From: Trichoderma breve
Lineage: Eukaryota > Ascomycota > Sordariomycetes > Hypocreales > Hypocreaceae
Reading direction: 5' to 3'
Assembly: GCF_028502605.1 (NCBI RefSeq)
Contig: NC_079233.1
Span: forward strand, 6,696,001 to 6,760,000
Length of the DNA stretch: 64,000 nt
Made by a program: the position numbers and the translations under genes. Positions within the stretch are counted from its first letter, which is position 1, and each line of letters starts with the position of its first letter. Under the pieces are notes generated by a model. That model saw only the letters and a program-made list of their open reading frames with translations. It was not told where the DNA came from and searched no databases. This document shows positions 1 through 64,000 of this stretch, piece by piece.

Positions 1-538
1 AACTGCGAGCCCCCCATGGAACCCCTACCCCCCGAGAGCCGAGCACGACTGATGAAGACGGGACCAGATCCCCGGAGAGTCATATTTCTCTAGTAACTGC
101 TGCTATATTTATATTCTAGAATCCGTATGCTTGCTGAATGTAGGTAGTAGGCGTTCTCCTATAAAAGTATTACTCAATGAGTTGATGAGGTGTTTATATT
201 ACTGAATGTATGTACCTATTTACTTTGCGGTCTCGGTTTTTCTGATCTCCGCTTGCTAGGTAGGTAGTCTACACTCTGTGGATGGCACGAGAGCACCAAT
301 AGCAGGATGCATAGAGTCATCGCCAATGGGGAGTCTCAAAGATGAACAAGGTTAGGCAGCACTCATAGCCTGATGTCAAAGAGATCACTACTTGGCATGA
401 GGGATTTTAATCAACGATATGCGAAGTAATGCCTTTGCTTTTGCAAACAATTCATTCGCAAACATAAAGGCAATCCCATTGCTTATTCAGGTGTGTAAAC
501 CCAAATAGAGCGTCACCATACAGGGAGAATAAGGCACA
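1..538. other. Gene-free left edge
   Basis: No convincing coding exon is seen. The stretch is AT-rich with short direct repeats of the type TAGGTAGGTAG near 255. An in-frame TAA lies just before the ATG at 539. The next gene family often carries an N-terminal effector domain, so an upstream exon outside the window cannot be excluded, but nothing here supports one. Confidence 0.5.
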
Positions 539-2805
539 ATGAAAACAAAAGCGCGGTCGCATCGACGCATTATTCGCCAGAGCCACTTTCGCGATAACAC
601 TGTAATTACACAGGGTGATGCTCATATTCATCTGCCTGATCAACCGCTCCGAGCTGCGATTCACGTCATTCCATATCCACCAAATGAAGATTTTATCAAA
701 CGGCCAGATATTGTCGATAAACTTGACCAGCTCTTGCCACAATCATCAGACTACCATAGTGCCGCTCTTTGTGGGTTAGGAGGAACAGGGTATGTTTGTC
801 TCATGCGATTCATCCAGCATTTACTGAACAACGAAAATGTAGAAAAACCCAGATTGCGCTCAATTATATATACCGACGATGTAGCACTCGCTCCGTCTTT
901 TGGGTACACGCGGATACAAAAGCAACAATCATAAATGATTATAAAGCGATCGCGAAAAAGTTTGGCATTATGGACAAATCGCTTGATGACGAATCTTTAC
1001 TCATGGCAGTTTGCAGTCGCATCGAGGAAGAGCCAGAGTGGCTCTTAGTCCTTGATAATGCTGATGATCTATCATTATTTGGGGTCGGGGTAGCATCTGC
1101 TTCGTCAGAGAGTCTACCCAATTGTGTCCCTCGAGGCCCCAGGGGCGTCGTTCTGTGGACGAGTCGTGATAAGCGCATCATGGGGACATTGGTCGGCCCT
1201 CTCAGAGTAATTGAAGTGGGTGACATGTCACTTGAAGAAGCAAAGAAATTGCTCGCATTAGCAACTGCGACGATACAAACCGAATCACCGAGCGAAGACA
1301 GCGAGGACATAGACAAATTATTGGAAAGCCTGCAGTATCACGCATTAGCAATTTCGCAAGCCGGTGCCTATATGCGAAGAACGTCGACAACAGTGCGTGA
1401 GTATTCAGCTATGCTCTCAGAGAAACAGAGACGACATAAACTTTTAGAGAAAAGCGAATTCGATCGACATCGGAAATTTGGGGCGCCCAACAGTATTCTA
1501 GACACATGGAGCATTTCAATCAAGCGTATTGAACAAGAAAACGAGCAGGCATTTTATATATTTCATATTATGGCATATTTTGATTGCCAGAACATTCCTG
1601 AAGGATTGGTCGACTTGGCCGGCATGGAATGCGACTTAACACTCGACCAACGGAAGGAAGCTATAACTCGACTTAGAGAATTGTATCTCATCTACCAACG
1701 AAAAAATGAGGACGGATTGACAATCTATGAAATGCACAAACTTGTACAGGAGGCAGCGAGATATGGGCTCCATAGAAGGAATCTATTGGAAAAGAGTTTG
1801 ACAACAATAAACGTCAGTGATATCTCGCGGGAGAACGAAGATGATTCAGAAGAAAAGATAGAAACGACTTTCGCAACGTGGGCCTTACGTGTTATGGCAT
1901 TTTTTTCCAGATACATTCAGGACACTGAACAACACTGGGATCTGGGCGATAATTATCTGACACACGCTGCTCAAATAGTTGAATGGGTGGATATTTGCAG
2001 AGAGGAAGTTACCACGGCGAACAACCTTTTTCTTGTTACAGATTTGATGGGGCGCCTTGATGAATGGCATGAGAAAGAATTATTAGTTGAGAGGGCGTTA
2101 ACAATAAGACGAAAGATGCTTGGAGAGGAGCATCCGGATACGATCAAAGGCATGCATGCTCTTGCCGTAACGTACCTTGGGCAAGCTTTCGCATATCGAA
2201 ATCCAGGGTCACTTCAATTTGATTTTGATTACACATACGAAGAATGCCGGGAGCTGTGCGATGAAGCTGAAAATATAGGAAGAAAAGTGATGAAGCTTCG
2301 ACAAAGGATCTTTGGGCCAACAGATCCAGAAATAGTCGCAAGCTTGAAGCTTATGGCGGATGTGTACTGCGGACAACACCGATACGACAAAGGTAAAGTA
2401 TTTGCAAGAAAAATACTACGAATTCAATGGAAAAAATATGGAGAAAACCATCAAAGTACATTAACTGCGATGGAGGACCTTGCTTATGTCTTTTACTTCC
2501 ACAACACACCAGCTCTACGCGAAAGGGCTTTGCGTATCAGAGAAAAGATTTTGAAAATTCAGAAAGAAACGACTGGGGAGAAAAGCCTAGCTACTATAAT
2601 TGCTATGTATAATCTCGCGGCTTCTTTGCATCGGTGTGGAAGGCGTGGCGATGCTATCGCTTTGATGAATCAGGGCGCTAATCTAGCGAAAGAGTGTTCT
2701 AGAGAGTGTTTTGGAATGGAAATGGAATGCGGGTTCCTTGCAGAGTATTGGAGTGGAGAGCTTTCTGAAAATGATGAAGATAATGAAGATGATGGTATAT
2801 ATTGA
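539..2805 (+). CDS. NB-ARC/TPR (NLR-like) protein
   Basis: The coding sequence joins 539..789 and 843..2805, giving 737 aa. A 53-bp intron (GTATGT...TAG) lies exactly inside the Walker A motif; splicing it restores GLGGTGKTQIAL, and without it the P-loop is broken, so the intron is well supported. Residues about 15-60 match the linker seen in many fungal NLRs (a DN...ITQGD stretch, then RAAIHVIPYP). The nucleotide-binding region follows, with Walker B LLVLDNADDL. The C-terminal third holds TPR/kinesin-light-chain-type repeats (ERALTIRRKMLGEEHPDT and similar units). Fungal NLRs of this type act in heterokaryon incompatibility or immunity-like responses (family knowledge). No N-terminal effector domain (HET, PNP, patatin, Goodbye) is present from this start, which is unusual. 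The gene may be short at its 5' end or begin outside the window. Confidence 0.85.
790..842 (+). other. Intron within the P-loop codons
   Basis: GTATGT donor and TAG acceptor, 53 bp, with a TACTGAAC branch-like sequence near the 3' end. The splice falls inside the glycine codon before the Walker A lysine. Removal joins two open frames that each carry half of the motif. Confidence 0.85.
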
Positions 2806-3183
2806 GCCGTGAATAAGTTGTACAAACTGGAACATACGAATCATTGACAGTTTTGTAGGTACATATTGGGCTTTGGCTTCGAAGAAATACGGTTTTCACC
2901 GCAGAACCTATGTGGATGTAAAGCTATCAGGACACATCGTAGCATATTCCATTCTTGTTTTTTTTCTACTGGGGTTCAAGGCGCGGTTTCATTAACATGG
3001 CTTTTTGAATTAGCAGTACTTTAGTATTCCCCTAATCTGTGTTGTGGGCAATTATGCTTTTTATTGCTGGAATTCTGAGCATCGATTCCCATATGGAAAC
3101 TGTTTAGATAGGCATGATAGATCGAAATCGAGATCGTTTTAAGGCTGGTTTCAAAGATCCCTCCCATTATTCGCTGTCTTTTA
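2806..3183. other. Convergent 3' intergenic region
   Basis: The NLR gene and the regulator gene end tail to tail here. No conserved coding potential is seen. The stretch presumably holds both 3' UTRs. Confidence 0.6.
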
Positions 3184-5386
3184 TTACATATCCGTATGTA
3201 GCCAGTCAAATGTATCCAATAGGTCAAAGTTAAAATCTAGAGGCTGGGGGAAGTCGTACGCCAGAGCTGCCCGAGGACTATTGCCATCTACACTGCCATC
3301 CAAAGTATGATCCAGCACGCGCTGTATAATGACTTTGCAGTCCATGCACAAATCTCCATTTGGTGCAGATGGACGAACCCAGTCGAGAAAGCCTACCAAG
3401 AGACTGAGATTCTGTATAATACTTGATCGTGAGATTCGTGTATCCTTAGGATGTTTGCCTGTAAATGTCGGGTTGAGAAGTTCCAGACAAAGAATGCCGC
3501 CTGCGGGTGCGGCGTGGGCCATGAGCTAGTTTAATAATTAGCAACAGGCTATAAATAATAAAATGGATTGTACTACTCACAAGCCATTCAAAATTGCGCC
3601 GCATTGCTGCGAAACGGTCTTTGTGCGTCCACATGGTGAGAGTCAGTGTGAGCATCTCGAAGCTAAATAGCAGCAGATTGCCTTCTTCCAAGCTACCATT
3701 TAGTAGTAGTAGCCTTTCCAAGAAGAACATTGTCTGTAAGTGAGTTAGACGAATGAGTATCCGAGCATAGACGGACTTTGTATCTATATCAGGATCTAAC
3801 ACGTCTTGCGGATCATATCTGAGATACGGGGGAAATGCCGCAACCAATTCCAGTTGTCGGCCCTGCATGTTTCTAGCCGACGCTGTGAGCTTCCATCTAC
3901 TTGTGAAGAGAAAAGAAGTTACGTGGGGGAACATACCGTAGCTCATCAAGAGTTACACAAACCTGACAACCTAGGGCAATCTCCATTACTTCCTCAAGAG
4001 CGGCTGCCAACATACGGCGAGCTCGAATAAGCGTAACTGGGTAGATTTCGCCTTTTGTGTTCCAGCCGCGATCATCTAGTTCTTGCACAGCCTTCTGTAG
4101 CGTTGACTGATCTGCAACAAGATCTTCGTCTCTGAGATCGAGGGGTAGAGGTGTTGTGCAGTATCGACGGCTGAGCAGTGGAGGTCGCCCAGAGAATGCG
4201 ACGCAAAACTTATCGTTGTTGAAGATCTGGGCGACGAGCCTTCTGTTATATTCGGAGGACAAGGTGGGCGTATATGGAACCTCCTTCTCCATGGCATGTA
4301 GGCCCATGAAGGTCAACATGGACACAGCTGCGCCGTGGGCGTACCAACACGATCCAGCTGTTCAATCATTATTATGAAGGGAAAAATTAACTCGGAGACA
4401 TTCATATGCTTACCAGCATCGCCGTCCAGACAAGACACCAAAATGGTTCGACGTCGGTGAAGATCCAATAACACAGGACTGCCATCACAAAACTGCTTGG
4501 ACAAATCAATGCAATAATTTATATACGTTCTGGAAAGTTCCTTGGACCCCTTTCCAGGAATCCACTCAACGTGACAAGGCCGAAAAGAGTTCATGGTATC
4601 CGCAAGACGCTCCAAGCCTCCCCATATTAGCCCGATTGACTCCCATCTGAGATTGCTGCCACAAAACTGATCCATCCACTCATGCGGATCGTCGATCTCT
4701 CTAAAAGGCTGCGCAGTGTTATGGCATATCATCTCGGCGATGCTTTCCAAGTTTGGGCCAACCCCGTCCGCATTCTTTTTGAGCAAGTCTTGAAGATATC
4801 GAGTGATACGGGCCAGCGCAGCTTGAGTCGAGCCCCAATCTGGGATATCTTCGTCGTTGAAGACAATTTGCTCATTACATTGCCCTGGTAGAGCCTCCAA
4901 AACATAGATGCTCATGTGGCGCACTATAGGGGAAAGCTGGTTGAAAGAGCGCCTCGGAGTCATCCGATCATCGGCAGGTAGCGAGAGCCGAGGGTCCGCT
5001 TCCGGGCCTTGAAGACGGCTGAGACTTCGCTTTGTCGCCTCGAATACGTTGGTATGGCTGGTGAAGCCCATGTAACCAGAAGGCGATCCGTGTCCATTTG
5101 TATGTCCATTTGTATGTCCGTTTGTGTGTCCATTTGAATGGCTCTGCGTTGGCGATGTGTTCAGGGACATGGAGATCGATGGCCTCACTACTGGTCTCGG
5201 GCGCCGTACGCGCCGCCGCGGCTGAATCACTTCTCCGACGGTGTAGGTGCATTCGCTGGCCTGGTTCCTCTTAAGACATCGGTTGCACACTGGACGAGCG
5301 TGATCGCAGGCGACTTTGCGTGCGCGACACTGATCGCATGCTTGGAGTCGCCCGTTTAGGCGCCGTAGCGGTTCGTTGTCGCTCAT
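3184..5386 (-). CDS. Zn(II)2Cys6 transcription factor
   Basis: Coding exons are 5386..4414, 4357..3937, 3896..3581 and 3525..3184, giving about 683 aa. The N-terminus carries a binuclear zinc cluster (ACDQCRARKVAC, then CNRCLKRNQASEC; spacing C-x2-C-x6-C-x6-C-x2-C-x8-C), followed by a basic RRRVRRPRP linker and a low-complexity (TNGH)n run. The middle and C-terminal parts resemble the fungal-specific regulator domain, including THLQTMFFLERLLLLNG. The introns at 4358..4413 and 3526..3580 are clear. The one at 3897..3936 is only 40 bp, and its acceptor is ambiguous by 3 nt. The protein should be a nuclear DNA-binding regulator that recognises CGG triplets (family knowledge). Its targets are unknown; the neighbouring sugar transporter is a candidate by position only. 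Confidence 0.88.
5091..5138 (-). repeat. 12-bp coding minisatellite, four units
   Basis: Four tandem 12-bp units (consensus on the plus strand TGTCCATTTGTA) encode the (TNGH)n run of the zinc-cluster regulator. The units differ at only one to three positions, so the tract is recent or length-variable. It keeps the frame because 12 is a multiple of 3. Confidence 0.85.
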
Positions 5387-6375
5387 CTTGATATTGACGA
5401 CGACTATGAAAAGGTGAGTGAGCCTTACAGTGAAGGTCAGTTGACCGAAAGGCGTAAGTGAGGAATTTCTGAGTGCTTAGTAAGGCGAAACGTAGTGGCA
5501 ACGCGACGCAAAGTTGGCAAGGATTCAAGACAAATGGTTAAGGTAGCTTGTCAACTACAAAATTGTGAATGACGATGTTCGTCGCTTCGTCTGAAGACAG
5601 ACATGTTAGAACAAGTCAACTTTTGGTGCAACCAAGCATTGATTGTGAGGGAAAACATCAAGTTACCATTCAAAGTGACGCTAATTATGTGGCTGACAGA
5701 TGAGTAATTATGTGTAAGCTATTTGTCCATAGTCTTGAGTCCCTTAACGATTCATGTTAAATTTATTTAACTTAGACTCAATATGCGTAATTTTAATGGG
5801 TGTTGAGTTACTAATTCTATGACTATATGTCTGCTTCATCTTCTTAAATGCATGTGATACTGTTTTAATACTCTATGGTTGCTGAGCTAAGAGGAATGGC
5901 GGGTTGTGGAGAGAAATGCTACCGACAACACCAACGCTACTTGTGGTCTCCGCTGCCAAGAGATCCAATCCACGAGATCTGGGAGCGATAGCCGGCTTAT
6001 TATGCTCCGGCTCGTTTATTAACTCTTGCTGCCATGATTGGTTACCGTTGACTTAGATCGCTGTGTTAACTTCTTCTTAAGAAGAGCAAATGCTACCCTC
6101 TAGGAAGCACTAACAGTCTTCAATCATGAGTGGATTTAAAATGACCCTTGAATCGGTGTCATGTATCAGATCTTCTTATGCGAGAAAGCATCGTAGTTTA
6201 TCCTGAGCGTAATATCAGCACGTGGTCTGGTAAATGTCGACTCATGTGATGGACGATCACGTCTGATACGAAATAATTTGTCTGCTGCACGCCCCAAAAT
6301 AACAGTTGTCATAAAGACTCGGTATTGGTATTATAGCATTATTAAAGTATTACTAGCCCAATAATAGCCATCTCT
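5387..6375. other. Intergenic, promoter side of the regulator
   Basis: This holds the 5' region of the minus-strand regulator and the 3' flank of the MFS transporter. It is AT-rich between about 5640 and 5880. One CACGTG lies near 6219. No ORF worth calling was seen. Confidence 0.5.
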
Positions 6376-8072
6376 TTATACCCTCACATCATCATCCTCC
6401 TCAAACTTGTACGAGGCAAACTTCCTCGCAGGAACGCCTCTTTCGAACATGATATCCAACTCTTCGTAGGTTCGGCCCTTAGTCTCCGGCTGTATGGAAG
6501 AAAACTATTAGCAATATGTACTTTGAAAAAGGTCGAGTTATCAGAAGTTGTACTCACCATTCTGAAAATGGTCCAGATAAGAGAAAAGACAGAAATGCCG
6601 CCGTACAAAAACTCAATCTTGGCTCCAGCACCTGCAGCACCAGGGTTGAGCAAGTAGGGTCCAATGACGGAAGTAACCAATCCAGTAAGAGCGTCGATCA
6701 TGGTGGCGATGGCGATGGTCTTTGATCGGAGCTTCGTTGATGGAGTCTCGCAGACGACGACATAAGTCAGAGGACCAAGGGTTGCCTGCCAGACGAACTG
6801 GAGAATGATGAGCAAAGTAGCTTGAGCCCATCGGTACGAGAAGTTGGTTGTGTAATCGTGGGCGAAAGTCAGGAGAGCGACGATAAAGAGGATGGTAACC
6901 ATGAAGCTAAGGCCGAAGATATACGCAGGACGTCGACCGAGGTAGATCAGAGGAATAGCAGAAAGACAGGTGCCGATAAAACCGACTCCGTTGAGACCAA
7001 CTCCCATGTCGAATGCCTGGACGTTGTTGAGACCGATCTGTTCGAAAAAGTAGGTTGCGAAGCCGACGGGGTTACCGCTAAAGTTCTGGATAACAAAGAG
7101 CAGGATGCAAATCTCCATACGGCGACGGTTGTGTCCCTTCCAGCAATCGGCGTAGGTGGTACCGACTTCCAGCTCTCGCTCAAGGAGATCAGTCTTGACC
7201 ATCATGGCAAGCGTTTCCTTGATGTTGATGCCCGAGTTCTTCTGAACAAGCTTCGAGAGAGACTTCTCTGCCTTCTCCATGCTATTCTGGCGAACCAGCC
7301 ACCAAGGAGACTCAGGCGCAAAGGGAAGACCGGCAAGCAGGACGACGGGCCAGATCCACTGGATGGCAAAGGGGATCTTGTATGCCCACTGGTCGGGTCG
7401 GTTGATAAAGCCACGAGTTACACCGGTCTGAATGAACTGGCCCATGACGTAGCAGAGGTTGATGTAACCAGTGAGGAAACCACGGAGACTGAGAGGAAGA
7501 ACCTCAGAAGCATATGTCGTGGCAATAACACAGTAGCCTCCCCAAACAATACCGCTAAGGTACTGACTGGCCGTCAAGACACCAATGGTGTTGGCGAAGA
7601 ATTGCATAAAGGTCAGGATGGCCGTCAGGACAAGGCAGACGGCAAAAGTCTTCTTACGACCAAACCTCTCCATAGGGAACGAAACGAGATACGCTCCCAC
7701 AATCTGACCGACCAAGCTGCCCATGCCCATGGCAACCTGCCATCTGGCGGGAATCTGGAACCCTCCGTGATCCGGGCCGTAGTCCACGCCAAAGTGCGTC
7801 TGGAAAGCGGGCAGCGCGAAGAAGTTGCCGCTGATCTCAATGTCGTAAGCGCGCATGATGATGCTCAGCGAGATGAACATGGACCAGAAGGCGCCCTTGC
7901 GGTAGAGCTTGAAGGCCTCCCAAGAGCCGAGTCGATGCTCCTGGGCTGTGCCGTTGTTGGCCATGGCCTCGCTGATGCTGGCCATCTTGCCAGTCTCCCC
8001 CGCGTTGGTGAGCTCATGCTCGATGTTGCTGGCGACATTTTCGAGCGCCGTGGAATGGGCCTCCTTCTCCAT
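6376..8072 (-). CDS. MFS sugar transporter, alpha-glucoside permease type
   Basis: Exons 8072..6558 and 6489..6376 give 542 aa; the 68-bp intron has GTGAGT and ACAG borders. The start is the ATG at 8072, because the upstream extension begins with GTG. The sequence is a 12-TM sugar porter. It has GRKKT after TM2, an EVLPLSLRGF loop, PESPWWLVRQ at the end of the first half, and PETKGRTYEEL restored after TM12 by splicing out the intron. Features such as an acidic tail, an LGSWEAFKLYRK entry and an IPARWQ segment resemble fungal maltose/alpha-glucoside:H+ symporters of the MAL31/MPH class (family knowledge). It is divergent from an intracellular GH95 fucosidase across a 1.2-kb promoter, which suggests import of an oligosaccharide or glycoside that is then hydrolysed inside. 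The exact substrate cannot be read from the sequence. Confidence 0.92.
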
Positions 8073-9241
8073 GATGGGCAAACGTGCTGATGAGATCTTT
8101 GACACTTTGGAGTTGACAGGAGAAGACGAGAGGCAGAGAGGGAAATTGTTAGGGAAAAGGCCCTTGAACCTGGATAAAAGGCACCTTTGAAGGACAAACC
8201 GAAAAGACCCTGCTCTTCACCACCAGATCAGCGTTGCATGCATCGTATTTATATGTCTTGTATAGTCCGAGTTCACAAATAGTCATCCCCGGACTAATAA
8301 GGTCAAGTTGCGGGGCTCCGCAAGATCAACTTAGTGCAATCCTGGTTCTGGGGAAGCGACACGAGCCGCATGGAGATGGACGAGCGGCGATATTTTTGCC
8401 GAGGCCGGCTTTGCCATTGGCAGTTGGGAAAACAAGTACGGATACAGTAGCATCGAGATGAGATGATGTGAGATCCGTCGGGCATTTATGACATGGTTCA
8501 ATTCAGTGTCACAATGACTACATGTTGCCTGTAAGAAGATGTGGGCTGCTTTCAAGTCTCAACCAACTTACCTACTTACAGCGTATTAGTTAGTTGCAAG
8601 GGCTTCAACTCCCGTCGGCTTTGGCAGTAGATCAGCCTTCGGGTAAATTCAGTCTATAGTATCACGGGCTTTCCAGTCTTTTTTAACCAAACTATTGGAA
8701 TTTTCACCATATAACAGCTGGTAAACTTTGGCAAACATCGAAAGACTCCAGGTCGATGTTTCGGACGAAAACCCGGGATGCGGCATCTAGTGGCGCTCGA
8801 TCTAGGCCACACCTCTCCCGGACCAATATCCGGCTCAATATCCGGGAGGAATTCCAGCTAGATCGACCAATCAGCCAGGGCCCTAGTCGTGGTGAAGCCA
8901 AGGAAGGCCAAGAGTCCACCCGAACAATGCTCCCGCACCTAAACCCCACAACGAACAGCTGACTCTTTTTTGCTCCGGCTGCCGGCTATCGTGGTCGGGG
9001 AATTGCGAGCTTGGGGGGCTCTCAGCTGTGTTTATTGGCGATGAATTGGTTTTCCGGCTTGGCAACTAGTAACAGTTCTTGGATTCACGAGCCGTGGGGG
9101 GTTATGCAGAGTAGAGTTTTGTTGCTGAAGCATCTCCGCAGCTGCGAACCGAACCTGGAAGCTGCATACATGTCATGTTCGTTGCTTTACAACTCACTCA
9201 TTGCATAGACGAAGATTGATTCGCAGCATCAGTCTTACAAG
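8073..9241. promoter_or_regulatory. Divergent promoter, MFS permease / GH95
   Basis: A 1.17-kb bidirectional promoter. At 8824..8833 and 8836..8845 the decamer CAATATCCGG occurs twice in direct orientation with 12-bp period. This is a plausible zinc-cluster target, since it carries CGG half-sites. No separate coding gene was seen. Confidence 0.5.
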
Positions 9242-11635
9242 ATGCCTTCAGAACACAGACTTCATTATACCACTCCCTCAACAACATTCCCTACCTCGCT
9301 CCCTCTTGGCAATGGCCGTTTCGCCGCCTCGGTGCTCTCTTCCCCCGCAAAGGAATCCTTCATCTTGAATGAAGTCTCCTTCTGGTCTGGGAAAGAGGAG
9401 AAGGCAGGTGAAGGACTAGCAGAGCGACCCACAGATCCCAAAGCCGAGCTGAGAGAAACACAAGAATGCTATCTCAATGGCGATTACGCTCAAGGAAAGA
9501 AGCGAGCGGAGAAGTACCTTGAAAGCAAAAAGAACAATTTCGGAACCAACCTTGGCGTTGGAACACTTGACATTGTCGTCAATGGCCAGGGAAGCACTGA
9601 CCAAGTTCATGGCTTCGAGAGAGAGCTACGATTAGACGAAGCCGTAGCCGAGACAAGATATACTATAAACGGCCGCCAGTTTAAGAGGAGATCATTTCTC
9701 AGTCATCTGAATCAAGTGCTTGTGGTGCAATTCGATGGTGATGATCTAAGTGGATTGGAAGTTGTGGTTGGAGTACAGGGCGAGAACGAAGCATTCACAT
9801 CCAAGATCAATGATGATGGAAAGCTCGAGTTCAACGCCCAAGCCCTCGAATCAGTGCACAGCGATGGAACATGTGGTGTCAAGGGCTACGGTATTATTGC
9901 GGCAACTGTCGATGAAGGAAAAGTCGAGCACCGAGATGCTAAGCTTGTCATTTCAGCAAAGAAGAGCATCACAATATTGGTAACCTTCAACACCGACTAC
10001 AGTGAGCCAAATGATGAATGGAGAAAGAGAACTCCTCAGCAGATGGAAGCGGCTCTGAAGCTCTCTGTAGCTGATCTTCTCAAAGCACACCTGGAAGACT
10101 ACCAGCCTCTGTACCGTCGGATGAGCATCTCTTTGGGATCCAAATCCAGTACGACCGCCAGCATTCCTACAGACCAGCGGCGACAGAATTTTGAGTCTTC
10201 TGGATATGCCGATCCCAGCATGTTTGCGCTCTACTTTCACTATGCCCGTTACCTTACTATTGCTGGTACTCGTCATGATTCACCCTTGCCGCTACACCTT
10301 CAAGGCTTGTGGAATGATGGCGAGGCCTGCAAAATGGGCTGGAGCTGTGACTACCATCTCGATATCAACACGCAGATGAACTACTTTGCGATCCTCAACG
10401 GCGGTTTCTCTGATCTTATGCAGCCTCTGGTCAAATATCTTATAAGACTTGCTGCGAGCGGGCAGCACGCTGCACGAGTTTGTTATGGTTGCGAAGGCTG
10501 GGTCGCTCACGTCTTTAGCAACGTATGGGGTTTTGCAGATCCTGGCTGGGAGGTTTCGTACGGTCTGAACGTGACGGGAGGCCTTTGGATGGCAAACCAT
10601 CTGATCGAGATGTTTGAGTATTCTCTAGACGAAGCTTTCATGGCCAACGATGCATGGCCGGTGTTGGCGGGTGCAAGCAAGTTTTTCCTTGACTACATGA
10701 TTGAAGATCCGAAGACGGGCAAGCTTCTCACAGGCCCATCTGTAAGTCCAGAGAATAGCTTCTTCATGGTCAACGAAAAGGGTGAAAAGGAGGAGCATTA
10801 TGCGGCCTTGGCCCCAACTCTTGATGTCGTCTTAGTCCGCGACCTCTTGGCATTCTGCGAGTACGCTGCGACAAAATTCAACAGTGACAAGTTCAATTGG
10901 AAGGGCGATATCCAGAAATATCGAGAGGCACGGGAGAAGCTGCCTCCATTCCAGATTGGCAAGAATGGTCAGCTTCAGGAGTGGCTGCACGACTTTGAAG
11001 AAGCTCAGCCCTACCATCGACATCTCTCCCACACCATGGCCCTTTGCCGGTCAGCGCTAATCTCCGCTCGGCACCAGCCTGATCTTGCAGAGGCAGCGCG
11101 TGTGACGCTCGAACGAAGGCAAGGCCGCGACGATCTCGAGGATATCGAGTTTACGGCCGCTCTCTTTGCCCTCAACTACGCCCGTCTGGGAGACGCAGAG
11201 AAGGCTGTTGCCCAGATTGGTCACTTGGTCGGCGAGCTGAGTTTCGATAACCTGCTAAGCTACAGCAAACCGGGCGTGGCAGGGGCTGAGAAGAACATTT
11301 TCGTCATTGATGGCAATTTCGGAGGCGCGGCGGCTATTTCTGAGATGTTGATTCGATCCATCATTCCTCGTTTGGGAGGTCCGGTTGAGGTGGATTTGCT
11401 TCCGGCTTTACCCACGGCTTGGTCTGAAGGAACGGTGGACGGCATGCGAATTAGAGGCGGTTTGGAGGCTCATTTCGAATGGCATGGTGGTAAGCTGGAC
11501 GGCGTGACGTTCAAGGCCTCTGCGGCATCTGCGGCATCGTCGTTGATTGTGTATTATGGTGAGCATCGGTTTGAGGCAACGTATCAACCTGGAGACATTA
11601 TTAAGCTGGGGCCGTCGCTGCAACTACAGAACTAA
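9242..11635 (+). CDS. GH95 alpha-L-fucosidase-family glycosidase
   Basis: An intronless gene of 797 aa starting at the ATG at 9242. GH95 hallmarks are visible: LPLGNGRFAASV near the N-terminus, ESFILNEVSFWSG, the (alpha/alpha)6 barrel segments LPLHLQGLWND and INTQMNYF, YHRHLSHTMA, and the C-terminal VIDGNFGGAAAISEML carrying the expected catalytic Asp. GH95 enzymes hydrolyse alpha-1,2-fucosides, for example from xyloglucan or glycans, by inversion; some members prefer alpha-L-galactosides (family knowledge). No signal peptide is present (MPSEHRLHYTTP), so the enzyme is probably cytosolic and depends on an importer, which fits the divergent MFS permease. Where many members have Asn-x-Asn before Thr-x-Met-Asn-Tyr, this protein has Asp374-Ile-Asn376. 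Confidence 0.93.
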   Translation: MPSEHRLHYTTPSTTFPTSLPLGNGRFAASVLSSPAKESFILNEVSFWSGKEEKAGEGLAERPTDPKAELRETQECYLNGDYAQGKKRAEKYLESKKNNFGTNLGVGTLDIVVNGQGSTDQVHGFERELRLDEAVAETRYTINGRQFKRRSFLSHLNQVLVVQFDGDDLSGLEVVVGVQGENEAFTSKINDDGKLEFNAQALESVHSDGTCGVKGYGIIAATVDEGKVEHRDAKLVISAKKSITILVTFNTDYSEPNDEWRKRTPQQMEAALKLSVADLLKAHLEDYQPLYRRMSISLGSKSSTTASIPTDQRRQNFESSGYADPSMFALYFHYARYLTIAGTRHDSPLPLHLQGLWNDGEACKMGWSCDYHLDINTQMNYFAILNGGFSDLMQPLVKYLIRLAASGQHAARVCYGCEGWVAHVFSNVWGFADPGWEVSYGLNVTGGLWMANHLIEMFEYSLDEAFMANDAWPVLAGASKFFLDYMIEDPKTGKLLTGPSVSPENSFFMVNEKGEKEEHYAALAPTLDVVLVRDLLAFCEYAATKFNSDKFNWKGDIQKYREAREKLPPFQIGKNGQLQEWLHDFEEAQPYHRHLSHTMALCRSALISARHQPDLAEAARVTLERRQGRDDLEDIEFTAALFALNYARLGDAEKAVAQIGHLVGELSFDNLLSYSKPGVAGAEKNIFVIDGNFGGAAAISEMLIRSIIPRLGGPVEVDLLPALPTAWSEGTVDGMRIRGGLEAHFEWHGGKLDGVTFKASAASAASSLIVYYGEHRFEATYQPGDIIKLGPSLQLQN

Positions 11636-11752
11636 GCAAAAGTAGAAGCATTATTGATTAGACTATGGTCCAAAGCTGGCAATAAATAGAGAAAATGCAT
11701 GATGAAATAAGCGTCCCAGCTATAATTATCATATATCATTTGATGTTACAAA

Positions 11753-11798
11753 TCGAAGATGATTGGAGATGAAAATTCGAAGATGATTGGAGATGAAA
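11753..11798. repeat. 22-bp direct repeat, two copies
   Basis: The two copies at 11753..11774 and 11777..11798 are identical over 22 bp (start TCGAAGATGATTGG, end AGATGAAA) and separated by 2 bp. They lie just after the GH95 stop. No function is evident. Confidence 0.8.
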
Positions 11799-12670
11799 GT
11801 GAAAGTCCGTTGCCTTGTTCGGCTCAACTCAAACCCCCGGCCCTCTTGTTCCAGTCCGTGCCAGCCCGAACCCGGACTTGTTTTCCCAATCCATCATACG
11901 GAGAGAAATACGACGTGCTATAGGGTATAGTCCACTATAGATCGAGCGCTAATGGCGTTATACTGCGAAGCCTATGCCGGTTAGGGCTCAGAGTAGGAAT
12001 AAAGGATTCAGATGCGGTGTGATAGCGTGCTGGGATTAGGATGCGAGCGTAAGATACAGTTGGTCTGGATGGCGATAAGGTTATATGCGCCATCCGTCAG
12101 AATAGTTTCCTATCCAGTAGATGAGCGGAAAATTGATATGTCTTGTGTATATACTGTGTAATATAGTTAGTTATAGGGGCAACTCTCCGTGTTGAGAACT
12201 AAACATTAACAAGGCTCCTCTATTTGCCGCTGATTTTTTCTACTATAAACGGCCCGGCAGATTTCGGAATTCGCAAGCTCGACTCGTGTCTGTGCGAAGT
12301 CCGCAATAATTGTCTTCTAAAGTCCGAAACTCTTGTCTCAAGCACGGAAAGAGTTGTACCAACGGGCTTTCACAATCATCACATCATTGAACCTTTTCAC
12401 AACCATGGAGCCACATAGTCAGGCGGCGGCGCTAAATTCCATGGAGCTGAATCAAGCATGGCAGATTCAAACTCTAAATCACCCATGCATTGACACTTGA
12501 TCGCTTCTGTCGTTGATTGATCCTCTCTTCCCGCCATCGTGAAAAATAATTCCGCCCTCAACCTTTCTTCTCTACTGCTTCTCTGCTGCTTCTCTCTCTG
12601 TTCCACACATTCTTCCATTTCCATTCTTCGCCCTTGATTACTCATCATCACGAATCATCAACATTACCTA

Positions 12671-12700
12671 ATGCCTCCATCTCTGCCGTGCCTTTGTTAG
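12671..12700 (+). other. Short upstream ORF before the zinc-cluster gene
   Basis: ATG followed by eight further sense codons and TAG, ending 24 nt before the main ATG at 12725. If it is transcribed, it could dampen translation of the regulator. Confidence 0.4.
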
Positions 12701-12724
12701 TTGGTTCAAAGAGGCAATCAATCA

Positions 12725-14170
12725 ATGCTCTTATCGGCCAAAGTCATGAAAACTGCACGATACGCCACCTCTCGACAAAAGGCCTGCCAACAGTGTTCAG
12801 TCGCCAAGGCACGATGTGACCGCAAGGAGAGATGCTGCTCGAGGTGTGCTCAGCGCGGTCTGGCCTGTCTTTATCCGCATTCCACTTCCACCTCTGCTCC
12901 CTCATCAACCACATCCATCACATCTCAATCCTCAGCATCAAAACCACACACACAGTCACAGTCACAACCACAGACTCATCACATTCACACTACTACTACT
13001 CCTACATCTCACCTCCCCGTCTTCGTCGACAGCAGCAATCCCAGCCCTATTCCCAGCTTCTCCCGCGCTTCTGGCGGTTCTCTTCCCAGCCCTGAGCGCG
13101 ACGAACTGTCGCCACCAAACATAACCCAAGACCCAGCGACGCCGTCGGTTCACCCTGGCTTCGCGGATCACAGCCCCATCAGCTTCTCAGCGCCGGCTGC
13201 CACGAGGGCGGAGTGGCCGGTCGCGCAGTCGCTCGACGGCCCAGCCTCGGTCCCGGAGTTTTTCGACTTTTCCAACCTCGATCTCATCTGCCCCATCACC
13301 CCGGAGGAAATCAGCAACCGATGGCTCAACGCGTACATCCCGATCCCTGGCCAGAGTGTCAAAAACTACCCGCCCACTGTGGCGGCCTTTATCTACCGGC
13401 TGCTAAAGTCGTACACCGGCATGGCCGTGCATGGCCGCGGGTTTCCGCCGTTTGTGCACACGGCACAGCTCACGGCCCAGGGGCCCAACCCGCAGCTGTC
13501 GTCTTGTCTGAGCATTATCCGGATATGTGACAAGCCACTGCCGGGCAGCGAGAATGTCACTGCCGAGATTATGCAGAGGGAGATGAACAATCTCTTTGAA
13601 CAGCGTGATACGTATGACCATCTGGCGCTGCTTAGTGCATTCCAGGCCTATCTCATGTACACCATGGTTCTCTTCTTTCGGCTTAGTCAAGGCCTCAGCC
13701 CTTTTCTGCGCCAGGCAATGATGAATCTGCAAGAGTTGGCGTGCGTCACAGCTCGTCAGGGGCTCATGTGCGTAGCTGAGCAACAGCGCACGCGCCCCAA
13801 GTGGGAAAGCTGGATCATCGCCGAGGCTTCACGGCGAACACTCTTCACCATGTACCTCTTTGACAGCGTTCTCTCTTCTGAAGATGGATTGCCGACGTTT
13901 CTCGGGATAGAACTGGAAGGATTACCGGCAGTGTCGAGCAAGACTCTGTGGTTCGCTCAGACACGACGCGACTGGGAAACGGGGTACAACATATATCTTA
14001 CCGCATGGGACGAGGGCATGCTCCGCATCAATGAACTCTGGCCGATCCCTGAAAGCCTAGAAGAATCGGTGGTTGCAAGGAGGCGCCAGAGGGTTGATAG
14101 TTGGCTAGAGGATCTAGACGAATTTGGCACCATGCTCTACGCAGTCACAAGCTGCACGCATGGAGGGTGA
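12725..14170 (+). CDS. Zn(II)2Cys6 transcription factor
   Basis: An intronless ORF of 481 aa from the ATG at 12725; an alternative start is the ATG at 12746. The extension to 12701 uses TTG and is not favoured. The zinc cluster is KACQQCSVAKARCDRKERCC, then SRCAQRGLAC. A 90-residue linker rich in Ser, Thr, His, Gln and Pro follows, then a C-terminal fungal regulator region with FQAYLMYTMVLFFRLSQG and a RRTLFTMYLFDS motif. It should be a nuclear regulator. Position downstream of GH95, with a like-functioning transporter nearby, makes it a candidate pathway regulator; nothing in the sequence proves this. The N-terminal Cys pair CC in the cluster makes the fourth ligand assignment ambiguous. Confidence 0.88.
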   Translation: MLLSAKVMKTARYATSRQKACQQCSVAKARCDRKERCCSRCAQRGLACLYPHSTSTSAPSSTTSITSQSSASKPHTQSQSQPQTHHIHTTTTPTSHLPVFVDSSNPSPIPSFSRASGGSLPSPERDELSPPNITQDPATPSVHPGFADHSPISFSAPAATRAEWPVAQSLDGPASVPEFFDFSNLDLICPITPEEISNRWLNAYIPIPGQSVKNYPPTVAAFIYRLLKSYTGMAVHGRGFPPFVHTAQLTAQGPNPQLSSCLSIIRICDKPLPGSENVTAEIMQREMNNLFEQRDTYDHLALLSAFQAYLMYTMVLFFRLSQGLSPFLRQAMMNLQELACVTARQGLMCVAEQQRTRPKWESWIIAEASRRTLFTMYLFDSVLSSEDGLPTFLGIELEGLPAVSSKTLWFAQTRRDWETGYNIYLTAWDEGMLRINELWPIPESLEESVVARRRQRVDSWLEDLDEFGTMLYAVTSCTHGG

Positions 14171-14289
14171 ATTGACATACTGCGGCATGTTTTACCCATG
14201 CCTCTAATTTAATGATAATCTATACACCATCTGCCCCCTTCATTCACTGCCATTAAGCCCAACTTTATCATTGTACTATGGAATAAATT

Positions 14290-15005
14290 CTAAGAATGCT
14301 CAAGAGCCTCCAACGCTTCTTCGAGTGTAACAACCTTGAGGTTCATTTTCGGCATGAGATAATCCAAATACACAGCGGCAAATTGCTCATGTTGGGATAC
14401 TGGCATTTCCAACACGTTATCCTTAATCACAATGATCTTGTAATCCAAATCAAACAGTCGGTAGACCGTGCTCATGACAACACCGGAGAGACTAAGGCCA
14501 GACTGGTACAGAAACAAAGTTAGCTATCTCTATCAAAATTATACCAGAGAGACAACCACATTGCGTGGATGTGACTTACAATGACAACGGTGTCGATATC
14601 GTTCTTCTTGAGAATGTCTTCCAGCTCATTCCCTGCACCACCATACCATCGTATCTTCTGAAGAACAACATCCTTTTCATCGACGTTCATGTAGTCTGGT
14701 ACCTTGACGCCAGGATTATGCTCATCAAAAGTAGTAAACCCATTAACAAGCTTGGTAAAAGGCGCTTCTGCCGGAAGCTCGGCCTGAGAAGGACTGGTGA
14801 AGTACAGAGTCGTGAAGATGTTTGGGGGTCTCGGATCCCGCTTATGCACCGCATCGACCCAACGAGTGCAGTTGGCCACGAATTTGGTTCCCTCGGGCGT
14901 GCCCTTGGCAATGTCGAACAGGATGTTCATGAAATCAAGGTTCAGCACGGCATACCGCTTGCCGAAGCTCAGGGGGGAGGACCCGTTGGTGTTCGCGGAC
15001 GACAT
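14290..15005 (-). CDS. Isochorismatase-like hydrolase lacking the usual Cys
   Basis: Exons 15005..14580 and 14502..14290 give 212 aa; the 77-bp intron has GTAAGT and CCAG ends and a GCTAAC branch site. The fold is that of the isochorismatase/cysteine hydrolase family: Asp24 in VLNLDF, Lys117 in VVLQKIRW, and the SGLSLSGVVMSTVYRL helix after the intron. The position where nicotinamidase-type enzymes carry the nucleophilic Cys is Gly149 here (LSGVV). The protein may therefore be non-catalytic on classical substrates, or belong to the fungal subgroup with SGVV at this place. It shares a 421-bp divergent promoter with a drug-type MFS transporter, so the two may be co-expressed. It is predicted cytosolic. 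Confidence 0.88.
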
Positions 15006-15426
15006 TTTTGCTGGATGGGCAAATGGAAGTGTGCTTTGAAGCAGGCGAAATTGGGAATATGAGCAATCATCCTGTTTTATTTTGGGTCTCTCCCGTTGTT
15101 GTTGCTGAAACTGGGTTGTGTCAGTTGATTCTGGAGAGAAGGTGCATCAGCTCCGGAAATATCCGGACATTGTATTGTTGAATGTCATTAAGTCCTGTTC
15201 CAATATGGATGGCAAGTGGGATGTGATTGGATGCTTCGAGACAGTGTTTCGTCTCAACTCCGGAGTGCTCCACGGTCAACTCCGACATGCCAGTCCTCAG
15301 CTCCGAGACCCGTGTGGCATTTGCCCCTGCAAAAGGGTATATAGAACGATCGAATTCTTTGGTCAATCCAAATATGGCATCGTCTTTTGATAAACCACAA
15401 TAAGATACAAATAAGAATTGAATAAA
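15006..15426. promoter_or_regulatory. Divergent promoter with TCCGGA palindromes
   Basis: The 421-bp region between the isochorismatase-like gene and the DHA1 transporter. It holds TCCGGAAATATCCGGA at 15152..15167 and ACTCCGGAGT at 15257..15266, so three TCCGGA palindromes in all. A TATATAG element near 15337 faces the transporter. CGG palindromes fit binding by a zinc-cluster protein (inference). Confidence 0.5.
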
Positions 15427-17038
15427 ATGTCATCAAAACCTGATAATGAACAAGATGTTGAAAATGCTTCGCCCACGATAACGCCCCCAGCGACTCCAGA
15501 GGCAACCGAGCCTTACAGCATATTTGACAGTCGACAAAGGGCCTTCATCGTGATAATAGTCTCCACAGCAGCAACATGTAAGTGAATTTCTCAGATCCTA
15601 CTAGAGCTCATACCGTTAGGTCTCCATGTTTACTAATAGCTTCCCTGCTGCAGTCTCTGGATTTGCATCCAACATCTACTTCCCGGCCCTCCCTACTATC
15701 GCGAAGGACCTCAATGTCTCTGTCGAGCTCGTCAATCTTACAGTCACTTCATACCTCATCTTTCAGGGAATTGCTCCTAGCTTGTGGGGTCCCGTTTCTG
15801 ATGTCAAGGGACGTCGAGTTGCATACTGCTGTACCTTTCTCGTCTTCGTCGGTGCATGTATCGGCCTTGCTGAGACCAAGAACTATGCCACTTTGATTGT
15901 TCTCCGATGTCTCCAGAGCACGGGAAGTGCGAGCACAATCGCCATTGGCTCTGGTGTCATTGGAGATATCACCACTCGAGCGAACCGCGGAAGTCTCATG
16001 GGCATCTTCCAAGCCGGTCTGCTCGTTCCCGTTGCTATTGGTCCTGTGATTGGAGGTGCTATTGCCGGATCGTTAGGATGGAAGGCCATATTTTGGTTTT
16101 TGACAGCATATGGCGGCGGTTTCTTGTTGTTCCTCATTGTCTTTCTGCCGGAAACTCTTCGATCCATTGTCGCAAACGGCAGCCGAACCCCGTCATCGCT
16201 CATCGGAAGATATCCTCTTACCGTATACCAAAGACTCTCAAAGATTGAATGGAATCGGGAGGCATCGACTGCAGCCCCAGACGCGAAGAAACGCATTGAT
16301 ATTTTCGGTCCTTTCCGAATTCTCATCAGCAAGCACGCGACTCCCATCATCGTCTTCCTGTCGATATACTATGCCGTCTGGCAAATGAGCATCACTGCCA
16401 TGTCGACTCTCTTTGAGCAAAAGTACAACTTGAAGGAGACGCAAATTGGTCTGACGTTTATTGCCAACGGAGTGGGCTCCATGGTAGGAACTCTCATCAC
16501 GGGAAAAATCCTCGACAAGGACTACAAAAAAGTCAAGGCCGCCTATGACGCTCAAGTAGCTCAGACGGATCTCGAAAATGGTACCGAGCTTACTCGCTCT
16601 GCTACTCAATCAGAAGAAGATTTCCCCATTGAAAAGGCTCGCCTTCGTCTGATCCCCGTCTTCTCCATCATTCAATGCCTGTCGATTCTTTTGTTCGGCT
16701 GGACAATCAATTACCCTCATCGAGTCCCCATCGCTATTCCCATTATATCTACATTCATCACTGGCTGGACTGCCGTCTCGACGCAATCCACCATCATGAC
16801 ATACCTCGTCGACATCTTTTCGGATCGCAGCGCTGCGGCCAGCGCCAGCTTGAACCTCGCGAGATGTCTCTTTGCTGCCGGCGGCACCAGTCTGGTGATG
16901 CCGATGGTGAATGGCATTGGCGTCGGATTGGCATTTACCATTTGCGCCATTGTACAGTTCGTCGCGCTTCTTGGACCGGCTATTCAGTGGAAGTTTGCCG
17001 CTGGTTGGCGGAAGCAGGCCCGGATGCAGAAAAAGTAA
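15427..17038 (+). CDS. MFS drug:H+ antiporter, DHA1 family
   Basis: Exons 15427..15577 and 15654..17038 give 511 aa; the intron (GTAAGT...GCAG, 76 bp) lies in TM1. The cytosolic N-terminus is Pro/Thr-rich. TM1 to TM12 follow the pattern of fungal QDR/DTR1-type DHA1 transporters: FPALPTIAKDLNVS after TM1, GPVSDVKGRR in loop 2-3, RCLQSTGSAST in TM4, and GVIGDITTRANRGSLMGIFQ in loop 4-5. A cytosolic central loop of roughly 45 residues is acidic. It probably resides in the plasma membrane and exports a small organic compound or drug. Its divergent neighbour is an isochorismatase-like protein, so the pair could act on and export a shared metabolite (inference). Confidence 0.92.
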
Positions 17039-17364
17039 GCGTCGTCTTGTGTGAAGAGTTAGAGTGTTTGCCACTGCAACTCTGCGCATACATTAAAAGC
17101 ATCGTGTGGATTGTAAAAGTGTATTATAGACAAGAGGGCGCTTCGACTTCGAAAGAAGCCCAATAACACTAACATATATAGAAATGCGCATTAGATTGAG
17201 AGCCATAATAATAATACTAATAGAGTACGGAACTTATAGACTGTATCAATTGTCTTCATGAATCGAAAAGATGTCAAATTTACACTATTGAGAGTAGGAT
17301 TAACAGGGAAAGTGTCTAATATTATTGGTTTATACATGTCTAAGAAATTCTCATTATTCGTAAT
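17039..17364. other. Convergent 3' intergenic region
   Basis: Tail-to-tail region between two MFS genes, AT-rich, presumably 3' UTRs. Nothing else was seen. Confidence 0.6.
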
Positions 17365-19016
17365 CTAGTTGTTATGGCCCGTAGCCACTCCCCAAAAGTA
17401 CGTTGCCCAAGCTCCCAATAATAGGACTATTGTAGCAGCAAAGCAAGACATACTCAACCTCTTCTGGAACTCTCGGTTTCTTCCTTCTTCGAAATCCTCT
17501 TTCAGTGCATTGATCTTTTCGCCCCTGATGATTCTCTGCTTTCGTGTCCACTGCAGTCTGCCCATTGTAGGGTTGAAAAAGCCAAGACCAACCATTATCG
17601 CGCCTACAACGACAGAGCCCGCTGCAAGGACGACGTAGAGGATAATGACCCGGTTGTAGCTGTCATTGTCATGGTCCTGAATGACACCAGCCACGATGCC
17701 GATGATGATTGTCATGCTGTTGTTGATGGCAATCTTGATAGCATAGCCAGAGCCGAAAACTTCCTGGTACCACATGCTGGTGCGGATGCTGTCAATGATG
17801 ACCGTAGGGCCGAGTGAAGCCGCAAACGCGTAGATACCGAAACTGGCTGCTGTACCTCCAATGGTAGGACCGAAGGCGGCAAGACACATGGAAAGTAGCA
17901 TACCAAGGCCGCAGACCAGCATAATGGTGTTACGCTGACCTAGTATATCGATGAAAATGCCCAGGAGAGGCACCAAGAAGAATCCGAGGTACTGGGACAT
18001 GGCTGAATACCAGCCTGCAGTGACTGCAGAAATGTTGAAACGCTTCTGGGCAAACTCGGTCGCATTGGAGGAGAAGACGCTGGCAACGGATGTCTGGAAA
18101 AGAGAAAACAAGGCCACGAGCCAGAAAGGCCAAGGGAGTCGCAGCATCTTGGTGATCTCGAACTTCTTGTTCTTCTCCGTCAATCTTTCACCGGTTGCCG
18201 GATCATTTGTGCCAGCGTATCGTCGCTCGCAGTAGTTTGTGAAGATGTAGAAGCCGACAGTCACCACGTTGGTAAAGAGGTTAATGAAGACGGCACACCA
18301 GTATACCCAGCTGAAGTTGCCAGTGTTCTTGGCGATGACATTGGCAGATGCCTGGCCAACGAAGCTGCCGATTTTACCAAGGCCCAGCTCAAAGCCAAGG
18401 GTTGAGGCGAATCCGTTGGAGGGAGCGAACCACGATGAGAAAACCTTGTACTGCGCACACTGGGTAGCGACATCGCCAAGTGCCTGGACGACGCTGCCAA
18501 AGATCATGAACTTGAAATTGCGAACTTGGGTAGCCGCCGCAATGAGAATGGCTCCGACACTGTAGACGGCGTTGCCCCAAAGCATGGCTCCTGGTGGTTG
18601 ATGATTGTTAGTTCACAATGACTGCAGAAGAATGACGAGTGTTATACGTACTTGCACCGCCAATTCGGTCTGTGACGACGCCGCTGACAAGGATCAAAGC
18701 TGTCTTGATGAAGTTTTCACTCGCATCCAAGGTTGCATATTGGGCGTTGTTGATGTGCAGCTCCTATGACTGTGTTAGAGGTGATCGCCAGTCAGGAATA
18801 AGCAAGAGAGCCAACCTTTTTCAGAGTGCTTTTCATGGCACCCGTCACTCCACTGCTCCAGTGAGACCCAAAACCAACCAAACTGACGAGTATGACAGAC
18901 AGAATCTTCATGCTCCACGGGATGTTGGTGGTCCGCTGTCGATCAGACGCAGAGTCCGACTCATCACCAACCGGCACACCGACAACGTCGGCGGGATGCT
19001 TTTCCTCGTCACTCAT
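17365..19016 (-). CDS. MFS transporter, substrate unknown
   Basis: Exons 19016..18816, 18763..18652 and 18590..17365 give 512 aa. The first intron (52 bp) has an unusual GTTGGC donor but is needed to join MKSTLKK to ELHINNAQYATLDAS. The second (61 bp) is GTACGT...CCAG. The N-terminal tail is acidic and cytosolic. Twelve hydrophobic segments follow, with VVTDRIGGAR as the MFS loop 2-3 motif and a charged linker between the halves. The lack of drug or sugar signatures and the DASENF segment suggest a group distinct from the neighbouring DHA1 protein, possibly related to MFSD1-like or amino-acid/peptide carriers. That assignment is weak. Confidence 0.88.
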
Positions 19017-20667
19017 GGTGCGCAGCTCTTCCCTTTGCAGAAATCGCAAAGAGTATGATCTGGATGAAGTACTAGAATAGGCGCTGAAGCAGCATCGTGG
19101 ATGGGCGACTTTTGGGGCTTTAAGAAGGGAATGCATGCTGGCAGGGATCTTATCTGATTGATTGATATGGAGACTGATTGATAAAGTGTGTGATGGCCAC
19201 GGTGGATCGAGGGGCCACATGGCCATCGATTTGTGCCCGTTTAGTTGACCGTGTTCGGACCTTTAGCCGGTTCTAATCACCTCGTGCGTAAGCTATATGG
19301 ATCTTAAAGTTGCTCTCCGAGTAATTCCCACCTGGAAGAAAACCGAGAGTTGGTGCTGTGTCCACGATGCCAAGACATTTCAACCAGGGAGATGCATGAC
19401 AAGCGCTGACTAGCCAGTAGAAAATTTTCAACAAGTGCGGAGAGCCGAACGTGGTTCATGATTTGTTGGACAGCCAGCATTCAGAGTCGCATCTGTAATT
19501 AGACATGCATACATAGAGACAAACGGGTTATGGTTATCAGGGAAGAGGTCTTGACTCTTGGCGTTCATCTCGCACAAGATGGCATAAGCGGACATTAGGA
19601 TGCCATGCTGATTATCTTCATGTTGCCTTTCACGGAAATTCTCATGTCGAAGCTGCCCCTGCGATTGGCCAACGAGAGCCTCAGGGCTGTACTGGGTATA
19701 TGAGCACTAGTATATGGGCTATTCTCCTTGCAAAATGACTCGAGAAACGGGCCTGAGGGGGTCCTTGTTGAACCAGTGCCGGTTATCCAGTGTCATTCGA
19801 TAATGCCTCACGTTCTGGTTTAGTGGTCCAGAGGGGGCTCTCCGTTACGTATTCGCACAGCTCCTTCGTAGACAGAAAACGTGCCCATTTTCGAGGTGGA
19901 TTCTGTCTGTCTGCTTCGTTATCCGCCGGGCAAACTGAGTGATCCGAGCGACTCTAGACCCGCTTGTCAAACCAAGAAGCATGGCTGCATTAGCACGGAA
20001 ATAACCGTAGAACATGCATGATATGGTTAAACTCTTTGCTCAAGGGTATCGGAAGGCTGTCTGAAGCTGTATATCAGGCATACCGACGCTCAAAGCTTTG
20101 CTCAAAGAAATTGCCCAAGAATTTGTCCCAAAGATGGAAATCAGGTAGTTGAGGGTAGCATCGCATTATGTTGCCGAACCGAATCGCCCAGACGGTAAAC
20201 GATTGATAGCCACATCATTCTATCCCAGTTTCACGGGCGATGAGCTTCTAATCGATCAATGACATCTTCGAGTTGTGTGGAGGTTGCCAAGTTACCGCAC
20301 GCCCTCTACCAGTGCATGATTTGGGTCAGGCGTTATAGTGCTAAAATGTACGTACGCAGGAAACATTGACTTTGCGACGATAGAAAACCTTCAACGCATC
20401 ACAATGGAATGAATTAAGCCAGAATGAATCAAGATGAACGAAGGAGAAAGAAAATTGCAATATTGAAGCAGATCTTTGAGAGCAATGGCAAAGAGCTGCG
20501 GCTCAGTGAATTGGAAGAGCTCTGAAAGTTCATGTGCAGGGATCGCCCCACCATGAGCGCGATAATCGATAAGATAAGCCACTGCAGCTCTTTTGGAAAA
20601 AAAATTTCCCTAGCAAACAAGCTTCATTCATCCCATTGAGAGAATTGGCCGGAAGATTTGCGACAAA
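19017..20667. other. Long divergent intergenic region
   Basis: 1.65 kb between the MFS gene and RPA43. No supported ORF, repeat or RNA was found. Small ORFs near 20391..20620 lack any recognisable feature. Confidence 0.5.
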
Positions 20668-21942
20668 ATGTCCGCCTCAATTGCGTCGCCCGAGCCGGCA
20701 ATTTCAAAATCCGAAAAGAAGCACAAGAAGGACAAGGCGTCCAAGTCAGAAAAGAAGAGAGATAGGGAAGAGGATGCCCTAACCGACAGAACCCGCAAGC
20801 ACAAGAAATCCAAGAGCGCATCCGTCGAGGAGAACCAGGACGAAGAGGTCGAGGCTTCACAACTGCTGGACGACGATGCCGAAGTAACGCACAAGAAGAA
20901 GAAGAAGGAGCACAAGAAGAAGCATAAGGAAGAGGAGCACGATGCCGAGGATGCTGGCGAAGAGAAGCAGAAGAAGAAGAAGAAGTCCAAGAAGCATGCC
21001 GACGAGGAAGCCGAAAACGATGACGCTCCTGAAGCTGCAGATGCCGATGCTAGTACCATGGATGTCAAACAACCCGCCCAGCAGACATCCTCTGAAGTCT
21101 ACCAACCTCCCGATATCCCTGCCAACCCTCAGTATCCATTCTACAGCCAGACTGTTTCTCTTTACGAGCCCATATACCCCATCGGCTGGTCGCAACCAGT
21201 AACGAACAGCGAGTACCAACACCTACAACACCTCAAGAACAAATACGTTCCATCCCTGAGGGGTGTGTTGATGAACTACAAGAACGTCGCTCTGGGCGAG
21301 AACCCCGGCCGCAAAGGCGCCGCCGCTTCAGACGACGACCCGACCACTCTAAAGTCAGTCAATGAGTTCGCAGTTGGCTTTGGCTGGATCACGGCTGAGG
21401 TCGACTTGTTTGTCCCCAGCCGTGGTGCGTGGATGGAAGGCAGCATCAACCTTCAGACTGAAGGCCATATTGGTGTCGTTTGCTTTGGTCAATTCAACGC
21501 CTCTATTGAGGCTCGTCGTCTGCCATCTGCCTGGAAGTGGGTCTCTAATGAGGATCCTGAGGCCTATGGTATGGAGGAGACTGCATCAGTGATTACTGCA
21601 GACGACCACGGAGTTGTGCGCCAGATCCACAGCACGGGGTTCTGGGTTGACGGAAGTGGAAAGAAGGTTAAGGGCAAGATTCGTTTCCGCATTCGCAACT
21701 TCGATGTCGGCGTCAGCGGCGAGACGAGCTACCTCAGTCTGGAAGGAACCATGTTGGATAGGGAGGCAGAAAAGGCACTTGTCAAGGAAGAGGCCGCTAC
21801 GGCAGCTTTGAGAAAAGGAACCAAGGGAGCTCGCAAGGTCCAGCGAAGAAGAGCGCCAGAGTTCGCCATGACACGCTTCATGGACGAGGCGGAGCAACCA
21901 GCCGAGGCACCATCTGCTGAGGCAGAAGCGACTACAGCATAG
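20668..21942 (+). CDS. rpa43: DNA-directed RNA polymerase I subunit RPA43
   Basis: An intronless gene of 424 aa. The N-terminal 130 residues are a Lys/Glu-rich, low-complexity and probably disordered tail with several KKKKK runs that look like nuclear/nucleolar localisation signals. From about residue 150 the conserved RPA43 core begins (YPFYSQTVSLYEPIYPIG), followed by HLKNKYVPSLRGVLMNYKNV, FGWITAEVDLFVPSRG and the OB-fold segment WMEGSINLQTEGHIGVVCFG. RPA43 pairs with RPA14-like subunits as the stalk of RNA polymerase I and contacts Rrn3 to initiate rRNA transcription (family knowledge). The fungal N-terminal lysine-rich extension is longer than in yeast. This is a housekeeping gene. Confidence 0.93.
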   Translation: MSASIASPEPAISKSEKKHKKDKASKSEKKRDREEDALTDRTRKHKKSKSASVEENQDEEVEASQLLDDDAEVTHKKKKKEHKKKHKEEEHDAEDAGEEKQKKKKKSKKHADEEAENDDAPEAADADASTMDVKQPAQQTSSEVYQPPDIPANPQYPFYSQTVSLYEPIYPIGWSQPVTNSEYQHLQHLKNKYVPSLRGVLMNYKNVALGENPGRKGAAASDDDPTTLKSVNEFAVGFGWITAEVDLFVPSRGAWMEGSINLQTEGHIGVVCFGQFNASIEARRLPSAWKWVSNEDPEAYGMEETASVITADDHGVVRQIHSTGFWVDGSGKKVKGKIRFRIRNFDVGVSGETSYLSLEGTMLDREAEKALVKEEAATAALRKGTKGARKVQRRRAPEFAMTRFMDEAEQPAEAPSAEAEATTA

Positions 21943-22263
21943 AAGAAGAAGAAAAAGAATTTTGGCATCACTGGCGGGACATGAAGTGGTGGCAGAGGGA
22001 AGCCATACAACCGGGGGAAACATGCTTTCGGAGTTTACTATAATACCCTCTCTGGATGGGGGCTTGTCACAATATTTATGAGCGTTGTACATTTGAGAAT
22101 CGATTCAAAAATTTATTGCATTGCTAAGCATGGGCTGCCTCTGTCATTGAACTGTGACAACCCTTTCAGCTATCCTATAATTCCAAAATGCACAGTACCT
22201 TGTACTACTGCCAAACCAGATGCGTGTGCTGCGTGAATCCTGTCCCGGCTGCACTCTGGTTTT
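21943..22263. other. Convergent 3' intergenic region
   Basis: A short tail-to-tail region. I looked here for a kinase-domain remnant of the FHA gene on the minus strand and saw none. Confidence 0.55.
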
Positions 22264-22986
22264 CTATGCCGATGCCTTTACCATCGGTTCCCATGGTCGT
22301 GCCAAATTCCAGAGATATATCTCTCCAATTGGCTCGTTTGTTGTGTTCTTTACAACAACATGCTGAAAGGGAGCCATTGCTGACGACAGCAGCAGCGAAG
22401 TGTCAACCCAGGAAGAAGCATCTTCCCAGCTAGGCTGCTCACAGAACCTGTCAACCTGTTTTCTAAAGGTGTTCCAATCCGAATGGTCGTTTACAACGAC
22501 TTGAAATCGCACTCCTTGGATATCAACTGTGATGCGCTGCACCATGCTGGGAAACTCGTCAGAGCACCCGCTGCTGAGAATCCACGAGTAATCGGTTCTG
22601 TCGCCGTTGCTTTCCCAGTCGTACCACACCTGCGTCCCCCTTTCTGAAAAGTCGCTCAGCACCAGTCTTGACTGTGCGTCGAAGCTGATTGCGCAGTGTT
22701 GTTTCGATATACCCTCGACACTGGGTAAAATGATATCGCAGGTCCTCGGATCCGTGCCGAGGACGAAGCTGCCTGGGCGTTTAGGCGGTTGTGAGAATGT
22801 GAGTTGGATGGCTCTCCCGGGAGCATGGTTTGTGAGGTTGGAGAGACGAGATGAGAGATATGGGTATGAGTTTGTAGATGAGATGATGCGAGAGGCGTTT
22901 TCGGGGAGTTGGGTAGATTTGTCGGCCCAAGAATGATGTGTGGTTGGGACGAGCCAGGCGATGATGTCGTCGGGATGAGTTGCCAT
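22264..22986 (-). CDS. FHA-domain protein without kinase domain
   Basis: A single-exon gene of 240 aa from the ATG at 22986. The FHA core is visible at about residues 70-120: GSFVLGTDPRTCDIILP, then GISKQHCAISFD and DFSERGTQVWYD, with the Gly, Arg, Ser and His positions expected for phosphothreonine binding. The region after the FHA (WILSS..., VDIQGVRFQVVV, WNTFRKQVDRF) follows the layout of fungal FHA-Ser/Thr-kinase proteins, in which the kinase domain follows directly. Here the protein stops after PIGEIYLWNLARPWEP, just before where a glycine-rich kinase loop would begin. It is either a natural FHA-only adaptor or a gene that lost its kinase. It would bind phosphothreonine partners in signalling or DNA-damage pathways (family knowledge). 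Confidence 0.82.
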   Translation of the reverse strand: MATHPDDIIAWLVPTTHHSWADKSTQLPENASRIISSTNSYPYLSSRLSNLTNHAPGRAIQLTFSQPPKRPGSFVLGTDPRTCDIILPSVEGISKQHCAISFDAQSRLVLSDFSERGTQVWYDWESNGDRTDYSWILSSGCSDEFPSMVQRITVDIQGVRFQVVVNDHSDWNTFRKQVDRFCEQPSWEDASSWVDTSLLLSSAMAPFQHVVVKNTTNEPIGEIYLWNLARPWEPMVKASA

Positions 22987-24140
22987 GGTGAGATGTTGGA
23001 GTTATTAAGAATGTATAATTATTGTATGAGGTCAAAAGTGAATGCAGTTGAAATGAAAGTAAGCGCTGTGGTGATACAATATGCTGAGTGTAAAGAGTGA
23101 ATCACAAATAAGTGTGTCGTTGCGTGTGTATATTAAACCCGTGCTGTAGACGGATGTTGATTCAAAAATGAGAGAAAGCAAGTTGTTAAAAAAGAATTTG
23201 AGCAAGATTCAAAGACCAAAAGAGAGATAGTTGTACAGAAACAAGATTGAAGACAAGGAAAAGCAATCATCTAAGGGATTCCAGCCTCTCTACTTATATA
23301 GAACCTACTCGTACATACAACATGCAGCATGCAAAATCTTCATCTCAGCCCAACAGCCCGACGATCCACGAACAACGCGCTCGTCGCATGGACAACGAAC
23401 ATCTACTGGCCACGATCTCGTGCTGCCGCGTCGCGAAAACAGCTGACTTGCATGAACTATAAGCAGATGACGCATACTTTTATGATTCTGCAGCCCTTTA
23501 GTGGTGGCTGGTCGCTGCATCGTGAAGAAAGTGAGGCTTTGGGCAGTAATGAGATTCACGGTGCGGTGGCGGAAGGCTGGGAGCCAATCATTTGCTGCTG
23601 GACGGCCTAGTTTGGTGCGCGACGCACGCGAGATGCGCGTTGGGGAATGTCGCGGGTCGCGAGTAGTGGTGAAGATTTAATTTTCATGTCTAACGTTGGT
23701 TTCAAATTTGGGCAAGGAAATCACTTTTGAGGTGCTTGTTGTTTGTGAAGGGTGATGTGATACAAGGCAAGTTCACCAAGCAAACAATAGCAGTTTGACG
23801 TGGACTAATACGAAGAACCGTGCGGCTGCTGCCTGGACTCGGTGACATGAAATGACATTTTGGGAGTCATCAGGGGACTCCAAGGACATTAGCTTCCAAT
23901 GGCTGTTGTTAATTTTATCGAGAGGCAGCAATTTCATGATGGTTGAGCCATCATCACCAGCAGCTTTTTGCAGTGGGTGTAAGAGAGGTACTTGCGCTGA
24001 GGTACCATTACAAATTGCTGCCTCACATTTAGGGCCGCAAAACCAGCTCCTCCAGCGGCCGACCTTCACCCGGACAGGACCTTTGCGGCATCCGAATGCC
24101 TCATCCCACGACATCATCGAAGGCCAATTGAATCGCAAAA
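22987..24140. other. Divergent intergenic region
   Basis: 1.15 kb between the FHA gene and NDUFB7. Short ORFs on both strands have no recognisable domain. No RNA gene or repeat was seen. Confidence 0.5.
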
Positions 24141-24582
24141 ATGGCTTCCGACGCAGCTACAGATGCGCGGCGTAAGTGCACCTGCTCCCACTCACTCCGG
24201 TGAGCCCCCAAATCTCGATCCGCAGCCGCTGACCCAGCCGCAGAGGCGACCCGCGAGGAGATGCGAGATGCAAAGCTCCCTCTCGCCTACAGAGACAGCT
24301 GCGCTCACCTCCTGATTCCCCTGAACAAGTGCCGAAGAGAGACCTGGTATGCTCCGTGGAGTTGCACGGTATGTTTTCATCCAGCCCGGAGTCGAACGAG
24401 TCGCGATTTGTGGAGGGGGGAGGTCGCTGGGAGCAAAAAGGACAGTCTTGCTAATTTGTATCGGATGGGGTTGTTAGGACGAGCGACACGGCTACGAGAA
24501 ATGCCAGTACGTCGAGTTCAAGAAGCGGGTGGCCAAGATGAACGAGCTGCGGGAGTCAAAAGAGGGCGCACGAAGCAACTAG
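24141..24582 (+). CDS. NDUFB7: Complex I subunit NDUFB7 (B18)
   Basis: Three exons (24141..24171, 24226..24368, 24478..24582) encode 92 aa; the first exon is only 31 nt. The spliced protein has the twin CX9C signature of the B18 subunit: Cys36-x9-Cys46 (SCAHLLIPLNKC) and Cys57-x9-Cys67 (CTDERHGYEKC), where the second motif is split by the 109-bp intron. LPLAYRD and RRETWYAPWSC between and before them are typical. The protein is an accessory membrane-arm subunit of mitochondrial NADH:ubiquinone oxidoreductase on the intermembrane-space side, oxidatively folded by the Mia40 pathway (family knowledge). No cleavable presequence is expected or seen. Its small, spliced exons make it easy to miss. 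Confidence 0.95.
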
Positions 24583-24828
24583 GGTGCTGCGAGGACGATG
24601 GAACGCCGTGTACATATCATCCATGCATGAGGAACGGGAATAGAAAAATATCCAAACATACGAATAGTGCATGTGTTTTCTTTTGGTGTCCCGGACCATG
24701 GAGATTCACTCTTTGAGGGAATGATGACGGCAATCTCGTTTGAACACTCTGAGGGAATGGCAAATGCGGTCAAATTATATCGAGCCGTAAGGATCGACAT
24801 CGACATGAGCTTTTTATTTCTTCTAGAG

Positions 24829-25471
24829 TCAGACTTCATCTACCAGCTCGCTCTTGTTATCTAGCCCTGCCCACTTCGGTTTTCCATCAGGTAAATCCAC
24901 AACCCGCTGCGGATAGAAGAGGTGGCACATGCATGCAATGTTAGACATGTTGTCCAAACCGAAATCCCGGGGAATTACATACTGGACAGCGAAATTCTTC
25001 TTCTGAGCCTCGTTTTGGAATGACAGGAGCGTTGGAAATAGCAGGACCATGTTTCGTCCTTCATCCATAATGAGGGTGCCGCAATGAGAGCAGCTCACTT
25101 TGCAGGGTAGTTCGTGTTCTGGTGACTGTGACCCGGAGTTGTAGAAGCGCAGGCTTTCGGTGCCTTTCTGGAACGCCATATCTGACTTTTGGAATATTGC
25201 TGCCCATTGGAAAGGGGCACCTATTACTTGATATGAGTCTATTTGGGAGCATGATATAATGCAGAGAAGCACGTGGGCTAATAAGTCGAAGGGATGCTTT
25301 ACCGTGGATGACTTTACAATCGCCGCAGTGACAGTATTTGGAGGCCAGGGGTTTATCTTTGCTGAGCCAGTATTTAACTCTGCCGCAGTGACAAGCTCCT
25401 TGTAGCACCTTGTTAAAATTCTGATCAGGTTCTTGGTAAGGTGGCTGCGTTTCCCAGTGATGGTCCGTCAT
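24829..25471 (-). CDS. GFA/CENP-V-domain zinc protein
   Basis: Exons 25471..25303 and 25220..24829 give 186 aa; the intron is 82 bp. The zinc-binding pattern of the GFA family is present: Cys27-x-Cys29 (GACHCGRVKY), Cys47-x-Cys49-x2-Cys52 (KYCHCGDC) and a later SCSHCG pair, with the RFYNSG strand between. Members include bacterial glutathione-dependent formaldehyde-activating enzyme and many fungal proteins of unknown substrate. Predicted cytosolic. The C-terminal 60 residues (FAVQYVIPRDFGLD...) match the extended fungal form. No specific role follows from the neighbours. Confidence 0.9.
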
Positions 25472-26777
25472 TTTGGAGATGTAATACAATTGGCGATGGA
25501 GAAGACTGTATACATGTATCAATTTCACATATACGAGGGTTTCCCGAGATATCAATCGTAGAAAAAAAAGGATAATCCTAAGCACGAATACTATTCACGG
25601 TTACTCATTGACAAGTTATACTACTATGAGAGTACATGACGTAACATAGGTATGTGACGATATCATGATGGTTGATCTCTAAGGTCTCGGGTAGATGTAG
25701 TGAATCACAATGGCTGTGAATGGCCATGATGCTTTCGTAGAGTCACATAAAGAATCACCAACAAACAAAATGTAAATACATAACAAGCATAGACATGAGG
25801 GAAGTAAGGGTTCAATCCAAACCTTCGGATAACACGCTCGGATGCTTTTGTTCGCACTGGACCGTCTAAGCCAAAAGTGGCTCAATTCCGACTTCCGTGT
25901 GTTTTGACAAGAGGCCATCCGTATTTAAGAAGAAACCACTTGCACGGAGTTAAGACGGATTTAAGATTATATGGACTTTATGGAGGAATCTCAAATAGGT
26001 AAGTAATTCGTATCTTGATATAAAAGTCTCAATACACAAATACTACATGGGTCTAATCAAGAATGTGCTGCTTTTAGTCCTTTCAGTTGCGCATTCTGTA
26101 TCTAAGACGGGCGGTCGCTAAAAGCGGGGTGAGATGGAAAAGAATTCCGCGCAATGACCCCGCCTTAAGAGAAAAAAAGACTGATAGGCGGCGATTTGCA
26201 TTGGCGCTGCTTAATAGACTGAGAATGGATGTCCGTTACGCAAAAGCATGTTGGTTGAGTACATGTACATAAACACCACAACTACATCTTGATCTCAGTG
26301 CCAAGCTTTCGAGATACTATTGAAATTCTCCCAAAACAATACATAATTTTCTTATAAACTAAACTGCACGACTCGCTGCCTGTGATGAGCCCCTCTTGGG
26401 GGTTTGCCGCCCTGTCGGGGATTTGCCGCATTCACACCCGCCGGCCGTATCGGCACCGACGCCGGCAATAACATGAACCAGTGCTCGATATGGAGCCCTT
26501 CCACCCTTCCAAAGGCCAATCCCAGGACTCGTCTTCTCGTTGGCGGGTTTGAAGATCTCATTTTGTGACCAGGAAGCTACTGTGCCGTTGACCGATTGTC
26601 AAATTTGTCCGCGCAAGACCCACACTGAGGAAAAAGAGGTGCAAGCTGGGTATATAAAGACGGAGAAGATGAAGCCCACTATGCCTTTCAACAACTCGTT
26701 GAGCTTCAAAGTCTTGATACAATCACCTCTTCTTCTTCCTCTTCACTTCTCACCCCTCACACATTAAATTAGACACC
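25472..26777. promoter_or_regulatory. Divergent intergenic region with TATA box
   Basis: 1.3 kb. A TATATAAA at 26651..26658 lies about 120 bp upstream of the dienelactone hydrolase ATG, followed by a CT-rich leader at about 26727..26760. Otherwise nothing was seen. Confidence 0.5.
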
Positions 26778-27680
26778 ATGGCTAGCGAGGCGTGCTGCAA
26801 GTTGGCTCCGGTCACCGTTGACTACACTCCCAAGGGCAAATACGAGAGGATTGCCGGCATCAACACCTGTAAGATCTGAGCCATCTCTAATGAACCTCAG
26901 CCTCAACCTCAACGGCACAAGGGCAGCATTCCTGATACATGACACCTAGACATCGTGGGACCTGAGAATGCCACCAAGGGAATCATCGACATCTACGACA
27001 TCTTCGGCATCTGGCACCAGACCATCCAGGGCGCTGACCGTCTCTCTGCCCACACTGGATTCGTCGTCCTGGTCCCCGACTTCTTCGATGGCCCGGGTCT
27101 GGACATTGACGCCGTTCCCATGGACACCGAGGAGAAGCAGAAAAAGGTGCAGGCCTTCTTCGGCTCAACTGGCAACCCCCAGACCAACCTGGAGAAGCTG
27201 CTGGTCCTCCGTAAGGCACTGACGGAGAAGTTCCCGGCCGTAGAGGGTAACTGGGGTCTTTTCGGCCTCTGCTGGGGCGGCAAGCTGGCTGTTTTGGCTT
27301 GCGGAGAGGGCAACGAGGGTGTTGGTCGAAGATTCAGCGCTAGCGGAACGGCTCATCCTGGGTAAGTTTTATTTTAGAGAGAGTGTTGATGACGGATGTG
27401 ACGTTATTTGCTAACCAAGAATGTATTGGGTAGTCTCATGGACGAGAATGACGCCAAGGTCCAGACAGCTCCTCATCTCTTGCTGGCTTCCAAGGACGAG
27501 CCTGCCGACAAGGTTGCTCTGTACAAGGAGATTATGGGCGACAAGATCGAATCTACTACTTATGAGACAATGCACCACGGATGGATGGGCGCCAGAGCTG
27601 ACCTGAAGAATGAGGCTAATGTCAAGGAGTATGAGCGCGGTTATAAGCAGGCCGCCGACTTCTTCGCCAAGCACCTTTAA
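26778..27680 (+). CDS. Dienelactone hydrolase family protein
   Basis: Three exons (26778..26868, 26950..27361, 27434..27680) encode 249 aa. The alpha/beta-hydrolase nucleophile elbow is GLCWGG, with Cys as nucleophile as in dienelactone hydrolase. The final His lies in ETMHHGWMG and the acid probably in the LLASKDEP strand. IYDIFGIW and VLVPDFFDG are standard for the fungal AIM2-like group. The family acts on dienelactones from chlorocatechol degradation, although most fungal members have no assigned substrate. Predicted cytosolic. A TATA box and CT-rich leader suggest strong expression. Confidence 0.93.
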
Positions 27681-29617
27681 GCGGAGGGAGTTGGTTGTTG
27701 GGGCGGTTTCAAAGCAAAAAAAATATGTAAAAGAAAGAATCTGATACCCAAAGTCATCTTTTACTTGTTAATGACGGTGAAATCTCAAACTTATTGTGCC
27801 AAGTATAGATGTGTTCCACCATTCCCTCTAGTATACTGCTTGGTTGCTTGGCAGAGAGTGTGTTGGTCAGATTACGTATGTTTTCTACGCCCTAGTGGGG
27901 GCTCAGCTGCAGGATATCTTCCGTTTATGGATTCCAAATACTCCTATTGGAAGGAAGAGCACTATTTCATTATGTTTAATGCAATGTGAAACCTGCGTAG
28001 GCAAAAGTTCTGGTCATAGTTCTTGGATAGGGGAAGTTCCTTGTTACACATGCTTGTCTTTCTGTTTAAGTTGCAACGGAATGTAGCAACCGAGTACTCA
28101 ATCTGGATTTGGTGAAGTCGCCCGTTAGAACACCAGTACGCAACATGATGGCTGCCGCGCATAGTTTTGCCCAAATAGTATATTTCCTTCGAGTAACTGG
28201 AAGATATCTTTCCACCAATTTGTGAACGTCTTGTATCTATCTCTATTGGCGCGAGTAACGCTACCGCCAGGTGGAACTCGATTGACAAATGATTGACATC
28301 AGGCCCTTGCACCATGGTCAGCATTTAGTAACACCCCATGGGGGGATCCATTCCAGAATGACACAATGGTTTCCTATTTGGTATCATATTTTCCCGTCTA
28401 GACACGCGTTTATTAATCGCGAATGAGCCTCATGGGCTATGAAGCTTACCACGGATGCTTACGCGGGCATGTGTCTGTTCACACTTCCGGAATAGTCGCT
28501 CCACAATCTTGAAGAAATGCCTAATATAAGCATAACAGCCGGTCAACAGAAAAAGAAGCCGCAAGAGAACATTCTGGGAGTATGATCAGCAACAAGCTGG
28601 TACAGATTTTCAGGGCGAACGGCTAGCTCATAGCCTCAACTACCTAGTATAAACAACAGCAGGGAACCTACTAGTAATTAGTCCCTCTACCAACAGGGAT
28701 TTGGTGAGATTTGCCCAACTCATTTCTATTCAAAAATTGTTATTACTTGTTTTCCCGTACAATTTAATCACCTGGGTTGAAAGTAAGTTGCTACAGAGTT
28801 CTCTTTGTATGGAGTACAATCGGCTACAAATCTAGGTAATCCCTGACAGAAAAGGCATGCACAAGGCTTGCTATCTGTCTCTCATCATTTCTGTCTGTTT
28901 TAGAAGATACCCAATCTACCAAATTGCTCCACGAAATCCAATATTATGCGCGAATCGCATCATGCTAATCCCTAGATAGGCAGGTCCAAGCCTTTCATAA
29001 CCATTATTCGCCCACCCACATACCTGATTCAAGGATGTGTAGAGATATACCCCAGTCTAGCATCAACCGAAGGACGCAATTCGCAACTTCTCGACGATCA
29101 ACGGTCTTGGCATGACTTGCGGTGATATATTCGGGTTTCAGGGGCCTGGCATTAGGTAAATAATACCAGTTAGAGACCATGTATGCTCTTGCTCTGACGT
29201 AGTGCCAGCAGATTTTCGCCAATTTTTGCTCCAACCGGCTGAATGGAGCTGGGATTGGGTCGTGATAAGTCGTAGATATTGGCTGAGCCGACGGTCCGTC
29301 TGACCACTCTTTCTAGGACATGGTATTTCCACAAATAGCAGGTAAAATGAACCAACTTAAGCGAGAGATTCATTCAGTCTCGGCTCCAATTATCTGTTAG
29401 TTATGACGACATTGCGAAGAGTGGGTAGATGAGAGGCTCAGGACCTATTGGGAATCATTGAACCGAGGATATCTCAGGGTGAATTGATGAGAAAGATATA
29501 AAAGGCGTTGACATTCCTGCCGAGTAATCGTTGAAGAAGAAACAGATAAACCAGCCAAGGCAGTCTTTGGGCCTTTAATTCATCCATACAAGTCCACTTC
29601 TCACCTACTATTTCAAC
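27681..29617. promoter_or_regulatory. Long intergenic region with TATA box
   Basis: 1.94 kb upstream of the secreted protein gene. A TATAAAAG at 29497..29504 lies about 115 bp before its ATG. Small ORFs inside, such as 27962..28324 on the minus strand, show no domain, signal peptide or neighbour support. Confidence 0.5.
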
Positions 29618-30073
29618 ATGAAGTTCACAACGACTCAGCTTCTCGCTGCTCTTGGCTTTGCGAGCTATGCCGCAGCCGATTTCCACATCCTGACAGGACC
29701 ATGCTCTATCGCCCCTGGCTGGGGTGGCAGTCTTGAAGACTACGCCGTTGCGTGTCCTTCCAACTACTACAACTGCAAATGCATGATGGATGGAGATCGT
29801 ACCGGCCATGTCATTAATGGCCAAACGCCAAAATACGGCATTCACGATACTGGATCCAATTATTTCGAACTTGACGGCATGTGCGGCGTGGGAAACATGA
29901 ACTTTTATCTGCAGGGCGATGGTACATGGTTGTTCTACATTGCTGGAGGAGACGGCTCCGTGCAAGGCCAATGCTGGCCGGGCGATAACAGCATCAAGGA
30001 CTGCAATGAATTCAGTGCTGCCTGCAGTTTGAGCAACATCTTGGTTTGCTATTCATACATTTGCGAACCATGA
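29618..30073 (+). CDS. Small secreted cysteine-rich protein
   Basis: A single-exon gene of 151 aa. Residues 1-20 (MKFTTTQLLAALGFASYAAA) are a clear signal peptide. The mature chain of about 130 residues carries ten cysteines, an even number suited to disulfide pairing, and is rich in Gly, Asn, Asp and Tyr. It is acidic. No family is recognised with confidence. Such small secreted cysteine-rich proteins are candidate effectors or elicitors in plant- or fungus-interacting ascomycetes (inference from size and composition). A proper TATA box and long upstream region suggest regulated expression. Confidence 0.85.
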   Translation: MKFTTTQLLAALGFASYAAADFHILTGPCSIAPGWGGSLEDYAVACPSNYYNCKCMMDGDRTGHVINGQTPKYGIHDTGSNYFELDGMCGVGNMNFYLQGDGTWLFYIAGGDGSVQGQCWPGDNSIKDCNEFSAACSLSNILVCYSYICEP

Positions 30074-31512
30074 AAGGGATGAAGGACATACACTTGGAAT
30101 AAGCTCAATGTGGCTCTCATGAGCTGTTTTGGATATTTGCAAGTGCTCACGATGGGGCAAATTGTATACACTGTTGCTTATTAAATTATGCAGTACATAT
30201 AATAAGAATGCATGGAAATGATACAATGCAATAATAAAAACAGTCTGGCAATTCGACATGAAGGCTTGCTGTTCCCGGGACATATAATAGAAAGGCTAAT
30301 GAAATCAGCTTGCCAATTGCAAGACTCTGTATAGATCGCCAACGAACGGTAAACAATGCTCATGTTATTATGATAAACTAAAATGTCTTACTTTGGTTGA
30401 TCAATACATACCCAAAGCTAACTGGTCCCCTGCGTCGCAGTATTGTGAACCATTTCGTGAGGATATTATTTTAATGCTCGATGTGATTTGATGAACTACA
30501 AGGGCTAACTTTATGAAATTTTATGATTAATCAACAAATTAATTAACTAGAATTAATTCCTAGATTAGGTCCGATCGGTAGCGGCCGATCGAACCGAACT
30601 TTAGAGATATGAGCCGTGATTGACAGCGGAACCCGCAGAGCCCGACAAATCAAATTCGAATCCCTCGAAACGCTCCAAAATTCTAGCGAATTCAGGCATT
30701 ATTCCATCTTGGTCACAGTATATGAGTCATTATGACCGATGTTCATGCTATTAGCACACAAACATCATAGTACATTGGCTTTACTCAAAACGTGGAAATA
30801 TTGTCATTTTATGAGATTTACTTACCACGGCGCTTGCATGTTAACCGTATTACTTCGCTGTGCCCAGAGACTATTTAAATCTGTATGAATTATTCAACGC
30901 ACTTGGAAATTCTGCTTGGGTCTGTTGCTGTCTATTCGTCTAGCTCTCCGGCAAGTCTATTATAGACTAGCCTTCGGTGCTCCCGAGGCCCCGGGGAAAT
31001 GTATCACTTTTTATCGTGCAATAATATGATCGGTCGTTTACCGCTGAAAATTGATCTTCTAGCCAGGGACTGATCTCTTGTTCCTAAATTATCTAATCTT
31101 TCAGCAGCTGGCATAGCATCATCCGTAACACGGTAGACTTGAACCTCGGCTGGGGCAATATCCTACCCTTCAAGATCGGACTTGCGCAAAAGCGGATCCG
31201 CCAGTTCCTGACTAACGGACACTCTATTCGACCGATCACTCCATTTTCTGAAGAGTCGGCTCATTTGTAGAAGGTGGAGGTTTCCTAATTAGTTAGTTGT
31301 GTCCGCATCCATGACTCAACTCCGCCGCCTATGATGCCATTGGCGGACATTCCTCCGTACACTGTTACAACTATCCTCGGCTTGGATTTCGACTATATGT
31401 CTACTATTTCGCCTCTTTGTTCAGGAATAAGACTTTGCTTGTAAAATTCTCTTCCTCAAATTCCTTTCTAAACATAATTCATTTTACAACTTGTAAAATT
31501 TCTACATTCGCC
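30074..31512. other. AT-rich intergenic region with inverted repeat
   Basis: 1.44 kb, partly very AT-rich (about 30480-30560). It contains an 11-bp inverted repeat with 6-nt loop at 30568..30595. No gene is supported. Confidence 0.5.
30568..30595. repeat. Inverted repeat containing CCGATCG
   Basis: Left arm GGTCCGATCGG at 30568..30578 and right arm CCGATCGAACC at 30585..30595 pair with one mismatch around a 6-nt loop. It could be a protein-binding palindrome or a hairpin. Confidence 0.7.
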
Positions 31513-32532
31513 ATGTCCAAAACCATGCAGGCCTGGCAAGTTGCCGCTCCTGGACCTATTGAGGAAACCTTGAAGTTTCTCGACGATGTTGCGCAGCCAA
31601 CCGCACCCCTCCAAAATGGACAAGTTCTTGTCGAAGTTGCCAGTGCAGGCCTCAATCCCGCAGACTACAAAATGCTCAGATTGGGCCTCGCATCCAAGGC
31701 CCTCACGACTTTTCCCAAAACACTAGGCATGGATCTCAGCGGCCGAGTTGTCTCAGTAGCAGATGATGTTACCGACACTAAGACTGGAGACGTCGTATTA
31801 GTTCGATTGGACCCTACCAAGGGCCCTGGGGCGCTCTCTCAATATGTCATCGCCAATCGCGCAGATTATGCAGTTTTGCCGTCAAATTTTGACCTAGATC
31901 TCGCTGCCGGTGCGCCGACAACCGCTTTGACAGCATATCAGTCTATCAAGCCGTACGTCCAAACTGGCTCCAAAGTCTTCATCAATGGTGGATCTGGAGG
32001 AGTTGGCACCATTGGCATTCAGATTGCAAAAGCTCTTGGATGCCATGTCACAGCCTCTTGCTCTACGGCGAAAAAGGAGCTTTGTGAGCGAGTCGGAGCG
32101 GATGAGATTATCGATTATAAGACCGGAGATGTCGTGGCGCAATTGAAACAGAACGGAAAAATCTTTGACCACATTGTCGATAACGTCGGCTCTTCCTTTG
32201 CAGACCTTTATCACCAGGCGAGCCATTACCTTAAGCCAGAGGGAGCCTTTGTACTGGTTGGTGGCCCGATGTCTTTAAGCGGTGTCAAAAACGTCTTGAC
32301 GGCGAAATTCCTTCCTTCGTTCTTGGGTGGAGGTAAACATCAATTGGTGCCGTACATGACGAAAAATAACCGTGACGATCTTGCGCAAGTTGCAAAGTGG
32401 TTGGCAGACGGAGTGATCAAAACTGTCATTGACTCGACATTTGAGTTTAAAGAGGCTTTGGAAGCGTTTGAGCATCTCAAGAAGGGCTCGAGTGGCGGAA
32501 AGGTAATTGTTCATGTCTCCAGCAAGGCATAA
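31513..32532 (+). CDS. MDR-family quinone oxidoreductase-like enzyme
   Basis: 339 aa from the ATG at 31513, which sits in a good context (CGCCATGTCC); the ORF is open further upstream but that part looks untranslated. It is a medium-chain dehydrogenase/reductase: GroES-like N-terminal half (VLVEVASAGLNPADYKML, GMDLSGRVV) and a Rossmann half with the NAD(P)H loop INGGSGGVGTIGIQIAK. The catalytic and structural zinc ligands of alcohol dehydrogenases are absent, so a zinc-free quinone oxidoreductase/enoyl-reductase activity with NADPH is likely. Predicted cytosolic. It is convergent with the organophosphate transporter gene and not obviously part of that cluster. Confidence 0.92.
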   Translation: MSKTMQAWQVAAPGPIEETLKFLDDVAQPTAPLQNGQVLVEVASAGLNPADYKMLRLGLASKALTTFPKTLGMDLSGRVVSVADDVTDTKTGDVVLVRLDPTKGPGALSQYVIANRADYAVLPSNFDLDLAAGAPTTALTAYQSIKPYVQTGSKVFINGGSGGVGTIGIQIAKALGCHVTASCSTAKKELCERVGADEIIDYKTGDVVAQLKQNGKIFDHIVDNVGSSFADLYHQASHYLKPEGAFVLVGGPMSLSGVKNVLTAKFLPSFLGGGKHQLVPYMTKNNRDDLAQVAKWLADGVIKTVIDSTFEFKEALEAFEHLKKGSSGGKVIVHVSSKA

Positions 32533-32917
32533 GCAATAATGCTAGGATTTGCAACGATACATAAGTTCGCTACGATCAACAAACAACTTAATTCTCCCTT
32601 CGAATAGCAGGGATATTCAAGCCGTATATTATGGTGGATGTCTATCATCGTTAACGCTGTTTTGTCGCTCAGATAATAGCAGCTTTCGGCTAGAAACGCT
32701 TCATTTACGGTATTGCTTAACAACTTTCTACATAAAAATTAGCGGATGCAACAGAATTGAGATACCTTTTCGGAAAGATAGGAAATGCACCAGAGGTCAT
32801 TTACTCGCTACAGTCATTATTTATTATTCAATAGACACTTTATAAGCGTTAAATTGGCATACTTTTCGTTTGATAGGAATTTCATCCAGCTCTTCCACCT
32901 CTTTGAACCAGTGCGGC
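32533..32917. other. Convergent 3' intergenic region
   Basis: Tail-to-tail 3' flanks; nothing notable was seen. Confidence 0.6.
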
Positions 32918-34597
32918 CTAAATGTGAAAAGCAGAGCTTTTAATCTCGTCGTCGACTGCCTCTCCAAAGGTTCCCTCATATCCATTCTCCTCAAGATACG
33001 CACGGAACCGAGCGTCTTCACTTTCAAGGTCCTTCTCCTTGTCAGGGATCAAGAACCATGTGACAAGACAGCCAACCATGGCAAATGCGGCACCGATAAG
33101 AAAGACTCCCTGAACTCCTTTTTGCGAATCCGAAAAAGAGTTTTGAATGGGTGTAAAAACTTGGGTCCCAATCGCAGCACCTGCTTTTCCCACGGCAGCG
33201 GCAAGGCCAAGGAAGTGGCCTCGGACTGGCGTTGGGAAGGATTCAGCTCCGCAGAGAAAAGTGCCAACCTGGGAAGTTTTAGTCTCACTGAAAGCATGTT
33301 TAGATAGTGAATATGGGATATACGTACACCTGGGCCCATCTCTCCAAGAGTGTTGAAGATTCCGTACAAGACGACGAAGAGCGGGAATACACTCGTGATG
33401 GGGTTGAGAGCGCCTCCAATGATGAAGGCAAGGATCGACCAGAGGAAGAAACCCAATGCCATAGTCTGCTTGCGACCAATCTTGTCCATGAGAAGACCAC
33501 CAATAAGAGTTCCTGGAAGGTAAAAGCAGTTGAGAACAGTGCCATAGCCAATGTTTTGGACAAGGGTGTTGTTGGGGTTCAGAGTTCCGATGATGGTGGA
33601 ACCAAAGATTCCGAATGGATAAGTCTGTTGAAAAGAAGTTATTACATCATCATTTTACACTTTCCGAAGACATCAAGTTTCACTTACAACAAAGTCGTAG
33701 AAAAACCACGCCAGAGATGTTCCGAGCATGGGTCTCCAATAGCGCTTAATCACTAGCCAGTATGGAATGTGCGTCTTCATCGCATGCTTCTTATACTGCG
33801 ATGAGTTGATCAACCGAAGACGGAAGAACAAGAGTCCAACAGGAAGAATGAAACCGAGGCCAAAGGAGACACGCCACACGCCATCGTTGATATGCTGATG
33901 GTAGGCTGCGAGGACAATGAGCACGATGACACCGGCCATCACAAATCCCAGATCAATGGCGAAGTCAGTAGCGACAGCGACGAGCATGCCACGGCGCCGC
34001 CTCACAAAGGCAGTCTCATCCGAAGCTTCGGCACTGCCAGTACCACATGTGGGATATTCTCCTATTGCCGTGGATCTAATCAGTGGCTGATCTTTCTGTT
34101 CACGCTGAATTTGAGACATGAGACTCACCTCCAGCTCCGAACCCGGCAACACCACGACCAACGATCATCATCCAGAACATGCCGGTGGGAGTTTTGCCAT
34201 GCGCCGCAGTAGCCAGCACGATACCCAAGATTAAAAACAGAGTTGCAAAGAAGATGCCAGTGCGGCGACCAAGTTTGTCGATTCCCCAGCCAAAGAACAG
34301 CATGCCAAATACTTCACCGATGAGAAAAGCGTTGGACAATCTGGTCTTGATGGTCGATGTGAATGCATCTGGATAAAGTTCCGCAAAGAGAGGATTCATG
34401 TATCCGATGACCTGCGCATTGTAACCGTCTGAGAATAGAGCCAAGCCGCCGACAAGGACCATCAAGATTGACGAGATGCGGCTGGCGCGCGATAGCGCGC
34501 TCGGCTGAGCAACAACATCTTTGTTGGAGTCGTTGGTTGGCTCAAGAGTAGGCGAAACAGCCACTTCATCGACCTGAGCAGTCTTGGCATCCATCAT
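32918..34597 (-). CDS. MFS organophosphate transporter, GIT1/PHO84 class
   Basis: Exons 34597..34129, 34061..33688, 33624..33328 and 33268..32918 give 496 aa. All three introns (67, 63 and 59 bp) have canonical ends, and the splices restore AGFGAGGEYPTCGTGSAEA, FYDFVTYPFGIFGST and MGPGVGTFLCGAESFPTPVRG. The 12-TM layout, the ALFSDGYNAQVIGY TM1 and the GRGVAGFGAGGEYP TM4 are those of the phosphate:H+ symporter family, closest by pattern to yeast GIT1-like glycerophosphodiester permeases (family knowledge). It is divergent from a PhyH dioxygenase, with a PhnZ-like HD oxygenase beyond. That context suggests uptake of a phosphonate or other organophosphorus compound (inference). Three CACGTG boxes lie in the shared promoter. 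Confidence 0.92.
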
Positions 34598-35516
34598 TGC
34601 TGTTTGCTGTAAATAACTTTGCCAAGATGTAAAACAGCGAGAACAAAAAAGGATGCGGGCAAAGGTTTTGGTTCCCCCTTAGTGTCTCAGTGTCTTGTCT
34701 CAAGGAAAGTTCGCACGGAACTGGGAACTTATACTTTTATGCAATGTAACTTTATATGCGGCAGACGATAACAAGATTTTGTTTGCCGATGAAGTCGCCT
34801 GTTATCTCTAGACCATGCACGTGAATACATGCAACTGTACATCATTGGTGAACTTTTGCTCGACTCGTATCAAGAGGGCATATAAGCAGTAAATCTTGAT
34901 AGACCCGTAGGAAAGCGGCTAGAAGCTGATATCATTACGAACGCAAAAGTCCGGATCTCATCCACTGAGGGGTTTGCGACGGCGATACCCTGAATCACTC
35001 GTGAGCTTTCCGATTCCCACGTGCGTGTGTTGGTGAGAAGTCATTTCCAGCTGCAGGTTTGTCAATTATACCCTATCCGTCCATCAGGATTCTAGCCATC
35101 TGCCTCGCGATTGGTGATATATCGACTTAGAAGTCGTGCCTCGTGCCGATCGGCCGGCAGTGGCACCCACGTGGGCCGAGAATATCTCTTGATTCATCGG
35201 GAGGCGCACCGGCAGCCCTCCAGTTTGTCCAGTTTCGGCACGTTAGCCACTTGGTGGGGTGGTCCCGTAATCCACAAGCTTCTGGACGTGGATCCTGGAA
35301 GAATGATCTCCATCGGCTAGGGAGAGCATTCCCGTAAGCGATATGCCTAGCTTGGCGGGAACTTCCGAGTATACGATGCGATGCAAGCCGTTCGTGTTAG
35401 AAGAAGGGCGGGTAAAAGAAAGAGGAGGAGTTGAGGGTTACAAAAGAGCTGGTAAGCTCTATGCAGGTCCTACTACCCATGTCGTTAATTCTTTATCGAG
35501 AGTGCACCACATCACC
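34598..35516. promoter_or_regulatory. Divergent promoter with three CACGTG boxes
   Basis: 919 bp between the transporter and the dioxygenase. CACGTG occurs at 34818..34823, 35018..35023 and 35168..35173. This hexamer is the core site of the bHLH phosphate-starvation regulators Pho4 (yeast) and NUC-1 (Neurospora). By chance one expects about 0.2 in this length. It may also bind other bHLH factors. Confidence 0.6.
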
Positions 35517-36527
35517 ATGTTGTCAGCTGAGCAGGTTGCCTTCTTCAAGGCGAATGGCTATCTCATTGTTCGAGATATCCTCAACGATGCCGAGACTGCT
35601 GAAGTACAGAAGTGGGCGCAGGAGGTGCACGACTGGACGCCAACTGCTGACTCTCAATTTATGCCTTACGAGGTAAGATGACCTTACCATGACAGATCAT
35701 GTTGTTGTATGTGGTCATTTAGAGGCGTATTTACAATAATGAACAGGAGATAAATTCTCGTGGAGAGACGGTTCTTTGCCGTACAGAAAACTACGCCGAT
35801 AGCCACGAGGGGTTCAATGGACTACTCCGCGGCGAAAGGCTCTTGGGGATTCTGGAAGAGCTTTCAGGAGAGCCCATGTATCTTTTCAAGGAAAAGATTA
35901 ATTATAAGCTCGCAGGAAGTGGTAGGTGTTTTTGTGTTTCTGTGAGAAAGAAGAGAGATGGCTAATTGAAGTAGGTGGATTTGCGCCGCACATTGATGCC
36001 GTGGCTTACAATCACATTAAAGATGTGAAGCATCTCACTATCTTGCTTGCTGTTGACAAATCGACTCTCAACAACGGAGGCCTGGAGGTTGTTGATGCTA
36101 GCCACAACATGGATATTCCCCTCAATGTTGAAGATCACTGCATCACCAATGAGTGGGTTGACTCTCATGAGTGGAAGCCCGTTGAGCTCGAGCCCGGTGA
36201 GTGTAATTGTCTAGCCATGAATGTTCACTTCCTCTCCTACGTCGGCACTTTCTGACATTTTTACTAGGCCAGCTGCTCATTTTTACTTCATACCTGGCTC
36301 ACCGCAGTGGACCTAACCACAGCAATGAGAACCGCAAGGCGCTCTACGCTACGTATAACCGTGCCAGCGAAGGTGATTTGCATCAAGATTACTACGAACT
36401 GAGGAAGAAAGAGTGGCCCGCAACTCACATGCGTAAGGAGGGAGAGGCGTATGAAGATGGAGCCTTGAGATACGCGTTCGGTTCGCCGATGCTGAGCGTT
36501 GATGCCGGCCGTCAGCTGGCTTTCTAG
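35517..36527 (+). CDS. PhyH-family Fe(II)/2-oxoglutarate dioxygenase, PhnY*-like
   Basis: Four exons (35517..35672, 35747..35921, 35975..36196, 36268..36527) encode 270 aa. The double-stranded beta-helix iron site is His116-x-Asp118 (FAPHIDAVAY) with distal His196 (YLAHRSGPN); Arg207 (ENRKALYATYN) is placed to bind 2-oxoglutarate. The N-terminus (LSAEQVAFFKANGYLIVRD) is typical of PhyH proteins. In bacteria the PhyH protein PhnY* hydroxylates 2-aminoethylphosphonate at C1, and PhnZ then cleaves the product (established). The downstream gene here is PhnZ-like, so I infer the same two-step role. The spacing to it is 478 bp, in the same orientation. A generic PhyH role in secondary metabolism is the alternative. 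Predicted cytosolic. Confidence 0.9.
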
Positions 36528-37005
36528 ATACAACCTTACAAATTATCCGGTTAGCTCTTGGAAGAGTGTTTACGTAAAGGTTTAGTTCTCATTATTCTAG
36601 AGACAGTGATGCTTTGAATTGCCGATAAAGTAAACGCCATGTGCACTTGAACTTCACCTAGAAGATAGTTCCTCAAGTTCTCTCAAAGAAGTTTGTATAA
36701 GTCGGCTCCCTGCGGCACACTCTTCTAAGCCGATCTCTGGGCTAGATCTTTTGTAACAGGATTTGACCCATCCACGTGCAGACGGCATTGTGCCGAGTGG
36801 ACGATCTATACACGTGTTAATGCATGAAGATTGGGGGGTGGAGATATGGAGCGAATACTCCAGTGTCTCATAGTATAGCCAATATAGTGCTTACCCACAG
36901 ATTATATGTGCATGAGTGCTGTATATCTAATACGTCCCAGTCGCCTGCATGCCAGTCACCAAACTCAGCCCAGCCTTACTGCCTGTCGTCACTTTCATCA
37001 TCAAA
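36528..37005. promoter_or_regulatory. Promoter of the HD gene with two CACGTG boxes
   Basis: 478 bp between dioxygenase and HD gene. CACGTG at 36773..36778 and 36811..36816, 38 bp apart, about 190-230 bp upstream of the ATG at 37006. Same hexamer as in the preceding divergent promoter. Confidence 0.6.
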
Positions 37006-37632
37006 ATGGCCATCCCTGCAACCCTTGAGCCAGAGGCTGTCACCTCTTACATAATTTCCATTCTTCAAGACTCAGACTACACTCCCTACATCGGCGAGCC
37101 AATCTCTCAGCTGCAGCATTCCCTGCAATGTGCTGCGTTGGCCGCCGAGGCATCTCCAGCCGTGGATGAAGCTACACAGGTTGCTGCGCTGCTTCATGAT
37201 GTTGGGCAATTCGCCCCAGCAGATGACTTGATTGCTTCAGCAAGTCTTCCAATTCAAAACTTGGGAGATGCTCCGGCTACACAGAGCGTTGGACGTGTTG
37301 GCCATGAGACTCTGGGAGCCCGCCTGCTGCTCTCACTAGGCTTCTCTGACAAAGTTGCTCGCCTGGTGGAATCGCACGTAGCAGCCAAACGCTATTTGTG
37401 TGCCGTAGATGAGTCTTATAATGACTTACTCTCAGAAGCAAGCAAAAAGAGCCTCTTTTACCAAGGCGGGCCAATGACTTCAGAAGAAGTAAAGGAATTC
37501 AGCTCGGGTCCGTGGTGCCAGGAAATGTGCCAGCTCAGGAAGTGGGACGACGAGGCAAAGATTGAAGGACTCGTAGTGAGAGATTTGGACAGCTGGAGGG
37601 AGGCGATTCAGAGGCAGATTGAGCGAAGATGA
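37006..37632 (+). CDS. HD-domain oxygenase, PhnZ-like
   Basis: 208 aa from the ATG at 37006; the frame is open upstream to an ATG at 36949, but the shorter start begins in the conserved N-terminus. The HD-domain metal ligands are His38, His64-Asp65, His100, His124 and Asp181 (KWDDEAK). Tyr28-x-x-Glu31 (YIGE) precedes them, and Lys128 follows His124 (HVAAKRYL). In the bacterial mixed-valence diiron oxygenase PhnZ I recall Tyr24, Glu27, His34, His58-Asp59, His80, His104, Lys108 and Asp161. Spacings 24-27-34, 80-104-108 and 104-161 are identical here. PhnZ cleaves 2-amino-1-hydroxyethylphosphonate to glycine and phosphate (established). The Tyr/Glu pair separates it from plain HD phosphohydrolases. 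The SEASKKSLFYQGGPM segment fits the phosphonate-binding loop. I am fairly confident of the subfamily, less of the exact substrate. Confidence 0.9.
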   Translation: MAIPATLEPEAVTSYIISILQDSDYTPYIGEPISQLQHSLQCAALAAEASPAVDEATQVAALLHDVGQFAPADDLIASASLPIQNLGDAPATQSVGRVGHETLGARLLLSLGFSDKVARLVESHVAAKRYLCAVDESYNDLLSEASKKSLFYQGGPMTSEEVKEFSSGPWCQEMCQLRKWDDEAKIEGLVVRDLDSWREAIQRQIERR

Positions 37633-37920
37633 GGGATTATATCAGAAGAGACTTTTTGTATACGATACCATGCAACACTGCCACCATATTCACGCATGAA
37701 GTTTGCCGTGAGAGATACGATTATATAGGAAGATTTATTGACTTATCATTTTCACGTACACTGGCTACTAGACAAGATGCGGTTACAGTTTTACCAATTT
37801 TATTATTTACATACAGCTCGATGCTTTTATTTTAAATACATTCTGGTCATACAAATCTTCAGACTGTGACATCAAACATTGAGCGGCATCAAATAATTTG
37901 CTTTGCGCCAAGCTTCGGAT

Positions 37921-42868
<4,948 letters not shown>

Positions 42869-45361
42869 ATGTTTTCGCGCAACCTACTTACTCTTCTGCT
42901 AGACATCGCTACTGCAATTCTGGTTGTTGGAATACTTGTGGCAGGATATTCCACGGTCGATAAATCGCAATTCGGTCAAGGGTCTTTTCCTGGATCCATA
43001 TTCAGCCTGACGAGCTATTATCTGACGGACCCTTGTCGGCCTCATAAGGATGGTGGCCTTCCCCATGGCGGCTGTATCCGCCTGGTGCGGATCAACTCAA
43101 CTGCAGATGCGGACATTGTCTTGTCTTGGAGTGTGTTTCCCTTGGCTGCAGCCCCTGCATACCACGCATTGAGCTACACTTGGGGGTTTGCCCGCGGAGT
43201 ACCTGAGCATGAAGATCCAGTGTTCCGCTATAAAGGTCAGCATGGTGTGCCAACGTCCATGCCTAAAAATCTTCTTCTGGCCTTGAATCGCATTATCAAG
43301 CTAGATGAAGGGGTGTATTATTGGATTGACTCCCTATGTATTGACCAGGAGAATACGAGAGAGCGTAGTGAGCAGGTAGCCATGATGAAGGAGATTTACG
43401 AACACGCCGCGGTCGTTGATGTCTGGCTTGGACCAACTACGGACTCTGAAGCCAAAGCCCTTGATCTCGTGTTAGGCGATCTATCTACTATGGCACAAAC
43501 GTATGGAACCGCATGGACTCCTGGGGCAAACGCATCAAGAAGCCTCTTCGTGCAGTATCCACAACATCTGGTATCAAAAGATGAGTGGGATACGCTGATC
43601 AGTTTCATGTCGCGACGATGGTTTCACCGACTCTGGACACTGCAAGAGTTCGCCTTGGCAAAAAAGATTAGGATCCTTTGTGGAGATCATTTCATAAACC
43701 AAGGTGACCTTCATAATGCAGCATTGTTTCTGCAAACCCTTGGACTTACCATGGAATTGCAATATGGAAATAACGGGACCGCTGGTACAGCAGTAATGCA
43801 GCAGAGCATACTCAGGGCATGCTTGGAAGATATGAATCAACTCATGAAGTTTGTTTCTCAAATTCCAGGAGTGGCTAGCGGTAAACACAGCGTGCCAGAC
43901 TATGAATCTGTTTTGGCCTGGGTTTTCTGGCGCAGTGCAAATACCTATGCTACAGACCCGAGAGACTTTGTTTATGGAATTCTGGGCTTAGCAGAAGCAA
44001 TCATGGAGCGCTTGTCTAACATGACCAATGATGTTGATTCATCCATATCCTCATACAACCCAATTGTTCCAGATTACAGTCTTTCGACTGCCGACGTTTT
44101 CCGAGCTTTCATTCTTCGTCTCATGCACAGTAAATTGGGTATCAGAGCAGTTGCACTCATCACTCCTGGAGTGCAAACGGGCGACAGGCCTGGGTATCAG
44201 CTTCAACGTCGAAGTGTTCCATCTTGGGTGGATGTCGAGCACGAATTACCTTCATGGGTTCCAAATTTGGCCAACCGGGAACAATTTTCTTTATCCAATG
44301 GCGGTGCTCTTTTCCTGAATAGTTCCAAGAGCGATTTCAACATTCATGGCTCAGCTTTGGCCGTACAGACACAACGCTTCCACGTCAAGGGCAATAACCT
44401 CCATGTTTTTGGCCGAAGGCTGGGTATTTCAAGAGGGTCTTCAAGATTCCCTTCAGCCCTAGAGTGGGCACCGTGTGCTACTTTTTTAATGAACGTTTTT
44501 GGCCCCTTAAGCCTATTAGCATCAAAATATCCTATCCGCTGCGAGGATAAAGACCTATCTTCCAAAGAATTGTCGCCTGTTGAAGTATTCCTGTCTTGTA
44601 TCTCTTTGGGATCTTGGCACCCTGGCAATAAGTTCACATCTCTCAATGGCCCATCTTTGCCGGTGTGGAAAGTTGAGAGATTCATTGTAGACGGCATATC
44701 CCAGTACTTGTGCGTGCAGCTGGCGTCTGCTGCTGGAAATGAAACTGTTGACTACGTCCTTACTCAAGATAGCTATGATATCATCTCGCGTGCACAGTCA
44801 ATAAAGGGAATCGACGAAAAGTACCTTTATGAGGCTTATAAGCTTTTAAAGATGCCCTCGCGAATACTTGACAAACACGACTTCCTCGGCTGTGTCCGTG
44901 ACATGGATGATGCAACCGACTTTTCACAAACTTGTTCACATCTTATTCGTCAATTTCACTGGGCAAGAGGAAGGGCTGTGTTTGCGATACAATTGGACGA
45001 TGAGTACGTCAGACGATTCTTCACTTGTTCTGGAGCCAGCGACCGGCAAGAAGTAACGAAGATGCTTCTTGGGCTTGGCCCCGAGAGAATGAGAAAAGAA
45101 GACGAGGTATGGGCAATTCAGGGGTCAGAATGGCCATTTCTGCTCCGCCCTCTCTACATCGACGAAGAAAGAAAGCTGCCTGTGATGGATATGCCATTTA
45201 AAGAAAAGAAAGGAGGTTGGTGGGGTCAAACAGATGAGAGGCCTCATACGATAAAGGTATATGAATTGATAGGAGAAGTGTATGTTCACGGCATCATGCA
45301 TGGTGAGCTCTTTGATCACGAAAATGATGTATTCGATTTTGAAGAGATTGTTATACGTTAA
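42869..45361 (+). CDS. HET-domain protein with N-terminal membrane anchor
   Basis: A single-exon gene of 830 aa from the ATG at 42869; the frame is open upstream only to a GTG. Residues about 6-28 (LLTLLLDIATAILVVGILVA) form one strong transmembrane or signal-anchor segment. The heterokaryon-incompatibility domain follows from about residue 97: YHALSYTWG, then YYWIDSLCIDQEN, SEQVAMMKEIYEHA, VDVWLGP and RRWFHRLWTLQEFALA. The long C-terminal region has no recognised domain. HET proteins trigger cell death or growth arrest on non-self recognition (family knowledge). Most are soluble, so the predicted membrane anchor is unusual. Its partner gene, if any, is not in the window beside it. Confidence 0.9.
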   Translation: MFSRNLLTLLLDIATAILVVGILVAGYSTVDKSQFGQGSFPGSIFSLTSYYLTDPCRPHKDGGLPHGGCIRLVRINSTADADIVLSWSVFPLAAAPAYHALSYTWGFARGVPEHEDPVFRYKGQHGVPTSMPKNLLLALNRIIKLDEGVYYWIDSLCIDQENTRERSEQVAMMKEIYEHAAVVDVWLGPTTDSEAKALDLVLGDLSTMAQTYGTAWTPGANASRSLFVQYPQHLVSKDEWDTLISFMSRRWFHRLWTLQEFALAKKIRILCGDHFINQGDLHNAALFLQTLGLTMELQYGNNGTAGTAVMQQSILRACLEDMNQLMKFVSQIPGVASGKHSVPDYESVLAWVFWRSANTYATDPRDFVYGILGLAEAIMERLSNMTNDVDSSISSYNPIVPDYSLSTADVFRAFILRLMHSKLGIRAVALITPGVQTGDRPGYQLQRRSVPSWVDVEHELPSWVPNLANREQFSLSNGGALFLNSSKSDFNIHGSALAVQTQRFHVKGNNLHVFGRRLGISRGSSRFPSALEWAPCATFLMNVFGPLSLLASKYPIRCEDKDLSSKELSPVEVFLSCISLGSWHPGNKFTSLNGPSLPVWKVERFIVDGISQYLCVQLASAAGNETVDYVLTQDSYDIISRAQSIKGIDEKYLYEAYKLLKMPSRILDKHDFLGCVRDMDDATDFSQTCSHLIRQFHWARGRAVFAIQLDDEYVRRFFTCSGASDRQEVTKMLLGLGPERMRKEDEVWAIQGSEWPFLLRPLYIDEERKLPVMDMPFKEKKGGWWGQTDERPHTIKVYELIGEVYVHGIMHGELFDHENDVFDFEEIVIR

Positions 45362-45634
45362 GTAGCGAGCTTTCTCTTGTCATTAATTACAGTATCAAAG
45401 AGCATTAGATGTTCATTGGATTCCGTATAGCAAATGATTGCTTCATATCTTCAAGGTGGTAGAAAGTACATATATTGGAGTATTTTACGAGAAACTTATG
45501 TCGCTTATATGATATATTTATAACTAATGATAAAGATCGAACTTGATGCTTTCTACGCGAATTGTGCTATTGGCTGTGCCCTCGAAGCTCTGTGGCTGAA
45601 AGATTGGTATTGTTCAGTCCACTAACCCGCGACT

Positions 45635-46919
45635 TCAAGCATCCAGACGGTACAGAAGAGTACCGAATCCGAGCTGGTCATAACCACCGCTGTTCGGGCC
45701 ATAGTCTCCGCCACCACCCTCGGCTCCGCTTCCGTTTGTCACAACTAGGTCACGATACTGCTTCGACCAGGTTGCATTCAAACCTTTGAGAGATCCGTAA
45801 TGACCATAGATTAGTTCCCAGATTGGGCGGATATCACCGCGACTGTTGTTACTGATGATGCTTTGAGTCACATCACTGTTGACATACGTGGTGTAAGGAA
45901 CGTCAAAGCCGAGGTTGTACTTGGCTGCGTATTCCGCTCTAATCATTGTTAGGCTTGCTTCATCATATCGTTCAACGTAGAGACCGAGACAAAAGTTCTT
46001 ACCCTGCTAAGATTCTGTTGGATAGGTAGCCAAACAAGTCATTTCCCTGATTGTAAGCTTGCTGAGCAAGTACTCCTAGGAGGGCAAAATCTAGCATGGC
46101 GTGTCCTTGATCTCTACCAGCTTCTTGGTTTTGCCCTAGGATTTTGCTGCTCCCTGACTCAGTGTACGTAACCCAAATGGTCTTCTCAATAGCCCCATTA
46201 CCCGCACCACTCTTGAAATAGTTGACGGCTTCGTTTGCCATGGTGGTATTATCGGACAGAACTCCAATAGCATACATAGTGCAGAGATTTGCCAGATCCC
46301 AGTTGGCCCAATAGTGATCGATCTTGGCACCATTGTGGTTGACTAGGAAGTCATGGTTCATAGGATAGAACACATTTTTGAGCATAGTATTCATGGCGGA
46401 AAGACCTGTCCAGCCAGAGTAGCCACGAAGGATCTCAGCCGCATTGGCCAACTGGTAACCATAGATGCCACTGGCGAGGAACTTGTCAGAGGTACCGTCG
46501 ATGAAGGTGAGAGTGCTACTCCAAGCATCCAGTGTCTTCGCTGCAGCCGTGGCATACGCCGTGTCTCCCGTGACTTTCCAGTAGATGGCGTTGGCGTACG
46601 CAGAAGCTGCATCCCGATACAAGCTGGCATAATTCTCAGGCGAACCCGTGCCTCGATACACGGTGGGCTTGGGGCTAGGAACATAGCCGGAGTTGGCATG
46701 AGCCACCAACTTGTTCCAACCCGCATACCACGGATTTGTCTTCGCGTTAACCTTGGACTTAATACGGGTAAAGTCTGCTTCGGTGTGGAGGAGACCCGGG
46801 TGAACAAAACTAGCGCGGGAATCAAGGGGTTGGGAATCGATAGTAGACGAAGGCGCCGCTTGAGACAAATCGAATAGCGCGAGGCTACAGAGGAACGCCG
46901 CAACAAGTGAAGGCGCCAT
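45635..46919 (-). CDS. Secreted alginate-lyase-fold protein (copy A)
   Basis: Exons 46919..46003 and 45938..45635 give 406 aa; the intron is 64 bp. The start is the ATG at 46919. Residues 1-22 (MAPSLVAAFLCSLALFDLSQ...) form a signal peptide. The mature chain has the (alpha/alpha)-barrel pattern of the alginate lyase family PF05426: FVHPGLLHTEADFTRIK, YANAIYWKVTGD, DHYWANWDLANLCTM and QEAGRDQGHAMLDF with conserved Asn, Arg and His positions. Such fungal proteins are probably secreted polysaccharide lyases or related enzymes acting on uronic-acid polymers such as glucuronan or alginate; the substrate is not known. It is head to head with a second family member 800 bp away. Confidence 0.88.
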
Positions 46920-47720
46920 GTTCAAGGTTGCGAGAAAGCAGATAAGACTTTTGCGAAATTCCAGAAGGCACTAGCTTACGGGCGTCCAGGAACCCATTCA
47001 GTTCAAAGATTTCTGTTTCATTTATACTTCTGCTTCATGACAACCATTCTTCGTCGACTGTAGGGTTTAATTACAGCTCGTACCTGGGCTGAGCGGATGC
47101 AACCCAAGAGTTGGTTTGAAACCACGCGCGGAAACCCATCACAAGTGTCGACAAGCTCCAAGGAAACCCTGTAGTTATTATCGGAGTGAGTTTCGGACCG
47201 CAGAAACTCATAGATGAGCACCCCGGACTACCCCGGACTACCCCGCGAAAAAGCCAAAGAAACAGGAGAGCATTATGGGGTAAACGACAAGGGTTTCTCG
47301 TGGGGTATGCAGTTTTGCTGCTGGATCTAAGCTCCTATTGCAGCGGTAATACGTCCCTTGCTGCTATTGCTCAATTGCCGGGCCGAAACAGAGCTCCTGG
47401 TCATTTGATGGCTGATGCCGGGAATTGCTCCGGGACTTGACCCGGAGGCCGGCGCGCTATATTTGCGCTTATGTGTGTTGAGAGAGGGGGACAATGTGGA
47501 GAAAAGAGGTTAAACAACACAGAAAGTCGGTATTCAGCGTTTCGGGTTACAGGGATGTTGGCTTAGTGAAGGTCGAGAGATTGATTGAACATGACAATGT
47601 TGTCATTAATATTACCCCTGCCTCCGGTCGTTTGGGGTTCGCTTTCCTCTTGCATATGAGCGCTCTCTTCAACATCTCGCACGTGGTGATAGATCTTCAG
47701 TCTGTCCACAAGCAGTCAAG
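46920..47720. promoter_or_regulatory. Divergent promoter of the alginate-lyase-fold pair
   Basis: An 801-bp bidirectional promoter. A tandem repeat CCCCGGACTA x2 + CCCCG lies at 47221..47245. At 47431..47445 the near-palindrome CGGGACTTGACCCGG occurs; a close relative lies upstream of the GH27 gene at 51249..51260. One CACGTG lies near 47680. Confidence 0.5.
47221..47245. repeat. Decamer tandem repeat CCCCGGACTA
   Basis: Two perfect copies of CCCCGGACTA followed by CCCCG, within the bidirectional promoter. It carries CCGG half-sites and may bind a zinc-cluster regulator (inference). Confidence 0.75.
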
Positions 47721-49276
47721 ATGGTTCTGCTTGGGTCGAGCTTTGCTTCGGTGGTAACGGCATTTGGGCTGTTGGTCAACATTGTCGTTGCCACTGGGCC
47801 ACTGAATGGGCTTCCGATACTCAATGGACCTGTACCGGTCGTCCCCCAAGTTTTTGGATCCAAAAAGCATGTCGGCGATTTCGTACATCCCGGACTCTGG
47901 CATACTCATGACGATCTTGAGCGAATCCGATTGGGGGTAGCGAAGGGCCAAGAGCCATGGAAATCAGCATACGAGAAATTCAGTGCAGATTCCTTCTCCC
48001 AGGCCTCTGTAAGTCGGACACAATCGCAGTTTTAGGCCTCCATGAAGCTGATTTTCGATCTCAGTACACTATGCAAGGCCCAAAAAGCGTCATCTGCCGA
48101 GGTGGATGCAGCAATAACTACACAACCTTTAGTAACGATGTGCGAGCGGCTTACCAGAATGCACTAATGTGGTATATCACGAAGAACCAGAGTCACTGGG
48201 ATCGATCAACCACGATCCTAGACGCTTGGGGCACTAATTTGACCTCGATTATTGGCACTGACACCTCTCTTCTCGTCGGACTTGAAGGAGACATGTTTGC
48301 GAATGCGGCAGAGATCATGCGATGGGAAGGAGGCTGGGTCGAGGCCGGGGCGAAAGCTTCAGGTGGAAGCGGATTCTCGAACCAACTGTACTGGCTATTC
48401 GCACGGCAATCCGTCATTATTGGCCAGGCAAACTATGGCATGGTTAGCATCAAGGCTCTGCTGTCCTTTGCCGTTTACTTAGATGACGTGACGCTGGTGA
48501 GTTTCAACTTCCTAGCCACAAGGCGAGACGCAATGTCCGTGACTAACTAACAAGAATAGTACAATTACGCTGTATACGCCTTTCAGAACGATCTCTGTGC
48601 TGGAATATATGGCAATTTCCACCCAGAAACGGGACAAGGCGCAGAAACTGGCCGCGACCAGGGCCATGCACAAGGCGCCCTAGGCTGGACTGCAGAAGCG
48701 GCTAGAATCATGCAGTCTCAAGGAACAGATGTGTATTCGCTTGGAGACAATCTTCTACTCAAGGCTGCGGAATACACAGCGAAGTACAACTTGGGATACG
48801 ATGTGCCCTACGACCCCAAGTTCTATCGATGCGAGGCAATTCTGATCAATGGGCCGTGGGCTGTGCCATCCAACATCAGTCGAGGAGTCGCCAAGCCACC
48901 GCCCAAAGTTTGGGATGTAAGTTGGGTTTTTTGATGACACACTTACCGGCACTTGTATTGACCTTGATGTAGATTTTGTACTACCAATATGTCGTCAAAC
49001 GAGGACTTCGCGCTCCTTATACGACGAAAATGAAGGTCACGATTAATGGCCTCGGAGGTGAAGGCAACCGTAAGTGTAATCGACACCGGCCGTTAAACAA
49101 ACTTCGACTAACTTCACAAAACAGCCGGCACAACCAGCCCCGGTGACCATCCCAGCTGGGGCGATTTGATTTGGTCCTATAACAAGAAGGGTCAGTACCT
49201 TAATGACAATGGCAGGACTATCTGGGGAGGTGGCGAAATTGGGCCAAAGGGAAAGGGCATGATCAACTCAGCTTGA
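47721..49276 (+). CDS. Secreted alginate-lyase-fold protein (copy B)
   Basis: Five exons (47721..48008, 48065..48496, 48560..48916, 48973..49069, 49125..49276) encode 441 aa; all introns are 55-63 bp with canonical ends. A hydrophobic N-terminus (about residues 3-25) is a probable signal peptide. It shares with copy A the FVHPGL-HT-DD-ERI entry, an LDAW segment with nearby GTDTSL, and GRDQGHAQGALGW, but has four introns to copy A's one and a Cys pair (CRGGC) absent there. In the barrel core it has QANYGMVS where copy A has YWANWDLAN, so active-site identity is uncertain. Probably a diverged secreted polysaccharide-acting enzyme co-expressed with copy A. Confidence 0.85.
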
Positions 49277-49660
49277 ACACAATAGTTGGCTGCGTAATAG
49301 AATAGTGATGTATCTAATAAACGTACTAATATTGACCTTCTGTCTCGTTCTATGTTCTTCCTAGAGTAGCAATTGCGTCAACACCGGTTCACCTCGGAAT
49401 AGATATAGTCGATTAGTTCAGATGGGACAATGCTATTTGACTCTCAATATACTTCTTGCGTAATATTATGGTCTATCTTGAAGTAGTTCCAAGTTTGGTG
49501 CATGCAAACCGTTGTGCTTGGCTGTCTTTGCACCGCCGAATTTGTTATGGAACAAGTAATAGACAACGCCTGGCTACTAGTAACACGAAGACAATGGGAA
49601 TTCAGCGAGCTGTGGAAGTTTGGACTCTTTGCTATATCACATTTCTATCTGATTCATGGA
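49277..49660. other. Convergent 3' intergenic region
   Basis: Tail-to-tail between copy B and GH27, AT-rich; nothing else was seen. Confidence 0.6.
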
Positions 49661-51048
49661 TTATTTCTTTGAGAAAACTAATACTTTAGTCTGGTTCAAT
49701 GCCACATCTTTCAGTACGAGCTTGTTGCCTCCGTGGTATCCTTGCTTTCCAGCCCAAACGTCTCGTACGGAATACTCCGACAGACTAGAACCCTTCAATC
49801 CAGGCAATCCACTGAGAGGAATGGTAATGTCGGTGATGTTGGGACCATAGTTGAGAGCCAGTACCACATAGCGTGACTTGCCAGAAGAAAGAGGCCCGCC
49901 CCAGACTTGGATCTTGTGCTCGGTCGATAGCTCGGGCAGGTAGTTGACCGCTACGCCTGCGTCATCCTGAGAGATTGCGATGATCTCTTTATTCAGCAAG
50001 ATGTTCAAAGATGACTTGCTGATCGTGTTGATGTTGGCGCCAATGATCAGCGGTGACTTGAGCGCCGCCCAGAAAGAGAAATGGGTCTGCTCTTGGTATA
50101 AGTTCATGGTGCCAGTACCAATCTCGAGCATGTCCATGTCACCTAGGCCAAATTAAAAGGCAATTCTGGAATAGAAATGGAAGAATATTACTTACCCCAT
50201 GAACCAGGTCTCTGAAATCGCGATAACTCTCGCATCTTGCGGATCATTGTCAGCACACTGACTCCTGCATAACCGGTATTCAGGCAGTAAGCAGATTGAC
50301 AGACACCACTACTATCCTCGCCAAATGCACTCTTAATGTCGCCAGAGATTCTGTAGCTATCCGAGAAAGATGCCCAATGCCACGGAAACTGATTTCCCCA
50401 TTGACATAGCGAGTAGAGGATGTCGCGGCCAGATCGGTTCAAGGCGTCGCCCATGCGCAGGAAACGTTCTTGAGGAGAAACTGTGCCCGCATGGAAGCCG
50501 CCACAGTTATCATATTTGAGATAATCTATCTTCCACGACGCATAAGTAGCAGAGTCTCGCTCCTCGTAACCGTAGCTTCCAGGGTAAAAGGCACAGTCAT
50601 AAATGCCCGCGTCGCTTAAGGGACTTGGTGTTAGTGGAGTGATTCCCAGATGGATGTGCATCACCCGCTCACCTGTAAATTCCAATCTTTAGTCCCAGAC
50701 CATGCACAAAATCTGCCAATGCCCTAATGCCGCTGGGGAACCTGGTAGAGTTTGGCTGCTGGCGACCCAATGAATCTCGTGTAAAGGCTTGCCACCCATC
50801 GTCCAGGTTGACGTATTTGTAGCCAGCCCGAGCAAGGCCAGTGTCTACCAGGCTCTTTGCGCTTGTCTTGATCAATGTCTCATTTATATTGCTCTTGAAT
50901 GTGTTCCAGGTGTTCCATCCTTGAGGCGTTTAGTCGTTTTTATCCATACGAGTCGATGCTTTTACTTACCCATCTGAGGCTTTGCTGGATTTACACTGCC
51001 CAAGCAAGGCACTGCCAGAAGTCCAACGAGTAATGTTGTGGCCAACAT
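49661..51048 (-). CDS. GH27 alpha-galactosidase, secreted
   Basis: Exons 51048..50970, 50919..50673, 50614..50196 and 50142..49661 give 408 aa. Residues 1-18 are a signal peptide. The GH27 barrel begins with PQMGWNTWN, then YVNLDDGWQ and GLKIGIYSDAG. The catalytic nucleophile is Asp144 in YLKYDNC and the acid/base Asp201 in RISGDI. A small C-terminal beta domain ends at FSKK. The enzyme releases alpha-1,6-linked galactose from galactomannan side chains or galacto-oligosaccharides (family knowledge). Its neighbours are two secreted lyase-fold proteins and a fasciclin protein, so this is a small block of extracellular carbohydrate-related genes. Its upstream region carries a sequence close to one in the lyase pair promoter. 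Confidence 0.95.
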
Positions 51049-51539
51049 TGTGGGCACAAAGACCGGCGCAAAAAAGGAGAAAAAAGAAAGGAATCTGTGA
51101 TCCTAGAGTGTTAGATTTCTGATGGATCTTGGAATTGTCTCCTCAAAGGTACCATATACCCTTACTTCTTCATAGCCCTTCGTCATCTCTCGGCTCAGCT
51201 CATAATTAGACCACTATCAACCCCGAATTTCTTCTCCTCACCGGGCCTGGGATTGACCCGAGACATTTAGACTATGCTAAGGTCTGGGGCCTGGGTTAGT
51301 TCCAGACGCTTGAACCCTGTCCCGGAGCATCGTGCGGGGGATCGCCGGGCGCAAAGCTCACCGATGTTGACAGTTCTACGCCGCCCCTGGTAGCCCCAGT
51401 CCATCTCCATAAGCAGCACATTTGGGGTCAGCTTCCGCCTAAAGACCTGCCCTCATCTGGAACTAACAGCCAGGAAAATCTTTGTTATCATCAATCTTTC
51501 TCATTCTGGGCAATTGGGAGCATACATTTTTCAGCAAGA
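51049..51539. promoter_or_regulatory. Divergent promoter of GH27 and fasciclin gene
   Basis: 491 bp. TGGGATTGACCCGAG around 51248..51262 resembles CGGGACTTGACCCGG in the lyase pair promoter. GTCCCGG and CGTGCGGGGG (a possible CreA-type SYGGRG site) lie near 51320-51340. Confidence 0.45.
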
Positions 51540-52302
51540 ATGTTAAAGCTTCTAATACTTTTCCTCTCCCTTTTGGGAGGTCTCGCCTCTGCGGATGTTG
51601 TTGATCACGATCCCTTGGCATATTATCCAGCTCCAGCTGGCACTTACATCCCTCCTAAAGATCCCGCTGTCAACACATTACTTGACTTTGTCAAGTCAAG
51701 AGATGATCTGAGCATCCTAGCGACGGTGCTAAGCGAATGCGCTGGTATGCGTGCTTGATGCTATTTCTCGCCGTTTAGAAATGACGGCTGACGACTCTAT
51801 AGGATTTAGCGAAGCCTTTGATACAGCTCCTTCTTGGTCATACACTTTCTTCGCCCCTTCAGATACAGCTTTCAGAAATACGGGAGCGTACTATTCTACG
51901 TTTGCGGCTACTCCAAAGGGCAAGTGGTGGCTGGGGAATCTACTGCAGCACCATTACGTGCCGAATTCCCAGCTTTTGGTCAAGAACTTTAACACTACAT
52001 ATACGCGCTTTCAGACAGGGACCTTTCTTTTTGTTGGAGCGCAGATTGTCAATGGAAATCTTACCCTGAATAAAATTTCCACTGTCACTGAAGCGGATAT
52101 TCCCGTTACAAAGGTAAGGCAGTATTGAAACATGACGCTACACGATTAAGAATATACTTTAACGGGTATATCATAGGGTATCGTTCACATCATCGATCAT
52201 TTGTTAGATCCTTCAGCGCAGATATTGGAGGTTGATCTGGCTAAAACTAGCCAAGGTTTTATACCAGGGAGCTGCTCAAACCCAGCATTGCCATATTGTT
52301 GA
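51540..52302 (+). CDS. Fasciclin (FAS1) domain protein, secreted
   Basis: Three exons (51540..51744, 51803..52113, 52177..52302) encode 213 aa. Residues 1-18 (MLKLLILFLSLLGGLASA) form a signal peptide. One FAS1 domain is present: NTLLDFVKSRDDLSILATVL, then TFFAPSDTAF and GIVHIIDHLLDP closing the domain. FAS1 proteins mediate adhesion or cell-wall association (family knowledge). The C-terminus is short (SCSNPALPYC), with no clear GPI signal, so the protein is probably free or wall-associated. It is divergent from GH27. Confidence 0.88.
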
Positions 52303-53242
52303 GCTTCACTTGCATGCAACAGAAGGATTGATGGAATGGACCAATGTAGAAAGACTAGCGATGTCTATACGACTTGCAGTTTGAACAAGAATTAGTTGGT
52401 CATTAATGTGGCATTCGATAATTTCCAGTCAAAACCTGCATCTACTTTTTGTCAGAATCGCCAAGCTCAGAGTCTGTAGTTTTATCAATTTGGGAAAATA
52501 CAACATACTTGAAGTGGATAGGTCGCCGCTTTCTCATCATCATATTATACGTATTGTTTTTTTAACATTTTTTATTCTTTTCTAGAGTAACAATTATGAA
52601 CGGAATGGTATGGCTGAATCATTACTAAACTTTATCCTTCGGGCCGCTGCAGTAGTTAGATTGTTCTATTGTCTATGAACCTTATTCCTCGGCTGGCCGC
52701 TGATTGAACATTTACTTGACCCTTTACCACGGCTCAAAGTTTACTGAACCAACTAGCATAGCCAGTTGGCCACACTTACTGCTTAAAGTAGGATTTACAC
52801 CTTTAAAGCATAAAATAGCACTAGTTAGCAGGTATGTAGGTATTATTACGGAGTGGCCGATGGATGTTGGTTTATTTGTTGGAGGTGCTCTAAGGGAGAC
52901 GTCATCCAGGGGGGTTTAGTCCTCCAGATCGAATTTGACCGTACACATACACGACTGATATAATCATGTCAGCATGCTTTCGTTATTCGACGCCTATCTG
53001 TAGTTATTTCCCATATCATTTGATAATTAAGTTCAGATTCTATATTGGAAAATGACGATTTTTCTGGCAGTGTTTGATTCACTGGGCGTCTTTCCCTGCC
53101 TAGGGTAATCGCTCAGAGTGCGTTTACGCCACGGTTGCGCTTAAAATGTTACTGCCGCTTCCCCCCATCTCTTTGCTTCTAATCTTTCAACCCTCTGTCT
53201 CCTCCATCTTCCGATATCTCGTGTTAGTCCACCGAAACCGAA
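52303..53242. other. Intergenic region
   Basis: 0.94 kb. No gene or repeat is supported. A CT-rich stretch at about 53150-53220 precedes the next ATG. Confidence 0.5.
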
Positions 53243-54076
53243 ATGGCTACTGTTCTAGTGCGGCAATTCCTCCTGAAAGTTCAGTTGCCGCGGCCGGTGA
53301 TAACTATCAGCAAACAGCTCTACTCTAGCCTGTACTACCAACCCGCACGATTCTCGCATCCCCCCAGCACCATCCTTGCAGCCTGTCAACCAACTCGAAT
53401 CAACTTGTTCAACCGACCTTTTATGGCTTCAGCCAGCTCCCATGAGAAGTCAACATCGATTGCCATGAATTGGGACGATCTCTCCGACGAGCGCAAAATC
53501 CAGTTGATATTGAACTCTGGCTCGAGCGAAGAAAAATGGGGCTGGGTCATCTACCGATGCAGCTACAAGCCGGAGCTCCAGAGTACCTGGGAAAACTTTA
53601 AGCGTGTTGTCGATGAGAGGACACGCAAGGAAATCGCCGAATCAGACGCTCCCGACATTGCCGACAAGCTAGACTGGGTCTTTGTCGAGGACCCCGAGCT
53701 CGAAGGCGCCTCGTTGGATGAACTGAAGCGCAGATTTAGGGAGTGGGCACGTTTTGAAGTCCAAGGAAGGTATGATATAGATACTACTTCCTATAACCGC
53801 GGCTCGAGGTACGGGTACTTTATCCAAGTAGATGAAGCCGCTCTGCTGAGCTTGGTTGACGGTTTGTCATATGGGCATGTGAATATTGTCCGGGGATGGG
53901 TGGATTCGCTGCCGCCTGAAGAGGCGACGGATGAGTTTGGTGATGCCATCGACATTGAGGACTGGATGAAGATTCGGGCAAGCATGGTTGCGCCCTATTT
54001 TTATATCGACCTGGATGGCGAGGAAGATTGGTATGCGCATTATACTCCACCGCCACATGGCTTGTGTATATGGTAG
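53243..54076 (+). CDS. Conserved fungal protein of unknown function, probably mitochondrial
   Basis: A single-exon gene of 277 aa. Residues 1-60 contain no Asp or Glu but several Arg/Lys and Ser residues, as in a mitochondrial presequence. An internal ATG (MASASS) could give a cytosolic form of about 217 aa. The rest (KWGWVIYRCSYK, LDWVFVEDPELEGAS, RYGYFIQVDEAALLS, WMKIRASMVAPYFYIDL) follows a pattern I associate with hypothetical proteins of many ascomycetes, without an assigned function. It is acidic and Trp-rich with no transmembrane segment. I cannot propose an activity. Confidence 0.75.
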   Translation: MATVLVRQFLLKVQLPRPVITISKQLYSSLYYQPARFSHPPSTILAACQPTRINLFNRPFMASASSHEKSTSIAMNWDDLSDERKIQLILNSGSSEEKWGWVIYRCSYKPELQSTWENFKRVVDERTRKEIAESDAPDIADKLDWVFVEDPELEGASLDELKRRFREWARFEVQGRYDIDTTSYNRGSRYGYFIQVDEAALLSLVDGLSYGHVNIVRGWVDSLPPEEATDEFGDAIDIEDWMKIRASMVAPYFYIDLDGEEDWYAHYTPPPHGLCIW

Positions 54077-55090
54077 CTGTGGAAGCTTGCGTTATAGGTT
54101 TCTTCTTTGCATATTATGTCTACTATTAGCTTGCTGTAATGCCACTAATCGTACAGTCGCTCCGTTTCTTTCACTATTTCTCAAGTTCGCCTTGACTGAT
54201 TTCCGTAAGAGTAGATATAGCTCATTACTAGTCATATCAAGTTGCAAATTACCAACTAAAATAAAAATTATACCAAGCGATGATTTTCTTATATTTCCTT
54301 AAAGTAATATCACACACTAATATCTGTAAGCCATTTCTACATTAAAATCTCCCACTTAAATCACCACTGCCACGGAATTAGACGGTTTCCCCTACGATGA
54401 CATACCGCAACACTCTACAGGCAAGCCTATCCGTTTCGAAATGGGGGCAGCTGCTCAAGTGCGTTATTTTTGAAGTTCATACGTAATGGGCCCCAGCTAG
54501 AGAAGGACAGTGATTTCATCTTTTGAACACAATTGGCGACGGAATTATGCCACCCAGGCGTTGACATCGCGACAGCCGACCAAGTGGGATGTGCCCAACC
54601 ATTTCCAGTGCAAATTGCCCTTTTAGGAAATTACCTGTTTCGATTCATTTTGTGGAGATCGCTGATGCGGCGAGACTCAAACGCCCCGATTCCGCCGTGT
54701 AGGCTGCTTCGGTATTTACAACTATTCCGCGGAGTATGAACAGATTAATTGTTGTACTCGGGGAGTTTCAGAATATCCCTGCCAATATAGAAATAACTAA
54801 CCTGATTTATCGTTGAATTTCCAAGTTAGGCTCTGCCGTTCTGGTCCATTTCAACCATGGTGATTCTTTGTACCTAGCAATGAAGGGACCTAGCTGTGAA
54901 CAAAGTAGGAATCTCATCATGGAATTTTGGTAAGAGGTAAAAAGATAGTAAACAGAGAAATAAGAACTCCATCATGTTATGGTATATAAACAGGTCTATC
55001 TGCAAAGGCAATACGCTCAGTTTGATATCCGCCCTCATACAGCTCCTCATCACACTACGCCCAGGCTACCACAAACAAGAATAACCCACC
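54077..55090. promoter_or_regulatory. Intergenic region with TATA box
   Basis: 1.0 kb, AT-rich near 54190-54330. TATATAAA at 54983..54990 lies about 100 bp upstream of the hydrolase ATG. No gene is seen. Confidence 0.5.
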
Positions 55091-56017
55091 ATGTCAACCC
55101 ACCAAACAGCCCCAACGCAGTACATCATCGCTGCCGATGGTGTCAAATATGCGTACCGTCGCATTGGCTCTTCAGAGGGCCTACCTCTTGTGATGCATGG
55201 ATTTTTCCGATCCAATATGGATTTCTGGGACCCTATCCTCATCAACAATCTTGCTGAAAAGCGGCCTGTGATTCTATTTGATCAGGCAGGCGTGGGCCGT
55301 AGCAGCGGTACAATCCCTATGACTTATCAGGGATGGGCAGACTGCCAAATCAATCTCACGAATGCCCTCGGTATCGACCGTTACGATGTTGCCGGCTTCT
55401 CAATGGGTGGGCTTTCCGCTCAATTAGTGGCATTGACAGTACCACAGAAGGTCCGCAAGCTCGTCCTCTTGGGGACTACTTCTGCGGCTCCTCTTGAAGA
55501 GGAATCGGATATTGGCGGTATTGTCTGGCCGCGTGAAAAAGCACAGCCTGAGCCCATGGCTGTTCTTACAACAGCTGAAAGCACTCCAGAAGAAGTGCAG
55601 CATGCTATTGCGTACTCGTTCTTTTACCAGACTGATGCTGGCCGTAAAGCAGCACAGGGATGGTGGAATCGCGTCAACGAACGAAAAGTCGATGGTGAGG
55701 CCCCTCTCCTGGAGTTCGTTAACTCTGAGGGCACAGCTCGGCAAGTTGAAGCCGTGGTCCACTGGAACACGCCAGAAAAGAATGGTGCATATGATCGTTT
55801 GAGCGATCTGAAAATGCCAGTTCTAGTAATCAATGGTGATGATGACCTTCTTATACCGCCGAGCCGTAGCTGGGAGTTGGCTAAGAAAATTCCCAACTCT
55901 CAGCTCATCATCTATCCCAAGGCTGGACATGGCTTTCTGTACCAGTACGCTAAACTCACTGCTACACATATCAATATGTTCTTGGATGGATTTGGGGGCT
56001 TGCACGGAGACGAGTAG
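55091..56017 (+). CDS. Alpha/beta hydrolase
   Basis: A single-exon gene of 308 aa. The fold is that of soluble-epoxide-hydrolase/haloperoxidase-type alpha/beta hydrolases: oxyanion segment LVMHGFFRS, FDQAGVGRSSG, nucleophile elbow AGFSMGG with Ser104, acid in NGDDDLLIPPSRS and the His in KAGHGFLYQY. No signal peptide, hence cytosolic. The insertion after the elbow (cap) is short. Substrate unknown; esterase or thioesterase activity is likely. The TATA box and short leader suggest inducible expression. The next gene on the opposite strand ends 63 bp away. Confidence 0.92.
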   Translation: MSTHQTAPTQYIIAADGVKYAYRRIGSSEGLPLVMHGFFRSNMDFWDPILINNLAEKRPVILFDQAGVGRSSGTIPMTYQGWADCQINLTNALGIDRYDVAGFSMGGLSAQLVALTVPQKVRKLVLLGTTSAAPLEEESDIGGIVWPREKAQPEPMAVLTTAESTPEEVQHAIAYSFFYQTDAGRKAAQGWWNRVNERKVDGEAPLLEFVNSEGTARQVEAVVHWNTPEKNGAYDRLSDLKMPVLVINGDDDLLIPPSRSWELAKKIPNSQLIIYPKAGHGFLYQYAKLTATHINMFLDGFGGLHGDE

Positions 56018-56079
56018 AGAGATGGAAGAATCGAATGAGATTGATACAAGGCATGGACAGTATAGACATCTTCCTTGAA

Positions 56080-57809
56080 CTATCTAGTTATCAAAGACCA
56101 AATCGCATCTGTATGTTTCCCATGTACAAACTCAATCCACATTACACTGTTAAGTTCGTTTCGGAAGGCATGCTGACCGGCCTTTCCTCTCATATCTTGT
56201 GACAAACATTCAACAAGAGATGAGACGAACCATTGCTTTTCGAGTGTTCCGTCTGCAGCAGCCAGGCAGCCCATGAATAGCATCCATCTCGTCAAGCGCG
56301 TTGGTGTCAATAAGCAACCTTCCATATAAGACTGCAATTTCCTGACTAGAGTCGTTGAAGTCACAACGAATCGTGCAATCGTGCATGTTAGTGACTTAAT
56401 GTATAGAATAAGACAGATTCGAAATGCGTTGTGACATGCGCTCATATGCTGAGAGGTACACAGAAGAAGCCGCTGAAGAAGGCCAAAAACGGCGGAATCC
56501 ATGTATTGGGGATTGAGTTTTGTTTGCCTCATCATGGCATCTTGGAGCGCGCCGCTCAGTGATGAGATGTCGTAGAATATACTGGCTAAATCCATGCTTA
56601 TTTCACATGAGCACGGAAGCTTCGCCGGGACAATCGCATTGACTTGACCAGAGGAATCTCCAGTAATCTCTACGAGATCAGATAGAAGCTGGGTGTTTGG
56701 AATATTATCAGAGTCTACCGCGATTTCAAGAATGCCGCTAAAAATTGTCAATAGTCTGGTATACAATATGGGCCCTGCGCTCTCTTACCGGTACATCTTG
56801 GACCTGAGTGTCTCATTGATGCTGGATAGTCCTCCTCGAATGCTGACTAGCTCTGCTAGTCCTCGAGCGTGGGCCCACGACTTCTCGTGGTCGCCTAATG
56901 AATTCTAAAGAAGAGCTTCAGATAATTGTTCTAGCAGTCAAAATACCGTCATGGGAGAGAGCTTACACTCCAATTAGCTAGACAGGCAATAGCGCCTAAT
57001 GTCTCGTCGGTTTGCATATATCCTGTAGATATTCTGTGATTCAGTCTTCGTAAGGCTTCGTTTAATAAGCTGCGAGCGTCTTGCAGATTGACGCTATTCT
57101 GGGTGACCTTTGCAAGAGTCCTTGCAGAGTATGACAGAATGATGTAGCGCCACACATCGTCCCTTAACATACGGGGAAACCAATGTTGCTTTGCAGGATT
57201 GAACAATAAGAGTGATGATAGCGGATATGTGTCAGTGGCGATAACATGAAAGTCTGTAAGAATCGTTAGCAATTTTGTAGTGGACAATGGCAATGTTCAC
57301 GAACAGTAATTAATATACAGAATGACATGATGGGACAATGATGGAGGCATTCTATCCAACAAAGGTGGCATTGCAAGACTCAGAACTTCATGGTTGGAAG
57401 TTGCATGTAAACTTGGTGCATGATCTTTTATGACCAGGTGTTGATCACGATGCACTCGACTAGCATTTGTTGACTGCTTCAGTAGCTGGCTCGAGGGTTG
57501 GTGAATCAGAGGCTTCTTTTGGATGCGAAAAGTGGCTGTGTTTACTTTTTCTTGTCGTTTCTTTTTCTCTCGAGGCCGATTTTCCTGCCTGTTGCAGTCG
57601 ATGAACCGAATTTTCCTTTTGTTTGCATCCTCTCTCTTCTCAGTTGATCCGGATGAAGTAGCAGCGCCGCTGGGCCTAGGGGTGGCCTGTAATTTCCTGG
57701 GCCGAGTCTGCCACTGAGAAATCCTACCAAAACTCGTTCCCTGATGAATCTTATGAACAAGATAGAGGGACTTATCTGGGAAAAGTATTTTCTCTCCGTA
57801 ACTAGACAT
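56080..57809 (-). CDS. Fungal transcription-factor-domain protein without zinc cluster
   Basis: Exons 57809..57305, 57253..56967, 56904..56789 and 56737..56080 give 521 aa. The first intron has a GTTCGT donor; the splices restore NYYFHVIATDTYPLSS, CLANWSNSLGDHEK and KMYRGILEIAVD. The core, including SWAHARGLAELVSIRGGLSSI, matches the fungal-specific regulator region (PF11951-like). The N-terminal 130 residues are basic and low-complexity (NKRKIRFIDC, RPREKKKRQEK) but lack the six-Cys cluster, as in many members of this group. It may regulate through partners or use a basic region. Targets unknown. Confidence 0.82.
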
Positions 57810-58237
57810 TGTGGTTTTTAATTAGTGATCAACCGTCTACCTTGTAGGGAGTCAAGTTTGCTGCATGCACAAAACGGAGCGACCGAGCAGGAGAGTGGAC
57901 TAATAGAAGCCGGACGACGGACAACTGTACGGACGAAGCACGTCCACACTAATTGACCCTTGTTCAGGATGGGTGGGCGGGGCAGCGGAGTCTCGCCATC
58001 TGCTTAGTTATGTCCGTAGTTTTAAGAACTCAGTCTACCGAGGTTATTTAATCGACAGTCTGAAGCTTGGTGACATCGATTTGAGTTATGTTTTGTTATT
58101 TCGGGTGATGTCATCTGTTATTTCTTGAACTGTAGCAATTATAGCTCGGGTTTTCAATTTATTATACTGATTTCCCATATCAAGCTTGTGATGGCTCCTG
58201 GTTTCATCACATACGGCAAAACCGTGTAATATTATAA
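57810..58237. promoter_or_regulatory. Promoter of the PF11951-like gene
   Basis: 428 bp between two minus-strand regulator genes. Contains a GGTGGGCGGGGCAGCGG stretch near 57970 (possible CreA-type or other GC box). Otherwise nothing. Confidence 0.4.
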
Positions 58238-60335
58238 CTAATTCCAACTAAATAAAGCGGTGCCAGATATAGCAGAATTATCGACCAATGGACTCCCATC
58301 TTCTTGCAATATTGCCTCCCCTAATGGGTTTGTTGGCATTACTTCTGGGCGCTTACCGCCATGATACAATCCTTGTACCAATCCCAGGACCGGCTGGGTT
58401 CCAGGTTCGTCAAGAGAGCTTCCCAATTGAACTTCCGCCAAAAAGTATTGTGCCTCGGAGGCGGAGACCACGTTGATGCTCCGCTCTATCAAAATCCGAA
58501 CCTTGAGTGCCAGCTCCTCGCAGGCGTGATAAACTTGTTGGAACTGCCTGTTTCTTAATTTCGCAGCTATCGGCACTAGTGATTGTATGGCGGCCTCGAC
58601 AAGTCTCTGGTCTGCTATCAGCATCTCATGCTGAGGCTCCGTCAGATTGTTCACTAGGAGCAGAAGGAGTCCCGTGATTCGACCACATAGCGTGGACCTG
58701 TATATTGTGACTCTCGTTAGTGGCTTTCCAATTCCCCCTTCCTGAATTATCATGAAATCTTACCAGATCAACGGTTCATTGTACGTCAGCATGCTATCCC
58801 AAAGCTTCATGCACGCCCGTGAAGAGCTAACCAACTTAGACCAGGATCCTGGTAGAGACGGCTGTGGGCTAGTGATGGCACATCTGATCGGTTCGTCAAT
58901 GATAATAGCGCTGCGTTGAAGGATAATCTGTATCCACTTCTGGTTGTGTGAATGAGCCCGATGTATCAGGGCCGAGGTATGAAGATAGGTCCAGTGCAGG
59001 GAAGCCAGGTGCTGTACAGTCCCTAAAGGAGCGGATTCAAGGATGGAATCCGGCATGAACTCTCTTGGCAAGCTTTCCTCCCATTGATGGAGCGTACACT
59101 CGACTGACTGTACGAATTGTTCTTTCGCAGCTGACAACAGTTTATCCGCAGTCACTGAATACAGCCATTCATATACCTTTCCCTGAATGATCCCTAGCTG
59201 TACTCGAAGGCGGAAAAAGTTTATCTTACTCGTTCCTTGGAGGCTATAGACGACACCGGCGCCATCAATGGGGTCAGCTTCCGGCAGGTCGATATCTGTC
59301 CACGCATCGGAGAGCAGAGGCGGCTGCTGCGCCCGCAGGCTGATACTCTTATCCAGGATGTAGGCGATCCAGAACAAGCGGTCGCGCTGTCTGATATCTG
59401 CCTGACTAAGATTCTCTTGTCCCGACCGACTATAGAGTCTCAGTCTGTGCACCAATGTGATAGCCGTCGCGACCAAGACACTTGCAGGCTGAGGATCGGG
59501 CGATTCCTGAAAAAGGATACAGAGGCCAAGGACGATTTGTGCACTGAGTATATCTTCTTCGCGAGTGACTATCTCATCAAGGACCGATTGTGCATTCTTG
59601 ACGAGCGTTGCTACCGTCAAATCTCCACCAGCATTAATATGTGGCTGGAGGAGTAAACCAAGCGCAAGAACGACATTAATGGCTGCCCAGGTAGCCGAAC
59701 CACGCTGATCTGGATTTGAGTACCAGCCACGCAGCATCTGCATGAATTTTATCTGATCAAATAGAGGTAAGAGCCGATTAGTGGATGAGAAGTACTCGTC
59801 CACTATAGGAAGAATGTCAGAGAGTGGTGGAAGAGTTCGTTCATCTTCTCGTTCTTCGCTTGATGGAAAGACTTCTTGAACATCCTCAACAGCCGATTCA
59901 ATTTCCCCTCTCTTAGACAGGATATCAATCTGCGTCTTCAGACCCTCGAGTATTAACTCCATGCGGCCCATACGAGCCTCGAGAGACTCAACTCTAGGGG
60001 CACTATCCAATCAGTGTTAATTTGCATAACATCGTAGCCCATTATCTAGAAGTTTCCGCTCTTACCTATTGACCCGTGGAACTGTCTTCCGCTGCACGCC
60101 ATTATACACGCATTCCGATTCGTAGATCTGGCAATGAGAGCACCGCGGTTTTGCACCGTTGCAACGAATCTTCTTTTGGCAGCATAGATCGCATGCCTAA
60201 GGCCGTTTAGCTTAGTGAATGGTCAAGGAAGCCTGGTTCAATGCCGTCTATTCCAAACAGTTGGGCAAGATAGCTACATACCTTTCTTCTTCCTCCCCTC
60301 CGAGACGAGACAGCTACCTCCGTAGAGTCTTTCAT
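58238..60335 (-). CDS. Zn(II)2Cys6 transcription factor
   Basis: Exons 60335..60282, 60196..60066, 60002..58764 and 58697..58238 give 627 aa. The first exon of 18 codons ends in RRGGRRK; splicing joins it directly to ACDLCCQKKIRCNGAKPRC, then SHCQIYESEC, a complete zinc cluster. A short coiled-coil-like segment follows (RVESLEARMGRMELILEGL), then the fungal regulator domain with FWIAYILDKSISLRAQQPPLL. It is divergent from an SDR gene, and the shared promoter holds two copies of a 16-bp CCGCGG element, so self- and SDR-regulation is likely (inference). The N-terminal exon is too short for simple ORF finding. Confidence 0.9.
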
Positions 60336-60915
60336 TCTTCAGGCTACTGCCAGTTACTCAGCAAATCACAAAGCAACATTTGCAAACTCCCCGCGGGCAT
60401 AGTCTATACATATATTTTCGCTGCTCCTGACTTAATCACATATGGTCTGATTACGCTAGCTAGGATGGAATACATCTTGCAAACTCCCCGCGGAGCTCGA
60501 GCGATGACAAAGCCGCCAGTCCGCCGCCATCCCAGTCAACTAATTACAAAGTCCGCAACGACGAAATACTCCTTGTAGAATGGGTGAGTACACTCATTGT
60601 GCAATTAGCCCGCTGCGCCAATAAGATCCAATCAGCTGAAGTCTCTATCGATCAGAGGCAGTCAGAATTACAGCCCATGGTCCAAGATCGCAACTCCCCG
60701 TGGAATTCAACATCCGACGGGATGCATCATCATGAAAATAGTGGATTTCAGGGTCGATCTCGGCAGATGGCCCTTCAAGTTTCTGTATCTTATAAGAAGA
60801 TGGCGAGACAGCAGGTTGTAGATTGTCGACCAAAGCAATCAGACCAGAGCTCTCAGCTTCACTCACATCTTACACTTTATAATAATAACTAGAACCAATA
60901 GTCCTCTCATCCGCA
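60336..60915. promoter_or_regulatory. Divergent promoter with duplicated CCGCGG element
   Basis: 580 bp between the zinc-cluster gene and the SDR gene. TGCAAACTCCCCGCGG occurs at 60381..60396 and 60478..60493, and a degenerate copy (GCAACTCCCCGTGG) at 60690..60703. CCGCGG is an everted pair of CGG triplets, a usual zinc-cluster target; the reverse complement GCGGGG also fits the CreA consensus SYGGRG, so repression by glucose is an alternative reading. Confidence 0.55.
60381..60493. repeat. Two 16-bp direct repeats, 97 bp apart
   Basis: The 16-bp copies are identical (60381..60396 and 60478..60493). They lie 46 and 143 bp before the zinc-cluster ATG on the other strand. Confidence 0.85.
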
Positions 60916-61960
60916 ATGGCTTCCGCACTTGATTCTCAAGTGGATATCGTGGTTCCAGAGATGCCTTCCTTCACCAAAGGTTATCATCACCGTTCTTATC
61001 CTGCTATCTCGCCGTCGCGGCCCGAGATCGCAGCTGCGGCAGCAGGGAAGAACATTGTCGTCACAGGAGGCGGTACAGGCATTGGCAAAGCTATCGCCAT
61101 CGCCTTTGCGCAGGCCGGTGCCCGTTCTGTGGCTATCTTGGGCCGGCGCGCCGACCGGCTACAACAGACTGCGGCCGAGATGAACTCAGAGGCCGCCAAG
61201 CATGGCCACTCGCCCATCATTGTCACAGAGGTGGCAGATTTGATGCAACGCGAGAATGTGGACGCTGCACTGCTATCCATCCAGACCAAAATCAGCACCG
61301 AGCCAGGGTCTAACTATCTCGACGTGCTCGTGTCTAATGCTGGCATGGCACCAAAGATGGGAACGGTGCTAGGCTATGACGCCCAAATCATGATGAACAC
61401 CTTTGGACTCAACGTGCTGAGTGCCTTCAATGCAGTCAATGCATGGGTACCAATAGCACCACCAGGCGACAAGGCCGTATTGATCAATGTGTCATCGATG
61501 ATGGCACATGCAAGTCCAGTGGTCACCAACTTCGCCTACTCAATGGCCAAGGCGGCCAATCTCAAGATGATTGATTACTTTGCTGCCGAAAATCCTTCTA
61601 TTCACGTGGTTAGCTTGCAGCCTGGTATTATCAATACGGAGCTCGGCGGCGAAGATATGCCTATCTTTGTTGCGCCGGATACAAGTGAGTCTTGCTTTTA
61701 CGAGTCTTCCTCACTAATCCTGGTGCAATTGCTTCCATCAACTTTTTCTCTCCATTTCAGGTTATAATTGCTGACAATGTTGCTTTCCAATAGCTGAGTT
61801 GCCAGGCCAATTCTGCGTCTGGCTGCTAACGGACGAGGCGCGGTTCCTTAAGAACAAGTTTGTATGGGCCAACTGGGACGTCGAGGATCTCGTGGCCCGT
61901 AAAGATGAAGTTCTAACGACTAGAGCACTTACATGGGGGGTTGAGGGAGTTCCTGTGTAA
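60916..61960 (+). CDS. Short-chain dehydrogenase/reductase
   Basis: Exons 60916..61684 and 61794..61960 give 311 aa; the 109-bp intron ends at CAATAG (the earlier TTTCAG acceptor would bring a stop). Classical SDR features: NAD(P) loop VVTGGGTGIGKA, LVSNAGMAP, catalytic Ser in INVSSMMAH, and YSMAK. The loop basic pair GRRADR suggests NADPH preference. A C-terminal segment (GQFCVWLLTDEARFLKNKFVWANWD) is common in fungal SDRs of unknown role. Divergent from a zinc-cluster regulator, which probably controls it. Predicted cytosolic. Confidence 0.93.
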
Positions 61961-62317
61961 GACTGTAGCTATTCAATAATAGTTCACTGCTATGAATCAT
62001 AGATGGAGACAAATTTTATGTGTGGTATCTCGAACAACAGTCCTTCTTTAGATCTCCTTTACGTATTCTCAAAAGGCGAGATATATTAGCCAATATGAGG
62101 AGCGCGGTCCATTTTCTAGCCTGATTCTCATTGAACAGTATAAATATGCGCCTCTGTGTCTAGAAGTAGTAAATATCGGCCTTAGCTAGGCATATCTCCG
62201 GAATCATATCTCCGGAATGCAATGGTCTGCATCTAAATTAATAGCAGCCAGTAAAATCTCCTTTTACAACATAGTTTCCCTCAATCCAGCATTACCTCAA
62301 TAATTATCTCTATCGAT
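61961..62317. promoter_or_regulatory. Promoter with 14-bp tandem repeat
   Basis: 357 bp upstream of the last gene. CATATCTCCGGAAT is repeated head to tail at 62191..62204 and 62205..62218, each with a TCCGGA palindrome, about 100-125 bp before the ATG. Confidence 0.5.
62191..62218. repeat. Perfect 14-bp tandem repeat with TCCGGA
   Basis: Two adjacent identical 14-bp units. The TCCGGA core is the same palindrome as in the promoter at 15152..15167. Confidence 0.85.
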
Positions 62318-63961
62318 ATGGATCTGACATTTATTAATAACAATAGTGTTATTGACAACAAAACAAGGTCCGCGATCCGTCGTCAAGCCGCCAAGGGACA
62401 AAACCTTGGCCGCAGGATCAATCGGCCATCACGTGTGAAAGCATTCGAACGCCAAGCCATGGTACAGCCTCTCTTCGCTGTCAAGTCCAAACATGAGTCT
62501 TCAGAGATACATCAAGACAACCGCGACGAGGACCATAGCCCTCGTAGAGACATTGAGAATGCGCTCTCACGAATTGAGCCTGTCATAGGCGACAGTGTAT
62601 CGGTCCTGAGCCTACCTATAGATATAGCGCAAGAAGATAGAGTGCTCATGTACGAAGGTTTGTTGACAGGAAATCTGAGCTGGTAGATTACATGAGTTTC
62701 TTAGACTTACATGGCCAATAGCCGTGGCTTTTATGAATGCGCCTCGCTGCTTACCTAGCCTCGCCAAAGCTTTTGGCGATGGTAGCGTCGGTCACTCCCT
62801 CTTTCTACAACTCATCTTCACGGACCAAGCATGTATGTTGCGCTCCTCTGTTATAGGCCCTGAAAAATAAGCTTAAATCATGTGAATCGGCTAGACTATC
62901 ATTGTGCCCTGGCCACAGTTCTCGAGTGCAACCACATCTCACCACAGGCCGGTGTCTCTACAATCCGCCACCTTACCCAGGCCTTTCGTCTGATTAATGA
63001 GCGCATTTCTCGAGCAGAACATGTATCCAACTCTACACTTGCCGTGGTGATGAGCTTATCGACCTATGAGTCTACACGTGGTCGCTACGACCGCGGCATG
63101 ATTCACATGTCAGGTCTTTTTCGCATGGTTGAGACGCGAGGTGGCCTGGACCGTATCGGGTCCGAAGAGCCAGAGATAATGCAGAAAATCTATAGGTAAG
63201 CTGAATCTGTTGCAACTTTATTAAATATAGTAGTAACGCATAACTACAGAGCCGACCTTGACTATGCCCTCAGGTTTGGTGCTACCCCCAAAATGAATAT
63301 AAAGCTCTTTGAGAATTCCAAAGCTATGGAAAGGCTAAATATGCCTTCTGCGCGAGATCATAGTACTATTGCGCCCAGCTTCAACCCAGAGTTTCGAGAG
63401 CAACTTGGTTCGGAACTATGCGATCTCTGGAAAAGCGCAGCTGGGATGTCTATGCTAGTCAACGAGGCGAGCGCAAGCAAACGTTCCAAATTATCTAGGT
63501 CAAAGTTTTTGAGGAGTTACATCTGGCTTGGCCACCGTCTTCTCAACTATGCTCCATTGAACAAGCCGCGCTCACTTAATCGCATCCAGAGTATGGCACA
63601 TTTAGGTCTCCTGATGCTGGTCAGCTCCCTTCTATGCGGCCTCGATCGCCGCGTGGTGGAAAATGCAATCTTATCACAGCTACTACGTGATGAATCAAGT
63701 AGAGAAACCAGTTCTGAGACGCAAGAAATTCTACTATGGCTATTATTCTTGGGAGCAGCTGGTATCCTGCAGGATCCTAGTCACAATATTTGGCTGGTTC
63801 CAAAGACTTGGGAGACGATGCAAGCACTTGGACTAGGCACCTGGGACAGTGTAAGAAGTATTCTTTTCAAGTTTCCCTGGATGAGTGACTTCTATGAGAG
63901 CGGGGCTTCAGCGTTATTCGTCAAGGTGACTCAATACCAAAGTAGTCAGCTGTCTCTTTAG
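62318..63961 (+). CDS. Fungal transcription-factor-domain protein
   Basis: Exons 62318..62657, 62722..62832, 62895..63195 and 63250..63961 give 487 aa. The splices join YEAVAFMNAPRCLP, FTDQAYYHCALATVL and QKIYRADLDYALRFG. The N-terminus (RRQAAKGQNLGRRINRPSRV) is basic but has no zinc cluster. The core (STYESTRGRYDRGMIHMSGL, RMVETRGGLDRIG) is that of the fungal-specific regulator region, PF11951-like, related in layout to the gene at 56080..57809. It is the last gene of the window and complete. Function unknown; likely nuclear. Confidence 0.82.
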
Positions 63962-64000
63962 GAGCTATCACCAAATCTCGGATAGAAGACTACATGTATA

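What the first reader, a model, noticed from the sequence alone, without database searches (positions are those of the whole stretch)
32918..37632. Candidate fungal phosphonate-catabolism cluster (transporter + PhnY*-like + PhnZ-like)
Three neighbouring genes form a logical pathway: a GIT1/PHO84-class transporter, a PhyH-family 2-oxoglutarate dioxygenase and an HD-domain oxygenase with PhnZ-type ligands. In bacteria PhnY* and PhnZ convert 2-aminoethylphosphonate to glycine and phosphate. I know of no well-described fungal cluster of this kind with its own transporter and phosphate-type promoter sites. Seen: gene order, motifs. Known: bacterial PhnY*/PhnZ chemistry. Inferred: the substrate and role here.
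Basis: partly seen in the sequence, partly recalled or inferred. Interest (0 to 1): 0.87.

Follow-up and report, generated by a model that had tools for sequence, protein, structure and literature searches.

The report
Fungal phosphonate-scavenging gene cluster
A mould, likely a Trichoderma, carries three neighbouring genes, for a transporter related to phosphate carriers and two iron enzymes related to bacterial phosphonate-degrading ones, that are predicted to import a phosphonate (likely 2-aminoethylphosphonate) and would break its carbon-phosphorus bond to supply phosphate when phosphate is scarce.

The parts
32918..34597 (-). GIT1/PHO84-class MFS transporter, 496 aa, four exons (34597-34129, 34061-33688, 33624-33328, 33268-32918); predicted phosphonate importer
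   Evidence: splice model; Pfam; 98% identical Trichoderma protein; 74-76% identical Sporothrix proteins; PDB: phosphate transporter 7sp5, E 2.7e-25
34598..35516 (.). Divergent promoter between transporter and PhyH gene, 919 bp, with three CACGTG sites at 34818, 35018, 35168 (the first two read GCACGTG on one strand)
   Evidence: NUC-1 consensus GCACGTG from PMC12506109
35517..36527 (+). PhyH-family Fe(II)/2-oxoglutarate dioxygenase, 270 aa, four exons; predicted PhnY*-type phosphonate alpha-hydroxylase (H116, D118, H196, R207 kept)
36528..37005 (.). Intergenic region upstream of the HD gene, 478 bp, with two CACGTG sites at 36773 (reads GCACGTG on the minus strand) and 36811
37006..37632 (+). 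HD-domain oxygenase of PhnZ type, 208 aa, single exon; ligands H38, H64, D65, H100, H124, D181; YxxE loop Y28/E31

Best explanation
The three adjacent genes, an MFS transporter, a PhyH-type dioxygenase and a PhnZ-type HD protein, likely form one phosphate-scavenging pathway in which the transporter would import a phosphonate (likely 2-aminoethylphosphonate), the dioxygenase is predicted to hydroxylate the carbon next to phosphorus, and the HD protein is predicted to use O2 to cleave the C-P bond, giving phosphate and glycine. Shown: the genes, their families, the kept catalytic residues, the kept gene order in several other fungi and the cluster of CACGTG sites. Inferred: induction by the NUC-1/Pho4 phosphate-starvation regulator; the HD protein uses a mixed-valent di-iron site as PhnZ does; the substrate is an aminophosphonate and not methylphosphonate or trimethylaminoethylphosphonate; the transporter carries the phosphonate itself.
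Against: No activity, growth or expression data. No characterised AEP-type PhnY* sequence was available, so 'AEP' for the PhyH protein rests on its partner. Trees are quick searches with SH-aLRT only and carry long-branch warnings (L073 and L064; the unlinked rows and L101). The HD protein scores 170.3 bits, under the curated cut-off (214.6) of TIGR03276; 7 of the 9 bacterial HD proteins scanned also fall under it, but less far (195.6-214.4). The nearest non-fungal HD proteins (Bacteroidota) lack such a PhyH gene: at E<=1e-20, 0 of 13 Bacteroidota genomes and 1 of 20 genomes in all, the one being Poribacteria; of 68 bacterial HD loci 1 has one within the flanks held. The fungal gene order is not universal: in Ophiocordyceps australis the transporter hit lies 300 tags away on another contig, in Torrubiella hemipterigena 25 tags from the HD gene. 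CACGTG also serves other bHLH factors, and a transporter paralogue of the same genome (L079) has none within the stretch held.
Confidence: 0.72

Rival explanations
1. Same chemistry, different substrate: the pair works on methylphosphonate, 3-aminopropylphosphonate or another natural phosphonate rather than on 2-aminoethylphosphonate.
For: The best NCBIfam match of the PhyH protein is the methylphosphonate hydroxylase model (166 bits). PhoF accepts AEP and 3-aminopropylphosphonate (PMC10574752 passages). The 13 active-site columns checked are the same in PhnZ, TmpB and the methylphosphonate-type control, so they do not tell substrates apart.
Against: 166 bits is far under that model's cut-off of 500, while the control L108 scores 558. 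The HD protein falls on the PhnZ side of the tree, not with L108, and the fungal-conserved residue equals PhnZ at 53 of 72 columns against 49 for L108, 48 for the TmpB of L031 and 45 for TmpB of the PDB, a small difference.
Confidence: 0.17
2. The two enzymes are a phosphonate pathway, but the transporter is an ordinary glycerophosphodiester or phosphate permease that only shares the phosphate-starvation promoter.
For: Database names of its relatives include glycerophosphoinositol permease and inorganic phosphate transporter. GIT1 genes are Pho4 targets in other fungi (PMC5620639 passages). The order is not universal.
Against: The transporter homologue is next to the PhyH gene in two Sporothrix, one Penicillium, one Aspergillus, T. 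viride and a fungus of the Carpinus record, and Sporothrix homologues are 74-76% identical to it while the nearest paralogue found in its own genome is 52% identical: it looks like a separate, old group that travels with the pair. No tree of transporters was built.
Confidence: 0.25
3. The HD protein is a phosphohydrolase of another pathway and the PhyH protein hydroxylates an unrelated metabolite (databases call its relatives epoxidase subunit A, ectoine hydroxylase or hypophosphite dioxygenase).
For: Most known HD proteins are phosphohydrolases (PMC8177086 passages); the PhyH family is functionally diverse and its structure matches are proline, leucine and ectoine hydroxylases.
Against: Only PhnZ and TmpB match the HD protein closely; YxxE loop kept in 22 of 22 rows; linkage of this PhyH lineage to such HD genes in bacteria.
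Confidence: 0.05

Closest known systems
PhoF of Fonsecaea multimorphosa (fused PhnY-PhnZ; review PMC10574752 passages)
   Same: Fungal; a 2-oxoglutarate dioxygenase domain plus a PhnZ-type HD domain; predicted same two-step oxidation of aminophosphonates
   Different: Here two separate genes with a 478-bp gap and a stop codon between them, and a divergent transporter gene; PhoF is one protein (its sequence was not at hand for comparison)
Bacterial PhnY*/PhnZ (HF130_AEPn_1; PhnZ 4mlm, 4n71)
   Same: HD protein: fold, six metal ligands, YxxE loop, 41% identity in the structural alignment; partnered with a 2-oxoglutarate dioxygenase
   Different: Fungal clade of its own; spliced gene for the dioxygenase; MFS transporter; fungal-type promoter sites
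Gimesia-type methylphosphonate pair (NF052437/NF052439; control L108)
   Same: PhyH-type hydroxylase beside an HD oxygenase
   Different: Window proteins score 166 (cut-off 500) and 124 (cut-off 300) bits against these models; separate place in the HD tree
TmpA/TmpB (Leisingera; control L031)
   Same: HD oxygenase with the same ligands
   Different: TmpA of the control is a TauD-family enzyme, the window's partner is PhyH; HD protein 125 bits (cut-off 300) against TmpB
GIT1/PHO84 family of fungal phosphate and glycerophosphodiester transporters
   Same: MFS family; names of its relatives; sequence match to the solved phosphate transporter 7sp5
   Different: Linkage to a PhnY*/PhnZ-like pair; substrate unknown

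Membership tests
PhnZ-type HD-domain oxygenases | Metal-binding H...HD...H...H...D set | tested here: met
   H38, H64, D65, H100, H124, D181 align to PhnZ H34, H58, D59, H80, H104, D161; kept in all 54 rows that I chose for A3
PhnZ-type HD-domain oxygenases | YxxE substrate loop that PhnZ and TmpB have and MIOX lacks (PMC8177086 passages) | tested here: met
   Y28/E31, 22 of 22 rows labelled fungal
PhnZ-type HD-domain oxygenases | PhnZ fold | tested here: met
PhnZ-type HD-domain oxygenases | Mixed-valent di-iron oxygenase activity | not testable with these tools
   needs purified protein
NCBIfam TIGR03276 (Phn-HD) as curated | Score at or above 214.6 bits | tested here: not met
   170.3 bits; it is still the best-scoring family
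TmpB (NF049941) | Equivalog cut-off of 300 bits | tested here: not met
   125.1 bits; control L031 304 bits
TmpA/TmpB pathway | TauD-family hydroxylase partner | tested here: not met
   Partner is PhyH; control L031 partner is TauD/TmpA, 550 bits
Methylphosphonate hydroxylase (NF052437) and its HD partner (NF052439) | Equivalog cut-offs of 500 and 300 bits | tested here: not met
   166.1 and 123.6 bits; control L108 558 and 410 bits
PhnY*-type hydroxylases | PhyH family with the 2-His-1-carboxylate and 2-oxoglutarate arginine (roles recalled from the superfamily) | tested here: met
   PF05721 87.6 bits; H116, D118, H196, R207 invariant in the 45 rows that I chose for A4
PhnY*-type hydroxylases | Gene coupled to a PhnZ-type HD gene | tested here: met
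   Window; 7 of 7 fungal tag comparisons; 12 of 12 Actinomycetota genomes with a hit
PhnY*-type hydroxylases | Closest kin of characterised AEP-type PhnY* | not tested
PhoF | Single fused polypeptide | tested here: not met
   Separate reading frames with stop at 36525-36527 and HD start at 37006
GIT1/PHO84-class MFS transporters | MFS domains and match to solved phosphate transporters | tested here: met
   PF00083 136 bits, PF07690 83 bits; 7sp5 E 2.7e-25
GIT1/PHO84-class MFS transporters | Transport of glycerophosphodiesters or phosphate | not testable with these tools
   needs uptake assay

The most novel reading that the evidence does not exclude
A widely conserved eukaryotic phosphonate regulon: a dedicated GIT1-family phosphonate permease, the first in a eukaryote, co-inherited with an unfused PhnY*/PhnZ pair across Pezizomycotina and switched on by NUC-1 in phosphate starvation, which would explain how moulds live on phosphonates.
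Probability: 0.5. Interest if true: 0.72.

Novelty: new variant of a known kind. Interest (0 to 1): 0.6.

Why it matters
The review PMC10574752 (passages) says that fungi can degrade phosphonates, but the only fungal enzyme of this pathway named in the passages that I read is the fused PhoF. A kept three-gene unit with its own transporter and phosphate-type promoter gives a directly testable pathway for uptake, hydroxylation and C-P cleavage in moulds such as Trichoderma, Sporothrix and Beauveria, and a candidate for a eukaryotic phosphonate permease.

Tried and rejected
Non-phosphonate HD hydrolase: rejected. TmpA/TmpB type and methylphosphonate type: rejected as family membership, with controls L031 and L108. 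PhnX phosphonatase as a parallel route in the same genome: one hit at 34 bits, cut-off 220, in a search that also rings under the cut-off in 13 of 14 control genomes, so none shown. Fused Trichoderma models (P0005, P0009): judged likely annotation artefacts because they join the genes at different points and lose the conserved end of the PhyH protein; not tested further. The fused protein P0084 of Talaromyces islandicus lacks the segment with the ligand H104 of PhnZ, in its annotation at least. Linking the fungal clade to a bacterial donor with both genes: not reached; 0 of 13 Bacteroidota genomes of the nearest HD group had such a PhyH gene, and 3 of 398 Pseudomonadota genomes had PhyH hits, none with an HD gene in the stretch held, about 1.5 kb each side or less. 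Plasmid records: 41 with a PhyH match, 28 with an HD match; both genes adjacent on the two that I opened, of Rhodococcus and Dietzia. Literature: eight searches aimed at this question listed no paper whose title or shown abstract start describes an unfused fungal PhnY*/PhnZ cluster or a fungal phosphonate transporter; two more were on GIT1 and NUC-1. The library holds open-licence papers only; the TmpA/TmpB paper and a DOI that I guessed for the PhoF paper are not held.

Full report
What is there. The window holds three intact genes between 32918 and 37632: a transporter on the minus strand and, divergently on the plus strand, a PhyH-type dioxygenase followed by an intronless HD-domain gene. 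The splice models were chosen by reading frame and GT..AG borders; they agree with database proteins named Trichoderma at 98% identity over the full length. The genome has 38.5 Mb in 9 contigs. From these identities it is likely a Trichoderma close to T. semiorbis; no call names it.

The dioxygenase. It is PhyH, one of several PhyH genes of the genome (10 matches), and not the TauD type of TmpA (control L031: TauD, TmpA 550 bits). It matches the methylphosphonate hydroxylase model at 166 bits, far under 500, while control L108 reaches 558. Its structure model (P0001, 98% identical to the window protein, was folded in its place; pLDDT 92.8) resembles proline, leucine and ectoine hydroxylases at about 20% identity, so structure alone does not give the substrate. 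The argument is linkage: of 296 Actinomycetota genomes 12 have a hit at E<=1e-40, and all 12 have the HD gene adjacent or in the same reading frame; one of the 12, G001, was the seed. Two Actinomycete plasmids also carry the pair. Of 199 Planctomycetota 3 have a hit (searched with the methylphosphonate model), one with the HD gene (L108); of 398 Pseudomonadota 3 have a hit, none with an HD gene in the stretch held. In the PhyH tree the fungal rows (99) and the HD-linked bacterial rows (84) form one side (100) against five unlinked rows; the program warns of long branches there. The reverse is weaker: of 68 bacterial HD loci only 1 has such a PhyH gene within the flanks held, up to 5 kb and less at contig ends, and of 20 genomes of such loci only 1, Poribacteria, has one at E<=1e-20.

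Gene order in fungi. The collections give no fungal DNA here, so I used locus tags and contig lengths printed with the proteins (tabulated). Where tags are serial, PhyH and HD are consecutive in 7 of 7 comparisons (T. semiorbis, Sporothrix eucalyptigena, S. bragantina, Beauveria asiatica, two Ophiocordyceps australis genomes, Trypethelium). Transporter and PhyH are consecutive in 6 of 7 (T. viride, two Sporothrix, a fungus in the Carpinus fangiana record, Penicillium canariense, Aspergillus alliaceus; not O. australis). Transporter and HD are two apart in 4 of 6 (three Sporothrix, Conoideocrella; not O. australis, and 25 apart in Torrubiella hemipterigena). The transporter's homologues in Sporothrix (74-76% identical) contrast with 52% for the nearest paralogue found in the same genome.

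Promoters. CACGTG is the Pho4-type site (PMC2853525 passages); for Neurospora NUC-1 the consensus is GCACGTG (PMC12506109, passages read). Five of the window's 12 copies lie in the two cluster promoters, three of the five as GCACGTG in one orientation. Expected from the rest of the window: 0.16 (Poisson P 7e-7; with the whole window as background 0.26 and 8e-6); 0 of 200 shuffles reached five in those promoters, 3 of 200 reached five in some 2 kb. Against over-reading: the motif is shared by other factors (NUC-3 in the same paper; enriched at ribosomal genes in Fusarium, PMC2853525), and 23 other loci of the genome (79,464 bp, some overlapping) hold 18 copies, with none in the stretch of the paralogous transporter L079 and 0 to 2 per locus among the nine SPX loci.

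How it likely works (inferred). Under phosphate starvation NUC-1 would open both promoters. The transporter would import an aminophosphonate, the PhyH enzyme would hydroxylate the alpha carbon, and the HD enzyme would cleave the C-P bond oxidatively to phosphate and glycine. PhnZ chemistry and the four known versions of the pathway are taken from PMC10574752 (passages read) and PMC8177086 (passages).

Known or new. The kind is known, also in fungi, as the fused PhoF (PMC10574752). The unfused pair with a linked transporter and phosphate-type promoter did not show up in the eight searches listed under Tried and rejected, which cover open-licence papers only. I therefore call it a new variant of a known kind.

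Noticed in passing
L009, L011, L012, L014, L016-L019, L022, L024, L026, L028, L034 (Bacteroidota HD loci): Bacteroidota carry a PhnZ-side HD oxygenase without a PhnY*-like PhyH gene: 0 of 13 such genomes examined had one at E<=1e-20. Neighbours scanned include a phosphodiesterase-like and a PhoD-like protein (L009), an alkaline phosphatase (L012) and a phosphonatase-like hydrolase under its cut-off (L016). Their hydroxylase, or source of hydroxyphosphonate, is unknown.
   Followed up: partly
L097:685-2319 and L101:970-2886: Single reading frames with a PhyH domain followed by an HD domain in two Actinomycetota genomes: bacterial fusions resembling the fungal PhoF arrangement.
   Followed up: partly
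L103, L104 (Rhodococcus and Dietzia plasmids): A PhyH-HD pair with the same four genes upstream on two plasmids: a PQQ-type beta-propeller protein, a methionine synthase II-like protein, a 2-oxoglutarate oxygenase and a GPR1/FUN34/YaaH transporter.
   Followed up: no
P0005, P0009 (Trichoderma lentiforme, T. pleuroticola): Annotated fused PhyH-HD proteins of 473 and 460 aa that lose the conserved end of the PhyH protein; likely gene-model artefacts.
   Followed up: partly
37921-40374, minus strand: Peroxidase-family gene (Pfam peroxidase E 4.6e-47 for 37924-39495; catalase-peroxidase by my reading) directly beyond the HD gene.
   Followed up: no
31513-32532, plus strand: Zinc-binding dehydrogenase-like gene (ADH_zinc_N_2 E 1.6e-28) on the other side of the cluster.
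   Followed up: no
29612-30073, plus strand: Small open frame of 153 aa with a signal-like start (by eye) and no Pfam match at 1e-5; perhaps a small secreted protein.
   Followed up: no
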